Below, one piece after another: positions 1 through 64,000 of a stretch of 64,000 bases of DNA. The stretch is taken from positions 186,001-250,000 of the forward strand of contig NZ_JAFBCY010000001.1 of assembly GCF_016907975.1 (NCBI RefSeq). The letters run 5' to 3'. Under the pieces are notes generated by a model. That model was not told where the DNA came from. It saw only the letters and a list, made by a program, of their open reading frames with translations, and did not search any database. This DNA is from Methylopila capsulata. Lineage in GTDB: Bacteria > Pseudomonadota > Alphaproteobacteria > Rhizobiales > Methylopilaceae. Both the position numbers and the translations under genes were made by a program. Each line of letters starts with the position of its first letter. Positions within the stretch are counted from its first letter, which is position 1.

Positions 1-403
1 CGGCAAGCAGGGAAGGGGCGAAAGCCGCCCATCCGAGACCTCGGGCGCGCCCGACATCCGCCGATTGCGTCCCGCGCCCCGGGCGCGGTTCAGCGACGGC
101 GCCCGAAAGCCTTTGGCAGGATGCGAAAGAGGTAAGTCAGGCGGAGGGCGGCGTCTGTCGGACGGGGACAGCGCCGCGGCGCGAATGCGGACGCCATGGG
201 CGGGCTCGGGCTACGTCGCGGTCACGCATCGTCGTCGCGGGCGAACCCACGTTGATCGTTTCCAAGCTCCGCGGCTCGGCTACGCTTCGTTTCGCCCCCC
301 GAGGGCCGCGCGGAGCATTTCCGCGCGGCGAGCTCGATCATTCCAGCTTCGAACCTTGGGCCGGAATTTCCACCTTCGGGTCTTTCTCCACGCCGTCGCC
401 CGT
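1..403. other. No gene recognised (downstream of nrdJ)
   Basis: This stretch follows the 3' end of nrdJ and runs to the window edge. Open frames exist on both strands, but none has a recognisable protein, a good ribosome binding site or a plausible composition. I compared it by eye with the conserved cores of RNase P RNA and tmRNA and saw no match. It may hold the end of a neighbouring transcript. Confidence 0.4.
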
Positions 404-4099
<3,696 letters not shown>

Positions 4100-4375
4100 G
4101 ACGTCCAAGCTCCAGTCCGAAAGACGCCGCAGCGACGGGCGTCAAAGGCGAAAACGCATGCCGGCCCGCAGGGGTCCGGCGGCGGTCGTCGAGGCGCAGG
4201 GGCGCGAGCCCGCAAACAGATTGCGCGACGACGGTTCGGCGATCGCGAAATCGCCGTTCAAATGCAAAGGGCAGGTGTTACGCAGCGCGGGCCGCTCAGG
4301 CCTCGGCGACGGCTAGGAACGTAAATCGAGTCTTACGAGCCGTCGAGTCGGAACCTGGGTTTTCCACCCTGCTGA

Positions 4376-4422
4376 ACACTAGCTATCGTCGCGGCGCCAC
4401 CCATCGACACCAGATATGGTGT
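4376..4422 (-). promoter_or_regulatory. Tandem NrdR boxes upstream of nrdJ
   Basis: Two 16-bp elements lie at 4376-4391 (plus strand ACACTAGCTATCGTCG) and 4407-4422 (ACACCAGATATGGTGT). The second is a near-perfect palindrome. Their starts are 31 bp apart, which places them on the same face of the helix, the classical arrangement for the ATP-cone repressor NrdR. They fit the known pattern acaCwAtATaTwGtgt, the second better than the first. They lie in the only intergenic region next to nrdJ, so repression of nrdJ is the natural reading. Confidence 0.75.
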
Positions 4423-4522
4423 CTCGCAACCAGTGAATCAAACGTTGACGACGCCCCGGATCAATCGCTGGAAGCCCTGGCGCCACGCCGCTTCCTTACG
4501 GTTTCCGCCGCAGAAAGAGCCG

Positions 4523-4543
4523 TGTGGATAGCAGTGGGGATAA
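4523..4543. promoter_or_regulatory. Two DnaA-like boxes
   Basis: TGTGGATAG (4523-4531) and TGGGGATAA (4535-4543) each match 8 of 9 bases of the reverse-complement DnaA box TGTGGATAA. They have the same orientation and start 12 bp apart. They sit about 100 bp beyond the NrdR boxes in the nrdJ / NDUFA12 intergenic region. DnaA boxes occur at nrd promoters in other bacteria. The rest of 4423-4738 shows nothing else I can name apart from a possible promoter. Confidence 0.35.
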
Positions 4544-4673
4544 CGCTGGACGGGCTTGCCGCGGGGCCGATGGCGGCGAGTGTGGGAACCTCGGCGTGCG
4601 CCCTCATACGCGAAAGACGGGCTCCACTGCGGTGGACTGACTTTCGGGCAGAGAGGCTCGGGCCGCACGAGTC

Positions 4674-4702
4674 TGGACAAGGCCGTCGCGTCGGACCATA
4701 CC
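4674..4702 (+). promoter_or_regulatory. Possible sigma-70 promoter for the NDUFA12 gene
   Basis: TGGACA (4674-4679), a 17-bp spacer and CATACC (4697-4702) lie about 37 bp before the start codon. The -35 matches TTGACA at five of six positions; the -10 is weak, as is common in GC-rich alphaproteobacteria. Confidence 0.3.
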
Positions 4703-4738
4703 GTTGACGCACCCAACACTGCGAGGCCCCGCCGCGCC

Positions 4739-5158
4739 ATGTCCTTGATGAGCGTTCTGACCGACATCTTTACCTGGTGGAACGGGTCCACCATCGGCAC
4801 GCGGGTCGCGCTGCGGGGAGGGGAGTTCGTCGGCGAGGACGAGGTCGGCAACCGGTACTACCGGCTGAAGAACGACCCGACCAAGAACGCCGCCTTCGGA
4901 ACCGAGCGCCGCTGGGTGGTCTACGCCGGCTACGCCGACGCCTCCGCCATCCCGACCGGCTGGCACGGCTGGATGCACCACACCGTCGATACGCCGCCGA
5001 CGGCGGAGACCTACGCCGCCAAGGAGTGGCAGAAGCCGCACCGGTCCAACAAGACCGGCTCGGTCGAGGCCTACCGCCCCAAGGGGTCGACCCTGTCGGC
5101 CGATCGCCGCCGCCCGGCCGCGACCGGGGACTACGACGCCTGGTCGCCGGGCGCCTGA
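4739..5158 (+). CDS. NADH:ubiquinone oxidoreductase subunit NDUFA12
   Basis: Accessory subunit of respiratory complex I, found in mitochondria and in alphaproteobacteria, bound to the peripheral arm on the cytoplasmic side. The 139-residue product has the family pattern: an N-terminal segment with WWNG and GTR, then GNRYYR, RRWVVYAGYADASAIP, WHGWMHH, and a tail of basic and proline residues. I start it at the ATG at 4739; a second ATG lies three codons on at 4748. It is followed 88 bp later by the DUF2155 gene on the same strand, a pairing common in Rhizobiales, so the two may be cotranscribed. Confidence 0.93.
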   Translation: MSLMSVLTDIFTWWNGSTIGTRVALRGGEFVGEDEVGNRYYRLKNDPTKNAAFGTERRWVVYAGYADASAIPTGWHGWMHHTVDTPPTAETYAAKEWQKPHRSNKTGSVEAYRPKGSTLSADRRRPAATGDYDAWSPGA

Positions 5159-5246
5159 TCGTCCCACGCGCCGCCCCGACGGGGCCGCATTTGGCGGGCT
5201 TTGTCGCGACAGGCATCCGCCACGTCTCGCCCGCGGGAATCGCTTC

Positions 5247-5735
5247 GTGTCCTTCAGACGTTTCCTGACCGCCGCCGCCCTGTCCGCCGGCGCGCTCCAT
5301 GGAGCCCCGGCGCTGGCCCAGAATCCCGGCACGGCGCCGATCGGCCCTCAGCCGAAGGCGGCGAAGCCCGAGATCGTCGCGCCGACCCCGCGCATCGACA
5401 ATCCGGTGGCGGTGTTCAACGGTTTGGACAAGATCACCGGCCGCATCACCGAATTCGACGCGCCGATCGACAAGACGGTGGCTTTCGGCGAGCTCAAGGT
5501 CACGCCGCACGTGTGCTACACGCGGCCGCCGACCGAAGCGCCGAACACGACGTCGTATGTCGACGTGGTCGAGACGACGCTGGCCAACGAGCAGAAGAAG
5601 ATCTTCTCGGGCTGGATGTTCGCCTCAAGCCCTGGGCTGTCCGGGGTCGAACACCCGATTTACGATGTGTGGCTGGTCGACTGCAAAGGCGGCGCCCGCC
5701 CACAGGCCCCGCAGGGCCCGACGCTCGGCGAGTGA
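5247..5735 (+). CDS. Exported DUF2155 domain protein
   Basis: The 162-residue product begins with a signal peptide (MSFRRF, a hydrophobic alanine-rich run, then APALAQ as a likely cleavage site near residue 25). After a proline-rich linker comes the DUF2155 domain: KITGRITEFDAPIDKTVAFGEL, a cysteine in HVCYTRPP, FSGWMFASSPGL and a C-terminal VWLVDCKG. The two cysteines could form a disulfide in the periplasm. No biochemical function is established. The start is a GTG; no better start with a leader sequence is visible. It follows the NDUFA12 gene. Confidence 0.85.
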   Translation: MSFRRFLTAAALSAGALHGAPALAQNPGTAPIGPQPKAAKPEIVAPTPRIDNPVAVFNGLDKITGRITEFDAPIDKTVAFGELKVTPHVCYTRPPTEAPNTTSYVDVVETTLANEQKKIFSGWMFASSPGLSGVEHPIYDVWLVDCKGGARPQAPQGPTLGE

Positions 5736-5792
5736 GCGGCGGCCCGCGCCGCAGCCATCAAACGTGACCGCCGCGCCGGCGCCCGTCGCGCC

Positions 5793-6551
5793 TCAGATGT
5801 CGCCGGGGACGTTGTCGCCGTAGGGCGGCCGCGGGATCTCGATGTGCGCGGTCCGCAACGCCGCCGACCACCGCTCGCGAAGATCGAGGAAATACGGCTC
5901 CGTCGGCTCGATCCTGTAATCGAGCTCGGGCGTCAGGGCGTCCTTCCGCAGCACGAGAACGTCGATGGGCGGCCCGACGCCGAGGTTCGAGCGCATCGTC
6001 GAATCCATCGAGATCAGGCCGATCTTGAGCGCGTCGTAGAGCTCGGTCTCGTACTTCACCGCCCGGTCGAGGATGGGCTTGCCGTACTTGTGCTCGCCGA
6101 TCTGGAAATAGGGCGTGTCCGGCGTCACCTCGATGAAGTTGCCAGCGGCGTAGATCATGAAGAGGCGCAGGCGTCCGCCGGCGACCTGGCCGCCGAACAG
6201 CAACTGCACGTCGAAGCGCGCGGACATCTGCTCCAGGCTGGGGCCGTCGGTGCGCCACACCTCGCGCACGGCGCGGCCCACGAGTTGGGCCGCCTTGAAC
6301 ATGGTCGGCTGATTCTCGAGCGTCTCGAGCTCTCCGGTCTCCGGGTTCTCGAGTCCCTCCGCCAGAAGGCTCAGGACGGACTGGCTGATCGAGAGGTTCC
6401 CGGAGGTCGCGATCGCCAGCACGCGGCGGCCCTTCTCCGAGACGATCTTGAGTTTCCTGAAGACCGCGATGTTGTCGATGCCTGCGTTCGTGCGCGTGTC
6501 GGCGATCATGACGAGGCCGTCGCGGACGAGAATGCCGACGCAATAGGTCAT
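5793..6551 (-). CDS. Anbu-type proteasome-like peptidase
   Basis: Ancestral beta-subunit-like member of the proteasome/HslV family of N-terminal nucleophile hydrolases, 252 residues. The sequence begins MTYCVG, so removal of the first Met would expose Thr1; Asp17 and a Lys at 32 (mature numbering) occupy the usual active-site positions. Anbu proteins form open helical rings, and their substrates are unclear. It is the last gene of a leftward cluster with ATP-grasp, alpha-E, transglutaminase and membrane proteins, the usual company of Anbu, which suggests it processes the product of those enzymes. It is 126 bp downstream of the membrane protein gene, so it may also have its own promoter. Confidence 0.92.
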   Translation of the reverse strand: MTYCVGILVRDGLVMIADTRTNAGIDNIAVFRKLKIVSEKGRRVLAIATSGNLSISQSVLSLLAEGLENPETGELETLENQPTMFKAAQLVGRAVREVWRTDGPSLEQMSARFDVQLLFGGQVAGGRLRLFMIYAAGNFIEVTPDTPYFQIGEHKYGKPILDRAVKYETELYDALKIGLISMDSTMRSNLGVGPPIDVLVLRKDALTPELDYRIEPTEPYFLDLRERWSAALRTAHIEIPRPPYGDNVPGDI

Positions 6552-6677
6552 GATACGCTTGAGCCCCGGCTGACGTGACGCGGGACGCTATCAAGAGACT
6601 CCCGCCAGCGCCAATGACTTGCGGCCCGATCCCGCATGGAAGCGGGGCAGGCGTGACATTTGGGCGCCGGCGGCGGC

Positions 6678-7118
6678 TCAGATCGCGTGCGCCGCGCTCC
6701 GCGGACCGACGATCCGGAGCAGAAGCGCCGTCCCCAGGCCCCATGCGCCGTTTACGGCCAGCGCCACGAGAACTCCGGCGAGCGGGAACCCGCCGCCCAC
6801 GGGCGCGCCCTTAAGCGGCTGCACCACGAACCATGCGACCAGGCTCGGGGCGATCGCGCCGAAGAGCAGGGCGACGATCCAATAGCTCGGGGATTTGGGA
6901 AACCGGAGCAGAAGGAACGCCAAGGCGACGCCCCAGAGGCCGCCGAAGAAGCTCGCGGAGATCACCCGGGCAACGCCGAACGGCGCCGTCGGCGCCAGGG
7001 ACCAGGGCTGCGCCGCCGTTAGGCCGCCTGCGGCGAGAAGCGCGAGCATGCCTTGATGGAACACCAGCACCGAAACGAACCCGGCCGCGAAGGCGGCCGC
7101 CAAACGATATCCAGTCAT
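6678..7118 (-). CDS. Small membrane protein of unknown function in the Anbu cluster
   Basis: 146 residues with about four predicted membrane helices: near 4-32 (containing FHQGML), 50-70, 78-100 and 115-135. Motifs include FHQG in the first helix and APTAPFGV after it. The sequence resembles a widespread unnamed proteobacterial family of small FHQG-containing membrane proteins, but I know of no function. The ATG at 7118 is preceded by AAGGA at good distance; longer readings upstream overlap the transglutaminase gene and are not credible. It lies 43 bp after the transglutaminase gene and before Anbu, so it belongs to that transcription unit and may tie the system to the membrane. Confidence 0.8.
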   Translation of the reverse strand: MTGYRLAAAFAAGFVSVLVFHQGMLALLAAGGLTAAQPWSLAPTAPFGVARVISASFFGGLWGVALAFLLLRFPKSPSYWIVALLFGAIAPSLVAWFVVQPLKGAPVGGGFPLAGVLVALAVNGAWGLGTALLLRIVGPRSAAHAI

Positions 7119-7161
7119 GCGAGATCCTTGATCGCGCGGCGCTGCGCCGCCTGATCGAGAT

Positions 7162-8061
7162 CTAGCGCTGCGACTGCGTCTGCCCACCGATGGCGGGCGT
7201 ATCGGGCCCGGGATCGTTGCGGACGTTTCGACGGTAGTTGCGCGTGGCTTGGCAGTCGCTGACCACGGCGGAAATGTCGAGCGTCTCGCCGCCGCCGCCG
7301 TAATGGGTCCCGCGGACGGGGGCCGCGCCAAGGTAATCGAGCGCGCTCGCGAGCCGGACGTGCCGGTCCGTGGTGGATACGCCGGTCGAAGGGTCGAACC
7401 CCACCCAGCCGAGGCCCGGCACATGGGCTTCGACCCAGGCGTGGCCGCCGTCGTTCGCGGGCTCCGCTTCATCCTCGCGCCGGTAGTAGCCGCTGACGTA
7501 GCGCGCGGGAATGCCGAGGTGGCGAGCGGCGACCAGGAAGACATGGGCCAGGTCGTGGCTCGCGCCGCGTTTCAGGCGGAACGCTTCGGCCGCCGTCGTC
7601 ATGCTGTCGCGCGGGCCGCGCTCGTAGGTCATGTCCTCGTGCAGCGTTGCCAGCAGAGTGTGGAGTTGCGCCAGCACGTCGCCGGGGCTCTCCGAGATGA
7701 CGGCTTCGGCGTAGGCGCCGATGTCGAGATCCGGCGCCGTAAGGTCAGTATTCCGCAGGTAGAGCGCAGGCGGGAAGCGCTCGAGCGTCGAGCGCACCAC
7801 GCCGGCGTTGTCCAGCGTCTCCACTTCGCCCTCGACCAGCACGGTCAGGGTCTCGATCGGACCCTCGGCGGCGAACACATGCGTGAGGTTGCCGAAGGCG
7901 TCCTCCGACGAGCGGAGGCGGCAGTTGCGGTCGACGTCGAGCCGCCACCGAACCACGTGCTGGCCCTCGTAGTTTCGCGGCGTCAGTCGAAGGGTCTGGA
8001 CGACCGCGCTCGCGGGGGTCTCGAAGCCGTAGGTGATCTGATGGCGAATGCTCAGGCGCAT
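7162..8061 (-). CDS. Transglutaminase-like protein of the Anbu cluster, catalytic Cys replaced by Ser
   Basis: 299 residues: an N-terminal beta domain of bacterial transglutaminase-like proteins (about 1-100) and a transglutaminase-fold core (about 125-235). The core has RGASHDLAHVF, then ARHLGIPARYVSGYY, GGHAWVEAH and GWVGFDPSTG. The His (207) and Asp (223) of the triad are present, but the position that is normally Cys (as in GVCQD) is Ser168, codon AGC at 7558-7560. The protein may be inactive as a thiol enzyme, use serine, or serve as a binding protein. It lies between the alpha-E gene (40 bp upstream) and the membrane protein gene. Confidence 0.92.
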   Translation of the reverse strand: MRLSIRHQITYGFETPASAVVQTLRLTPRNYEGQHVVRWRLDVDRNCRLRSSEDAFGNLTHVFAAEGPIETLTVLVEGEVETLDNAGVVRSTLERFPPALYLRNTDLTAPDLDIGAYAEAVISESPGDVLAQLHTLLATLHEDMTYERGPRDSMTTAAEAFRLKRGASHDLAHVFLVAARHLGIPARYVSGYYRREDEAEPANDGGHAWVEAHVPGLGWVGFDPSTGVSTTDRHVRLASALDYLGAAPVRGTHYGGGGETLDISAVVSDCQATRNYRRNVRNDPGPDTPAIGGQTQSQR

Positions 8062-8101
8062 GAACCGTCCGGTCCCATGTCGTCGAAATGAGGCGTGCGC
8101 G

Positions 8102-9043
8102 TCATACCAGGTACTGCTCCGCGATCGCGGCGCCGAGGCGGTTGTTGTCCGCGATGAACTCGGTGATGAACTCGTGCAGACCCCCCTGGAAGACCTGCTT
8201 GATCTCGGCGTTTTCGAGCTTGATCCGGGTCGAGCGGGCGATCCGCTGAGCGGGCCCCTGACGTCCGTAGCCGCTGGCGAGATCGTCGAGGTGCCGCACC
8301 AGGTCGCCGTAGCAGGCGGCGAGCGACCGCGGCATCTGGTCGTTGAGGATCAGCAGGTCAGCGATCAGCCACGGCTTCAGGCTTTCGCGGTACACCCAAT
8401 GATAGCTCGTGACCGCCGACACCGCCCGCAGGATGGCCGACCACTGGTAGTAGTCCAGCCCGCCGCCGACCTGCGTCTCCTTCGGCAGCAGCAGGTGGTA
8501 CTTCACGTCGAGGATGCGCGCGGTGTTGTCCGCCCGCTCCAGCAGCATGCCGAGCCGAGAGAAGTCGTAGATGTCGTTCCGCAGCATCGTGCGGTGGCCG
8601 GAGCCGTCGAACCGGAGCCCGATCTCCTTGACCCAGCCGAGGAAGCGCGTGAGCTCCTCGCCCTCGAGCTTCCGATCCTGCCGCCGACGCAGCTCGAGCC
8701 AGGCGCCGTTGATGGCCTCCCACATCTCCACGGTCAGCGCCGTGCGAACCGCGCGGGCGTTGTGCCGGGCGACCTCGAAGCAACTGACGATCGAGGAGGG
8801 GTTCTCCTTCTCGAACACGAGGTAGTCGATCACGGTCTCGGCCGTGGCGTCCTCGTACTTCGCGAAGAACCCATCGTCGCAGCCCGCGGTGAAGACCGCG
8901 CTCTCCCACTCGTTGCTGGAGCCGGCGTAGGCCACGGGAAGCGACGCGAGGCGCTGGGTCGCCTCCAGGATGCGGGCGAGCGCTTCCGCGCGCTCGACGT
9001 AGCGCGACAGCCAGAACAGGTTGTCGGCGGTGCGGCTCAGCAT
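8102..9043 (-). CDS. Alpha-E domain protein (DUF403)
   Basis: 313-residue, mostly helical protein of the alpha-E family, recognised from the N-terminal signature MLSRTADNLFWLSRYVERAE and the SRLGMLLERADNTARILD region near 185. It is almost always encoded next to the circularly permuted ATP-grasp protein and a transglutaminase, and is thought to act with them in a peptide ligation or modification pathway; its biochemical role is unproven. The ATP-grasp gene ends 49 bp upstream and the transglutaminase gene starts 40 bp downstream, so cotranscription is likely. Confidence 0.95.
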   Translation of the reverse strand: MLSRTADNLFWLSRYVERAEALARILEATQRLASLPVAYAGSSNEWESAVFTAGCDDGFFAKYEDATAETVIDYLVFEKENPSSIVSCFEVARHNARAVRTALTVEMWEAINGAWLELRRRQDRKLEGEELTRFLGWVKEIGLRFDGSGHRTMLRNDIYDFSRLGMLLERADNTARILDVKYHLLLPKETQVGGGLDYYQWSAILRAVSAVTSYHWVYRESLKPWLIADLLILNDQMPRSLAACYGDLVRHLDDLASGYGRQGPAQRIARSTRIKLENAEIKQVFQGGLHEFITEFIADNNRLGAAIAEQYLV

Positions 9044-9092
9044 ACGGGCGGCGTCCTCGTTCGTCCTGCGGTCATGGGTTCGGCGGCGATGC

Positions 9093-10514
9093 TCATTCGT
9101 CCAGCACCCAGGTGTCCTTGGTGCCGCCGCCCTGGCTCGAGTTCACCACCAGCGACCCTTCGCGCATCGCCACGCGGGTGAGGCCGCCGGGCACGATCCG
9201 GACGCCGTCGGAGCCCGTCAGCACGAAGGGCCTGAGATCCACGTGCCGCGGCGCGACGCCGGAGTTCACGTAGGTCGGGCACGTCGAGAGCGCGAGCGTC
9301 GGCTGCGCGATGAACCCGGCCGGCGAGGCGATGAGCTTGGCGCGGAACAGCTCGATCTGCTCCTTCGAGGCGTGGGGCCCGACGAGCATGCCGTAGCCGC
9401 CGGAGCCGTGGACCTCCTTCACCACCAGCTCGGGCAGGTGGTCGAGCACGTATTTCAGCGCTTCCGGTTCGCGGCAGCGGTAGGTCGGCACGTTCTTCAG
9501 GATCGGCTCGGCGCCGAGGTAGAATTTGATGATCTCCGGCATGTAGCTGTAGATCGCCTTGTCGTCGGCGACGCCCGTGCCGACCGCGTTGGTCAGCGTG
9601 ACGTTGCCGGCGTGGTAGGCGGCCATCAGCCCCGGCACGCCGAGCACGCTGTCGGGCCGGAACACCAGCGGGTCCAGGAACTCGTCGTCGAGCCGGCGAT
9701 AGATCACGTCGACCCGCTTCGGCCCTTCGGTCGTCCGCATGTAGACGACGTCGTCCCGCACGAAGAGGTCGCGTCCCTCCACCAATTCGATGCCGAGCTT
9801 GTCGGCGAGGAACGAGTGCTCGTAATAGGCCGAGTTGTAGACGCCGGGCGTCAGCAGCACGACGTTGGGATCGGCCGAGGACGACCGTGGCGCGAGCGAC
9901 CGCAGCGTGGCGAGCAGTTCGTCGGAGTAACGTTCGACCGGCGCCACCCGATGACGCGAGAACAGCTCCGGGAACAGGCGGATCATCACCTCCCGGTTTT
10001 CCAGCATGTAGGAGACGCCAGAAGGCGTGCGGGCGTTGTCTTCGAGGACATAGAAGGTCTCGGAGTCCACCCGCACGATGTCGATGCCGGCGATGTGCAC
10101 CCAGATGTCGTGCGGCGGAGTCTTGCCCGCCATCTCTGGGCGGAACGCCTCGTTCTGGAAGACCAGGTCCTCCGGAATGATGCCGGCCTTAAGAATCTCG
10201 CGGCGGCCGTAGATGTCCGAAATGAAGCGGTTCAGCGCGTCGACGCGCTGCTCCAGCCCGACGCTCAGGCGTCCCCACTCCTCGGCGGTGATAATCCGCG
10301 GAATGATGTCGAACGGGATCAGCCGCTCCTGCGCCTGCTGGTCGCCATAGACCGCGAAGGTGATGCCGATGCGCCGGAACAGAAGCTCCGCCTCTTCGAC
10401 GCGGTAGTTCAGCAGCTCGGCGGGGGCCGTCTTAAGCCATTCCGAAAGCTTGGCGTACGCCTGCCGGACGGAGCCGTCGGCCAGGGTCATTTCATCGAAA
10501 GGTGCGGTGCTCAA
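9093..10514 (-). CDS. Circularly permuted type 2 ATP-grasp protein
   Basis: 473 residues, full length for the family. ATP-grasp enzymes activate a carboxylate as acyl phosphate and join it to an amine; the substrate of this family is not known. Family landmarks are FEDN-like EDNARTPSGVSYMLENRE near 155, LTPGVYNSAYYEHSFLAD near 220, NAVGTGVADDKAIYSYMPE near 310, and the glycine-rich VHGSGGYGMLVGP near 375 that should contact ATP. It is the first gene of the five-gene leftward unit ending with Anbu. Confidence 0.95.
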   Translation of the reverse strand: MSTAPFDEMTLADGSVRQAYAKLSEWLKTAPAELLNYRVEEAELLFRRIGITFAVYGDQQAQERLIPFDIIPRIITAEEWGRLSVGLEQRVDALNRFISDIYGRREILKAGIIPEDLVFQNEAFRPEMAGKTPPHDIWVHIAGIDIVRVDSETFYVLEDNARTPSGVSYMLENREVMIRLFPELFSRHRVAPVERYSDELLATLRSLAPRSSSADPNVVLLTPGVYNSAYYEHSFLADKLGIELVEGRDLFVRDDVVYMRTTEGPKRVDVIYRRLDDEFLDPLVFRPDSVLGVPGLMAAYHAGNVTLTNAVGTGVADDKAIYSYMPEIIKFYLGAEPILKNVPTYRCREPEALKYVLDHLPELVVKEVHGSGGYGMLVGPHASKEQIELFRAKLIASPAGFIAQPTLALSTCPTYVNSGVAPRHVDLRPFVLTGSDGVRIVPGGLTRVAMREGSLVVNSSQGGGTKDTWVLDE

Positions 10515-10619
10515 GCCTCGGCCTCGCTGCGGTGTCCTGGAATGATGCTAATCCGGATCGGCCGCGTGGAAAGGGGTAGTCTGCGCGTTTTTGGTGCAGG
10601 ACGCCTGCGCAAAGTCTCA

Positions 10620-11396
10620 TCAAATCAGCTTCAGACCCCTGAAACTCGCGTGTCCTTCACGCCCGACGATGACGTGGTCGTGCACGAGAATTCCGAGTGG
10701 CTTCCCGACGTCCACGATTGTTTTCGTCATCTCGATGTCGGCGCGGCTCGGAGTCGGGTCGCCGGACGGGTGGTTGTGGACGAGGATGAGCGCAGTCGCC
10801 CGCAGCTCAAGCGCCCGCCGGACGACCTCGCGTGGGTAGACCGGCGTGTGGTCGACGGTTCCGGTCTGCTGCACTTCGTCGGCGATCAGGGCGTTCCGCT
10901 TGTCGAGGAACAGGATCCGGAAGCGCTCGCGATCCTCGAAGGCCATGGCGGTACGGCAGTAATCGATGACGGCGGACCAAGACGACAGCACCGGACGCTT
11001 GCCGATGGCGCCCTTGGCGAAGCGGCGCGCCGCGCCTTCCAGGATCTTGAAGTCGGTCGCCGTGGCGTCCTTGACGCCCTTGATCTCGACGAGGCGCTCG
11101 TAGGGCGCCGCGAGCGCTTCCGCGAAAGAGCCGAAGGTCGCGACCAGCTGCTTGGCCAACGGCTTGACGTCTTTCATGGGGATCGTGCGAAAGAGCACCA
11201 GCTCCATCAGCTCGTAATCTGGGAGCGAGTCCGGCCCGGTTTCGAGAAACCGCGCCCGCAGGCGTTCGCGGTGCCCGGCGTAGTGCGGCGCCTCAACCTT
11301 AGGCGCCGATTTTTGAGGGGAGCGGACCGGCCGCGCCTCCGATAGGCCCGGCAGCTCCACTTCTCCGCCGTCGCCGCTTCGAGCCCTCGTCGCCAT
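10620..11396 (-). CDS. radC: RadC-family JAB-domain protein
   Basis: 258 residues. An N-terminal helix-hairpin-helix-like part ([14 protein letters not shown] near 90) precedes a JAB/MPN metalloprotease-fold domain whose metal site [14 protein letters not shown] is complete (HxHx7Sx2D). The name comes from DNA repair, but a repair role has been refuted in E. coli and the true activity is unknown. I start it at the ATG at 11396, with GAAGG a little far upstream; a TTG at 11438 would add 14 residues. It lies between map (upstream) and the ATP-grasp gene, 105 bp away. Confidence 0.9.
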
Positions 11397-11493
11397 ACGC
11401 TTCACGCCTTCGCCCACGCACGAAGCGTGGCGCGGCAAGCGGCGCGCCGCAAGTGAGTCGTGGCGCGAATCGGTCGTGAAACGCGGCGCCGCC

Positions 11494-12324
11494 TCAGGCG
11501 GAGGCGGCGAACGTCGGCTGGTGAAGCCCGCGCGGCGACAGAGTGAAGATTTCGCAGCCTTCGTCCGTCACGCCGATCATGTGCTCGAACTGCGCCGAGA
11601 GCGACCGGTCGCGCGTCACTGCGGTCCAGCCGTCGGCGAGCACCTTCACGTGAGGACGGCCGAGATTGATCATCGGCTCCACGGTGAAGAACATGCCCGG
11701 CTTCAGCGAAACGCCTTCGCCGGCGCGGCCATAGTGCAGGATGTTCGGTTCGTCGTGGAAAAGGCGGCCGATGCCGTGCCCGCAGAAGTCGCGCACCACC
11801 GAGGTCCGTTCGCTCTCGGCGTAGTCCTGGATCGCCGCGCCGATGTCGCCGGTGGTCGCGCCGGGCTTGATCGCGGCGAGGCCGCGCATCAGCGACTCGT
11901 AGGTGATCTCGATCAGCCGCTCGGCCCGACGCGGGATCTGACCCACCGGATACATCCGGCTCGAATCCCCATGCCAGCCGTCGAGGATGACGGTCACGTC
12001 GATGTTGACGATGTCCCCCTCGCGCAGCGGCTTGTCGTTCGGGATGCCGTGGCAGACGACGTGGTTGATCGAGGTGCAGATCGTCTTGGTGTAGCCGCGG
12101 TAATAGAGGCACGCCGGCAGCGCGCCGTGGTCCATCACGAACTCGAGCGCCAGTTTGTCGAGCGCTTCGGTCGTCACGCCCGGCGCCACATGGTCGTTCA
12201 TGAGGTCAAGCGCTTCCGCCACCAGCCGGCCGGCGCGCCGCATCCCTTCGAACGCCTCGGCGTCATGAATCTTGATCGCCCCGTTCTTGCGGAGCGGAGC
12301 GGTCTGGGCGTCGACGAAGGTCAT
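11494..12324 (-). CDS. map: Type I methionine aminopeptidase
   Basis: Removes the initiator methionine from nascent proteins. 276 residues with all five metal ligands visible: the aspartates of [18 protein letters not shown], the His of [13 protein letters not shown], the Glu of FTVEPM and the Glu of QFEH. The ATG at 12324 gives the usual length; the frame stays open upstream but reads as non-protein. A possible promoter (TTGCGA, 17 bp, ATCGTA) would put transcription start very close to this ATG, so the message may have almost no leader. Confidence 0.96.
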
Positions 12325-12545
12325 CTCGGGCGTTACGATCGGCGGTTCTCGGAAGATCGCAACATAAGCCCTGCGGGTCGCCGCGCCAAGCTGAAGCGGC
12401 CGCAGACGAGACTGCGCACGCCCATCTGCATGGTCGAGGCCGGCTTCAAGGAAGGTCATGACGACCGGCGCGGCGAAAAACAGAGAGACCGCGGCGACGC
12501 TCGATCGCGCCGGCCTCGCTCGGTCGTGCAGTCCGTTTCGAGCGC
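12325..12545. other. Intergenic gap upstream of map
   Basis: This gap separates map from the coiled-coil membrane protein gene. Apart from the possible map promoter I see no gene, repeat or hairpin that I can support. Confidence 0.4.
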
Positions 12546-13445
12546 CTACGGGCGCTGGAGAATAACCCCGCGGTCGGTCACGACCACCCACTGCCGGTCG
12601 CGCCGTTCGATGGAGCGAACGCGGCCGACGCCGGGAATCGCGTCGCCGCGACCGACCTCGTAGGAGCCCTGCCGGCCCTCGACGAGGGCGAGGCCGTCGT
12701 AGACCTCCCGCACGGTCCAATTGCGCACGACCGATCCCCCGGCGTCCGGGGCGACGCTTCCTGTGGTCTCGGGATCGTCGACCGGCTTCGGCTTGAAGGC
12801 CGCGGCGGTTTCGCGGTTCTCGATCTTGTCGAGGCGCTCCTTGAGCTCCGAAAAACGCTGCGCGTCGTCGGCGGGCTTCGGCGGTTGCTCCACCTTGGCG
12901 GTCAGTTCGACGATCTTGGCCGAGGCGGCCTCGCGGGTCGCGGCGAGGTCCTTCTGGAGGGCGACGACCTCGGCTTTCAGGGCCTTGACGTCCTCCTGGC
13001 CCGCCGCGGCCTGGCCGGCGGCGGTTTTGGAGAGGGCGGCCTGATTGGCCTTCGCCTGTCCCAACGCACGGTTAAGGCGGGAGATTTCCGACTTCAACGC
13101 CCCGACGTCGCGGCCAAGGGCGGCGTCGCGGGCGCGCTCGCCGGTCGGATCGATGTTGAGGGCGAGGCCCATGCTGCGGGCCTCGACCGCGGATATCCCG
13201 GACACTTCGTCGACGCCGTCGGTCAGCGCCGGCGCGGTCGCGAACGTCGCGGCGGCGGCGCCGGCGATCATGGCCAGCGAGAGCGCGGCGGCGTAGGGCC
13301 ACCACCGTCCGAACCGGCTGGACGCCGGCTCTTCCGGGTACAGATCGATCGTCGGGCGCGGACGTCGGGACGACCAGACCGTGACGTCGGGACGGGCGCG
13401 ACCGAAGGCCGAGGAGGGCAGGTCGCGGTTCGGCTCGGGCAACAT
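12546..13445 (-). CDS. Single-pass membrane protein with periplasmic coiled coil
   Basis: 299 residues, function unknown. A proline- and arginine-rich cytoplasmic tail (1-47) is followed by one membrane helix (about 48-70, YAAALSLAMIAGAAAA). Then come a coiled coil (about 105-205, rich in Ala, Lys, Glu) and a low-complexity stretch with PKPVDDPETTGSVAP. A compact C-terminal domain of about 65 residues (NWTVREVYDGLALVEGR, GDAIPGVGRV, WVVVTDRGVI) looks like a small beta-barrel similar in style to pilus-assembly or secretion accessory domains. Proteins of this plan are common in Rhizobiales. It is transcribed with aat upstream, 59 bp away. Confidence 0.85.
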   Translation of the reverse strand: MLPEPNRDLPSSAFGRARPDVTVWSSRRPRPTIDLYPEEPASSRFGRWWPYAAALSLAMIAGAAAATFATAPALTDGVDEVSGISAVEARSMGLALNIDPTGERARDAALGRDVGALKSEISRLNRALGQAKANQAALSKTAAGQAAAGQEDVKALKAEVVALQKDLAATREAASAKIVELTAKVEQPPKPADDAQRFSELKERLDKIENRETAAAFKPKPVDDPETTGSVAPDAGGSVVRNWTVREVYDGLALVEGRQGSYEVGRGDAIPGVGRVRSIERRDRQWVVVTDRGVILQRP

Positions 13446-13480
13446 CGGGTTACTCGCGGGTTAACTACGCCCGCAATTAA

Positions 13481-13504
13481 CCCTCCGTCACGGTTACCGG
13501 AGGG
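13481..13504 (-). terminator. Hairpin directly after aat
   Basis: CCCTCCG (13481-13487) and CGGAGGG (13498-13504) form a 7-bp stem with a 10-nt loop that starts right after the aat stop codon. On the minus strand it is followed by TTAATT, a short T-rich run, so it may terminate or attenuate transcription from the acc operon. Confidence 0.4.
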
Positions 13505-14173
13505 TTACCGGACCGCGTCGAGCGCTTCGGCCCCGCTGACCGTCCGCTCCTTCGGCCAGGAAAAGAAGTCGGCGTCCCGCTCCACCGCCGCGTCCAGCAG
13601 GCGGTGGTACTCCCGTCGCGGCGTCTCGATCGCGCCGAACCGCCTGAGGTGGTCGGTGACGAACTGGGTGTCGAGCAGGGAGAAGCCGCCTCGTTTGAGC
13701 CGGGCCACGAGATGCACGAGCGCGACCTTCGAAGCGTCGCGCTCGACGTGGAACATGCTTTCGCCGAAGAACGCCCCGCCGAGCCGCACGCCGTAGAGGC
13801 CGCCGACGAGCTTCCCCTCCCGCCAGGCCTCGACGCTGTGGCAGTGGCCGAGCCGGAAGAGGTCGAGGTAGAGCCGGCGAATACGCCCGTTGATCCAGGT
13901 CTTCATACGGCCGGGCGCCGGCGAGGCGCAGCCGTCGAGCACGGCCTCGAAGGCGGTGTCGACGCGCATGTCGAACACGTCCGCCCGCACGGTGCGGGCG
14001 AGGCGTTCGCCCACGTGGAAGCCGTCGAGCGGCACCACGCCGCGCAGTTCCGGCTCGATCCAGTACAGCCCCGGGTCGTCGGCGCTTTCCGCCATGGGGA
14101 AGATCCCGCAGGCGTAGGCCTTGAGCAGCACCTCGGGCGTGATCTCGACGAGGACGTCGTTGATGCGGGTCAT
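13505..14173 (-). CDS. aat: Leucyl/phenylalanyl-tRNA-protein transferase
   Basis: Attaches Leu or Phe to proteins with N-terminal Arg or Lys, marking them for ClpAP (N-end rule). 222 residues with the family blocks: [71 protein letters not shown] and [16 protein letters not shown]. It follows accC in the order typical of Rhizobiales. Confidence 0.97.
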
Positions 14174-14220
14174 GGACGGAACCCTAAGGCGTCCGTTGGA
14201 CGTCGAAAAGGGCAGGCGGA

Positions 14221-14252
14221 GCCGTCGGCCCGGCTCGAGGCCGGAAGACGGC
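14221..14252 (-). terminator. Strong hairpin between accC and aat
   Basis: An imperfect inverted repeat GCCGTC...CCGGC...GCCGG...GACGGC forms a long GC-rich stem-loop 13 bp after the accC stop. On the minus strand it is followed about 10 nt later by CCCTTTT. It may partly terminate the acc transcript before aat. Confidence 0.35.
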
Positions 14253-14264
14253 CCACGCGACGTC

Positions 14265-15632
14265 TCAGCCTGAGCCGCCGGCCGCCTGGCTGTCCGCCAG
14301 CATCTTCTCCAGCCAGTGGATGTCGTACTCGCCGTCCTGGATCGACGGGTCGCGCACCAGCCGGCGGAACAGCGGCAGCGTGGTGTCGACGCCGTCCACC
14401 ACGAACTCGTCCAGCGCGCGCCGAAGCCGCATCAGGCATTCGGTGCGGTTGCGGCCGTGGACGATCAGCTTGCCGATCATGCTGTCGTAGTGCGGCGGGA
14501 TCAGATAGCCCTGATAGGCCGCGGAATCCACGCGGACGCCAAGCCCGCCGGGCACGTGATAGTAGGCGATGCGGCCGGGGGAGGGGCGGAAGGTCTCGGC
14601 GTTCTCCGCGTTCACGCGGCATTCGATGGCGTGGCCGCGGAAGACCACGTCCTCCTGGGCGATCGCAAGCCTGGCGCCGCTCGCGATGCGGATCTGCTCG
14701 TTGATCAGGTCGATGCCCGTGACCATCTCGGTCACCGGATGCTCGACCTGGATCCGGGTGTTCATCTCGATGAAGTAGAACTCGCCGTTCTCGTACAGGA
14801 ACTCGACCGTGCCGACGCCGCGGTACTTGAGCTCCCGCATGGCGGCGGCGACCGTCTCGCCGATCGTCTCGCGCTGCTCGGCGTTGAGGGCCGGGGAGGG
14901 CGCCTCTTCCCAGACCTTCTGGTGGCGGCGCTGCAGCGAGCAGTCGCGCTCGCCGAGATGGATCGCGGCGCCCTGGCCGTCGCCCAGCACCTGCACCTCG
15001 ATGTGGCGCGGCTTGCCGAGGTACTTCTCGAGATAGACCGCGTCGTCGCCGAACGCCGCCTTCGCCTCGGAGCGCGCGGTCTGCAGCGCCTCGACGAGGT
15101 CGTCCTCGGTCATCGCGACCTTCATGCCGCGCCCGCCGCCGCCGGACGCCGCCTTCACCAGCACGGGATAGCCGATCTCGCGGGCGACGCGCTTGGCCTC
15201 GTCGTCGTCGGTGATTCCGCCGTCCGAGCCCGGAACGACGGGGATGCCCAGCCGCTTGGCCGTCTGCTTGGCGGCGATCTTGTCGCCCATGATGCGGATG
15301 TGTTCTGGCTTCGGGCCGATGAAGATCAGCCCGTGCTCCTCGAGAATCTCGGCGAAGCGCGCGTTCTCGGACAGGAAGCCGTAGCCCGGGTGCACGGCGT
15401 CCGCGCCGGTGATCTCGCAGGCGGCGAGCAAGGCCGGGATGTTGAGGTAGCTGTCGCGGGCGGCCGGCGGGCCGATGCAGACGCTCTCGTCCGCGAGGCG
15501 GACGTGCATGGCGTCCGCGTCGGCCGTCGAGTGCACGGCGACGGTCGCGATGCCGAGCTCCTTGCAGGCGCGCAGGATGCGCAGCGCGATCTCGCCGCGG
15601 TTGGCGATCAGAACCTTGTCGAAGCTCGCCAT
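14265..15632 (-). CDS. accC: Acetyl-CoA carboxylase, biotin carboxylase subunit
   Basis: Carboxylates the biotin on AccB with ATP and bicarbonate, the first half-reaction of fatty acid synthesis. 455 residues, full length. Visible are the N-terminal [22 protein letters not shown], the ATP-grasp glycine loop [14 protein letters not shown] near 160, [22 protein letters not shown] near 230, and the catalytic [21 protein letters not shown] near 290. accB lies 7 bp upstream, so the two are certainly cotranscribed. Confidence 0.98.
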
Positions 15633-15639
15633 GTGCCCG

Positions 15640-16104
15640 TCAGTCCACGATCAGGAGGGGTTCGCCGAATTCCACCGGCTGCCCGTCCGCGATCAGGATT
15701 TCCCGGACGATGCCGGCGCGCGTCGCCGGGATCGCGTTCATGGTCTTCATCGCCTCGACGATCAGCAACGTCTGGCCCTGGCGGACCGTCTGCCCGACTT
15801 CGACGAAGGCGCGGGCGCCGGGCTCGGGCGACATGTAGGCCGTGCCGACCATCGGCGAAAGGACCGCGCCGGGATGCTTGGCCGGATCGATCGGGGCCTC
15901 GACCGCAGGGGCCGCGGGCGCGGCGGCCGGCGCGGCGGCGCCGACGTAGGCCGTCGTCGGGGCGGCCGAGAGATGCCGGGCGACCCGCACGCGCAGCTGG
16001 TCGTGCTCGATTTCGATCTCGGTCAGGTCGTTCTCGGACAGGAGCTTCGCGAGTTCGCGGATCAGCTCCTGATCGATGGACGCTTTGGAAGGCAGCTTGC
16101 TCAT
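15640..16104 (-). CDS. accB: Biotin carboxyl carrier protein of acetyl-CoA carboxylase
   Basis: 154 residues. An N-terminal helical part ([20 protein letters not shown]) and an Ala/Pro linker (about 46-75) lead to the C-terminal biotinyl domain with the biotinylation motif EAMKTMN (Lys120). I use the ATG at 16104, which gives the usual family start MSK. A GTG at 16137 overlaps the aroQ stop codon (GTGA) and would add 11 residues. aroQ is immediately upstream. Confidence 0.96.
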
Positions 16105-16133
16105 GGAAGGACGATCTCCGCCGGCGTTCGAGA

Positions 16134-16601
16134 TCACGCCGTGATCGGTTCGGATGGGTCAGGCCGCTTGATGCGGCGGGCGAGAGCCTGAAGCGCGAGG
16201 TCGTAGCCGTCGAGGCCGAGCCCGACGATCACGCCCGCCGCGACAGGCGAGATGTAGGAGTGGTGCCGGAAGCTCTCCCGCGCGTGGACGTTGGAGATGT
16301 GCACCTCGATCGTCGGAACGCCCACGCCGCGGATCGCGTCATGGATCGCGACCGACGTGTGGGTGAGGGCTCCTGCATTCAGCACGATGCCCTGCGCCCT
16401 GGTCCGCGCCTCCTGGATCCAGTCGACGAGGTCGCCCTCGTGGTTCGACTGCCGGCACTCCACGACGAGGCCGAGCCGGTCGCCCGTCGCCCGCGCCAGC
16501 GCCTCGACGTCCGCCAGAGTCGACGATCCGTAGACCGCCGGCTCGCGCAGGCCGAGCAGGTTCAGGTTCGGGCCGTTGAGGATGAAGACGACAGGATCCA
16601 A
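16134..16601 (-). CDS. aroQ: Type II 3-dehydroquinate dehydratase
   Basis: Third step of the shikimate pathway, 3-dehydroquinate to 3-dehydroshikimate. 155 residues with [18 protein letters not shown] (the flexible loop with active-site Arg and Tyr), [24 protein letters not shown], and the active-site [19 protein letters not shown]. First gene of the aroQ-accB-accC run. A gap of 132 bp separates it from the threonine ammonia-lyase gene upstream. Confidence 0.98.
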
Positions 16602-16733
16602 GCGGGGAGCCGAGCTTGAGGCGTGAACGGACAGCCGGCGGAGGCCGGCGGCCGCGACGAGCGGCCCTTATAGGCAAGGCCGGCGCGGAACCCAAGCGAT
16701 TCCGCCAAAGGGCGTACGGCGGTCCGCGCCGCC

Positions 16734-17954
16734 TTACCCCCCGGCGCCGCCGTCGAGGCGGCGGCAGGGGAGGCCGCTTTCGGTGAAGGACGTCAGGATC
16801 GCGTCGGCATGGGCGCCGTCGCGGATCTCGACGGTGAGGTCGAGCGTGGCGCCCTTGGCGGGCACGTCGAGGAAGCCGCGCTGGTGGTGCACTTCGAGGA
16901 TGTTGGCGCCGAGCTCGCCGAGCCGGGTCGCGATCGTGCCGAGCATGCCCGGCCGGTCCGCGATCGTCATGCGGAAGGCCAGGATCTTCTGCTCGCGCTC
17001 CAGCTCCCGCACCATGATCGAGGCGAGGATGCGCGGGTCGATGTTGCCGCCGCACAGGATGAGGCCGACCGTCTTGCCCGCGAAGCGTCCGGGCGCCGCG
17101 AACAGCGCCGCGAGGCCCGCGGCGCCTGCGCCTTCCGCCACGGCCTTCTGCTGCATGAGGTAGGCGTTCACCGCCCGCTCCAGCTCGGCCTCGCTGACGA
17201 GGATGATGTCGTCGACGAGCCGCGCGGCGATTTCGCGGGTGAGGGCGCCCGCGGTCTTCACGGCGATGCCCTCGGCCAGCGTCGGGCCGCCGGTCGGCAG
17301 GTCCGCGCCCTTTAGCGCGTTCCACATGGAGGGATAGAGCGCCGCCTCAACCCCGATGATCTCGATCGAGGGCTTCAGGGCCTTCGCCGCCACCGCGACG
17401 CCGGAGATCAACCCGCCGCCGCCGATCGGGACGAGGATGACGTCGAGTTCGGGCGCGTCCGCGAGCATCTCGAGCGCGATCGTACCCTGCCCCGCGATGA
17501 CGTCGGGGTCGTCGTAGGGGTGGACGAAGGTGAGGCCGCGCTCGAGAGCGATGGCGCTGGCGCGGATCTGGCTTTCGGCCACCGTCTCGCCGTCGAGCAC
17601 CACCTCGGCGCCGAAGCCGCGGGTGGCCGCCACCTTCACGTGGGGCGTCGTCTCGGGCATCACGATCGTCGCCGGAATGCCGAGCCGCCGGGCGTGGTAG
17701 GCGACCGCCTGGGCGTGGTTGCCGGCCGACATCGCGATCACGCCGCGGGCGCGGGAGTCGGCGTCCAGGCGGCTGAGACGCACCACGGCGCCGCGCTCCT
17801 TGAAGGCGTTGGTGACGTGAAGGTTTTCGTATTTCACGAGAACCTTCGCACCCGTCATCGCCGACAGCTTCGGGGCCGCCAGCAGCGGGCTCGGCGTGAC
17901 CGCGCCCTCGAGGATCTTCTGGGCCGCCTGAACGTCGGCGAGCGTCACGGTCAT
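16734..17954 (-). CDS. ilvA: Threonine ammonia-lyase with one C-terminal ACT domain
   Basis: Converts threonine to 2-oxobutyrate, feeding isoleucine synthesis or threonine breakdown. 406 residues, the medium form: a PLP type II fold domain with ENLHVTNAFKERGA (Lys of the Schiff base), SAGNHAQAVAY and the glycine loop VPIGGGGLISG. A single ACT domain follows at about 325-400 (FRMTIADRPGMLGTIATRL). The ATG at 17954 gives the normal length; the frame stays open upstream but is not protein-like. It lies divergently from the TlpA-type gene. Confidence 0.94.
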   Translation of the reverse strand: MTVTLADVQAAQKILEGAVTPSPLLAAPKLSAMTGAKVLVKYENLHVTNAFKERGAVVRLSRLDADSRARGVIAMSAGNHAQAVAYHARRLGIPATIVMPETTPHVKVAATRGFGAEVVLDGETVAESQIRASAIALERGLTFVHPYDDPDVIAGQGTIALEMLADAPELDVILVPIGGGGLISGVAVAAKALKPSIEIIGVEAALYPSMWNALKGADLPTGGPTLAEGIAVKTAGALTREIAARLVDDIILVSEAELERAVNAYLMQQKAVAEGAGAAGLAALFAAPGRFAGKTVGLILCGGNIDPRILASIMVRELEREQKILAFRMTIADRPGMLGTIATRLGELGANILEVHHQRGFLDVPAKGATLDLTVEIRDGAHADAILTSFTESGLPCRRLDGGAGG

Positions 17955-18141
17955 GTGGAGCGGGTCCTTGCGGTCGGCGCGGGAGCATAGGGGAGCGGGA
18001 AGGCGCGGGGCATCCGGTCTGGACGCATGGCTGAAACGACGGCGCGACGCCATCACGAACCCCGGCGCGCGCCCTGCGACAGCTTGACCCTCACCGCGCC
18101 CGGACCCATCGTAGCGGCGAAATCTTACGGAGACCTGCCGC

Positions 18142-18708
18142 GTGACGGCGACCCGCACCCACCTCGCTCCCTCCGCGGCCGCGCTCGCGCTGGCGACCGG
18201 CCTCTGGGCCGGGCCGGCCGCAGCGGAGTTCGTCGCGTTCGGGCCGACGGACCCGGTCGCGACCCCGTCGGAGCCGGTTGCGAGCATCGACGGCGCCGGC
18301 GTTTCGGTGGCGGCGGACGCCACACGTCCCGTGCTCGTGCATTTCTTCGCCACCTGGTGCGCGCCATGCCGCGAGGAGCTGCCGGCGCTCGGGCGGTTCG
18401 CCGCGCGTCAGGGGGAGGGCGTCCGCGTCTTGGGCGTCGACCTCGGCGAGCCGGCCTCCCGGGTGCGCGGCTTCCTCGCCACGCTTGGCGTCGCCCTGCC
18501 CGTCGCGCTCGACGAGGACCGCTCGCTGGCCCGCCGGTTCGGCGTGAAGGTCCTTCCCAGCACCGTTGCGCTCGCGCCCGGCGGAGCGGCCGCGGCGATC
18601 GCGCATGGCCCCGTCGACTGGGACGCCGACTCCACCGCCCGAATGCTCGCCGCGCTCAGGGCCGGGAACCACAATCTGCCCGACCACAAAAGCAAACACA
18701 CGCAATGA
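18142..18708 (+). CDS. Exported TlpA-type thioredoxin-fold protein
   Basis: 188 residues: signal peptide (to about GPAAAEF, residue 29), then a thioredoxin domain with FFATWCAPCREELPAL (CxxC at 73-76) and the cis-Pro loop VLPSTVAL. It should act in the periplasm as a thiol reductant. The GTG at 18142 has GGAG 9 nt upstream. The Tat-exported transglutaminase gene starts 16 bp downstream, so the two form one unit; the reductase may keep that enzyme's active-site cysteine reduced. Confidence 0.88.
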   Translation: MTATRTHLAPSAAALALATGLWAGPAAAEFVAFGPTDPVATPSEPVASIDGAGVSVAADATRPVLVHFFATWCAPCREELPALGRFAARQGEGVRVLGVDLGEPASRVRGFLATLGVALPVALDEDRSLARRFGVKVLPSTVALAPGGAAAAIAHGPVDWDADSTARMLAALRAGNHNLPDHKSKHTQ

Positions 18709-18724
18709 TCCGAGGGGGAACGTC

Positions 18725-19816
18725 ATGATGCGCCGCCGCACGCTGCTGACGACCGGAGCCGCGCTCGCGGCCGCCGCCGTGATGAGGCCCGCCATGTCGT
18801 TCGCGGAGGAGGGCGCCTTCGCCCCCGCCCCCGGAGCATGGCGCACCTTCGAGATGCGCACCCGGATCGAGCTGACCTCGCTCAAGGGCCCGGCGCGCGT
18901 CTGGGTTCCGGTTCCCGCCTTCGCCGAAAGCGGCTGGACCCGCCCCCAGCCCACCACCTTCAGCGGCAACGCCGCGACGGCGAAGCTGGTCGAGGCGCCC
19001 GTGGGCATGGTCGTCGCGGAATGGCGCGGCGGCGCGGAGGCGCCTGTGCTCGAGGTGGTGAGTCGCGTCCAGACCCGGGACCGCGCCGTCGACCTCGCGG
19101 CGACCGGCGCGACGCTGTCAGCGGACGAGCGCGCACGCTACCTCGCGCCGAGCGACCTGATCCCGACCGACGGCATCGTGGCCGAGACCGCGAGAAAGGC
19201 GGTCGGCGCGGCGACGACGGACCGCGCCAAGGCCGAGGCGATCTACCAGTGGGTCGTCGAGAACACCCACCGCGACGCCAAGGTGCGCGGCTGCGGCCTC
19301 GGCGACATCGCGACCATGCTCGAGAGCGGCAATCTCGGCGGCAAATGCGCCGACATCAACGCGCTCTATGTCGGCCTCGCGCGGGCTGCGGGCCTTCCGG
19401 CGCGCGACGTCTACGGCATCCGCGTCGCGCCCTCGCGCTTCGGCTACAAGAGCCTCGGCGCGAACTCCGAGACCATCACCAAGGCGCAGCACTGCCGCGC
19501 CGAGGTGTGGCTCGATGGCCCGGGCTGGGTTCCGGTCGATCCCGCCGACGTCCGCAAGGTCGCGCTGGAGGAGCCGCCGGCGAACCGTCCGCTCGACGAT
19601 CCGAAGGTCGCCGCGGCCCGCAAGGTCCTGTTCGGGGCCTGGGAGACCAACTGGGTCGCCTACAACGACGCCCACGACGTGGCGCTGCCGGGCGCGACCG
19701 GCCCGAAGCTCGGGTTCCTGATGTACCCACAGGCGGAGACCGCTGCCGGCCGGCTCGACTGCCTCGACGCCGACGGGTTCAAATACGTCATCACCGCGCG
19801 GGAGATCGTCGCCTGA
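18725..19816 (+). CDS. Tat-exported transglutaminase-like protein
   Basis: 363 residues. The N-terminus MMRRRTLLTTGAALAAAA is a twin-arginine type signal. The mature part has an N-terminal beta domain (LKGPARVWVPVP) and a transglutaminase core with an intact triad: Cys208 in GGKCADINALYVGLARAAGLPAR, His256 in QHCRAEVW and Asp272 in VDPADVRK. Its substrate in the periplasm is unknown. The start ATG follows GAGGGGG at good distance; the second codon is also ATG. It follows the TlpA-type gene with a 16-bp gap. Confidence 0.88.
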   Translation: MMRRRTLLTTGAALAAAAVMRPAMSFAEEGAFAPAPGAWRTFEMRTRIELTSLKGPARVWVPVPAFAESGWTRPQPTTFSGNAATAKLVEAPVGMVVAEWRGGAEAPVLEVVSRVQTRDRAVDLAATGATLSADERARYLAPSDLIPTDGIVAETARKAVGAATTDRAKAEAIYQWVVENTHRDAKVRGCGLGDIATMLESGNLGGKCADINALYVGLARAAGLPARDVYGIRVAPSRFGYKSLGANSETITKAQHCRAEVWLDGPGWVPVDPADVRKVALEEPPANRPLDDPKVAAARKVLFGAWETNWVAYNDAHDVALPGATGPKLGFLMYPQAETAAGRLDCLDADGFKYVITAREIVA

Positions 19817-19917
19817 GGCGGAGGTTTGGACCTAGGGTTTCCGAGCTGAGGTTTTTCCAACGCCTCAATGGGTTGAAAGGCGGACTTCACGTCGACTCCG
19901 AGATCTCCATCGCTCCG

Positions 19918-19961
19918 AAAGCAAGGGGCCGCATATGATAAAGCAAGGGGCCGCATATGAT
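19918..19961. repeat. Perfect 22-bp tandem duplication
   Basis: Two identical, directly adjacent 22-bp units (19918-19939 and 19940-19961) each begin AAAGCAAGGGG and end CCGCATATGAT. They are followed by an AT-rich run containing TTCCATAATATATC. The units lie in the 297-bp gap before the phosphatase gene; the rest of that gap shows no gene. Confidence 0.9.
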
Positions 19962-20113
19962 TTGGTTCCATAATATATCTTATGCGACTCATGGCTTGGG
20001 GTTGGGCCGGGACGCCGAACGGCGCCTTAGTTCCGCCTTGGCCGCGTCGGCCTAGTCTGCGTCTTCCGCGACGACGCTCGTCGCCTGCCCGTTCCGCCCG
20101 CGAGGTCGCCTGC

Positions 20114-20683
20114 ATGTTCTCCCGTTCCGTGCGGCGCTGGGCGGCCGCGGTGGGCCTGTCGATCGCGGGCCTGACCGGCGCCTACGCCGGCGTCCTGGTG
20201 GCGACCAACAACTTCCATGTGCTCGCCCCCGGTGAGGTCTATCGGTCGGCGCAGCCGTCGCCGGACGACCTGCGCACGATCAAGGCGACCTACGGCATCG
20301 CCAGCGTGCTGAACCTGCGTGGCGCGAACGTCGGCAAAGCTTGGTACGACGCCGAGGTCGCGGCCGCGCGCGCCGCCGGCCTGACCTTGATCGATTTCCG
20401 CATGTCGGCGGCGGCGGAGCTGACGCCCATCGAGGTCGAGCGGCTGATCCAGACGATGCGCGACGCGCCGAAGCCGCTGCTGATCCACTGCCGCAGCGGC
20501 GCGGACCGCACCGGAGCGGCGTCCGCGCTTTATCTCGCCGCGATCAAGCACGCCGACGAGGAGACCGCGGAGTGGCAGCTGTCGCCGCTCTATGGGCACA
20601 TCGCGACCTGGGGGCTGCCAAGCTTCGCCATGGACCGGATGTGGGAGACGGCTGAGCCGTCGCTCGGCTTCCACGACTCTTGA
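20114..20683 (+). CDS. Membrane-anchored dual-specificity / tyrosine phosphatase-like protein
   Basis: 189 residues. An N-terminal membrane helix (about 9-30) is followed by a phosphatase domain with VYRSAQPSPDDL, SVLNLRG and the signature HCRSGADRTG (catalytic Cys126, Arg132). The domain is of the CpsB-unrelated, DSP-like type common in proteobacteria and probably faces the periplasm. The ATG at 20114 is chosen because the upstream reading is not protein-like. It is 57 bp before mazG on the same strand. Confidence 0.88.
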   Translation: MFSRSVRRWAAAVGLSIAGLTGAYAGVLVATNNFHVLAPGEVYRSAQPSPDDLRTIKATYGIASVLNLRGANVGKAWYDAEVAAARAAGLTLIDFRMSAAAELTPIEVERLIQTMRDAPKPLLIHCRSGADRTGAASALYLAAIKHADEETAEWQLSPLYGHIATWGLPSFAMDRMWETAEPSLGFHDS

Positions 20684-20740
20684 CCTGACCGCGCGCGCGG
20701 GGCGACCTAGGCGAACCCCCACGCGAGTTCGAGCCGCCCC

Positions 20741-21574
20741 ATGACCCCTTCCCGCGACGTCGCGCGCCTCGTCGAGATCATGGCCGCGCTCCGGACGCCC
20801 GTAACCGGCTGTCCGTGGGACCTCGAGCAGAGCTTCGCGACCATCGCGCCGTTCACGCTGGAGGAGGCCTACGAGGTCGCCGACGCGATCCAGCGCGGCG
20901 ACCTGGAGGACCTGCGCGAGGAGCTTGGCGACCTGCTGCTGCAGGTGGTGTTCCACGCCCGGATGGCCGAGGAGCAGGGCGCCTTCGCCCTCCCCGACGT
21001 CGTCGAGGCCATCACCGCCAAGCTGGTCCGCCGGCACCCGCACGTCTTCGGCGACGCGCGCGATCTCCCGGCCGAGGAGGTCAAGGCGCTCTGGGCGGAG
21101 ATCAAGGCCGAGGAGAAGGCCGAGCGCGCCGTCCGCCGCGGCGAGCCGGCGAGGGCGCCGAGCCTGCTCGACGGTGTGACGCGCGCCCTCCCCGGCCTCA
21201 CCCGCGCGGTGAAGCTTCAGGAGAAGGCCGCCACCGTCGGCTTCGACTGGGACGACGTGGCGCTGGTCGTCGGCAAGGTGCGCGAGGAGGCCGACGAGGT
21301 CGCCGAGGCGGTCGCGAGCGGAGACCGCGACGCGGTCGAGGACGAGATCGGCGACCTGTTCTGCGCCATCGCGAACCTTGCGCGCCACATGGGCGTCGAC
21401 CCGGAGACGGCGGTGCGCCGCTCCAACGCCAAGTTCGAGCGGCGTTTCCGCGCGATCGAGGCCGGCCTCAGGGCTCGCGGCAAGACCCCGGCCGACAGCG
21501 ACCTCGACGAGATGGACGCGATCTGGAACGAGGCGAAGGCGGCCGAGCGCGCGGCGAAAGCCGCCGCGGAGTAG
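20741..21574 (+). CDS. mazG: Nucleoside triphosphate pyrophosphohydrolase
   Basis: Hydrolyses NTPs to NMP and pyrophosphate, cleaning the nucleotide pool. 277 residues with two MazG domains. The first has CPWDLEQSF, EEAYEVADAIQ and EELGDLLLQVVFHARMA (ExxE...ExxD metal motif); the second has VGFDWDD, KVREEADEVAEAV and EDEIGDLFCAIANLARH. It converges on the esterase gene with 15 bp between stops. Confidence 0.96.
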   Translation: MTPSRDVARLVEIMAALRTPVTGCPWDLEQSFATIAPFTLEEAYEVADAIQRGDLEDLREELGDLLLQVVFHARMAEEQGAFALPDVVEAITAKLVRRHPHVFGDARDLPAEEVKALWAEIKAEEKAERAVRRGEPARAPSLLDGVTRALPGLTRAVKLQEKAATVGFDWDDVALVVGKVREEADEVAEAVASGDRDAVEDEIGDLFCAIANLARHMGVDPETAVRRSNAKFERRFRAIEAGLRARGKTPADSDLDEMDAIWNEAKAAERAAKAAAE

Positions 21575-21589
21575 GGCGACGCTTTCGTC

Positions 21590-22534
21590 TCAGGCGGCCT
21601 CGGTCAGGCCGCCCTCGCCCGCGGACTCCAGCCGGGCGTTGAGGAACGACGAGATCCGGCGGATGGCGGATCGGGCCTCGGGCAGGAACCGAGCGAAGGC
21701 CTGCCAGACGTGGGGCATCTTCGGCCAGACCTCGAGCTCGGCCGCGACGCCGGCCGCCAGCAGCGCCCGGTGCATGCGGACGGAGTCGTCGCGCAGGATC
21801 TCGTCGCCGCCGCACTGGATCAGGCACGGCGGGAGCCCCCGGAGATCGCCGTAGAGCGGCGACAGCGAGGGATCGCGGACATCGCGGCCGGGCGCATAGG
21901 CGTCGACCACCGTGGGCAGACACGCGACCTCAAGAAACGGGTCCAACAGCGCGTTTTTCCGCATGCTTTCGCCTTCGCCGCTCATGTCGACGAAGGGCGA
22001 GAGCGCGACCGCCGCCGCGGGAAGCGGGAGCCCCTCGGCCTTGAGCCGGAGCAGCAGCGCGAACACGAGGTTGCCGCCCGCGCTGTCGCCGGCGAGCGCG
22101 ATCGCGGCGGGCGACTGCCCACGGTCGAGCAGCGCGCGGTAGACCGCGAGCGAGTCCTCGAGCGACGCCGGGTGCGGGTGCTCGGGTGCGAGGCGGTAGT
22201 CGGGCACGATGGTCTCGGCCTGCGCACCGCGCGCCAGCCTCCCGGCGACGCCGCGGTGGGTCCGGGGCGAGCCCGCGACGAATGCGCCGCCATGCAGGTA
22301 GAGGATGGCCCTGCCCCCGCCGTAGCCGATCGGCGCATGGCGCTCGGCCGCGAGGCCGCCGATGCGCAACGCGCTGCGCTCCACGTTCTTCGGCAGGTCC
22401 GGCGCGAGACGAGCGATGGCGTCGATCTGCCGGCGGAGCCGAAGCAGATCGGGATTCGCGGTCAGCCGGGGCTTCACGCCGTAGCGCAGCGCCAGGCAGA
22501 GCAGGCGCGCCTGGGCGCTGACAGGTTCCCGCAT
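21590..22534 (-). CDS. Alpha/beta hydrolase of the hormone-sensitive lipase family
   Basis: 314 residues. The oxyanion motif HGGAFV near 93, the nucleophile elbow GDSAGG near 165, the Asp of GGDEILRDD near 265 and the His of MPHVWQAF near 293 give a complete esterase triad. Substrate unknown; probably a short-chain ester. The ATG at 22534 has AGGAG 9 nt upstream; an ATG at 22555 without a good site would add seven residues. Confidence 0.9.
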   Translation of the reverse strand: MREPVSAQARLLCLALRYGVKPRLTANPDLLRLRRQIDAIARLAPDLPKNVERSALRIGGLAAERHAPIGYGGGRAILYLHGGAFVAGSPRTHRGVAGRLARGAQAETIVPDYRLAPEHPHPASLEDSLAVYRALLDRGQSPAAIALAGDSAGGNLVFALLLRLKAEGLPLPAAAVALSPFVDMSGEGESMRKNALLDPFLEVACLPTVVDAYAPGRDVRDPSLSPLYGDLRGLPPCLIQCGGDEILRDDSVRMHRALLAAGVAAELEVWPKMPHVWQAFARFLPEARSAIRRISSFLNARLESAGEGGLTEAA

Positions 22535-22704
22535 CCGACGCCGCTCCTGTTGCATCGCACCAACATGGCCCGATCGAGCGCCGGGAATGAAGCGAATTCT
22601 GGGCGCGGCGGGCGGCGCCCGGCCCTGCCGGGGGCGACTCGTCGAGCGCCCACGTGACAAGATGGTCTTGGCGCGCAGCGGCGCGAATCGTTATGGACAG
22701 GCGT

Positions 22705-24750
<2,046 letters not shown>

Positions 24751-24888
24751 GAGGACGCAGCAAGCGCTTCCGCTCCTCTGCAGGACGTTCCCAGAACGAG
24801 GGAAATCGATAAGGGATCGAACGCCGCGTTTCGGCCGTTAACCTCGGTGACCATCCGCGAAGCGCCCTCCGGCGCGTTGGAGGCCCCG

Positions 24889-25413
24889 ATGCCGAGACCC
24901 CCTCTCCTGCCGCTGGCGCTGATCGCGGCGCTCTCCGCGTTCAGCGCCGCCGCGCAGCCCGCCCCCTCGCCCGTTCCGACTGCGCCGCCCGAGAAGATCG
25001 ATCCCGGCCCCATGCGACCGGAGGAACCCGCGCCGCCGGTCCAGCCCGACGCGCCCGAGGCGGCGAAAGATCCGCTCGGCGTCGCGCCGAACGTCTTCGC
25101 CGCCCGCATCGCGGCGCCGTGGGAGGGCGCGGCGGGCAAGGGCTTCTCGCGCGTGATCGGCGTGATCGACGGCGATCGCCAGCGGTTCTACGTGCAGTGG
25201 CTGAAGGAGCCTGACGGCGCGATCGTCGAGACGAAGGAGCTCGAGGACGCGGAAGCCGCCAAGCTGACCTTCGGCGACGTGCGCGCCGAGGCCAGCGACA
25301 CCGGCGTGTCGGTCTTCATGGACACCGCCCCGGACAAGGACGGCATCCGCGACACCTGGGTGCTGATCATCGGCGAGCCCGGCGACACGCGGTTCGGCCC
25401 GGCGACGAACTGA
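24889..25413 (+). CDS. Secreted protein of unknown function
   Basis: 174 residues. A signal peptide (MPRPPLLPLALIAALSAFSAAAQ) is followed by a proline-rich linker (to about 65) and a compact domain of about 100 residues (WEGAAGKGFSRVIGVIDGDRQ, FYVQWLKEPDG, SVFMDTAPDKDGIRDTWVLIIG). No cysteines, so no disulfides. I do not recognise the family. The ATG at 24889 has GGAGG 5 nt upstream, much better than the in-frame GTG at 24847. It starts 138 bp after parE. Confidence 0.8.
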   Translation: MPRPPLLPLALIAALSAFSAAAQPAPSPVPTAPPEKIDPGPMRPEEPAPPVQPDAPEAAKDPLGVAPNVFAARIAAPWEGAAGKGFSRVIGVIDGDRQRFYVQWLKEPDGAIVETKELEDAEAAKLTFGDVRAEASDTGVSVFMDTAPDKDGIRDTWVLIIGEPGDTRFGPATN

Positions 25414-25473
25414 AACCCGCAGGGCGCGCCCCGCACTCCCAACCGACACAACCCATGATGACTTTTAGTCGTA

Positions 25474-25494
25474 ATGCACACCATTGGTGTGCAT
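25474..25494. promoter_or_regulatory. Perfect 21-bp palindrome, probable operator
   Basis: Arms ATGCACACCA (25474-25483) and TGGTGTGCAT (25485-25494) match perfectly around one central base. It lies 52 bp before the start of the uncharacterised gene at 25547, the right place for a repressor or activator site. A smaller repeat, GACT-TTT-AGTC, lies just upstream at 25460-25470. Confidence 0.6.
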
Positions 25495-25546
25495 ATAACG
25501 ACGTCACTACAGTCTGCCGACATTTATGGGTCGGGAGACGAAGGTG

Positions 25547-26059
25547 ATGGCGACCAAACCGAAAAACGGCCTGCAGCGCGGCACGACGGGCTACGCCATC
25601 AACTTTTTTCGCTCCGACATCCTGGTCAATCTTCAGCTCGACCTGAAGCGGCTCGAGAGGTCCGGGATCGACGAGGAGCTGTGCGCGAAGGTTCGCACCC
25701 TCTTGAGCGCGCTGGTGAGCGCGGCCTCTGCGGAGCCGCGCGGATCGTTCTGGAGGCGCGCCGTTCACGAGGTGCTCCGGGACTACGAAGCGACTTACAA
25801 GCGATGGAACGACGTTTCGGGCACGGACCCGAAAGCGATCGACGCCCGCGACGCCCTGCTGGCTGAGCTTCAGGACATCCGCCACACGATTTCGAACGTC
25901 TGTCGGGCGAACGCTCACAGCCTGTCCGAGGAGCACGACCTCGAACTCGTGACCGCCATCAACACCGCTCTCCGGGATACGATCAACCTGATCCCCGGCA
26001 CCTTCTCGGCCTTGGCGAAAAGCGCCGAGCGTTTCTCCAAGAGAGCGATGGACGCCTAG
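25547..26059 (+). CDS. Uncharacterised helical protein
   Basis: 170 residues, no signal peptide and no membrane segment. Apart from the basic N-terminus (ATKPKNGLQRGTTGYAINFFRSD) it is predicted to be nearly all helix. It resembles no family I know. The ATG at 25547 has GGGAG 9 nt upstream; an ATG at 25526 lacks a site. Its upstream region carries the 21-bp palindrome, is more AT-rich than its surroundings, and contains no neighbour in the same operon, all of which would fit a regulated accessory gene. Confidence 0.75.
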   Translation: MATKPKNGLQRGTTGYAINFFRSDILVNLQLDLKRLERSGIDEELCAKVRTLLSALVSAASAEPRGSFWRRAVHEVLRDYEATYKRWNDVSGTDPKAIDARDALLAELQDIRHTISNVCRANAHSLSEEHDLELVTAINTALRDTINLIPGTFSALAKSAERFSKRAMDA

Positions 26060-26113
26060 GCGCGGGTGGGTCGATCGGCCCGCCGCTGTCGATCTCCGCC
26101 CCTGCGGCGCGCC

Positions 26114-26812
26114 CTACCCCGCCAGCAACCGCGCGAGCGCGGCGTTGACGGCCTCTGGGCGCTCCAGCGTCGACAGGTGGCCGCAGTCCGGGACGATCAC
26201 GAGTTCGGCGCCGGGAATGGCCGCCGTCATGCGCCGCGCGTGCTCCGGCGGCGTCGGCGCGTCCTCATCGCCGACGAGCACCAGCGTCGGACAGGCGACG
26301 GTCGGCGGAACCTCCGAAAAATCCGCACGATTCAGGATGGCGGTCATCTGCCGGGCGAAGGCCGGCGCGCCGGTCTCGACCAGCATGGCCCGGACGACGC
26401 GCTCGAGGTCAGGCTCCTTGACGCGGGCGGGGTGCACGTAGCGCGGATAGGTCGCCGCGTGGATCGACTGGAGCTTGTCCCGCTCGGCCGCCGCGATCAG
26501 CACCCGGCGTCGCCCCCTCGCCTCCTCGGTGTCGGGGTAGGCGGTCGTGTCCAGCAGGGCGAGGCGGACGATCCGCTCCGGGGCCGCCTTCAGCATCTCG
26601 AAGGCGACGTACCCGCCCATGGACAGGCCGACCAAAGCGAAACGCTCCGGCGCCTCCGCCAGCGCCGCGGCGGCGATCTCGGGAAGGGTCGCGTGCCGGC
26701 GATGGTCGATGGTCATGAACGGCCACGCGCCGAGGTCGGCGATCTGCGGCGCGAACAGTCGTTCCGTGCAACCGAGACCAGGCGCGAAGACGATCGGCAA
26801 TGTTGCTTCCAT
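26114..26812 (-). CDS. Alpha/beta hydrolase
   Basis: 232 residues with a canonical hydrolase fold: FAPGLGCTERLF (oxyanion), the nucleophile elbow GLSMGGYVAF near 85, the Asp of LVGDEDAPTPP near 190 and the His of PDCGHLSTLERPE near 215. It resembles small serine hydrolases of the 3-oxoadipate enol-lactonase / BioH type, but the substrate cannot be told. It converges with the uncharacterised gene at 25547. Confidence 0.9.
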   Translation of the reverse strand: MEATLPIVFAPGLGCTERLFAPQIADLGAWPFMTIDHRRHATLPEIAAAALAEAPERFALVGLSMGGYVAFEMLKAAPERIVRLALLDTTAYPDTEEARGRRRVLIAAAERDKLQSIHAATYPRYVHPARVKEPDLERVVRAMLVETGAPAFARQMTAILNRADFSEVPPTVACPTLVLVGDEDAPTPPEHARRMTAAIPGAELVIVPDCGHLSTLERPEAVNAALARLLAG

Positions 26813-27010
26813 CAGTTCGTCGCTCCCGCCGTGTGTCCGCGCTCCGTGTCATAGGTTCCGCGCGCGCGCCAATTGACAATTCGCGGCAAATGCCTCATCT
26901 CCGCGGCAGATCGCTGGCCGTGGGACGATGTCGTCCCGCATGGGCCAAGGAGCTGGATCCTTCGGCGGACGCGCTGCGCCGGCTTCTCGATCGAACCGCT
27001 TAAGGATGAC

Positions 27011-28495
27011 ATGACCTTCTCCGATCTCGGCCTGAGCCCGAAAGTGCTGTCCGCCGTCGAAGCGTCCGGGTACACGACCCCGACGCCGATCCAGGCGGCC
27101 GCCATTCCCGAAGTGCTGGCGCGCAAGGACGTGCTCGGCATCGCTCAGACCGGCACCGGCAAGACGGCCTCCTTCACCCTTCCGATGCTGACGCGGCTCG
27201 AGCAAGGCCGCGCGCGCGCGCGCATGCCGCGGACGCTGATCCTCGAGCCCACGCGCGAACTCGCGGCCCAGGTCGAGGAGAGCTTCGCCAAGTACGGGCA
27301 GAACCATAAGCTGTCCATGGCGCTGCTGATCGGCGGCGTCTCCTTCGGTGACCAGGACGCCAAGCTCACCCGCGGCGTCGACGTCCTGATCGCGACGCCC
27401 GGCCGCCTGCTCGACCATCACGAGCGCGGGCGCCTGCTGCTGACCGGCATCGAGATCCTCGTGATCGACGAAGCCGACCGCATGCTCGACATGGGCTTCA
27501 TCCCGGACATCGAACGCATCTGCAAGCTGATCCCGGCGGCGCGCCAGACGCTGTTCTTCTCGGCCACCATGCCGCCGGAGATCACCCGCTTAACCGAGCA
27601 GTTCCTGCGCGATCCCGTCCGCATCGAGGTGGCGCGCGCCTCCTCCACCGCGACGACCGTGACGCAGCGCCTGATTGCCACCAGCGACGACGCCGCCGAC
27701 AAGCGCGAGGTCCTGCGCCGCGAAGTGGCGCAGGTCGAAGGTTTCAAGAACGCGATCATCTTCTGCAACCGCAAGCGCGACGTGGCGGTGGTCTACAAAT
27801 CGCTGCAGCAGCACGGCTTCAAGGTCGCCGCGCTGCACGGCGACCTCGACCAGCGCGCCCGCATGGCGGCGCTCGAGAGCTTCAAGACCGGCGAGGTCGA
27901 TCTGCTGGTGGCGAGCGACGTCGCAGCCCGCGGCCTCGACATCCCGGACGTCAGCCATGTCGTGAACTACGACGTGCCGATCCACGCCGAGGATTACGTC
28001 CACCGCATCGGCCGCACCGGGCGCGCGGGCCGCAGCGGCGTGGCGCTGACGCTAGTGTCGCCCTCGGACGGCAAGTATCTCGACACGATCGAGAAGCTGA
28101 TCAAGACCAAACTCGAGTGGCAGGGCGGCGAGCCCGACGCCGAGACGCTCGTGAGCGCTGGTCCGAGGCGCCGCACGCGCGGCGGCCGCTCTGCGGGCGC
28201 GGCGAAGACCGAGGCCCAAGCTCCGGCCGCCAAGGCCGCGTCGCCGGCCCCGAAGGCGTCCGCGCCGGCCCGGACGCCGAAGGCTCCCGCCGCAGCAGCG
28301 GCCCCTGCTCCCGTCCGCGAGGCGCCTCCCACCCCGCGCGCGCCGCGTGCCGAAAGCGCGGGCTCGTCGCGCGGCCCCCGCAACCATGGCGAGCGCCGTC
28401 CGCCGGCCCCGACGCACGACGACGCGCCAGTCGTCGGCCTTGGCGATCATGTCCCCGCGTTTCTGCTCCGGCCTGTGCGGCTTAAACGCGCGTAA
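27011..28495 (+). CDS. DEAD-box ATP-dependent RNA helicase
   Basis: 494 residues of RhlE type. Motifs in order: the Q motif GYTTPTPIQ (21-29), Walker A AQTGTGKT (45-52), PTREL, TPGR, DEAD with IDEADRMLDMGF, FSAT, and in the second RecA domain ARGLDIPDV and HRIGRTGRAGR. From about 385 the protein becomes a low-complexity tail rich in Ala, Pro, Lys and Arg, typical of RNA-binding extensions in these helicases. The ATG at 27011 has AAGGA five bases upstream. Confidence 0.95.
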   Translation: MTFSDLGLSPKVLSAVEASGYTTPTPIQAAAIPEVLARKDVLGIAQTGTGKTASFTLPMLTRLEQGRARARMPRTLILEPTRELAAQVEESFAKYGQNHKLSMALLIGGVSFGDQDAKLTRGVDVLIATPGRLLDHHERGRLLLTGIEILVIDEADRMLDMGFIPDIERICKLIPAARQTLFFSATMPPEITRLTEQFLRDPVRIEVARASSTATTVTQRLIATSDDAADKREVLRREVAQVEGFKNAIIFCNRKRDVAVVYKSLQQHGFKVAALHGDLDQRARMAALESFKTGEVDLLVASDVAARGLDIPDVSHVVNYDVPIHAEDYVHRIGRTGRAGRSGVALTLVSPSDGKYLDTIEKLIKTKLEWQGGEPDAETLVSAGPRRRTRGGRSAGAAKTEAQAPAAKAASPAPKASAPARTPKAPAAAAAPAPVREAPPTPRAPRAESAGSSRGPRNHGERRPPAPTHDDAPVVGLGDHVPAFLLRPVRLKRA

Positions 28496-28648
28496 GATCG
28501 TCGCGGGTGCAATAAGCGCCAATCGGCGCGGCAGCTTTAACGCGAGTTTTACGTCCTCGGCCGTCATCTAAGCTTCGTCGGCCCGAGCCGTAGCCGACAG
28601 TCTCGCATCAGGGAGACGGGGGAACGGCGGGCTAGGGAGCGCCCTCTG

Positions 28649-29770
28649 ATGACGCGGGGCTCAAGTGACTTCGACCGGACGCTGGCCTTCAGCGACGCTG
28701 CGATCCAGCGACTGCGCGTTCACCGGCACGCCGCCTATCCACGCAATTACGAGCTCTGGTACACCTACGCGACCGGGTACAACTCGGCGCTGAACCGGGC
28801 GATCAACGAAGCGCTGGAGCACGGACCCGGCATTTCCGAGTCCGATCTCGACCTGCTTTACGAGACCTACCTCTCGCCGCTGCGCCTGTCGGAACGCGTC
28901 GACCACGTCGGCACCCGCATCATCGAAGAGATCGGGGAGGTCAACGACGCCCTGAAGAGCGCTCGCGGCGCGAACAGCGACTACGCGAAGGCGCTCGAAA
29001 GCGTCATGCGCGAGGCGCAAAGCGTCGACGGCGCCGGCGGCGTCGTGCTGGGCCGCCTGGGCGAGCTGCTGCTGTCCGCGACCCACGCCATGATCAACCG
29101 GACGAAGGCGCTCGAAGAGCGGCTGTCCGGCTCACAGAACGAGATGCGGAAGCTTCACGACACCCTCGAGGTCATCCGGGCCGAGTCCCTGACTGATCCA
29201 CTGACGGGCCTCGCGAACCGCAAATTCCTGCAGGGCGCGCTCGACCGCGCGCTTCTGGACGCCGAATCGCAGGCGGATCGACAGGCCCGGTTCTCCGTGC
29301 TGCTGATCGACATCGACCGGTTCAAGACCTTCAACGACAGCTACGGCCATCTGACGGGCGACCAGGTTCTTCGTCTCGTCGCGCTTGCGCTGAAGCAGAA
29401 CGTGAAGGGCCAGGACCTCGCCGCGCGCTTCGGCGGCGAGGAGTTCGCGATCGTGCTGCCGGACACCGGCCTGCAGGGCGCGATCGCCGTGGCCGAGCGC
29501 ATCCGCCGCGCCGTCATGACCAAGGACCTCGTCAAGCGCTCCACGGGCGAACACCTCGGCCGGGTCACGGTCTCCGTCGGCGTCGCGGAGTGGCGGCGCG
29601 GCGACACGGGTCAGACCGTGATCGACCGCGCCGACCGCTGCATGTACGTCGCGAAACGGAGCGGACGGAATCTCGTGATCGCCGAGACCGATCCGCTGTT
29701 TTCCGAGATCGACGGCGCCGGCGAGGACGCCGCCGCGCCTCAGGCGACCTTCGCTTCCGCCTCGCGGTAG
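28649..29770 (+). CDS. Diguanylate cyclase (GGDEF domain)
   Basis: Makes cyclic di-GMP from two GTP. 373 residues: a helical N-terminal sensory part without membrane segments (YPRNYELWYTYATG near 30), a coiled coil (about 150-180) and a GGDEF domain with DPLTGLANRKF and an active signature GGEEF (262-266). The inhibitory site that is normally RxxD five residues before the signature reads KGQD, so product feedback may be weak. Its last 31 bp overlap the 3' end of the opposing ene-reductase gene. Confidence 0.94.
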   Translation: MTRGSSDFDRTLAFSDAAIQRLRVHRHAAYPRNYELWYTYATGYNSALNRAINEALEHGPGISESDLDLLYETYLSPLRLSERVDHVGTRIIEEIGEVNDALKSARGANSDYAKALESVMREAQSVDGAGGVVLGRLGELLLSATHAMINRTKALEERLSGSQNEMRKLHDTLEVIRAESLTDPLTGLANRKFLQGALDRALLDAESQADRQARFSVLLIDIDRFKTFNDSYGHLTGDQVLRLVALALKQNVKGQDLAARFGGEEFAIVLPDTGLQGAIAVAERIRRAVMTKDLVKRSTGEHLGRVTVSVGVAEWRRGDTGQTVIDRADRCMYVAKRSGRNLVIAETDPLFSEIDGAGEDAAAPQATFASASR

Positions 29771-30852
29771 GTCGGATAGTCCACGTAGCCCTTGGCGTCG
29801 CCGCCGTAGAACGTGGCCTCGTCCGGCTTCGCCAGCGCCGCCCCGTCGCGGATCCGCTCGACGAGGTCCGGGTTCGCGATGAACGGGCGCCCGAAGGCCA
29901 CGGCGTCGACCTCGCCTGCCGCCACGCGCGTCGCCGCGAGCGCCGGATCGTAGCCGTTGTTGCCGATGTAGACCCCCTTGAACGCCCGGCGCAGCACGCT
30001 GAGGTCGAACGCGCCGGCCGGCGCGCGCGAGCCGCGGGTCTCGCCCTCGATCACGTGGAGGAAGGCCAGCCCCATCTCCGACAGCTTCTCCGTCACGTAG
30101 GTGAACAGCGGCTCGGGGTTCGAATCCGCGCAGTCGTTGGCGGGGCTGACCGGCGACAGCCGGATGCCGACGCGTTCCTTGCCGATCGCGTCGATCGCGG
30201 CCTGGGTCGCCTCCAGCAGGAAGCGGGCGCGGTTCTGGATCGATCCGCCGTAGGCGTCGGTGCGCAGGTTGGTCTTGTCGCGGAGGAACTGGTCCAGCAG
30301 GTACCCGTTCGCGCCGTGCACCTCGACGCCGTCGAAGCCGGCGGCCACGGCGTTCTTCGCGGCCTGGCCGTACTGCGCCACGATGCCGGGGATTTCGTCC
30401 AGCTCCAGCGCCCGCGGCGTCTCGAGGTCCTTGAAGCCGGTCTCGGTGAAGGCCTTGCCCTCGGGCTTCACCGCGGACGGGGCGACGGGAAGCTTCCCGC
30501 CCGGCTGCAGGTCGCGGTGGGAGATGCGGCCGACGTGCCAGAGCTGCAGCACGATCGTGCCGCCCTTGGCGTGGACGGCGTCCGTCACGAGCTTCCAGCC
30601 TGCGATCTGCTCGTCAGAATAGATGCCGGGCGTCCAGGCGTAGCCCTGGCCCTCCGGCATGATCTGGGTCGCCTCTGCGATGATCAGGCCGGCGCTCGCG
30701 CGCTGGCCGTAGTAGTCGGCGTTCATCTGCCGGGGCGCGAGCGTCTTGTGGTCGGCGCGCGAACGCGTCAGCGGCGCCATCACGATGCGGTTGCGCAGGT
30801 CGAGAGCGCCAGCCTTCAGCGGTTTGAAGAGCAGGTCGAGCGTATCGGTCAT
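29740..30852 (-). CDS. Alkene reductase of the Old Yellow Enzyme family
   Basis: FMN-dependent reduction of activated C=C bonds with NAD(P)H, usually for detoxification of electrophiles. 370 residues, single TIM-barrel domain: LRNRIVMAPLTRSRAD at the N-terminus, VLQLWHVGRISH, the catalytic region DGVEVHGANGYLLDQFL (His/Asn pair), DAYGGSIQNRARF and the C-terminal VAFGRPFIANPDLVERI. No OYE-linked Fe-S domain. It runs against the diguanylate cyclase gene with a 31-bp 3' overlap. Confidence 0.96.
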   Translation of the reverse strand: MTDTLDLLFKPLKAGALDLRNRIVMAPLTRSRADHKTLAPRQMNADYYGQRASAGLIIAEATQIMPEGQGYAWTPGIYSDEQIAGWKLVTDAVHAKGGTIVLQLWHVGRISHRDLQPGGKLPVAPSAVKPEGKAFTETGFKDLETPRALELDEIPGIVAQYGQAAKNAVAAGFDGVEVHGANGYLLDQFLRDKTNLRTDAYGGSIQNRARFLLEATQAAIDAIGKERVGIRLSPVSPANDCADSNPEPLFTYVTEKLSEMGLAFLHVIEGETRGSRAPAGAFDLSVLRRAFKGVYIGNNGYDPALAATRVAAGEVDAVAFGRPFIANPDLVERIRDGAALAKPDEATFYGGDAKGYVDYPTYREAEAKVA

Positions 30853-30981
30853 GAAAGGCTCCGGTGCGTTGAGCAGCTGCGGCGGATCGGCCGCGGACGT
30901 TGCAGTGCGAGATAGGTCGCGCCGCGCCTTGCGGGAAGGCGCGGCGGGGCCTCGGCCTGCAACGCAGCTCTGCGCCAGCGC

Positions 30982-31644
30982 TCAGTCCGCCGCCGCGTTC
31001 AACGCCGCCTGCCAGAACGCCGCCTCGAGGCGCGACGCGGCGCCGAAGAGTTTCGCGAGTTCCACGTAACGGGTCGGCGTCAGCCGCTCCTCGCCGAGGC
31101 GATCGAGCGTCGCGCGCGCGCTCTCGGCGATCTCCTGATACGCGGGGCCGGCGTACTCCTCGATCCACGCGCGGTAGGGGTTGTCGTCCGCGACGCCGGC
31201 TCGGGTCAGCGCCGCGCCGATCTCCGCATAGCCCACCACGCAGGGGCTGAGGGCCGTCAGCAGATCGAGCAGGTCGCCCTGAAGACCGGCGTCCAGCACG
31301 AAGCGCGTGTAGGCCACGCAGGCCCCGCCCTCCTCCGCGGCCTCGAGGTCGTCGGCGGTCAGGCCCCAGCGCGCGCAGACGCGAACGTGCAGGTCCATCT
31401 CGACGTCGAGGATGGCGTGGAGCGTGGCCGCGGCGGCGCGCATGTCGGACAGCCGGCCACCCTTGTAGACGGCGAGGCCGTAGGCCCGGGCGAACTGGAT
31501 CAGGAACAGGTAGTCCTGGACGAGGTAGCTGCGGAACGCCGCCTCCGGCAACGAACCGTCGCCCAGCGCGCGGACGAAGGCGTGGTCCACATAGGAACGC
31601 CACTCCGCGGCGGCGTCGGCCTTCAAGCGTTCGAAGAGGGTCAT
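30982..31644 (-). CDS. tenA: TenA-family aminopyrimidine aminohydrolase / thiaminase II
   Basis: 220 residues, all-helical fold. TenA salvages base-degraded thiamin by hydrolysing the aminopyrimidine. The active-site Cys135 stands in SPCVVGYAEIG, and YLVQDYLFLIQFARAYG near 40 and YRAWIEEYAGPAYQ near 155 are the usual helices. Its ATG overlaps the stop of the TfoX-like gene (ATGA), so translation is coupled to the gene upstream. No TPP riboswitch is visible. Confidence 0.92.
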   Translation of the reverse strand: MTLFERLKADAAAEWRSYVDHAFVRALGDGSLPEAAFRSYLVQDYLFLIQFARAYGLAVYKGGRLSDMRAAAATLHAILDVEMDLHVRVCARWGLTADDLEAAEEGGACVAYTRFVLDAGLQGDLLDLLTALSPCVVGYAEIGAALTRAGVADDNPYRAWIEEYAGPAYQEIAESARATLDRLGEERLTPTRYVELAKLFGAASRLEAAFWQAALNAAAD

Positions 31645-32015
31645 GACGCGGCGCCCTTGCGCCCGCGACCTCGTCCGCGCGGCTTCGCGGCGCTCTTCTT
31701 CGCCAGCGCGATCGCGACCGAATGGCGGGCCCAGACGGCGAGTTCGTCCGGCTCGTCCATCAGCCGCTCCGGCGCGCGCCAGAACGACGTGATGGTCCGC
31801 CGGCCTGTCGTGGTCTCGTAGGAAAATGGCTCGCAGCCTTCGGCGCGAAAGGCCTCGGCGCCGCCGGGATCGGCTTTGAGATAGAGCGTCCCGCCCGCTT
31901 CGAGCGCGAACATGACGCCGGCGTGGTAGACGCCTGCGCCGCCGAACATCCGGCGCACCTGCACCGGCCCCAGTTCGCGAAACATCTCCGCCGCGTCGGC
32001 CGCGTCGAGCGCCAT
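31641..32015 (-). CDS. TfoX N-terminal-domain protein
   Basis: 124 residues matching the TfoX/Sxy N-terminal domain: FRELGPVQVRRMFGGAGVYHAGVMFAL, LYLKAD, FSYETTTGRRTITSFWRAPERLMD. It ends in a basic tail (AAKPRGRGRGRKG). The C-terminal domain of true Sxy is absent, so a competence role is doubtful. Its ATG shares one base with the sufA stop (TGATG), and its stop overlaps the tenA start (ATGA), forming a tightly coupled triplet. Confidence 0.88.
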   Translation of the reverse strand: MALDAADAAEMFRELGPVQVRRMFGGAGVYHAGVMFALEAGGTLYLKADPGGAEAFRAEGCEPFSYETTTGRRTITSFWRAPERLMDEPDELAVWARHSVAIALAKKSAAKPRGRGRGRKGAAS

Positions 32016-32401
32016 CAGCTTGCGGAGGCGTAGCTCTCGGGCACGGCGGGCGTGATGGCGACCGACTCCCCGCAGCCGCAGGCGGAGGTCTGGTTGGGGT
32101 TGTTGAACACGAAGCGCTGGGTCAGCTTCTCGGTCACGAAATCCATCTCGGTGCCGAGGAGGTAGAGGATCGCCTTCGGGTCGATCATCACCTTGACGCC
32201 CTTGTCCTCGACGATCTCGTCGAGCGCGCCGGCCTCCGCCGCGTAGGCCATCGTGTATTCCATCCCGGCGCAGCCGCCGGTCTTGACGCCGATGCGCAGG
32301 CCCGCGAGCGGCGTCTCCGATCGCTCGATGATCGTTCGCACGCGCTGGGCGGCGCGGTCGGTCAACGTCATCACCTTGGGCCTGGGGCGGGAAGCGACCA
32401 T
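32015..32401 (-). CDS. sufA: Iron-sulfur cluster assembly accessory protein, SufA/IscA type
   Basis: 128-residue A-type carrier with the three cluster-binding cysteines: the one in VKTGGCAGMEYTM and the pair in SACGCGES. It passes Fe-S clusters from SufBCD to target proteins. Start MVAS; the gene lies 117 bp after the VOC gene and is followed, overlapping by one base, by the TfoX-like gene. It is the last recognisable suf gene of the operon. Confidence 0.95.
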   Translation of the reverse strand: MVASRPRPKVMTLTDRAAQRVRTIIERSETPLAGLRIGVKTGGCAGMEYTMAYAAEAGALDEIVEDKGVKVMIDPKAILYLLGTEMDFVTEKLTQRFVFNNPNQTSACGCGESVAITPAVPESYASAS

Positions 32402-32518
32402 AATCTTGAAGCTCCGGTAACTGCGGGCTTTCGCACGTGACCTGCAAGATAAGCCTTCGCGCGCGGAAAATGAAGACCGGCGAACACTTCGGAGCGCGAT
32501 CGGCTCCGCTTGATCACG

Positions 32519-32953
32519 TCAGTACGTCCTCCAAAGCCCCGGCGTCGCGAGCTCCAGCAGGTTTCGGTCGGGATCGCGGAAGTAGAGGCTGACGCCGCCG
32601 CGCGGCCAGGCGACCCGTCCCTCGATCGCGACGCCGCCGGCGTCGAGCCGTTTTTCCCACGCGTCCAGCTCGTCGCGCCCGATCGCGAGCGCCACGTGGA
32701 GCGCCCCGGAGCCATCGTGGGCGGGGATCTCTCCGCCCGGCAGGGTCTGGGTGGTCACGCTCGCGCCGCGGGCGAACAGGAGCAGCACGCTCTCCCCGCC
32801 GACGTCGTAGGCGATCAGCCGCGCGTCGGCGAAGAGCTTGGGGAAGCCGAAGAGATGATCGTAGAAGTGCGAGGCGCGAACGAGATCGTCGACGTAGAGC
32901 GCGGTTTCGAGAACGCGGGCGATGCGAGGCGAGCCGGTCCGATCGTCCGCCAT
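32519..32953 (-). CDS. VOC (glyoxalase/bleomycin-resistance fold) protein
   Basis: 144 residues with paired beta-alpha-beta-beta-beta modules: ALYVDDLVRASHFYDHLFGF in the first, HVALAIGRDELDAWEKRL, VSLYFRDPDRNLLELATPGLW in the second. The metal ligands (His and Glu) can be placed, but the substrate cannot. It sits 7 bp after sufT inside the suf operon, which is unusual company. The 117 bp behind it contain a GGAGC...GCTCC hairpin near 32500. Confidence 0.9.
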   Translation of the reverse strand: MADDRTGSPRIARVLETALYVDDLVRASHFYDHLFGFPKLFADARLIAYDVGGESVLLLFARGASVTTQTLPGGEIPAHDGSGALHVALAIGRDELDAWEKRLDAGGVAIEGRVAWPRGGVSLYFRDPDRNLLELATPGLWRTY

Positions 32954-32960
32954 CTCCGCG

Positions 32961-33332
32961 TCACCACATGTCGAGCGCGACGCGGGCCTCGTCGGACATG
33001 CGACTCTGGTCCCACGGCGGATCGAACACCATGGTCACCGTGACCTTGCCGACGCCGGGCACCGAACTGACGGCGTTTTCCACCCAGCCCGGCATCTCGC
33101 CCGCCACGGGGCACCCCGGCGCGGTCAGCGTCATATCGATCGCGATGTCGCGGTCGTCGGACACGTCGATGCGGTAGACGAGCCCGAGTTCGTAGACGTC
33201 GACCGGGATCTCGGGATCGTACACGGTCTTGAGCGCGCCGATGATCTCGTCCGTCAGACGGTCGAGCTCCTCCGGCGGGATCGCGGATGCGGCGGACGGC
33301 GCAAGCGCCGTGGTGGCGTCAGCATCGCTCAT
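32961..33332 (-). CDS. sufT: SUF system Fe-S assembly protein SufT (MIP18/DUF59 family)
   Basis: 123 residues. After an Ala-rich start it has the DUF59 pattern IIGALKTVYDPEIPVDVYELGLVYRI, TLTAPGCPVAGEM (conserved Cys) and VTMVFDPPWDQSRMSDEAR. SufT helps cluster maturation. The ATG at 33332 lies 13 bp after the sufS stop; the open frame upstream is not protein-like. Confidence 0.93.
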   Translation of the reverse strand: MSDADATTALAPSAASAIPPEELDRLTDEIIGALKTVYDPEIPVDVYELGLVYRIDVSDDRDIAIDMTLTAPGCPVAGEMPGWVENAVSSVPGVGKVTVTMVFDPPWDQSRMSDEARVALDMW

Positions 33333-33345
33333 GTCAGAGCCTTTC

Positions 33346-34593
33346 TCACGCGAACAGATCGCGCGCCTTCGTGAGCGCTTCCGCGAGACGATCGATCTCG
33401 TCGGTCGTGTTGTAAAGGGCGAACGAGGCCCGGCAGGTCGAGGTGACGCCGAGCCGCTGCAACAGCGGCTGCGCACAGTGGGTGCCGGCGCGCACCGCGA
33501 CGCCCGATCGGTCCAGCACCGTCGCCACGTCGTGGGCGTGGGCGCCTTCGAGGTTGAAGGCGACGATGGCCCCCTTCCCCGGCGCGTGGCCGAAGATCTT
33601 GACCGCGTTGATCCGGCTCAGCCGTTCCTGGGCGTAGGCGCCGAGCGCAGCTTCATGGGCCGCGATCGCGTCAAGGCCCACGGCGCGCATGTAGTCGAGC
33701 GCGGCGCCGAGGCCGATCGCCTGGACGATCGGCGGCGTGCCGGCTTCGAACCGGTGCGGCGGGTCGCCGTAGGTCACGTTGCCTTCCGTCACGTCGCGGA
33801 TCATCTCGCCGCCGCCGTTGAACGGGGCGAGCGCCCTCAGCCGCTCGGTCTTGCCGTAGAGCGCGCCGATGCCCGTCGGTCCGTAGACCTTGTGGCCGGT
33901 GAGCACGTAGTAGTCGCAGTCGATGTCCTGAACGTCCGGCGCGAGGTGGACCGCGCCTTGGCTTCCGTCGACGAGGACAGGCACGCCGCGCTCGTGCGCC
34001 AGGCGGCAAACCTCCTTCACCGGCACCACGGTGCCGAGCACGTTCGACATGTGCGTGACCGCGACGAACTTGGTGCGCTCCGTCAGCGCGGCCTCGAAGG
34101 CTTCGATGTCGAACGCGCCGTCCTCGCGCACCTGCACCCACTTCAGCACCGCGCCATGGCGCTCGCGCAGGAAGTGCCAGGGCACGATGTTGGAGTGGTG
34201 CTCCATGATGGTGAGGACGATCTCGTCGCCCTCCTTGACGCCTGCGAGGCCGACCCCGTTGGCCACGAGATTGATCGCCTCGGTCGCGGACCGCGTGAAG
34301 ACGATGTCGTCGATCGACGGCGCGTTCAGGAAGGCGCGCACGCTTTCGCGGCCGCCCTCGAAGGCTTCCGTCGCGGCGTTGGCCAGGTAATGCAGGCCGC
34401 GATGAACGTTGGAGTACTCCGTCTCATAGGCGCGCCGCATGCGGTCGAGCACCTGGACGGGCTTCTGCGCCGAAGCGCCGTTGTCGAGATAGGCGAGCGG
34501 CTTGCCGTGAACGGTCAGCGCGAGCGCCGGAAAGTCCGCGCGCAGGCGATCGACGTCGTAGGAAGGCGCGTCAGCGGTATGGGCAAGGGACAT
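33346..34593 (-). CDS. sufS: Cysteine desulfurase SufS (group II)
   Basis: PLP enzyme that supplies sulfur for Fe-S clusters from cysteine. 415 residues: DFPALALTVHGKPLAYLDNGASAQKP at the N-terminus, MEHHSNIVPW, the PLP lysine in TGHKVYGPTGIGALYGK, and the active-site cysteine in RAGTHCAQPLL near 363. No SufE gene is visible in the window. It is separated from sufD by a membrane protein gene. Confidence 0.96.
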   Translation of the reverse strand: MSLAHTADAPSYDVDRLRADFPALALTVHGKPLAYLDNGASAQKPVQVLDRMRRAYETEYSNVHRGLHYLANAATEAFEGGRESVRAFLNAPSIDDIVFTRSATEAINLVANGVGLAGVKEGDEIVLTIMEHHSNIVPWHFLRERHGAVLKWVQVREDGAFDIEAFEAALTERTKFVAVTHMSNVLGTVVPVKEVCRLAHERGVPVLVDGSQGAVHLAPDVQDIDCDYYVLTGHKVYGPTGIGALYGKTERLRALAPFNGGGEMIRDVTEGNVTYGDPPHRFEAGTPPIVQAIGLGAALDYMRAVGLDAIAAHEAALGAYAQERLSRINAVKIFGHAPGKGAIVAFNLEGAHAHDVATVLDRSGVAVRAGTHCAQPLLQRLGVTSTCRASFALYNTTDEIDRLAEALTKARDLFA

Positions 34594-34616
34594 GCTAGTG
34601 ATCTAACTGTTTTGCG

Positions 34617-35291
34617 TCAGATCACAAGCCCCAGCGCCCATGCTCCGGCGACGACCGCTGCGACGGTCCCGAGACCGGCAACGACATGGAGCCCCAGCAC
34701 CTGCAGGGTGGGCACGCCGGTCGCGGCCGAGACGGCCACGACGCCGTATCCGATCGCCAGGGCCGCCGCCACGAGCAGGCTCGCCTCGATCACCGAGAGC
34801 GCCGCGCCCCGCCACTCCTCGCCCGCGAGGGCGGCGGCGCCCATCACGGCGAGGTTGAACAGGCTGAGCACGACCTGCGGGTAGCCGCTCGACGCCATCG
34901 CCGTCCGCATGTCGGCGAAGGCCGTGCCGCGACGCGCCACGCGGAACGTGACTTGGAGAATGAGCGCGATCGCGTAGACCGTGACGATCCCGAGCGCGAC
35001 ATAGCCGAGGAAGACCCCGGCGAGCACAGCGGACGCGCCATAGGCCGTGCGCCACTCGTCGAAGAACGTATCCGGCGCATAGGCCTCGAGCACGGCCGAT
35101 TCGGCCGCCATCACCGCGGCGACGGCCGCGATCGCGATGAACCGCCAGCGCTCGTCGATCCCGACCGCCTGCATCTCGCGCGTGACGCGACGCATGAGGA
35201 CGACGGACTGCGGGACATGGCGCAGCAGCGCGCGCCAGCCGTAGCCGAGCGACAGGGGCGACGCCGCCCCTGCGGACGCGTCGAAGCTCAC
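34617..35291 (-). CDS. Integral membrane protein within the suf operon
   Basis: 224 residues with about five membrane helices: near 50-70, 88-112, 135-158, 165-185 and 195-220. The layout recalls the Yip1 family, but I would not assign it. The start is a GTG that overlaps the sufD stop (GTGA), so translation is coupled to sufD, and sufS follows 23 bp later. A membrane protein between sufD and sufS is not part of the standard SUF set. Confidence 0.82.
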   Translation of the reverse strand: MSFDASAGAASPLSLGYGWRALLRHVPQSVVLMRRVTREMQAVGIDERWRFIAIAAVAAVMAAESAVLEAYAPDTFFDEWRTAYGASAVLAGVFLGYVALGIVTVYAIALILQVTFRVARRGTAFADMRTAMASSGYPQVVLSLFNLAVMGAAALAGEEWRGAALSVIEASLLVAAALAIGYGVVAVSAATGVPTLQVLGLHVVAGLGTVAAVVAGAWALGLVI

Positions 35292-36607
35292 GTCCGGGCG
35301 GTGAGCCAGGCGAGCGCGCGGTCGGTGACGACCTCGCGGAGGCCTTCGTGCTCGATGGTCTCGATGACCTCGCCGACGAAGGCCTGCACCATCAGCGCCT
35401 CGGCCTCCTTCTGGGGAATGCCGCGGGACTTGAGGTAGAACAGCAGTTCGTCGTCGAGCGCGCCCACCGTCGCGCCATGGCCGCAGACCACGTCGTCGGC
35501 GAAGATCTCGAGCTCCGGCTTGGCGTCGGCCTCGGCGCCCTCCGACAGCAGCAGCGCCTGCGCCATCATCTTACCGTCGGTCTTCTGGGCGCCGGGCTTC
35601 ACCACGATCTTGCCCTGGAACACCGAGCGGGCCTCACCGTCGAGCGCGGTCTTGAAATGCTCGCGGCTGGAGCAGCCGACGGCGTCGTGGTCGACCACGA
35701 GCGTGGTGTCGAGGTGCCGCGACGCACCGGCGAAGCCTGCGCCGCGGATTTCCGCGGTCGAGCCGTCGCCCGTGAAGGACACGTAGATCTGCTGGCGGGC
35801 GGCCCGGGCGCCGGCGGCCAGCGCGAAGGTCTTCAACTCGGCCTTCGCCCCGAGGCGCACGGCGAGCGTCGCGAGGTGCAGCGTGTCGAGGCTCTCGTCC
35901 TGGATCTTGACCAGCTCCGCGCGGGCGCCGTCCGCCACGTCGAGCATGATCACGCTGTTGGTCTGGTGCGCGCCGGCGTCGCCGATGTGGCTCTCGATCA
36001 GCAGGACGTTCCCGCCCTCCCCGACCCTGGCCACCACACGGCCATAGGCCGCGTGCTCCGAGCCCGCCTGCACGTTCGCGACATGGATCGGCCGCGACGC
36101 GGTCACGCCCGGCGCGACCGAGACGACGACGCCGTCCGCGACGAAGGCCGCGTTGAGCGCGACGGCGACGTTGCCGGCCGGCGAAACCCCGTCCGACAGC
36201 GCCTCGACGCCGGCGCCGTTCACCAGCGCGTCCTTGAGCAGCGTCACCGACACGCCCTCAGCCGTCGCGAGATCCGACAGCTCCTCGACGAAGCGGCCGT
36301 TGACGAAGGTCACGCGGGTGGCGTCGATCGCCGCGTAGGGGGCAAGCGCGCCACGGGCCGCAGCGATCATCACGCCGTCGGGCGCGCCTGCGATCGGCTT
36401 GGCGTCGCGCATCAGCGCGCGCAGGTCGGTGTACTTCCAGTCCTCGACGCGGCGCGACGGCAGGCCCGCCGCCTTGAAGGCGTCGAAAGCGGTCCGGCGG
36501 CGCTCCGCCACCGCCGAGTCGCCGGGAAGCCCCGCGAAGGCCGAGGCGAAGATCTCGGAGAGCGCGGTCTCGGCGGCGGTGCGGATGGAGCGAACTTCGG
36601 CGTTCAT
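35288..36607 (-). CDS. sufD: Fe-S cluster assembly scaffold protein SufD
   Basis: Partner of SufB in the SufBC2D scaffold complex. 439 residues: a helical N-terminal part with PSRRVEDWKYTDLRALM, then the long beta-helix core with VFQGKIVVKPGAQKTDGKMMAQAL and the C-terminal VCGHGATVGALDDELLFYLKSRGI. The ATG at 36607 follows GAGGAG; a GTG at 36625 overlapping the sufC stop would add six residues. Confidence 0.96.
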   Translation of the reverse strand: MNAEVRSIRTAAETALSEIFASAFAGLPGDSAVAERRRTAFDAFKAAGLPSRRVEDWKYTDLRALMRDAKPIAGAPDGVMIAAARGALAPYAAIDATRVTFVNGRFVEELSDLATAEGVSVTLLKDALVNGAGVEALSDGVSPAGNVAVALNAAFVADGVVVSVAPGVTASRPIHVANVQAGSEHAAYGRVVARVGEGGNVLLIESHIGDAGAHQTNSVIMLDVADGARAELVKIQDESLDTLHLATLAVRLGAKAELKTFALAAGARAARQQIYVSFTGDGSTAEIRGAGFAGASRHLDTTLVVDHDAVGCSSREHFKTALDGEARSVFQGKIVVKPGAQKTDGKMMAQALLLSEGAEADAKPELEIFADDVVCGHGATVGALDDELLFYLKSRGIPQKEAEALMVQAFVGEVIETIEHEGLREVVTDRALAWLTART

Positions 36608-36621
36608 CGGTTCGTCGCTCC

Positions 36622-37374
<753 letters not shown>

Positions 37375-37398
37375 TGTCTTCCCGTTTCCCAAACTCAT

Positions 37399-37491
37399 CA
37401 TCCCGGCCGAGCAAAGCGAGAGCCGGGATCGTCCCTCAAGGACGCGCAATCTGCGCGCGATCCCGGATCGGCCTTGAGGCCGTCCGGGATG
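37399..37491. repeat. Palindromic intergenic repeat between sufB and sufC
   Basis: Two stem-loops: ATCCCGGC (37400-37407) with GCCGGGAT (37422-37429), and ATCCCGGATCGGCC (37460-37473) with GGCCGTCCGGGAT (37478-37490) around TTGA. Related CCCGGC palindromes occur at four other intergenic places in this window. It is the same kind of dispersed element known from many Rhizobiales. In the suf message it may form a strong hairpin that tunes sufC relative to sufB. Confidence 0.75.
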
Positions 37492-37504
37492 ACGCGGTCT
37501 GTGA

Positions 37505-38974
37505 TTAACCCACGCTGCCTTCGAGCGAGATCGAGATCAGCTTCTGAGCCTCGACCGCGAACTCCATCGGCAGCTGCTGCAGCACGTCCTTGACGAAGCC
37601 GTTGACGATGAGCGCCACCGCCTCCTCCTCCGACAGCCCGCGCTGCAGGCAGTAGAACTTCTGGTCGTCCGAGATCTTGGACGTCGTCGCCTCGTGCTCG
37701 AACACCGCGGTCGAGGTCTTGGCCTCGAGGTAGGGCACGGTGTGCGCGCCGCACTCGTCGCCGATCAGCAGGCTGTCGCAGTTCGTGAAGTTGCGGGCGT
37801 TGGTCGCCTTGCGGTGCGCCGAGACGAGGCCGCGGTAGGTGTTCTGCGAGCGCCCGGCCGAGATGCCCTTCGAGATGATCTTCGAGGTGGTGTTCTTGCC
37901 CAGGTGGATCATCTTGGTGCCCGAGTCGACCTGCTGACGGCCGTTCGAGATCGCGATCGAGTAGAACTCGCCGCGCGATCCATCACCTCTCAGGATGCAG
38001 CTCGGGTACTTCCAGGTGATGGCCGAACCGGTCTCCACCTGCGTCCAGGAGATCTTCGAGTTCTTGCCGCGGCAGTCGCCGCGCTTGGTCACGAAGTTGT
38101 ATATGCCGCCCTTGCCCTCGGCGTCGCCGGGGTACCAGTTCTGGACGGTGGAGTATTTGATCTCGGCGTCGTCGTGGGCGACGAGCTCCACCACCGCGGC
38201 GTGCAGCTGGTTCTCGTCGCGCATCGGTGCGGTGCAGCCCTCGAGATAGCTCACGAACGAGCCCTCGTCGGCGATGATCAGCGTGCGCTCGAACTGGCCG
38301 GTGTTCTGCTCGTTGATGCGGAAATAGGTCGAGAGCTCCATCGGGCAGCGGACGCCCTTGGGCACGTAGACGAACGAGCCGTCCGAGAACACGGCGGAGT
38401 TCAGCGTCGCGAAGAAGTTGTCCGAGGTCGGGACCACCGAGCCCAGGTACTTCTTCACCAGCTCCGGGTGCTCGCGGATCGCCTCGGAGATCGGGCAGAA
38501 GATGACGCCGGCCTGGGCCAGCTCCTTCTTGAAGGTGGTCGCAACCGAGACGGAGTCGAACACGGCGTCGACGGCGACGCGGCGCTGCTCCACGCCGGCG
38601 AGAATCTCCTGCTCGCGCAGCGGAATGCCGAGCTTCTCGTAGGTGCGCAGCAGCTCGGGATCGACTTCGTCGAGCGTCTTCGGCCCCGGCGTCGATTTCG
38701 GCGCGGAGTAATAATACAGCTCGTCATAGGCGATCGGCGGGTAGTCCACGCGCGCCCAGTTCGGCTCGACCATCGTCCGCCAGCGCCGGTAGGCGTCGAG
38801 CCGCCACTCCAGCATCCACTCCGGCTCGCCCTTCTTGGCCGAGATGAAGCGGACGGTGTCCTCCGAAAGGCCCTTCTCGGCGCGATCGGATTCGATGTCG
38901 GTGACGAAGCCGTATTTGTACTGGTCGACGTCGATCTCGCGGACGCGGGCGACGGTCTCCTGAACAGCCGGCAT
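37505..38974 (-). CDS. sufB: Fe-S cluster assembly scaffold protein SufB
   Basis: Main scaffold subunit of SufBC2D. 489 residues, full length. Visible are [21 protein letters not shown] near 140, [22 protein letters not shown] near 225, the stretch with [22 protein letters not shown], and the C-terminal [20 protein letters not shown] with conserved cysteines and [17 protein letters not shown]. It follows the cysteine desulfurase gene by 99 bp. Confidence 0.97.
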
Positions 38975-39073
38975 ATTTCTTCACTCCCATCCGTCCGGCG
39001 GAAGGCCAGGCGGCGCTTGAACGAGTCTAAGTAACAGGAATGCGACGCTTGCTGAAGGCCGATCGGCGCAACG

Positions 39074-40240
39074 TCAAGCCGCGTTCGCTTGAGATACGAT
39101 GCGCTTGACGATGTCGGACCAAGCCGCGAGGAACGTTTCGGCGTCGTTCGGTCCCGATGACCAGCCAAAGCTCGCGCGCAGCATTCCGCTCGACAGATCG
39201 TGCGTGACTCCCATTGCGTCAAGCACCGGAGACGCTTTCGCTTTCCCTGACGAGCAAGCCGACCCGGACGACACCGAGACGCCCGCAAGATCGAGCCCGA
39301 TCATCGCGCTCGACGACGACACCCGTGGGTCGGCGAAGCACGAGGTGTTTGGCAACCGCGGCGCTTCCGCGCCAAAGATCGTGACCGGGCCGAGCGCCTT
39401 CACGCCGGCCTCGAGCCGGTCGCGCTGCTCGGCCAGACGGGCGAAGGCCTCTAGGTCACGGCCGGCGGCCTCCGCCGCGACGCCCATACCGATGATGCCT
39501 GGCGCGTTCTCCGTGCCGCTGCGCCATCCCCGCTCCTGCCCGCCGCCACGCAGCACCACATCTTCGACGAGCAGGGCGTCATGGGCTCGGATGAGCGCGC
39601 CGACGCCGGCAGGTCCGCCGAACTTGTGTGCGGAGATGGCGATGAAGTCGCAACCGAGTTCGGCGATGTCGACCGGAATTTTTCCCGCGGCCTGTACAGC
39701 GTCGACATGGACCAAACCGCCGTAGCGCTTGGCAATCGCAGTGGCCTCGGCGACAGGCTGGATTACGCCGGTCTCATTGTTGGCGAGCATGAGCGCCATC
39801 ATCATCCGCTCGCCGGGGCGCTCCTCACGATGCCGTGCAAAGAACCACTCCACCGCCCCGAGATTCACAACGCCTTGGCTGTCAACGGGAACGCTCTCAA
39901 TCTCTGAGCGGGAGAACCGCCAACCCCTCATTACGGCAGGGTGCTCGATCGCGGACACGATCAATCGCGTCACGGGCCTCGGATCGCTTGCGTCCTTGAT
40001 CGAAGGGCTGAGCGCAAGGTTTGAGGCTTCCGTGCCGCCACTCGTGAAGGTTATGCAATCAGCATCCGCGCCGACGAGCACAGCGATCGATCTTCGAGCA
40101 GCCTCGATCATGCCACGCTTGGCGCGACCCTCAGAATGGACCGAGGAGGGGTTGCCCGTCAGGGTCAACGCCTCAGTCATCGCTGAAATGACGGCCGGGC
40201 GCACCGTGGTGGTGGCGTTGTGGTCGAGATAGACGCGCAT
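39074..40240 (-). CDS. Cysteine desulfurase of the IscS/NifS group, first gene of the suf operon
   Basis: 388 residues: VYLDHNATTTVRPAV at the N-terminus, TSGGTEASNLAL, NNETGVIQPV, the PLP lysine in ISAHKFGGPAGVGAL, and the long active-site loop SSGSACSSGKAKASPVLDAMG that marks group I. It corresponds to the sufS2 gene that heads suf operons in rhizobia. The operon therefore has two desulfurases of different groups. No Rrf2-type regulator gene lies between it and sufB, where many alphaproteobacteria have one. Confidence 0.93.
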   Translation of the reverse strand: MRVYLDHNATTTVRPAVISAMTEALTLTGNPSSVHSEGRAKRGMIEAARRSIAVLVGADADCITFTSGGTEASNLALSPSIKDASDPRPVTRLIVSAIEHPAVMRGWRFSRSEIESVPVDSQGVVNLGAVEWFFARHREERPGERMMMALMLANNETGVIQPVAEATAIAKRYGGLVHVDAVQAAGKIPVDIAELGCDFIAISAHKFGGPAGVGALIRAHDALLVEDVVLRGGGQERGWRSGTENAPGIIGMGVAAEAAGRDLEAFARLAEQRDRLEAGVKALGPVTIFGAEAPRLPNTSCFADPRVSSSSAMIGLDLAGVSVSSGSACSSGKAKASPVLDAMGVTHDLSSGMLRASFGWSSGPNDAETFLAAWSDIVKRIVSQANAA

Positions 40241-40294
40241 CGGGGCCTCCGATCGTCATCGCCGGGCCGCAGAGGCTGAACGGACGCGCAAGCC

Positions 40295-40422
40295 TTGCAT
40301 TCCGCCGGATCATTCGTGCTAGAGACAGCGCTTCCTATATGCAAGGCGGCCGCGCGGCCATGGCCGCTGACGCAGCCTTGCGCCGCGTTTCGCGAATGAG
40401 GGAGCGGCCGCGCTCCGTTTTT
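40295..40422 (+). ncRNA. Possible small RNA or attenuator ahead of the hydrolase gene
   Basis: A good sigma-70 promoter (TTGCAT at 40295-40300, 17-bp spacer, GCTAGA at 40318-40323) is followed by about 100 bp of structured sequence. That includes the pair GCAAGGC (40341-40347) and GCCTTGC (40375-40381). It ends in a rho-independent terminator: GGAGCG, loop GCCG, CGCTCC, then GTTTTT (40401-40422). The hydrolase start codon is only 13 bp after the terminator. The transcript could be a free small RNA or a leader with conditional read-through. Confidence 0.45.
40401..40422 (+). terminator. Rho-independent terminator in the leader of the hydrolase gene
   Basis: A 6-bp stem GGAGCG / CGCTCC with a 4-nt loop is followed by G and five T. 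The hydrolase ribosome binding site AAGGA begins two bases after the T run, so the stem lies between promoter and gene. Confidence 0.6.
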
Positions 40423-40435
40423 CAAGGACACATCC

Positions 40436-41131
40436 ATGCCCGAGGTGATCTTCAACGGACCGGCCGGCCGCATCGAAGGCCGCTACCACCCGGCCAAGAA
40501 GCGGCGGGCTCCGATCGCGCTCATCCTGCACCCCCACCCGCAGTTCGGGGGCACGATGAACAATCAGATCGTGTACAACCTCTATTACGCCTTCCTGAAC
40601 CGCGGCTTCTCCGTCCTGCGCTTCAACTTCCGCGGCGTCGGCCGCAGCCAGGGCAACTTCGACCACGGCTCGGGCGAGCTCTCGGACGCCGCCTCCGCGC
40701 TTGACTGGGCGCAGGCGCTGAACCCCGACGCGCGCGCGTGCTGGATCGCCGGCGTCTCGTTCGGGGCGTGGATCGGCATGCAGCTGCTGATGCGCCGGCC
40801 CGAGGTCGAGGGCTTCATCTCGGTCGCCCCGCCCGCCAACCGCTTCGACTTCTCGTTTCTCGCGCCCTGCCCGTCCTCCGGCCTGTTCGTGCACGGCGAC
40901 CAGGACCGCGTGGCGCCGATGAAGGACGTCCAGACGCTGATCGAGAAGCTGAAGACGCAGAAGGGCATCGTGATCGACCAGTCGATCATTCCCGGCGCGA
41001 ACCACTTCTTCGAGAACCGCACCGAGGAGCTGCTGGTCGAGGTGAACGCCTACCTCGACAAGCGCCTCGGCCCGATCGGCGAGGTCGCCGCGCCCCAGGC
41101 GCCCGCCGACACCGGCGAAGACGCGGCGTAA
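40436..41131 (+). CDS. Alpha/beta hydrolase of the conserved short-form family
   Basis: 231 residues. HPHPQFGGTMNN near 36 (the oxyanion region), NFRGVGRSQG near 65, the nucleophile elbow GVSFGAWIGM near 105, the Asp of HGDQDRVAP and the His of GANHFF form a full set. Close homologues are widespread in proteobacteria without a known substrate. The ATG follows AAGGA by seven bases. It is divergent from the suf operon. Confidence 0.92.
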   Translation: MPEVIFNGPAGRIEGRYHPAKKRRAPIALILHPHPQFGGTMNNQIVYNLYYAFLNRGFSVLRFNFRGVGRSQGNFDHGSGELSDAASALDWAQALNPDARACWIAGVSFGAWIGMQLLMRRPEVEGFISVAPPANRFDFSFLAPCPSSGLFVHGDQDRVAPMKDVQTLIEKLKTQKGIVIDQSIIPGANHFFENRTEELLVEVNAYLDKRLGPIGEVAAPQAPADTGEDAA

Positions 41132-41164
41132 AGTCCTCAGTCCGCGCCGTTACGCTGACGTTTT

Positions 41165-41307
41165 GTCCCGGCCTTGAGCCGGGACCCAGACCCCCGCGGC
41201 CTTAGAATTGTCCCCGGGGGGAACACGCGCAGCCCGACGCGTCGCGGTCTCTATTTCAAGCTGTCGCGGCTATGGGTTCCGGCATTCCGCTGCGTCGCAG
41301 CCGGAAC
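41165..41307. repeat. Palindromic repeats between the hydrolase and lipA genes
   Basis: GTCCCGGC (41165-41172) pairs with GCCGGGAC (41178-41185), and GTTCCGGC (41276-41283) with GCCGGAAC (41300-41307). They fill the gap between two convergent genes and could act as a bidirectional terminator. The first stem is the same type as those near 37.4 and 60.56 kb. Confidence 0.6.
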
Positions 41308-41349
41308 GACGGCGCGCTTGAGCATGCGCCGTCCGGCCCCGGACCCGGT

Positions 41350-42333
41350 TTACTCCGCCGCAACCGCTGCGGGCTTCGCGCCGAGCTTCGCCGCACGGTT
41401 CGCCACCATCTTCGCGAAGTCCTCTCCCGCGTGGTGCGAGGACCGCGTGAGCGGGCTCGACGACACCATCAGAAAGCCCTTGGCGTAGGCGATCGTCTCG
41501 TAGGACTTGAACTCGTCCGGCGTCACGAAGCGGGCGATGGCGTGGTGGCGCTTGGTGGGCTGCAGGTATTGGCCGATCGTCAGAAAATCGACCTCGGCGG
41601 TGCGCAGGTCGTCCATCAGCTGTAGCACCTCGTTCCGCTCTTCGCCCAGCCCCACCATGATGCCCGACTTGGTGAACATCGTCGGGTCGAGCTCCTTCAC
41701 GCGCTGCAGCAGGCGGATGGAGTGGAAGTACCGTGCGCCGGGTCGGACGGTGAGATAGAGCGACGGCACGCATTCGAGGTTGTGGTTGAACACGTCGGGC
41801 CGGGCCTCGACGACGATCTCCAGCGCGCCGGGCTTCCGCAGGAAGTCGGGCGTCAGCACCTCGATCGTGGTGCCAGGGCTCGATCGCCGGATGGCGCGGA
41901 TGACGTCGGCGAAGTGACTGGCGCCGCCGTCCGCGAGGTCGTCGCGGTCGACCGAGGTGATGACCACGTGGTGCAGGCCAAGCTTGGCGACGGCCTCCGC
42001 CACCCGGCCGGGCTCGCCAAGGTCGACCGCTTCGGGCATGCCGGTGCGGACGTTGCAGAAGGCGCAGGCGCGGGTGCAGGTGTCGCCCAGGATCATGAAG
42101 GTCGCGTGCTTCTTCGACCAACACTCGCCGATGTTCGGGCAGCCGGCCTCCTCGCACACGGTGACGAGCTTGTTGGAGCGCACGATCTCCTGCGTCTCGC
42201 GCCACACCGGCGACCCCGGCGCGCGCACGCGGATCCAGTCCGGCTTCTTTAACTGCTCGGTCTCGGGCCGGCGCGCCTTCTCGGGATGGCGCGGCCGGGC
42301 GGGGCCGTTCGTGCGATCGAGCACCGTGACCAT
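41350..42333 (-). CDS. lipA: Lipoyl synthase
   Basis: Radical SAM enzyme that inserts two sulfurs into octanoyl groups on E2 and similar domains. 327 residues with the auxiliary-cluster cysteines in [14 protein letters not shown], the radical SAM cluster motif CTRACAFC and the C-terminal [12 protein letters not shown]. The ATG at 42333 gives a start [10 protein letters not shown]; an open frame further up is not protein-like. It closes the leftward PDH region, so lipoylation capacity is encoded beside its substrates. Confidence 0.97.
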
Positions 42334-42382
42334 GGGAGCCTGTCGTCTTTCCGTTTCCGCCGCGAGCGTCATCGCAGCAAAC

Positions 42383-42413
42383 AAAAAGGAGAGCGGACAT
42401 GCGCCCGCTCTCC
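42383..42413 (-). terminator. Rho-independent terminator after the GlsB/YeaQ-like gene
   Basis: On the minus strand GGAGAGCGG pairs with CCGCTCTCC across an 8-nt loop and is followed by five T (42387-42383). It is 78 bp downstream of the stress membrane protein gene and 50 bp upstream of lipA, so it separates the two and implies that lipA has its own promoter. Confidence 0.75.
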
Positions 42414-42491
42414 TCAAACTTTAGGCGAAGACGCCTTCGCCGTCGATCCGCACGCTCGGCTCCGCATGGCGGAGGAGCGTGCGCTGCAGCC

Positions 42492-42752
42492 CTAGGCCGC
42501 GCGACGGCCCGCAATCATGCGCCACAGGAAGATCAGCAGGCACGCGCCCGCGACCGCCACCACGCACTGCCAGATCCAGCCTCCCGGCGGGATGACGTCC
42601 AGCGCCTTGAGGATGCCGTTCATCACCAGCGCCCCGACGATGCCGAGGATGATGTTCATCATCAGACCCATGTCTGACTTCATGATCTGCTCGGCGATCC
42701 ATCCGGCGATAGCGCCGATGATGATCGTCATAATCCAGCCGACGCCTTCCAT
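42492..42752 (-). CDS. GlsB/YeaQ/YmgE family stress-response membrane protein
   Basis: 86 residues with three membrane helices (about 5-24, 30-50 and 58-78) and the family motif GAIAGWIAEQIMKSD-like near 12, then GLMMNIILGIVGALV. Members are small inner-membrane proteins induced by general stress. The ATG at 42752 follows AAAAGGAG by eight bases; a longer reading has no site. A terminator lies downstream and an EcfG-type promoter upstream, so it is a one-gene transcript. Confidence 0.9.
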   Translation of the reverse strand: MEGVGWIMTIIIGAIAGWIAEQIMKSDMGLMMNIILGIVGALVMNGILKALDVIPPGGWIWQCVVAVAGACLLIFLWRMIAGRRAA

Positions 42753-42766
42753 GGACAGCACTCCTT

Positions 42767-42787
42767 TTATGTCCCGACCGGACATAA
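42767..42787. promoter_or_regulatory. Perfect inverted repeat over the transcription start
   Basis: TTATGTCC (42767-42774) and GGACATAA (42780-42787) are separated by five bases. The repeat touches the -10 element and runs to the ribosome binding site of the GlsB/YeaQ-like gene. It could be an operator or, if transcribed, a small hairpin just ahead of AAGGAG. Confidence 0.5.
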
Positions 42788-42811
42788 ACCGCGGAAGCGG
42801 CTCCTTGTTCC
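42787..42811 (-). promoter_or_regulatory. EcfG-type general stress promoter
   Basis: On the minus strand GGAAC (42811-42807), a 16-bp spacer and GGTT (42790-42787) match the alphaproteobacterial EcfG consensus GGAAC-N16/17-CGTT except for one base of the -10. Transcription would start about 25 bp before the GlsB/YeaQ-like gene, a typical member of this regulon. Confidence 0.55.
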
Positions 42812-42838
42812 GGCGTTCGGAAAATATTCACGCCATCC

Positions 42839-44278
<1,440 letters not shown>

Positions 44279-44289
44279 GAGGTTCCCCT

Positions 44290-45171
44290 TCAGCTCTTGT
44301 TGTAGAGGCTTGCCGGCGCCGCTTCGGGAGCTTGCCGACGGCGCACCAGAAGTTCGTGTTCGGCCGGGCGGAATCCAAGCACCGCGAGAAACGCGCTCTT
44401 GAGCGCCCCCGGATCGGGCCTGCGCCCGCTCGCCTTCGCGACCGAACGCGCGTAGCGGCGTACGGGGGCGTTGAGGCGACGCGACAGGCCGTAGCCGATC
44501 CCCGCCGTCACGAGGCCGGCGAGCGCCAACGGCGCGCGTGCGAGCGCCAGCGTCACCGGGTCCAGCAGCGCGAGCATCGAGTCGTCACGCGCGGACGTGA
44601 AGGTCAGCAGCACAAGATTTTCGGCGAACAGCAAGACGATCACGATCGGCGGCACGAGCATGGCCCCGAGCCATCCAAGCCTGCGGGCGCGCCAGCCGAT
44701 CCGATAGCCGGCGACGCCGAACCCGATCATTCCGACGAGGATCGAGAACATGCCGCCGCCAATCAGGATCGTAGCGTAGGTCGAGCCGGCGGCGTCAGGC
44801 GCGATCTGCGCGCAACGGTCGGCGTGGCCGAGCGCGCAGAGGCTTGCGAGCAAATAGTCGTTCAGGAAGACGATCCCTCCGAACACGAACGTGCCGAGTT
44901 GCATCGCGACGAAGCAGCCGATTGAGAACACCGTGACCAGCGCCGCGACGCTCTCGCCCGTGACGATCTGCGGAGCGACCGCGACGCCGCCCTCTTCGGG
45001 TTTCTTACGCGCGCTGACCAGGATCGCGGCAACCGGCGCCTGCAGGGCCCAGAGCGCCGTGGTCATGACCTGCGCCATCGGCGAAAGCTCACCGCCCGCC
45101 GCCGCCAGCAGCCCGATGTTGAGGGCTGCGACGAGCACGAGCGCTATGACGCTGCTGATCGCAGTCCACAT
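44290..45171 (-). CDS. Integral membrane protein between pdhC and lpd
   Basis: 293 residues with about six membrane helices (near 5-25, 35-50, 75-100, 130-155, 165-190, 210-230) and a basic C-terminal cytoplasmic tail (RRYARSVAKASGRRPDPG). I do not recognise the family. The ATG at 45171 follows AAGGGG. Gaps of 11 bp to pdhC and 11 bp to lpd mean that it is part of the pyruvate dehydrogenase transcript, an uncommon resident. Confidence 0.82.
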   Translation of the reverse strand: MWTAISSVIALVLVAALNIGLLAAAGGELSPMAQVMTTALWALQAPVAAILVSARKKPEEGGVAVAPQIVTGESVAALVTVFSIGCFVAMQLGTFVFGGIVFLNDYLLASLCALGHADRCAQIAPDAAGSTYATILIGGGMFSILVGMIGFGVAGYRIGWRARRLGWLGAMLVPPIVIVLLFAENLVLLTFTSARDDSMLALLDPVTLALARAPLALAGLVTAGIGYGLSRRLNAPVRRYARSVAKASGRRPDPGALKSAFLAVLGFRPAEHELLVRRRQAPEAAPASLYNKS

Positions 45172-45182
45172 CGGAGCGCCCC

Positions 45183-46616
45183 TTAGACGAGCAGCCCCAT
45201 CGGCTTCTCGATCAGTCGCTTGATGGCGGAGATCAGCGTGGCGCCCAGCGCGCCGTCCACGGAACGGTGGTCGCAGGAGAGCGTGAGGCTCATGACGGTC
45301 GCGATCTTGATCTCGCCGCCCTTCACCACAGCGCGCTTCTCGCCGCCGCCGACCGCAAGAATGGTCGAGTGCGGCGGGTTGATCACCGCCGTGAAGTCCT
45401 TGACGCCGAACATCCCAAGATTCGAGACCGCCGTGGTGCCGCCTTGGTACTCCTCGGGCTTCAGCTTGCGGTCCTTGGCGCGGGCGGCGAAGTCCTTCAT
45501 CTCCTTCGCGATTACCGACAGCGTCTTGGTCTCGACGGCGCGGATGATCGGCGTGATCAGCCCGTTGTTCGGCAGCGCCACGGCGACGCCGACGTCCGCG
45601 TGCTTGTGGCGGAGCATCGCGCCCTCGGTCCAGCTGACGTTGGCGTCCGGCACCTGCGCCAAAGCCTGGCCCAGCGCCTTGATCACCATGTCGTTGACCG
45701 AGACCTTCCACGCCGGCTTGCCGTCCTTCTCCGGCGCCGAGGCGTTGACCTGCTCGCGCAGCGCCATCAGCGCGTCGATCTCGCAATCGACGGTCAGATA
45801 GAAGGTCGGGACCGTCTGGCGGGCCTCCGTCATGCGGCGCGCGATGGTCCGGCGCATGCCGTCGTGCGGGATCTCTTCGTAGGAGCCCGGCGCGAACAGT
45901 TTCTTGATCGCCTCGTCGGAGGCGCCGGCCGGCGCCGGCGCCTTGGCGGAGGGCGGCGCGTCAGGCGTCTTGGGGTCCGCAGCCGGGGCCGTTTTCGCGC
46001 CGCCGGCGGCCTTCGCGCTCCCGGAGGCCTTGGCCTCCTCCACGTCCGCCTTCACCACCCGACCGTGCGGGCCGGAGCCGGAGATCGCCTGCAAGTCGAC
46101 TCCGGCTTCCTTGGCGAGCCGGCGCGCAAGCGGCGAGGCGAACACGCGTTCGCCCTTGTCGTGACCGTTGGCGGCGGCCTTCGGCGCGTCCGCCTTGGTC
46201 TCCGACTTCGGGGCCTCGCCGTGGCCGGCCTCGCTCGGGCGCGGCGCGGCCTCGGACGTCGCCGCGTCGGACTTGGAAGCCTGGGATTTGGAAGCCTCGG
46301 ACTTGGCTTCGGCCGGCTCCGGCGCGGCCTTCGCCTGCGGCTTGGCGGCCCCGTCCAGCGCGCTGGCGTCCTCACCCTCTTCCAGAAGGATCGCGATCAA
46401 CTCGTTGACCGGAACGTCGGATGTGCCTTCGGGCACCACGATCCTGCCGACCGTGCCTTCGTCGACGGCTTCGACCTCCATGGTCGCCTTGTCGGTCTCG
46501 ATCTCGGCGAGGACGTCGCCGGACTTGACCGCGTCGCCCTCCTTCACGAGCCACTTGGCGAGGTTGCCCTTCTCCATCGTCGGCGACAGCGCGGGCATCA
46601 GGATATTGGTCGGCAT
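45183..46616 (-). CDS. pdhC: Pyruvate dehydrogenase E2, dihydrolipoamide acetyltransferase
   Basis: 477 residues. The N-terminal lipoyl domain has the lipoyl lysine in [17 protein letters not shown] (about 40-55). An Ala/Pro/Glu/Ser-rich linker follows, then the peripheral subunit-binding domain (VFASPLARRLAKEAGVDLQAI, SGPHGRVVKADVE, about 155-195), a second linker and the catalytic acetyltransferase domain (about 245-477). The catalytic domain ends with the active-site LSCDHRSVDGALGA. The ATG at 46616 sits 5 bp after the Uma2-family gene. Confidence 0.96.
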   Translation of the reverse strand: MPTNILMPALSPTMEKGNLAKWLVKEGDAVKSGDVLAEIETDKATMEVEAVDEGTVGRIVVPEGTSDVPVNELIAILLEEGEDASALDGAAKPQAKAAPEPAEAKSEASKSQASKSDAATSEAAPRPSEAGHGEAPKSETKADAPKAAANGHDKGERVFASPLARRLAKEAGVDLQAISGSGPHGRVVKADVEEAKASGSAKAAGGAKTAPAADPKTPDAPPSAKAPAPAGASDEAIKKLFAPGSYEEIPHDGMRRTIARRMTEARQTVPTFYLTVDCEIDALMALREQVNASAPEKDGKPAWKVSVNDMVIKALGQALAQVPDANVSWTEGAMLRHKHADVGVAVALPNNGLITPIIRAVETKTLSVIAKEMKDFAARAKDRKLKPEEYQGGTTAVSNLGMFGVKDFTAVINPPHSTILAVGGGEKRAVVKGGEIKIATVMSLTLSCDHRSVDGALGATLISAIKRLIEKPMGLLV

Positions 46617-46621
46617 CGGGT

Positions 46622-47224
46622 TCAGGCCTCTTCGGAAGGCTTCGTATCGGGCGAAGGCGCGTCGAACGGGAACAGCGCGTCGAGCGGGAAGCCGACGGCG
46701 TCGAAGGGCGCGGCGCGAACCTCCTCGCCGGGCTCGACAGTGGCGAGCAGCAGCCACTGGCCGGCGACATTGGCGAAGACTTCGAGCAGCCGGGCCGTGG
46801 GATCGAGCAGCCAGAGGTGGCCGACGCCCGCGTCCGCGTAGATGCGGCGCTTCGGTCCGCGATCGAGCCGTTCGGTCGAGGGGGACAGGATTTCGCATGC
46901 CCAGTCCGGCGGGATCTCGATGTAGGCCGTCTCGGGCTCCCGCGGCAGGCGTTCCCGGCGCCAGCCCGCCAGATCTGGAACGACCACGTTGGCTCCGAGA
47001 TGGAGTTCAGGCTCGACGATGAACATCCAGCCCCCAGGACCGCCCCTTCCGCTTTGAAACGGCCCCGTAAGCTCATAACCCATCGCGTTCGCCGCCAACC
47101 CATGCCGCGGCGAAGGCCGGGGATGCGTCTCCAGCGCCCCGTCCACGATCTCCGCGACCAGGCGCGGATCGACCGCTTCCAGGTCGGCGTAGGTCGCGCG
47201 GCGGCGGGCGGGATCGGCGTTCAT
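46622..47224 (-). CDS. Uma2-family (DUF820) restriction-endonuclease-fold protein
   Basis: 200 residues. The PD-(D/E)XK core is visible: EPELHLGANVVVPDLAGWR, then DWACEILSPSTERLDRGPKRRIYADAGVGHLWLLDP, with Asp, Glu and Lys in place. Uma2 proteins are abundant, often in many copies, and their role is unknown; a nuclease activity is inferred from the fold. Here the gene lies within the pdh operon, 5 bp before pdhC and 4 bp after a 55-codon gene, so it must be coexpressed with them. Confidence 0.9.
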   Translation of the reverse strand: MNADPARRRATYADLEAVDPRLVAEIVDGALETHPRPSPRHGLAANAMGYELTGPFQSGRGGPGGWMFIVEPELHLGANVVVPDLAGWRRERLPREPETAYIEIPPDWACEILSPSTERLDRGPKRRIYADAGVGHLWLLDPTARLLEVFANVAGQWLLLATVEPGEEVRAAPFDAVGFPLDALFPFDAPSPDTKPSEEA

Positions 47225-47228
47225 GGCG

Positions 47229-47396
47229 TCAGCGTTTCATGAACTTGTTCAGCACCGTGCGGACCACGTGATGGACCGCCCGGCTCTGGGCCTCGCGGAC
47301 AGAGGTCGGCGGCAGACGCCGCGGGCCGGAGCCTGTGCGTTGGGCGCGGTTGCGCAGGAACTCGTTCGCGACCGTCTTCAGGATACGTCCGAGCAT
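47229..47396 (-). CDS. 55-residue protein in the pdh operon
   Basis: Reads MLGRILKTVANEFLRN at the start and VVRTVLNKFMKR at the end. It is very basic, with an amphipathic N-terminal helix and a Pro-rich middle (SGPRRLPPTSV). GAGGAG lies six bases before the ATG, and the gaps to pdhB (10 bp) and to the Uma2-family gene (4 bp) are too short for anything but an operon gene. It is not the DUF5076 gene that often follows pdhB in Rhizobiales, and I do not recognise it. Confidence 0.7.
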   Translation of the reverse strand: MLGRILKTVANEFLRNRAQRTGSGPRRLPPTSVREAQSRAVHHVVRTVLNKFMKR

Positions 47397-47406
47397 CTGC
47401 GTCTCC

Positions 47407-48843
47407 TCAGTCGCGGTAGCACACCGCCTTCGCCGCCTCGACGACCTCGGCCACGCTCGGGAGAGCGAGCTTCTCGAGGTTCGCAGCGTAGGGCATCGGC
47501 ACGTCCTTGCCCGACACGCGCGTCACCGGCGCGTCGAGCCAGTCGAAGGCGCGCTCCATCACGCGCGCCGAGATCTCGGCGCCGACGCCCGACTGCGCCC
47601 AGCCCTCCTCCACCGTGACCAGGCGGCCGGTCTTCTTGACCGACTCGATGATGGTGTCCGTGTCCATGGGGCGGATGGTGCGCAGGTCGATCACCTCCGC
47701 GTCGACGCCGTCCTTGGCGAGCTCCTCCGCGGCCTTCAGCGCGTAGGTCATGCCGATCGACCAGGCGACGATCGTCACGTCCTTGCCCGGTCGGGCGATC
47801 TTGGCCTTGCCGATCGGCACGACGTAGTCGTCGAGTTTCGGCACCGGGAACGACTGGCCGTAGAGGATTTCGTTCTCGAGGAAGATGACGGTGTTGTTGT
47901 CGCGGATCGCGGCCTTAAGCAGCCCCTTGGCGTCGGCCGCGGTGTAGGGCGCGAGCACGGTGAGGCCGGGGACGTTCGAGTACCAGGACGCGTAGTCCTG
48001 GCTGTGCTGCGCGCCGACGCGGGCGGCCGCGCCGTTCGCGCCGCGAAACACGATCGAGCAGCCCATCTGGCCGCCGGACATATAAAGGGTCTTGGCGGCG
48101 GAGTTGATGATCTGGTCGATCGCCTGCATGGCGAAGTTGAAGGTCATGAACTCGACGATGGGCTTGAGGCCCGCAAGCGCCGCGCCGACGCCGACGCCGG
48201 CGAAGCCGTGCTCGGTGATCGGCGTGTCGATCACGCGCTCCGCCCCGAACTCCTCCAGCAGCCCCTGGCTGACCTTGTAGGCGCCCTGATACTCCGCGAC
48301 CTCCTCGCCCATCAGGAACACGCGCTCGTCGGCGCGCATCTCCTCGAGCATGGCGTCGCGGAGGGCGTCGCGCACGGTGGTCATCACCATTTCGGTGCCC
48401 TCCGGAACGTCGGGCTCCGGCAGGACCTCGGGCGCCGGCGGGTTCGCGGCGGCGGACTCGACCTTGCCCACGCCGGACGCCGGCTTGCCGTCGGACTTCG
48501 CCTCGGTCTCGGCCAGCGCCTCGTTTTTGGCCTCGGTCTTCGGGGCCTCGTCCTTGGGCGCGGACGTGGAGGCGCCGTTCGCGAGCGCGCTCTCGTCCTC
48601 GCCGTCGGTGAGGATCAGCGCGATCGGCGTGTTGACCTTCACGTCCTCCGACCCGTCGGCGATCAGGATCTTGCCGAGCACGCCCTCGTCGACCGCCTCG
48701 ACCTCCATGGTCGCCTTGTCGGTCTCGATCTCCGCGATGACGTCGCCGGACTTCACGGCGTCGCCTTCCTTCTTCAACCACTTGGCGAGCTTCCCCGCCT
48801 CCATGGTCGGCGACAGAGCCGGCATGAGGACTTCGATCGGCAT
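47407..48843 (-). CDS. pdhB: Pyruvate dehydrogenase E1 beta subunit with N-terminal lipoyl domain
   Basis: 478 residues. A lipoyl domain (1-80, lipoyl lysine in [17 protein letters not shown]) is joined by an acidic Ala-rich linker (about 85-140) to the E1-beta core (about 145-478: [50 protein letters not shown]). The fused lipoyl domain is a known alphaproteobacterial trait. At DNA level this lipoyl domain is very close to the one in pdhC, with a shared exact run of more than 30 bp. Confidence 0.97.
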
Positions 48844-48923
48844 CGGGGGCGTCCCTCTATCCTTGAAGGCTTCTTGGCCGGCGGCGGCCCGCCGGCGGCA
48901 CGGCTACAGCCAGAACGGCTCGC

Positions 48924-50024
48924 TCAGCGCAGAATGTCGGTCCAGAGTTCCGACGGATCGGGCTCGGGATCGTTGGTCGCGAACTCGGCGGCCGCAGCAA
49001 CGATCTCGCGGACCTCCTTGTCGACGGCCTTGAGTTCGTCCTCGGTCGCAAGGCCCGCCTTGATCAGGCGTGCGCGCACCTGCTCGATCGGGTCGTGGGT
49101 CTCGCGCATCTTCTGGACTTCGTCCTTCGAGCGGTACTTCGCCGGATCAGACATCGAGTGGCCGCGGTAGCGGTAGGTGACCATCTCGAGGATGTAGGGG
49201 CCCTTGCCCCCGCGAGCGTGAGCGATCGCCCGCGCGCCGGCGGCCTTCACCGCGCGCACGTCCATGCCGTCGACCTGCTCGCCGGGGATGTCGAAGCTCG
49301 CGCCGCGCTGGGACAGGTTCGTGTTCGACGAGGCGCGCTCGACCGAGGTGCCCATGCCGTACTTGTTGTTCTCGATGACGTAGACGACCGGCAGCTTCCA
49401 GAGCTTCGCCATGTTGAAGCTCTCGTAGACCTGGCCCTGGTTCGAGGCGCCGTCGCCGAAGTAGACCAGGGAGACCCGTCCGTTCTTCTTGTAGCGGTTG
49501 GCGAAGGCGAGGCCCGTCCCGAGAGACACCTGCGCGCCGACGATGCCGTGGCCGCCGTAGAACTGCTTCTCGACGCTGAACATGTGCATCGAGCCGCCCT
49601 TGCCCTTGGAGTAGCCGCCGCGGCGCCCCGTGAGCTCGGCCATGACGCCCTTCGGGTCCATCTCGCAGGCGAGCATGTGGCCGTGGTCGCGGTAGCCGGT
49701 GATGACCTGGTCGCCGGGCTCGACCGCCATCTGCATGCCGATCACCACGGCTTCCTGGCCGATGTAGAGGTGGCAGAAGCCGCCGATGAGGCCCATGCCG
49801 TAGAGCTGGCCGGCCTTCTCCTCGAAGCGGCGGATGAGGAGCATCTCGCGGTGGGCGTGAAGCTCCTGCTCCTTGGTGAACTCGAGCGCGCCGTCCGAGG
49901 AGGTCGCGTCCGTTTTTGCGGAGGTCTTGGGGGCCGTCGCCTTGCGGCCGCCGCGCGCGGCGGACTTCGGCGCGGAGCTATCCGAGCGGGTCGACGGGGC
50001 GGCTTTTGCGGCGGATACGGCCAT
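48924..50024 (-). CDS. pdhA: Pyruvate dehydrogenase E1 alpha subunit
   Basis: Decarboxylates pyruvate with thiamin diphosphate. 366 residues; after an Ala/Lys/Ser-rich tail (1-45) the core has MLLIRRFEEKAGQLYGMGLIGGF, HGIVGAQVSLGTGLAFANRY, the TPP motif YFGDGASNQGQVYESFNMA...VIENN, and YRYRGHSMSDPAKYR (phosphorylation-loop equivalent). The ATG at 50024 follows AGGGGA; an open frame up to 50129 is unlikely. First pdh gene, 191 bp after ftsB, so the operon promoter probably lies in that gap. Confidence 0.97.
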   Translation of the reverse strand: MAVSAAKAAPSTRSDSSAPKSAARGGRKATAPKTSAKTDATSSDGALEFTKEQELHAHREMLLIRRFEEKAGQLYGMGLIGGFCHLYIGQEAVVIGMQMAVEPGDQVITGYRDHGHMLACEMDPKGVMAELTGRRGGYSKGKGGSMHMFSVEKQFYGGHGIVGAQVSLGTGLAFANRYKKNGRVSLVYFGDGASNQGQVYESFNMAKLWKLPVVYVIENNKYGMGTSVERASSNTNLSQRGASFDIPGEQVDGMDVRAVKAAGARAIAHARGGKGPYILEMVTYRYRGHSMSDPAKYRSKDEVQKMRETHDPIEQVRARLIKAGLATEDELKAVDKEVREIVAAAAEFATNDPEPDPSELWTDILR

Positions 50025-50215
50025 GGACGTTCCCCTGAGCTGGGCTTCCTTGAGACGGAAACCTAACGCGACCTTAAGGCAAATCGAGCCGACGCCCAGA
50101 TCGCTTGGAACGTATGTGCCCGGATGCAACTAAAGTCGCAAGGGGGGTCATAGAGTATTTTGATTGTGCGATAGCGAAGAGCAACCCAACGCGCCGCGCT
50201 GCGCCTGCGAAGACG
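50025..50215 (-). promoter_or_regulatory. Probable pdh operon promoter region
   Basis: This gap between ftsB and pdhA has a local AT-rich part (ATAGAGTATTTTGATTGTGC near 50150 on the plus strand), unlike its surroundings. On the minus strand TTGCGA, 17 bp and CACATA make a weak promoter near 50110-50140. I see no palindromic operator. Confidence 0.3.
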
Positions 50216-50527
50216 TCAGCGCGTTTCGACGACGCGGTCGTTGGGGTGCAGCCAGCCCAGATCGACGCGCGCCTCCTCGTCCAGGAGGTCGGGGTCGAGC
50301 TGGTCGGAGCTCAGCAGATCGATCCGATGCTCGTAGCTTTCGCGCGTCTCTTTAAGCGAGGCGAGCTGCGCCGACAGAGTGGCGATCTCCGCCTCGAACT
50401 CGCGGCTGGCGACCAAGCCGTGGGCGCCCACGTAGGCCTGCTGGCTGAAATAGACGACCGCCCCGGTGGCGACGAGCCAGAGCGCGAGTTGGGCGGCGGC
50501 CGTGCGCCAGCGGTGACGAATGATCAT
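50216..50527 (-). CDS. ftsB: Septum formation initiator FtsB/DivIC family protein
   Basis: 103 residues: a short cytoplasmic tail, one membrane helix (about 13-30) and a periplasmic coiled coil (about 40-75, EFEAEIATLSAQLASLKETRESYEHRI), ending with the conserved LLDEEARVDLGWLHPNDRVV. Such proteins bridge FtsQ and FtsL at the division site. In most Rhizobiales it stands between eno and pdhA; here the antiporter gene takes the place of eno. Confidence 0.92.
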   Translation of the reverse strand: MIIRHRWRTAAAQLALWLVATGAVVYFSQQAYVGAHGLVASREFEAEIATLSAQLASLKETRESYEHRIDLLSSDQLDPDLLDEEARVDLGWLHPNDRVVETR

Positions 50528-50564
50528 GCCCGCGAGAGTGCCGCGGACATGGTTTCGAAATCCT

Positions 50565-52379
50565 TTAAGCCGCGCGTTTCAGCGTGCCCCGCACTTTCCG
50601 CCACAGCTTGTCCGCAGCGTTGCGCGACGCCGCGCGCGCCCCCGCCGGGGCGATCGGAACCGTCGCGTCGGGCTCGTCCTCGATGCGAAGGCCGACGCGC
50701 ACGACCTTACCCTCGTCGACGCCGCGCACCACGAGCGTCGCCCCGCCGAACTCAACCGCGTCGCCGACCGCGGGCTCGTTCTCAAAGCGCCGGGCGAAGA
50801 CTTCGGCGACCGTCGATCCGGCGTCCTCGGCGGGAACCGCGAGGCCGTACATAGCCGAGAGCGTCGCGAGCGCCGCGTCGCCGCGCAGCGCGAACTCGCT
50901 GAGCGCGGGCTTGGCGCGCCCCGCCTCCGTCGAGGCGAACAGGCCGTCGAGCTCCGCCACACGATTGTGCGGCGCCAGAAAATAACCGTAGTCGCCCGGC
51001 TTCAGCGCGCCGGCCTGGAGGGGATCGAGAATGCGGTCCTCCCGGATCACAAAAACCGGCGTCGCCCATTTCGGCACTGCGTCGCGGGCCAGAATCGGGC
51101 ACTTCGGCGTCACGGGGTAGCCGACCATCTCCTGCGCGAGCTGACCCGGCAGGTCGATCTCGATTCGCTGCACCTGCCGGCCGGTCTGGCGGACGGCGAG
51201 ACCGAGCCGTTTCGCGAGTTCGGTGATCGTCCAGCCCTGCACCAGCAGCGAGACGATCACCGTCACGAAGGCGACGTTGAAATAGATCTGCGCGTTGGGG
51301 GCGCCGGCCAGGGTCGGGATCGCGGCGAGGAAGATCGACACCGCCCCGCGCAGGCCGACCCAGCCCACGAAGCCGATCTCCTTGCGCGAGAAGCCGAACG
51401 GCAGCAGGCAGAGCGCCACCGCCGCCGGCCGCGCCACGAAGATCAGCATGAAGGCGATGGCGAGCGAGGCGCCGAGCGACGGCAGAAGGCTCGACGGCGT
51501 GACGAGCAGGCCGAGCACGATGAACATCACGATCTGGCAGAGCCAGGTGACGGTGTCGTGGAAGGCGATGATGCTCGGCAGCGCGCGCACCTGACGGTTT
51601 CCCACCACGATGCCGGCGAGATAGACCGCCAGGAAGCCGGAGCCGTGCATGACCGCCGCGAGCGCGAACAGCGCGACGGCGCTCGCCACCACGAACAGCG
51701 GGTGCAGACCGGACGGCAGGTCGACCTTGTTCAGCACGAAGGCGAGCGCGAACCCGCCCGCGACGCCGGCCGCGCCGCCGATGATCGCCTCCTGCAGGAA
51801 TTCGCCGAGGATCGTCAGCCCGTCGTGACCGCCGGAGGCGCTGACGATGCCGACCATCATGACGGTGAGGAACACCGCCACCGGATCGTTGGTGCTGGAT
51901 TCGATCTCCAGCACGCCGCCGACCCGCCGCTGGAGCTGCAGGCCGCTGGCGCGGATCAGGAAGAACACCGCCGCGGCGTCGGTCGAGGCGATTGTGGCCC
52001 CGATCAGGAAGCCTTCCGAGAGCCTGAGGTTCAGCACGTAGGAGGCGAAGGCGCCGATCAGCCCCGCGGTGATCACCACCCCCACGGTGGCGAGCCCTAT
52101 CGCCGGCGCGAGCGAGCCCGCGAGATGCGAGATGCGCGTGCGCAGCCCGCCGTCGAACAGGATGATCGCGAGCGCGAGCGAGCCGATCAGGTAGGTCAGC
52201 CGGTAGTTGTCGAAGGCGACGCCGCCCGGCCCGTCCGCTCCGGTGAGCATGCCGATGATGAGGAAGACGAGCAGCAGCGGCGCGCCGAACCGGGACGCGA
52301 CGAGCGACGACAGAATGCCGACGAGCACCAGGGCCGCCCCGAACAGCAGGACCGCATTGACGACCGTGATGTTGTCCAT
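50565..52379 (-). CDS. Potassium/proton antiporter of the CPA1/CvrA type
   Basis: 604 residues. About 12-13 membrane helices fill 1-400, with ATIASTDAAAVFFL and the ion-site region SSTNDPVAVFLTVMMVG. A cytoplasmic part follows with a TrkA-C-like domain (about 405-490, VQRIEIDLPGQLAQEMVGYPV, FVIREDRIL) and a transporter-associated domain to the end. It should exchange K+ for H+ at the inner membrane, controlled by ligands of the RCK-type domain. It ends 37 bp before the ftsB start. Confidence 0.92.
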   Translation of the reverse strand: MDNITVVNAVLLFGAALVLVGILSSLVASRFGAPLLLVFLIIGMLTGADGPGGVAFDNYRLTYLIGSLALAIILFDGGLRTRISHLAGSLAPAIGLATVGVVITAGLIGAFASYVLNLRLSEGFLIGATIASTDAAAVFFLIRASGLQLQRRVGGVLEIESSTNDPVAVFLTVMMVGIVSASGGHDGLTILGEFLQEAIIGGAAGVAGGFALAFVLNKVDLPSGLHPLFVVASAVALFALAAVMHGSGFLAVYLAGIVVGNRQVRALPSIIAFHDTVTWLCQIVMFIVLGLLVTPSSLLPSLGASLAIAFMLIFVARPAAVALCLLPFGFSRKEIGFVGWVGLRGAVSIFLAAIPTLAGAPNAQIYFNVAFVTVIVSLLVQGWTITELAKRLGLAVRQTGRQVQRIEIDLPGQLAQEMVGYPVTPKCPILARDAVPKWATPVFVIREDRILDPLQAGALKPGDYGYFLAPHNRVAELDGLFASTEAGRAKPALSEFALRGDAALATLSAMYGLAVPAEDAGSTVAEVFARRFENEPAVGDAVEFGGATLVVRGVDEGKVVRVGLRIEDEPDATVPIAPAGARAASRNAADKLWRKVRGTLKRAA

Positions 52380-52526
52380 GCCCGCCGGTTCGCATGCACG
52401 CCACGGGCGGCCGGGCGCGCCTGGGGCGAACCCGGCGTGGTCCGAGCGCCGAAGCGTCAGAGGAAGGAGGTTGGAACTTCCCCGACGAATGCCGCCAGAT
52501 CAAGGCGGAACAACATCTTATGCGGC

Positions 52527-53621
52527 TTATGGCCGGGCGAGCGCGCCGCCGGTCAGCGGGCGCGGCGCCCCGGTGGTGCCGGGATAGGTCAGCGGCAGCC
52601 CCTTCAGGCTCCGCACTGCGAGCACCGCGAAGGCCTGCGCCTCCAGCGCGTCGGCCGAAAGCCCGACCGCGTCAGCGGTTTTCACGTCCGCCCCGAGACG
52701 ATCGCGAAGCCCCGCGAGCAGCGTCGGATTGCGCGCGCCCCCGCCGGCGACGACCCACAGCGCCGGCGGCTTCGGCAGATGGGCGGCGGCGCGGACGACG
52801 GACTCGACGGTGAAGGCCGCGAGCGTCGCCAGGGCGTCCGCCAACGGCAGGGCGTCCGTGGGGCCGGCGTCGAAGGCGTTGCGGTCGAGCGACTTGGGCG
52901 GCGCGACGTCGAAGTAGGGATGGTCCATCAGACGCGCGAGCGCCGCCGGGTCCACGGCGCCGGAGGCCGCGATCGCGCCGTCGCGGTCGAAGGCCTCGCC
53001 GGTCTCGCGGAGCAGCCGATCGTCCATCAGCGCGTTGGCGGGCCCAGTGTCGAAGGCGACCAGCGCCCCGTCCGCCCCGATGAAGGTGACGTTGCCGACC
53101 CCGCCGAGGTTGAGCACGGCGAGCGGGCGCGGCAGGTCGAGCGCCCGCACCAGCACGGGGTGGATGGTGGGCGCGAGCGGCGCCCCCTGCCCGCCCGCCG
53201 CCACGTCGGCCGCGCGGAAATCGTAGACCACCTGAACGCCCAGCCGTCGTGCGAGCGCCTCGCCGTCGCCGATCTGGACCGTGAGACGGTCGGCGGGACG
53301 GTGCAGCACGGTCTGCCCGTGGAACCCGATGACGTCGATGTCGTCGGCGCGGAGCCCATGCGCGGCGAAGAAGCGCTCGACCGCCTCGGCGTGGGCGTCC
53401 GTCACGATCGCCTCGGCCTCGGCCACCGCGCCGGGCCGGGCCGTACGGTCGGAGATCGCGGCGGCGTCCGCCAAGGCTTGGGCCAGCACGGCGCGTTCGT
53501 CCGTCGTGTAGGGCCGGTACCCGGACGGCCCGAAAGCCTCGATGCGCTCGCCGTTGGTCTCCACCAGCGCCACGTCGACGCCGTCGCAGGAGGTGCCGCT
53601 CATCAGCCCGATCGCACGCAT
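52527..53621 (-). CDS. anmK: Anhydro-N-acetylmuramic acid kinase
   Basis: Phosphorylates and opens 1,6-anhydro-MurNAc from peptidoglycan turnover. 364 residues of the ASKHA fold: MRAIGLMSGTSCDGVDVALVE, GFHGQTVLHRP, VVYDFRAADVAAGGQGAPLAP, LNLGGVGNVTFIG, FDTGPANALMDD, and VAGGGARNPTLL. The ATG at 53621 follows GGGGAGG; an in-frame start five codons up at 53636 is less likely. Confidence 0.96.
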   Translation of the reverse strand: MRAIGLMSGTSCDGVDVALVETNGERIEAFGPSGYRPYTTDERAVLAQALADAAAISDRTARPGAVAEAEAIVTDAHAEAVERFFAAHGLRADDIDVIGFHGQTVLHRPADRLTVQIGDGEALARRLGVQVVYDFRAADVAAGGQGAPLAPTIHPVLVRALDLPRPLAVLNLGGVGNVTFIGADGALVAFDTGPANALMDDRLLRETGEAFDRDGAIAASGAVDPAALARLMDHPYFDVAPPKSLDRNAFDAGPTDALPLADALATLAAFTVESVVRAAAHLPKPPALWVVAGGGARNPTLLAGLRDRLGADVKTADAVGLSADALEAQAFAVLAVRSLKGLPLTYPGTTGAPRPLTGGALARP

Positions 53622-53663
53622 GTCGCCTCCCCTCAATGGTTAGTTACGCCGCCGCAAAGCGTG

Positions 53664-53765
53664 CGCCTCGTCATCCGCCAGCTTGTCCGGGGGATCAGTT
53701 TTGATCATCAAGCGCCAGCAAACGGAAGTCTGGATGCCCGGGATAAACCGGGGCGTGACGAGGCG
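53664..53765. repeat. Composite inverted repeat upstream of tyrS
   Basis: CGCCTCGTCA (53664-53673) and TGACGAGGCG (53756-53765) are perfect outer arms 82 bp apart. Inside are GATCAGTTTTGATC and CCCGGGATAAACCGGGG. The layout is like the CCCGGC palindromes near 37.4 and 41.2 kb and looks like a fuller copy of a dispersed intergenic element. It occupies the divergent anmK/tyrS promoter region. Confidence 0.65.
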
Positions 53766-53835
53766 TTTCCGATATCGGACATCCTGCGCTAAACCCCGAC
53801 GCCACGTTCGATCTGCCGAAAGACTGTTACGCCCA

Positions 53836-55095
53836 ATGACCGCCTACGCCTCCGATTTCCTGCGCCTCCTCGAAGAGCGCGGCCAGATCCACCAGCTTTC
53901 CGACGCCACGGCGCTGGACCAGCTCGCGCAGGACGGAATCGTCACGGCCTACATCGGCTACGACCTGACGGCGCCGAGCCTGCACGTCGGGCACATGGCG
54001 AACATCATGATGCTGCGGCGGCTGCAGCAGACCGGCCACCGGCCTATCGTGCTGATGGGCGGCGGCACCACCAAGATCGGCGACCCCTCGTTCCGCGACA
54101 CCCAGCGCCCGCTGCTCGACGACGCCCAGATCGCGGCGAACAAGCAGTCGATCAGGACCGTGTTCCAGCAGTTCATGACCTTCGGCGACGGCCCAACCGA
54201 CGCCGTCATGGTCGACAACGCCGAGTGGCTCGACAAGCTTGAGTACGTGCCGTTCCTGCGCGAGATCGGCCGGCATTTCTCGATCAACCGCATGCTGTCG
54301 TTCGACAGCGTGAAGACCCGCCTCGAGCAGGAGCAGCCGTTCTCCTTCCTCGAGTTCAACTACATGATCCTGCAGGCCTACGACTTCCTGGAGCTCAGCC
54401 GCCGCTACGGCTGCCGGCTGCAGATGGGCGGCTCGGACCAGTGGGGCAACATCGTCAACGGCATCGAGCTGTCGCGCCGCGTGGACGGCGCCGGCGTGTT
54501 CGCCCTCACCTGCCCGCTGATCACCACGGCCTCGGGCGCCAAGATGGGCAAGACCGCCGGCGGCGCGGTGTGGCTGAACGCCGACATGGCCTCGCCTTAC
54601 GTGTTCTGGCAGTACTGGCGGAACACCGAGGACGCCGACGTCGTGCGCTTCCTCAAGCTGTTTACGGACCTTCCGCTGTCAGAAATCGAGCGTCTTGGCG
54701 CGCTCGGCGGCGCGGAGATCAACGAGGCCAAGAAGGTTCTCGCCACGGAGGCGACCGCGCTGGTCCACGGCCGCGCGGCGGCGGAGCAGGCTGAGGCGAC
54801 CGCCCGCACCACCTTCGAGGAAGGCGCCGTCAGCCAGTCGCTCCCGACCGTCGAGATCGACGCCGCGGCGCTCACGGCCGGCCTCGGCGTGCTGACCGCC
54901 TTCGCCGAGATCGCCAAGCTCGTCGCCTCCAACGGCGAGGCCCGCCGCCAGGTGAAGGGCGGCGGCCTCCGGGTCAACGACGCCGCGGTGACCGACGAGC
55001 GTGCGACCTTGACCACGGCGGACCTGACGCCGGAGGGCGTGATCAAGCTCTCGCTCGGCCGCAAGAAGCACGTGCTGCTCCGCCCGCGGGGGTGA
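53836..55095 (+). CDS. tyrS: Tyrosyl-tRNA synthetase
   Basis: 419 residues, class I synthetase. HIGH-type motif in [22 protein letters not shown], the tyrosine-site [17 protein letters not shown], the KMSKS counterpart [12 protein letters not shown], and a C-terminal S4 domain ([23 protein letters not shown]). The ATG at 53836 starts [16 protein letters not shown]; the upstream open frame runs through repeat DNA and is not used. Confidence 0.98.
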
Positions 55096-55219
55096 GAGGT
55101 TCGCTGATGCGCTGAACCACGGAGGCGTTGCGGATCTCGGTGTAGACCGCGCTCCGCCTTAGCGTCCCGGCCTTGCGCGGGAGACGAGGACGGTTTCGTC
55201 CGCCGTCGCTCTGAGTCTC

Positions 55220-58200
55220 CTACTGCGCCCCCGCCGGGACATTACCCGCCGCCCCGGCGTCCGGGGCGGTCTGCCGGAACTCGAACAGCTTGCGCAGGAA
55301 GCCCGGCGCCACCGCGGACATCGGATTGATGGTCACTGTCGGCGCCCCGGTCTTGCCGGTGACCTGGAAGGTCACGCCCAGCAGGCCGCCGTTCTTGCCG
55401 CCGGTCAGAAGCGCGCCGATGATCGGAACCTTGCTGAAGAGGTTGTTCAGCGAATAGGCCGGGACGAAGGTGCCGACGAGCGAGACGCTGTCGGCGGCGT
55501 AGTCCACCACGCCCTCCAGCGTGGCGCCGAGCTGCGGCCCGTAGACGACGGCGTCCTTGACCTCGATCCGCCCCTGCCCCTGCACGAAGGCCACGCGCAG
55601 CCGCTCGAACCGCGTTGCGCCCTTCCGGGCGTCGGCGGCGGCGTTCGCGTCCGCTCCCGTCGTCTGACGCACGCGGTCGAGCGCGGTCTCGTTCCGGACG
55701 AGGAAATCCTTCACGTTCAAGACCCCCGGCCCGCCCGCGAGCGAGGCCTGCAGGTCGAACTGGCCGCCATCCACCCGGCCGTAGAGATCGGCGAACCGAA
55801 AGAAGGCGCCGGCGTCGCCGCCGCTGAGGCGCAGCCGGCCGTCGTCGGCGGTGGCGAGCCGTATGCCGCTCCCGCCGATGCGCCCCGAGCCGTCCGCGTC
55901 GGTCACCCGGCCGTCGCGCATGGCGAGCTTGAGATCGAGCCCCGCGATCGCTTCGCCGCCGTAGCCGAGGCCCGTGCCGAGCTTGGCGACGACGTCGAGC
56001 GTCTTTGGGATGGCGCCGGAGCCGGGCTTGTCGGTCCCCCGCGCCGCGGCGGCTTTGCCGCGGAACGAGTCGAGCAACGGCTTCAGGTCCAGCGCCGCGC
56101 CCTGCACCACGACCTTGGTCGAGCCGGAGCGCAGCTTGTCGATCTCCACGCGCGCGTCGTCGCCGGGCGCAGGGCGGTAGATCGGGAAGGTGGCCGCGAG
56201 CAGCTCTCCCTTGGGGCCGAATTCGATGCCGCCACGAACCGACCGATCGCCGCTCTCGATCGCGAAATCCCTCACGACCGTCTTCTCCGGCGTTTTCTCC
56301 ACGATCAGGGCGAGCTTGCCGGGCCGGCCGGCAGGCTTCCGGAACCCCGGCACGAGCCCGTCGATCCCGACGCCGGTGAGGTCCGCCGACAGGCTCATCG
56401 GAGCGTGGGGCTCGTCGAGGGCGAGCGATATCTGCAGCGGCAGGACGCCCTTCATCGAGCCGGGAACGTCGAGACCAAGACGCGTCAGGTCGGCGGCGTC
56501 GGCCGTAAGCGTCGCCGTCAGTTGGCGCTTGGCGGGCGAACTCGCCGTCGCCGGCGTTTCGACCACGTTGATCGTCGCCGGCGCGCCGGCGATCTGCCCC
56601 TTCCCCGCAAGCGTCTTGCTCGCGCCGTCCACGGCGAGCTTGAACGCGCCCTTGTCGAAGGCGCGGCCGGCGAAAAGATCGGCGATCGCCACATCCGTGA
56701 TGTCGGCGGCGACCTTGACCGCGACCGGCGGTCCCGGCTTGTCGTCGGGATGGCCGAGCTCGAAGCCCGCCGCGACGTCCGCCGCGATCCTGCCCGAGAC
56801 CTTCCCCGGATCGAGCTGCGGCGGAAGCGGATTCGGCCCCACCGCGCCGGAGGCCAGAAGCGCCAGCGCCGGATCGAGAGCGCCCTGGGCCTTGAACGCG
56901 ACTGTGGCCTTCGGGAAAGGCGCGCCGAAGCCGCCCGTGACGAAACTGAGATCGGTGATCGACAGACCGCCGCTTGAACCGGGGACGAAGGCCTTCCCGA
57001 TCGACACGCGGGCGTCGGTCGCCGTCGCCGCGATCGTCCCCGTCGCGCCGTCGATCCACGGCAAGGTGGGCGCCCCGCGCAGGGCCGCGTCCGAGAACGT
57101 CGCGTCGATCGCCATCGAGCCCGGCGGCAGCGGATCCTTCGGCCCCATGCCGGCGAGAACGCCGGCGGGAATGTCGAGGGTCAACGAGAACGCGTCGACC
57201 TGGCCGGAGCGGATGTTCTCCACGGCCCAGCTCCGCACGTCGTGGCCGAGGAAGGGCGGCCACAGCCGCAGGATGGCGGAGGCCGGCATCGGGTCGCTGA
57301 CGAGGCCCAGCCGGATCGCAGGACTGGCGCCTTCGAAGCGGATCAGCGCGGTCGCCGCGGCCTTGGCGGTGGGGCCCAGCACCTGGGCGCGCGTCACCTC
57401 GAGGGTCGCCGCCTCCGCGTCGAAGCGCGCGTCCAGAACGACCTGGTCGAGCCGGAGCGGCGTGTCGCCCACCTGTTCGCCCGCGAGCAACACGTCGCGC
57501 CCGTCGAAGTGGGCGAGCCACATGGCCTGACCGGCGACAGGCGCCGTCAGCGCGCCGGTGAACGACATCTGGCCCGTGCGCCCGACGATGCGGGACGGCT
57601 CGATGACCACCGCGCGTTTCGCGGGGTCCCAGGCGAACTTGAGCTTGAGGTCGTCGACGTCGATGCTGCGCGCGGCGCCGTCCGGCACGCCGGGAAGGGC
57701 GATCGAGAGGCTTCGGGCGGTGATTCGCCCGTCGCCGGCCGCGAGGCGCCCGTCCGGCCCGATACGGGCGCTGAGATGGCCCGACAGCCGCCCGGTCGCC
57801 GGCGGGGCGCCGGCCTTCTGGGCGAAAGGCGCGGAGTACGGGGCGAGAGACACGTTCTCGAGCCCGAGGTCGATCACGCGCTCGCTCGTCGCGGCGTCGG
57901 GGGCGATGGTGACCGCGATGGTCCAACGATCCTCGGGACGCGCGGACGAGGTCGTCAGGGCGATGGCGCCGTGCTCCCCGCGGGAGAGCCGAAGCGAGAC
58001 GTCGTCCTGTGTCATGGCCGGCTGACCGCCCCGCCCGATCAGGAGCGCGGCGCCGGTGACCTCGACCTCTTCCAGCGCTCCGACGGCGCCCCCCGGGCCG
58101 AGCAGCCGGTCGAGGTCGGCGACGCCGGCGAGGATGCGGTCCGGCAGGTCCGTCTGCTTCGAGGCCGCGCCCATGGTCTGTTCGAACTGCGCGTCGATGC

Positions 58201-58636
58201 GCGGGTTCGTGGCGTGGACCGAGCGCACCCGCACGTCGCCCCGCAGCAGCGCCAGTCCGTCGAGCCTGAGCTCGACCTTCGGCGCGGCCACGATCGTGGG
58301 GCCGCCGGCCGCCTTTGCGATCGCCAAGTCGACGAGCCGCAGCTCCACGCCGTCCGCGCCGCGGTGCAGTTCAGCGTCCTCGATCGATACCGCGTACTCC
58401 GGGCCGAGCCGCGATTCGAGCGCCGCCGTCACCCTGGGAATGACCTGCGACGCGGGCAGCGGCAGATAGAGGATGGCGAGCCAGATCGCCGACAGCGCCG
58501 CCGCGACCCCAAGGAGGCCGAAGGCGACGAGGCGGACCGCGCGACGCGGCGAGATCAGCGGCCCGGCCCGACGTCGCCGCGCGGCGACGAGGGCGAGCGC
58601 TCGGGCGCGTCGCGAGGGGCTCTCCATCTCGGTCAT
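55220..58636 (-). CDS. Large YhdP/AsmA-like protein
   Basis: 1138 residues. A cytoplasmic basic tail and one membrane helix (about 30-58, LVAFGLLGVAAALSAIWLAILYLP) are followed by a very long periplasmic region of repeated beta modules with DUF3971 character. It ends in an AsmA-like C-terminal part (DAVVYGPQLGATLEGVVDYAADSVSLVGTFVPAYSLNNLFSKVPIIG). AsmA-like proteins form bridges for phospholipid movement to the outer membrane. The start is either ATG 58636 or ATG 58627. It is divergent from bcp. Confidence 0.88.
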   Translation of the reverse strand: MTEMESPSRRARALALVAARRRRAGPLISPRRAVRLVAFGLLGVAAALSAIWLAILYLPLPASQVIPRVTAALESRLGPEYAVSIEDAELHRGADGVELRLVDLAIAKAAGGPTIVAAPKVELRLDGLALLRGDVRVRSVHATNPRIDAQFEQTMGAASKQTDLPDRILAGVADLDRLLGPGGAVGALEEVEVTGAALLIGRGGQPAMTQDDVSLRLSRGEHGAIALTTSSARPEDRWTIAVTIAPDAATSERVIDLGLENVSLAPYSAPFAQKAGAPPATGRLSGHLSARIGPDGRLAAGDGRITARSLSIALPGVPDGAARSIDVDDLKLKFAWDPAKRAVVIEPSRIVGRTGQMSFTGALTAPVAGQAMWLAHFDGRDVLLAGEQVGDTPLRLDQVVLDARFDAEAATLEVTRAQVLGPTAKAAATALIRFEGASPAIRLGLVSDPMPASAILRLWPPFLGHDVRSWAVENIRSGQVDAFSLTLDIPAGVLAGMGPKDPLPPGSMAIDATFSDAALRGAPTLPWIDGATGTIAATATDARVSIGKAFVPGSSGGLSITDLSFVTGGFGAPFPKATVAFKAQGALDPALALLASGAVGPNPLPPQLDPGKVSGRIAADVAAGFELGHPDDKPGPPVAVKVAADITDVAIADLFAGRAFDKGAFKLAVDGASKTLAGKGQIAGAPATINVVETPATASSPAKRQLTATLTADAADLTRLGLDVPGSMKGVLPLQISLALDEPHAPMSLSADLTGVGIDGLVPGFRKPAGRPGKLALIVEKTPEKTVVRDFAIESGDRSVRGGIEFGPKGELLAATFPIYRPAPGDDARVEIDKLRSGSTKVVVQGAALDLKPLLDSFRGKAAAARGTDKPGSGAIPKTLDVVAKLGTGLGYGGEAIAGLDLKLAMRDGRVTDADGSGRIGGSGIRLATADDGRLRLSGGDAGAFFRFADLYGRVDGGQFDLQASLAGGPGVLNVKDFLVRNETALDRVRQTTGADANAAADARKGATRFERLRVAFVQGQGRIEVKDAVVYGPQLGATLEGVVDYAADSVSLVGTFVPAYSLNNLFSKVPIIGALLTGGKNGGLLGVTFQVTGKTGAPTVTINPMSAVAPGFLRKLFEFRQTAPDAGAAGNVPAGAQ

Positions 58637-58789
58637 CAAGCGTGAGAGGTCTCCGAGGATGCGACGCAGCTTGCGCGACGCCCTATCGACGTACCTGCAA
58701 CCGACCGGGCGCTCAAGAGTCGGGGACCGGTGACGATCCGAAACGGGCGCCTTACGTAGTCTGCGCGTTCCGCAACGAAGGAGACCTCC

Positions 58790-59260
58790 ATGGCTGAAGC
58801 TCTCACGATCGGCGATCCCGCCCCGCCTTTCGAGCTGCCGGGCGCCGGCGGCGAATCGATCAGCCTCGCCGGCCTGAAGGGGCGGAAAGTTGTGCTCTAT
58901 TTCTACCCGAAGGACGACACCAGCGGCTGCACCAAGGAGGCGATCGCCTTCAACGGGCTGCGCAAGGCCTTCGCGGACGCCGGGACCGAGATCATCGGCG
59001 TGTCGCCGGACAGCGTCGCCAGCCACGACAGGTTCCGCACCAAGTACGACCTCGCCTTCCCGCTCGCGGCCGACGAAGAGAAGACGATGCTCGAGGCTTA
59101 CGGGGTATGGAAGGAGAAGAGCATGTACGGCCGCAAGTACTTCGGCGTGGAGCGCACCACGGTGCTGATCGACGCCGATGGCCGAGTCGCGCGGGTGTGG
59201 CCGAAGGTCAAGGTCGACGGCCACGCCGACGAGGTGCTGCGGGCCGCGCAGGCGTTATGA
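58790..59260 (+). CDS. bcp: Thioredoxin-dependent peroxiredoxin (BCP type, 1-Cys)
   Basis: 156 residues. The peroxidatic Cys47 stands in DDTSGCTKEAIAF. Many BCPs have a resolving Cys five residues on; here that position is Ile, and Cys47 is the only cysteine, so the enzyme must use the 1-Cys mechanism with an external thiol. The ATG follows GGAG with a six-base spacer. It precedes the M23 peptidase gene by 79 bp. Confidence 0.94.
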   Translation: MAEALTIGDPAPPFELPGAGGESISLAGLKGRKVVLYFYPKDDTSGCTKEAIAFNGLRKAFADAGTEIIGVSPDSVASHDRFRTKYDLAFPLAADEEKTMLEAYGVWKEKSMYGRKYFGVERTTVLIDADGRVARVWPKVKVDGHADEVLRAAQAL

Positions 59261-59339
59261 GGTCGGAAGGCGGCGCGTTAGCCGGCGGTTAACCCTAACG
59301 CGAAACAGTCGGCGGGCCCGCAGATGAAAGGCCCTCCGC

Positions 59340-60521
59340 ATGACGATCGATCGCGCCGCCCCGTTCGGCGGAGACCTCATCGTCGTCGAGTGCGGCCGCC
59401 GGTTCGCCATCCGCCTGCCGCGCTACGGGGCCGCGGCCGTCGCGGCCGTGATCGCTCTGTCGTTCGGCTGGTCTCTCGGGACGGCGTACTACGTGGCGTT
59501 CCACGACGTCGTCGTCGCCGAGATCCGTGGCGGCGCCAAGGTGGCGGCGAGCGCTTACGAAGCGCAGATCGACGAGCTCAAGACCGAGCTCGAGCGCGTT
59601 CGGACCCGTCGCCTCGTCGAAAAGACCGGCTCGGAGCAGCGCCTGGCCGAACTCGCCCGGCGGCAGGAATCGCTTGAACGCCGGCAGACGGTCCTGGCCG
59701 AACTCGCAGGTCCGGCGCTCGACCAGCCGGCCGCCGCGCCGGCATCCTACGCCGCGAAGCCGACGCCGCTCGACCGTCGGGACGACGCGCGGCAGGGACT
59801 CGTCGCATCGGCAGACCCCGTCGATCCCACCCGCCAGATCAGCGTGGGGCTCGACAAGCTGGAGGCCGGACAAGGCGCGGCGCTCGACGCGATCGAGGCC
59901 CGGATCGACGACAAGCGCCGCAAGCTCCAGCGGATCTACGACGGGCTTGCCCTGCCGAAGTCGAACGCCCGAGGCGCGGAGGCCGGCCGCGGCGGCCCGT
60001 TCGAACCCCTCCCCGCACGGGCGCGGACCTTCGAGGCGCGCGCCGACCGGGTCGCGGCCCAGCGCGCCGCGACCGCCGAACTCCGCGACCGCCTGGAGGA
60101 CGCTCCGATTCGGACGCCCGCGCCGGGCGCATCGATCAGCAGCGGCTTCGGAGCGCGCACCGACCCGTTCCTGGGCCAACCCGCGTTCCACGCCGGCCTC
60201 GATTTTGAAAGCGCCCAAGGCCGCCCGATCCGCGCGACGGCGCCGGGACGGGTCACGACGTCGGGCTACAGCGGCGGCTACGGGCTGATGGTCGAGATCG
60301 ACCACGGCGGAGGGCTGACCACCCGCTTCGGCCACATGTCGTCCGCCGCCGTCCAGGTCGGGCAGACCGTCAAGGCCGGCGCCGTTCTTGGCCACGTCGG
60401 CTCCACCGGCCGCTCGACCGGGCCGCACCTGCACTACGAGACCCGGATCGACGGCGAGGCGGTCGATCCGCTGCGCTTCCTGCGCGCCGGCTCCGCCTAC
60501 GCGGCGACGCTGTCGAACTGA
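59340..60521 (+). CDS. M23-family peptidoglycan metallopeptidase
   Basis: 393 residues: one membrane helix (about 30-50), a coiled coil (about 70-125), a charged linker and the LytM/M23 domain (about 270-385). The zinc motifs HAGLD (284-288) and HLH (363-365) are complete, and FGHMS supplies the other His. It is thus a likely active endopeptidase in the periplasm rather than an EnvC-like activator. Confidence 0.93.
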   Translation: MTIDRAAPFGGDLIVVECGRRFAIRLPRYGAAAVAAVIALSFGWSLGTAYYVAFHDVVVAEIRGGAKVAASAYEAQIDELKTELERVRTRRLVEKTGSEQRLAELARRQESLERRQTVLAELAGPALDQPAAAPASYAAKPTPLDRRDDARQGLVASADPVDPTRQISVGLDKLEAGQGAALDAIEARIDDKRRKLQRIYDGLALPKSNARGAEAGRGGPFEPLPARARTFEARADRVAAQRAATAELRDRLEDAPIRTPAPGASISSGFGARTDPFLGQPAFHAGLDFESAQGRPIRATAPGRVTTSGYSGGYGLMVEIDHGGGLTTRFGHMSSAAVQVGQTVKAGAVLGHVGSTGRSTGPHLHYETRIDGEAVDPLRFLRAGSAYAATLSN

Positions 60522-60555
60522 AGACGATCTGCGCTGAAGATTGACGCCCGGTCCT

Positions 60556-60581
60556 CGTGTCCCGGCTCAAGCCGGGACACG
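60556..60581. terminator. Perfect hairpin between convergent genes
   Basis: CGTGTCCCGGC (60556-60566) and GCCGGGACACG (60571-60581) form an 11-bp stem with loop TCAA. It lies between the stops of the M23 gene and prfB and can end both transcripts. The stem is of the same CCCGGC type as the intergenic repeats elsewhere. Confidence 0.6.
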
Positions 60582-60589
60582 ACGGGAGA

Positions 60590-61721
60590 TCAGTCGACGT
60601 CCTCGACGCCCTCGGGCGCGCCGCCATAGGCGCGCTGGGCGAGGGTCGCCTCCATGAAGTCGTCGAGCTTGCCGTCCAGCACGTCCTGAGGCGAGGTCGA
60701 GGTGTGGCCGGTCCGCAGGTCCTTCACCAGCTGGTACGGCTGCAGCACGTAGGAGCGGATCTGGTGGCCCCAGCCGATGTCGGTCTTGGCCGCCTGGTCC
60801 GCCGCCGCCTGCTCCTCGCGGATCTTCAGCTCGCGCTCGTAGAGCTTGGCGCGCAGCATGTCCCAGGCGGTCGCCCGGTTCTTGTGCTGCGAGCGGTCGC
60901 CCTGGCTCACCACCATGATGCCGGTCGGGTTGTGCACGAGGCGCACCGCCGATTCGGTCTTGTTGACGTGCTGGCCGCCGGCGCCGCCGGAGCGCATCAC
61001 GTCGGTGCGGACGTCGCTCTCGTTGATCTCGATTTTGATGCTGTCGTCGATCACGGGGTAGACCATGATCGAGGCGAAGCTGGTCTGGCGTCGCGCGTTC
61101 GAATCGAACGGCGAGATGCGCACCAGCCGGTGCACGCCCGCCTCCGTCTTCAGCCAGCCATAGGCGTTGTGGCCCTTGATCTGCAGCGTCGCGGACTTGA
61201 TGCCCGCCTGCTCGCCGTTCTGGTGGTCGACGACCTCGATCTTGAAGCCGCGACGCTCCGCCCAGCGGGTGTACATCCGCAGCAGCATCTCGGCCCAGTC
61301 CTGGCTTTCGGTGCCGCCCGCGCCGGGGTGAACCTCAAGAAAGGTGTCGAAGCCGTCCGCCTCGCCGGAGATCAGCGACTCGAGCTGGCGGCGGGCGGCC
61401 TCGGCCTTAAGCCCACGCAACGCCGTCTCGGCGTCGGCGACGACCGACTCGTCGCCCTCCATCTCGCCGAGCTCGATCAGCTCGAGGTTGTCCTTCATTT
61501 CGCTCTCGATGCGCTGCACGCCGCTCATGGCGTCGTCGATCGAGGTGCGTTCGCGCATGATCTTCTGCGCGCGCTCCGGGTCCTCCCAGAGCGTCGGGTC
61601 TTCGGCGATGTCGTTCAGTTCTTCGAGGCGGGCCTTGGCTGCATCCCAGTCAAAGATGCCTCCTCAGCAGCCCGACCGACTGCTCGATGTCCTGAACGAG
61701 GGTCTCGATTTCGGCGCGCAT
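60590..61721 (-). CDS. prfB: Peptide chain release factor 2, with programmed +1 frameshift
   Basis: 376 residues in two frames. The first 23 codons (ATG at 61721, MRAEIETLVQDIEQSVGLLR...) end at an in-frame TGA (61652-61650). The site reads AGGAGG CAT CTT TGA C: an internal Shine-Dalgarno, the slippery CTT and a poor stop. Skipping T61652 continues in the +1 frame with DWDAAKARLEELN to the stop at 60590. Downstream are the tripeptide anticodon SPF and the GGQ loop (RSGGAGGQHVNKT). RF2 thereby controls its own level. Annotation of the second frame alone would lose about 54 residues. Confidence 0.96.
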
Positions 61722-61848
61722 GGCCTCTGAGCTCTCGTGTGTGCGTTGGGGAGGCGACTGTTAGCGGCCCTGTCTCGCGCTGTAAACGGCGCGGCGCCGC
61801 CTTATGTGCGCTGCCGAGGCGCACGCCGCGCCGTCAGGAGAAAACCGC

Positions 61849-62154
61849 ATGAGCAAACTTGTCGTGATGTACCCGAAGCCGGCCGATCCTGCCCAGTTCG
61901 ACAGCCATTTCCGCAGCGTGCATATGCCGCTCGTCCAGAAGATGCCCGGGCTGAAGAGCTTCAGCTTCGGCCCGGCCACCGCGCTCGACGGCGCCGATGG
62001 CGCGTTCTTCTGGATGTTCGTCGGCACGTTCGACAGCCTCGAGGCGATCCACGCCGCGCTGGGCTCGCCCGAAGGCCAGGCGGCCGTCGCCGACATTCCG
62101 AACTACTCGCCCGAGGGGCCGACGATCCTGCACCTCGATTCGACCGAGGGCTGA
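61849..62154 (+). CDS. EthD-family protein
   Basis: 101 residues of the dimeric ferredoxin-like EthD fold: KLVVMYPKPADPAQFDSHFRSVHMPLVQKMPGLKSFSFG, then a Phe-rich FFWMFVGTFDSLEAIHAALG and the C-terminal FDS...ADIPNYSPEGPTIL. Proteins of this group are found in catabolic loci, but no reaction can be assigned. AGGAG lies eight bases before the ATG. It is divergent from prfB and converges with the transporter gene, 3 bp between stops. Confidence 0.9.
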   Translation: MSKLVVMYPKPADPAQFDSHFRSVHMPLVQKMPGLKSFSFGPATALDGADGAFFWMFVGTFDSLEAIHAALGSPEGQAAVADIPNYSPEGPTILHLDSTEG

Positions 62155-62157
62155 CGC

Positions 62158-62769
62158 TCAGGCCGCGGCGCGCCCCTCGGCGCGCGCGGCCTCGAACACC
62201 TCGCGCGCGGCGTCGGCGTTCATCGCGGCGATCCCAAGGCCGACGATCAGGTCCGGCCACGGCGATAGCGTCGCCGCGGTCGCAAGGCCTGCGCCGATGA
62301 TCGCGACGTTGGCGAGCGCGTCGTTGCGGGCGGAGAGGAAGGCGGCCTTGGTGAGGCTGCCCTGCGCCGCCCGGAACCGCGCGAGCAGCAGGGCGCAGGT
62401 CGCGTTGACGGCGAGCGCGCCTGCGCCCGCCAGCGTCAGCGCCCCGGCCGAGGGCGCGACCGGCGCACCATAGGCGCTCCATGCGGTCCAGAGGGTCGCG
62501 AGCCCGGGAATGAGCAGGATAGCCGCCAGCGCCATCCCGAGGCGTGAGCGCGCCCGCGCCGACCAGCCCAGCGCCAGAAGGATCAGAAGGTTGACCGAGG
62601 CGTCCTCGAGGAAGTCGACGCTGTCGGCGAACAGCGCGACCGAGCCGATGGCGGCGGCGACCGCGAACTCGACGCCGAAGTAGCCGAGGTTGAGCGCCGC
62701 CACGAGGCCGACCGTGCGGCGCAGGCCATCGTCGGCTGCGAGTTCGGCCGGTTCGATCTCGTCGCTCAA
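62158..62769 (-). CDS. Cation transporter, CDF-like membrane domain only
   Basis: 203 residues with six membrane helices. ALFADSVDFLEDASVN and SARNDALANVAIIGAG stand where cation diffusion facilitators have their two metal-binding Asp/His-Asp pairs, here Asp-rich. The cytosolic ferredoxin-like C-terminal domain of full CDF proteins is absent, which is usual for this short group. Metal not known. It lies between the penicillin-binding protein gene and prfB, which are adjacent in many relatives. Confidence 0.87.
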   Translation of the reverse strand: MSDEIEPAELAADDGLRRTVGLVAALNLGYFGVEFAVAAAIGSVALFADSVDFLEDASVNLLILLALGWSARARSRLGMALAAILLIPGLATLWTAWSAYGAPVAPSAGALTLAGAGALAVNATCALLLARFRAAQGSLTKAAFLSARNDALANVAIIGAGLATAATLSPWPDLIVGLGIAAMNADAAREVFEAARAEGRAAA

Positions 62770-62806
62770 ACGTCGCGTGCCCGGTCCCTTGCCGACCTCG
62801 AGCGGC

Positions 62807-64000
62807 TCAGTACAGCCCGCCGGTGCCCGATCGCACGGCGCGGTCGGCTTCCGGAGTGACGGTCTGCGGACGGCCGCTCTGGTCGGCCGAGCCGATGATA
62901 GAGTAGCTGTCCGGCGGCGCCGTGCCGGGCTTGAAGGCTTCGAGGATGACCTTCGAGTCCCCCGCGGAGGCCCGCATCCCGCTCGACGGGTTGATGCGGA
63001 TCAGCTTGATGCCGGGCGGCACGCGGAACGGGGTCGCGGCCTTGTCAGCGAGCGCGCTCTTCATGAATTCGGTGAACACCGGCGCAGCCAGCGAGCCGCC
63101 GGTCTCGCCGTCGCCCATCGAGCGCGGCTTGTCGTAGCCGAGGTAGACGCCGACCGCGAGGTCGGGCGAGAAGCCGACGAACCAGGCGTCGCGGTAGTCG
63201 TTGGTGGTGCCGGTCTTGCCGGCGATCGGCCGGCCCACCGCCTTAACCCCGGTGGCCGTGCCGCGCAGCACGACGCCTTCGAGCATGGAGGTGATCTGGT
63301 ACGCCGTCATCGGGTCGAGCACCTGCTCGCGGCGGTCGACGAGCTTCGGTTCGTCCTGGTTCGCCCAGCTGCCCGCGTTGCAGCCCAGGCACTCACGGTC
63401 GTCGTGGCGGTAGACGGTCTTGCCGGTGCGATCCTGGATGCGGTCGATCACGGTCGGCGTGATGCGCTTGCCGCCGTTCGCGAACATCGAATAGGCCGCC
63501 GTCATCCGCAGCACGGTCGTCTCGCCGGCGCCCAGCGCCATCGACAGGTAGGGCGGCAGGTCGTCCATCACGCCGAAGCGCTTGGCGTATTCGGAGATGA
63601 GCGGCATCCCCATGTCCTGCGACAGCCGCACCGTCATCACGTTGCGCGACTTTTCGATTCCGAATCTCAGGGTTTGGGGGCCGTAGAACTTCTTGCCGTA
63701 GTTTTCCGGGCGCCAGATGCCGATGCCCGGGCCCTGGTCGATCTCGATCGGCGCGTCCATCACGACGGACGACGGCGTGTAGCCGTTGTCGAGGGCGGCG
63801 GCGTAGATGAAGGGCTTGAACGACGAGCCCGGCTGGCGCAGCGCCTGGGTGGCGCGGTTGAACTGGCTTTCGTCGTAGGAGAACCCGCCCGCCAGCGCGA
63901 GCACGCTGCCGGTGTAGGGGTCCATCGCGACGAGGCCGCCCGAGACCTCCGGCGGCTGCCGCAGGCGGAACTGCTCGGAGCCCTCCTTCAGCGGCTCGAC
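62807..64000 (-). CDS. mrcA: Class A penicillin-binding protein (PBP1A), 3' part
   Basis: The window holds the last 397 residues; the 5' part, with the glycosyltransferase domain, lies beyond base 64000, and the frame is open to the edge. The transpeptidase domain is complete in its motifs: SxxK in QPGSSFKPF, SxN in EKSRNVMTV and KTGT in IAGKTGTTNDYRDAWFVGFSPD. It cross-links peptidoglycan in the periplasm. The ATG at 63925 is internal, in MDPYTGSVLALAGG, and is not the start. Confidence 0.95.
   Translation of the reverse strand, partial: VEPLKEGSEQFRLRQPPEVSGGLVAMDPYTGSVLALAGGFSYDESQFNRATQALRQPGSSFKPFIYAAALDNGYTPSSVVMDAPIEIDQGPGIGIWRPENYGKKFYGPQTLRFGIEKSRNVMTVRLSQDMGMPLISEYAKRFGVMDDLPPYLSMALGAGETTVLRMTAAYSMFANGGKRITPTVIDRIQDRTGKTVYRHDDRECLGCNAGSWANQDEPKLVDRREQVLDPMTAYQITSMLEGVVLRGTATGVKAVGRPIAGKTGTTNDYRDAWFVGFSPDLAVGVYLGYDKPRSMGDGETGGSLAAPVFTEFMKSALADKAATPFRVPPGIKLIRINPSSGMRASAGDSKVILEAFKPGTAPPDSYSIIGSADQSGRPQTVTPEADRAVRSGTGGLY

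Follow-up and report, generated by a model that had tools for sequence, protein, structure and literature searches.

What is encoded by a five-gene locus of Methylopila capsulata in which genes for an ATP-grasp ligase, an Alpha-E protein, a transglutaminase-fold (TG) protein, a small membrane protein (MEM) and the proteasome-like peptidase Anbu follow one another: an undescribed system, or a known operon in altered form? In the window, the 64,000-nucleotide stretch of DNA that was analyzed, the five genes are real and tightly packed on the minus strand between positions 5793 and 10514 (Table 1). The intergenic distances along the locus, taken from the coordinates, are 49, 40, 43 and 126 bp. 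Since terminator-like sites occurred at chance level (3, against a shuffle mean of 2.0), co-transcription of the five genes appears plausible.

Table 1. Features of the locus, with positions counted from the first nucleotide of the window
Feature	Position	Strand	Basis or remark
Anbu, a proteasome-like peptidase of 252 aa; catalytic Thr1, Asp17 and Lys32 (mature numbering) in place	5793..6551	-	Pfam; solved Anbu entries
MEM, a small membrane protein of 146 aa with the FHQG motif; clade-specific, in the TG/Anbu gap	6678..7118	-	reading frame; homologue survey; dN/dS
TG-fold protein, 299 aa; putative pseudoenzyme, catalytic Cys replaced, triad His and Asp present	7162..8061	-	Pfam; alignment; fold like 3isr
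TG Ser168 codon (AGC) at the catalytic Cys position, motif GASHD	7558..7560	-	alignment; Ser also in close species G125 and G126
Alpha-E, an all-helical protein of 313 aa	8102..9043	-	Pfam Alpha-E; AlphaFold model
Alpha-E His290 codon; intact in window	8174..8176	-	loop altered in some dead-TG lineages
Alpha-E Tyr182 codon; intact in window	8498..8500	-	loop altered in some dead-TG lineages
ATP-grasp, circularly permuted, 473 aa, TTG start; predicted amide/peptide ligase	9093..10514	-	Pfam CP_ATPgrasp_1/_2; 3n6x

An earlier note on this DNA had read the locus as an ATP-grasp/Alpha-E/TG/Anbu cluster, and the Pfam profiles and the gene order showed that it had done so correctly. It had also presented the locus as a candidate undescribed system; however, the four-gene cluster is already in the literature, being attributed to Iyer 2009 in the accessible parts of PMC5666114 and PMC6376114. 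The window carries the four families of that operon in the described order on one strand, with MEM inserted between TG and Anbu. The ATP-grasp protein matched Pfam CP_ATPgrasp_1 and CP_ATPgrasp_2 (E 8.1e-157 and 8e-169) and the solved relative 3n6x (E 5.1e-206). Anbu matched Pfam Proteasome (E 7.2e-6) and the solved Anbu entries 5loy, 5nyj, 5nyf, 5nyw and 5lox (E <= 2.4e-62), and its catalytic Thr1, Asp17 and Lys32, the triad defined in the accessible part of PMC6376114, are in place, as are the near-invariant columns of the ATP-grasp protein. Alpha-E matched Pfam Alpha-E (E 1.9e-94) and gave an AlphaFold model with a mean pLDDT of 79.5; solved relatives in the PDB were found neither by phmmer at E <= 1 nor by Foldseek at E <= 0.001. 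Compared with the operon as those two papers describe it in the parts available, the window differs in a TG without its catalytic Cys and in the membrane gene added between TG and Anbu.

We then considered the TG protein, which had been assumed to be a working transglutaminase. It belongs to the TG fold, with matches to Pfam Bact_transglu_N (E 5.1e-21) and Transglut_core (E 3.3e-20) and a predicted model (mean pLDDT 86) that retains the fold and is closest to 3isr (TM 0.70). The catalytic residues are taken to be the Cys-His-Asp triad, an assignment that agrees with the accessible part of PMC10318531. Of the triad, His and Asp are present, and Ser168, which aligns with the Cys of 3isr, occupies the Cys position in the motif GASHD, where the majority of relatives have GVCQD. 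The sequence thus contradicts the assumption of a catalytic transglutaminase. A sequencing error was rejected as the source of Ser168, the identical residue being carried by three genomes.

The dead (Cys-less) TG might simply be dying, with its conservation reflecting a lag. His is gone as well in L097, L102, L103 and L104, and nine class loci (L320 among them assigned by hand) have ATP-grasp, Alpha-E and Anbu consecutively without TG, since the gap between Alpha-E and Anbu, at most 325 bp, is too small to hold it. We nevertheless consider simple decay very unlikely. The dead-TG reading frame is open in all three close species, and its dN/dS among them, the one dead-TG clade measured, is 0.076-0.081, indicative of purifying selection and lower than for three Cys-bearing TG pairs within the genus (0.097, 0.199 and 0.376). 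Given a dN/dS of about 0.08, the dead TG of this clade therefore looks like a pseudoenzyme that has been kept, as judged from its sequence. The TG evolves fast even with its Cys: identity among the Cys-bearing members of the genus is mostly 56-82%, with one pair at 91%.

The Cys has been replaced repeatedly outside the three close species, mainly within the order, in the sample of which it was absent from 12 of 75 Anbu-linked TGs. A tree of 146 rows, selected among the order, class and named loci and including 19 without the Cys, required at least 8 changes of Cys state, and 7 were forced by well-supported branches. The comparison of Cys residues excluded L071, L072, L149, L150 and L151, each a duplicate or a split locus; the tree restored L149 and, out of 73 named loci (L156-L228), took 23, so that few of the many Bradyrhizobium entered it, and the class hits G203, G263 and G363 were left out. 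Of the 25 Cys-less rows, with duplicates counted, 20 had both His and Asp. Since the replacing residues span S, A, V, P, Y and G among others, the alignment favours no alternative nucleophile at this position. Ser168 was rejected as a substitute nucleophile, any of the last five residues standing there in other lineages.

The peptidase and the ligase were the constant parts, present together with Alpha-E also in the nine class loci that lack TG. The Anbu triad was intact in 146 of 146 tree rows, and in the order sample the 39 near-invariant Anbu columns had no departures in 12 of 12 dead-TG rows. Among 142 near-invariant ATP-grasp columns of the same sample, 10 of 11 dead-TG rows had no departures and L102 had one; in the wider set, compared at 162 columns, a few dead-TG rows did depart, L298 at 7 columns and L102 at 3.

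It could be that TG catalysis is needed and is provided in trans, for example by the TG of a second cluster, leaving the operon copy free to lose its Cys. The window genome has such a cluster on contig C2 (about 694-697 kb), which resembles the locus in having ATP-grasp and Alpha-E with TG after them and differs in that the first two are fused in one frame and Anbu is lacking, the only Anbu match of the genome being at the window locus. The TG of this cluster retains GVCQDF, in contrast to the Ser at the Cys position of the window TG. At least 4 TG-family matches were found in each of the 12 dead-TG genomes from the order, so that catalysis in trans is possible, and in 30 of 63 Cys-bearing genomes (Fisher p 7.5e-4, kinship ignored). 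On the other hand, the number of TG matches also tracks genome size and lineage, and redundancy alone leaves unexplained why the dead copy is retained in place under purifying selection. We regard this explanation as possible, though doubtful.

Another proposal joins the catalysis of TG with a loop of Alpha-E (Asp179, Tyr182, Leu186, Pro187 and His290) in a single, separable layer of the Anbu system, in which TG would work on or with Alpha-E; several lineages would have shed the layer together, the ATP-grasp/Anbu core persisting, and the Methylopila clade would have paired its dead TG with a new membrane protein as a convergent counterpart of RloB. The loop, residues 179-201 with His290, is changed in certain dead-TG lineages, and Tyr182, a site picked post hoc, was altered in 7 of 19 dead-TG rows; of the 118 rows with the Cys, 2 had it altered, each time to Phe. 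However, 7 of the 19 dead-TG rows had no Alpha-E departures, the loop is changed in L297 even though its TG Cys is present, and a sign test of co-loss of the loop and the TG Cys by independent pairs, about 1-3 of them informative, was not significant. A joint layer of this kind is unlikely.

The remaining difference is MEM, which the earlier note had proposed as a membrane-linked fifth part of the unit. MEM is a real gene: its frame contains the FHQG motif at residues 20-23 and 4 hydrophobic segments by a simple sliding-window count, and its dN/dS within the clade is 0.12-0.14, indicative of purifying selection; matches to Pfam and NCBIfam were not found. Close spacing on one strand and the position between TG and Anbu, kept in 3 of 3 close species, would suit a functional component, as would the presence of Anbu in 8 of the 15 other class genomes with MEM against 81 of 289 overall (raw counts, kinship ignored). 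However, a survey of MEM and Anbu co-occurrence confined the linkage to one clade. MEM lay inside the Anbu cluster only in the three close species, and it was not found in 10 of the 13 genomes of the genus, though Anbu was present in all 13. With the window genome included, homologues occurred in 7 of the 121 genomes from the order and in 16 of the 289 from the class, leaving 114 and 273 in which MEM was not found, and it was beside Anbu in none of the 6 further order genomes or the 15 further class genomes. Weak matches (G051, G019 and G211) had E values between 1e-4 and 8e-4, and fragmentation affects several of the assemblies. The neighbours of the homologues varied, with no constant partner among those inspected; by eye, translations next to MEM were amidase-like in L366 and phosphatase-like in L361. 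Moreover, among 189 same-strand loci, 47 had a TG-Anbu gap above 350 bp with other inserts; Bradyrhizobium is frequent in this set, and some of its loci are counted twice. A five-part system is thus highly improbable, and for want of linkage to Anbu in the genus, order and class samples MEM was rejected as a general fifth component. Because its position is kept and it is under purifying selection, MEM may have been recruited to the Anbu cluster within one clade. Clustering of neighbouring ORFs around MEM gave two more groups, of 13 and 8 loci, the listed examples of which run antisense over MEM.

A precedent comes, by analogy, from the Pseudomonas rlo operon, in which the accessible part of PMC12239564 describes a retropepsin-like RloA, an RloB that fuses an inactive TG to seven TM helices, and an ATP-grasp RloC. 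Both loci bring together a dead TG fold, an ATP-grasp protein and a peptidase. According to that part of the paper, however, the peptidase class differs, rlo has no named Alpha-E, and the fusion is particular to RloB; the window TG frame holds two TG domains only, MEM has a frame of its own and the peptidase is proteasome-like, so the locus is not an rlo operon.

Taken together, the comparisons make it probable that the locus is the known Anbu operon with its TG-fold subunit turned into a retained, non-catalytic pseudoenzyme, the core chemistry being ATP-grasp ligation and Anbu hydrolysis. The ATP-grasp protein would form an amide at the expense of ATP with Alpha-E as partner, and Anbu would hydrolyze the amide product or tag, probably during nitrogen starvation. 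The TG fold may bind or position Alpha-E, the ATP-grasp protein or the product; its catalysis, where present, would be an optional extra step, droppable or supplied by other TG genes, and MEM would be a local accessory at most. In the accessible parts of the literature, Anbu is upregulated in P. putida under nitrogen limitation (cited in PMC5666114 and PMC6376114), a DUF403/404/407/TG cluster, with Anbu unnamed, is NtrC-dependent in Burkholderia (PMC5491218), and the operon is credited with two amide-forming proteins, of which TG is one (PMC6376114, according to which the proposed roles lacked experimental confirmation). Several observations count against the operon with a pseudoenzyme subunit. 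Sigma-54 sites in the window were not above chance (15 matches, 15.4 expected), and in the parts available, co-expression of the operon proteins revealed no specific interaction for Y. bercovieri (PMC6376114) and, in the study of P. aeruginosa, did not give Anbu in another form (PMC5666114). The fast evolution of TGs that keep the Cys, the ATP-grasp departures in L298 and L102, and the possible catalysis in trans also count against it.

TG has lost its nucleophile repeatedly, and the Anbu triad has stayed untouched and the ATP-grasp protein nearly so. This amounts to a natural experiment, and its pattern suggests which activities the Anbu system can spare. A single genus offers genomes with and without the TG Cys in which the role of TG can be tested.

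The five genes all lie on one strand, and four of them were assigned to families by Pfam, which confirms the five-gene unit described in the earlier note. PDB relatives were looked for with Alpha-E and none was found, and the small membrane protein (MEM) matched no family in Pfam or NCBIfam. The unit is flanked upstream by RadC and downstream by a DUF2155 gene (Pfam). Among named genomes, Methylopila sp. Yamaguchi comes closest, with Anbu at 99%, in a comparison that may omit the window genome's own records. The part comprising ATP-grasp, Alpha-E, the transglutaminase-fold protein (TG) and Anbu is already known.

Genes of the unit, in order along the minus strand
Gene	Coordinates	Strand	Order	Evidence
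ATP-grasp	10514-9093	minus	1	Pfam, PDB relatives
Alpha-E	9043-8102	minus	2	Pfam
TG	8061-7162	minus	3	Pfam, PDB relatives
MEM	7118-6678	minus	4	no family match
Anbu	6551-5793	minus	5	Pfam, PDB relatives

The window genome has a second cluster (L002; contig C2, 693537-697367), in which ATP-grasp is fused to Alpha-E and followed by a TG; the sole Anbu match of this genome is the window's, so none lies in L002. In two congeners, Anbu is apart from the ATP-grasp/Alpha-E/TG trio, by ~212 kb (L071/L089, genome G034) and ~607 kb (L072/L090, genome G076).

The earlier note also proposed MEM as a membrane-linked fifth part. In the genus, MEM was found in 3 of 13 genomes, with Anbu and TG in all 13; the three bearers have near-identical Anbu (99-100%) and the order TG-MEM-Anbu, and their MEM dN/dS is 0.12-0.14 (NG86). 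In the order sample, a single-protein query found MEM in 7 of 121 genomes (Anbu in 76), and an alignment model found it in 16 of 289 genomes of the class sample (Anbu in 81). Among the 6 other MEM genomes of the order, 5 have Anbu, on another contig (2) or ~420-540 kb away (3); among the 15 others of the class, 8 have Anbu, on different contigs (7) or 656 kb away (1). Because of these separations, no MEM-Anbu linkage was seen outside one clade in either sample, and the idea of MEM as a fifth part does not hold generally. In many Bradyrhizobium loci (e.g., L186 and L220), a short conserved frame of ~135 aa starting MATVKLLSDDEL lies between TG and Anbu; it is another lineage-specific insert in this gap.

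We then analyzed the catalytic Cys of TG. The window TG reads GASHD where most relatives read GVCQD, and its Ser168 aligns with the Cys of 3isr, the solved structure closest to its fold. Within the genus, the Cys was lost in G121 (GTAQD) as well as in the trio of close species that includes the window's own (GASHD). In G122 (L239; a single-contig, 88% complete genome), a frame change interrupts TG, and one of the pieces reads GTPQD; the remaining 8 genomes keep the Cys. Among 77 Anbu neighbourhoods of the order, TG has the Cys in 63, lacks it in 12 (12/75 TGs) and is missing in 2; an additional order member (L376, G553) reads GVGQD.

Outside the order, 80 of the 83 Anbu neighbourhoods of the class were covered. 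A Cys-bearing TG adjoins Alpha-E in 36, TG lacks the Cys in 2, the Cys occurs without Alpha-E in 5 (some of these matches not being operon TGs), Alpha-E is present with TG missing in 8, and neither a TG of 100 bits nor Alpha-E was found in 28, some at contig ends. L320, set apart, was assigned by hand to the TG-absent loci because its TG-like match, a large ORF, lies far off and on the opposite strand, giving 9 class loci with Alpha-E to Anbu gaps of 33-325 bp. Three-gene units of ATP-grasp, Alpha-E and Anbu with no intervening TG were L280, L284, L289, L296, L301, L302, L307, L318, L320 and, in the phylum sample, L405. In that sample 85 of 249 genomes have Anbu. We read 21 short and 20 long loci (41 in total); three of these, namely L381, L386 and their class kin, overlap genomes already sampled. 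Of the non-alphaproteobacterial loci, 22 have a readable TG motif and every one keeps the Cys; 8 of the 22 (L406-L413) have weaker TGs (129-165 bits), 7 of them on the strand opposite Alpha-E.

On a tree of ATP-grasp and Anbu (146 selected rows; a quick method, with many open forks and a long-branch warning), a minimum of 8 changes accounts for the 19 rows without the Cys, and starred branches force 7 of these; TG absence, scored in 8 rows ahead of the L320 reassignment, takes 6 changes, of which 4 are forced. We infer that the Cys changes were losses, since loss is easier than regain.

Beside the Cys-less TGs of the order, none of 142 near-invariant ATP-grasp columns departed in 10 of 11 rows (one did in L102), and none of 39 Anbu columns departed in 12 of 12. 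In the wider set, which used 95% columns (162 for ATP-grasp), departures in Cys-less rows were not above those in Cys rows for either protein (one-sided p 0.99 each); L298 departed at 7/162 ATP-grasp columns and L102 at 3/162. The Anbu triad (Thr1/Asp17/Lys32) is intact in 146/146 rows. Alpha-E departures were higher in Cys-less than in Cys rows (p 0.007; rows not independent), and a phylogenetically controlled test of co-loss had too few informative pairs. Compared with Cys rows, TG-absent rows had more departures in ATP-grasp (p 0.012) and in Alpha-E (p 0.014), with no clear excess in Anbu (p 0.11). In the most changed Alpha-E rows, losses cluster at Asp179, Tyr182, Leu186, Pro187 and His290; the ER motif (E17-R18, E169-R170) is retained beside Cys-less TGs. 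The Alpha-E model has low confidence at residues 182-187, 189-191 and 201-224, as would be expected of an unpaired flexible loop.

Simple NG86 dN/dS values, for pairs at differing distances, were 0.076-0.081 for TG and 0.008-0.016 for Anbu among the three species, and 0.007 for ATP-grasp and 0.018 for Alpha-E (window versus Yamaguchi only). Within the genus, pairs of Cys-bearing TGs gave 0.097 (G128/G127), 0.199 (G111/G123) and 0.376 (G034/G076); the window TG gave 0.335 against Cys-bearing G111 and 0.292 against Cys-less G121.

In open-literature passages, we found no report of TG Cys loss in the Anbu operon; the founding comparative paper (Iyer 2009) may say more. The passages on inactive TGs with ATP-grasp (rlo, membrane-vesicle and papain-like work) do not mention it, and in those of PMC5666114 "inactive" refers to proteasome alpha subunits and Anbu. 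The Cys-less TG is the notable point and makes this a new variant, the operon itself being known.

The main rival reading is that catalysis is supplied in trans by TG paralogues: at least four TG matches occur in 12/12 genomes with a Cys-less TG versus 30/63 with a Cys-bearing one, and the TG of the window genome's second cluster retains GVCQDF. This can hold alongside the most likely reading, which we consider moderately probable, in which the TG fold would act as a structural subunit.
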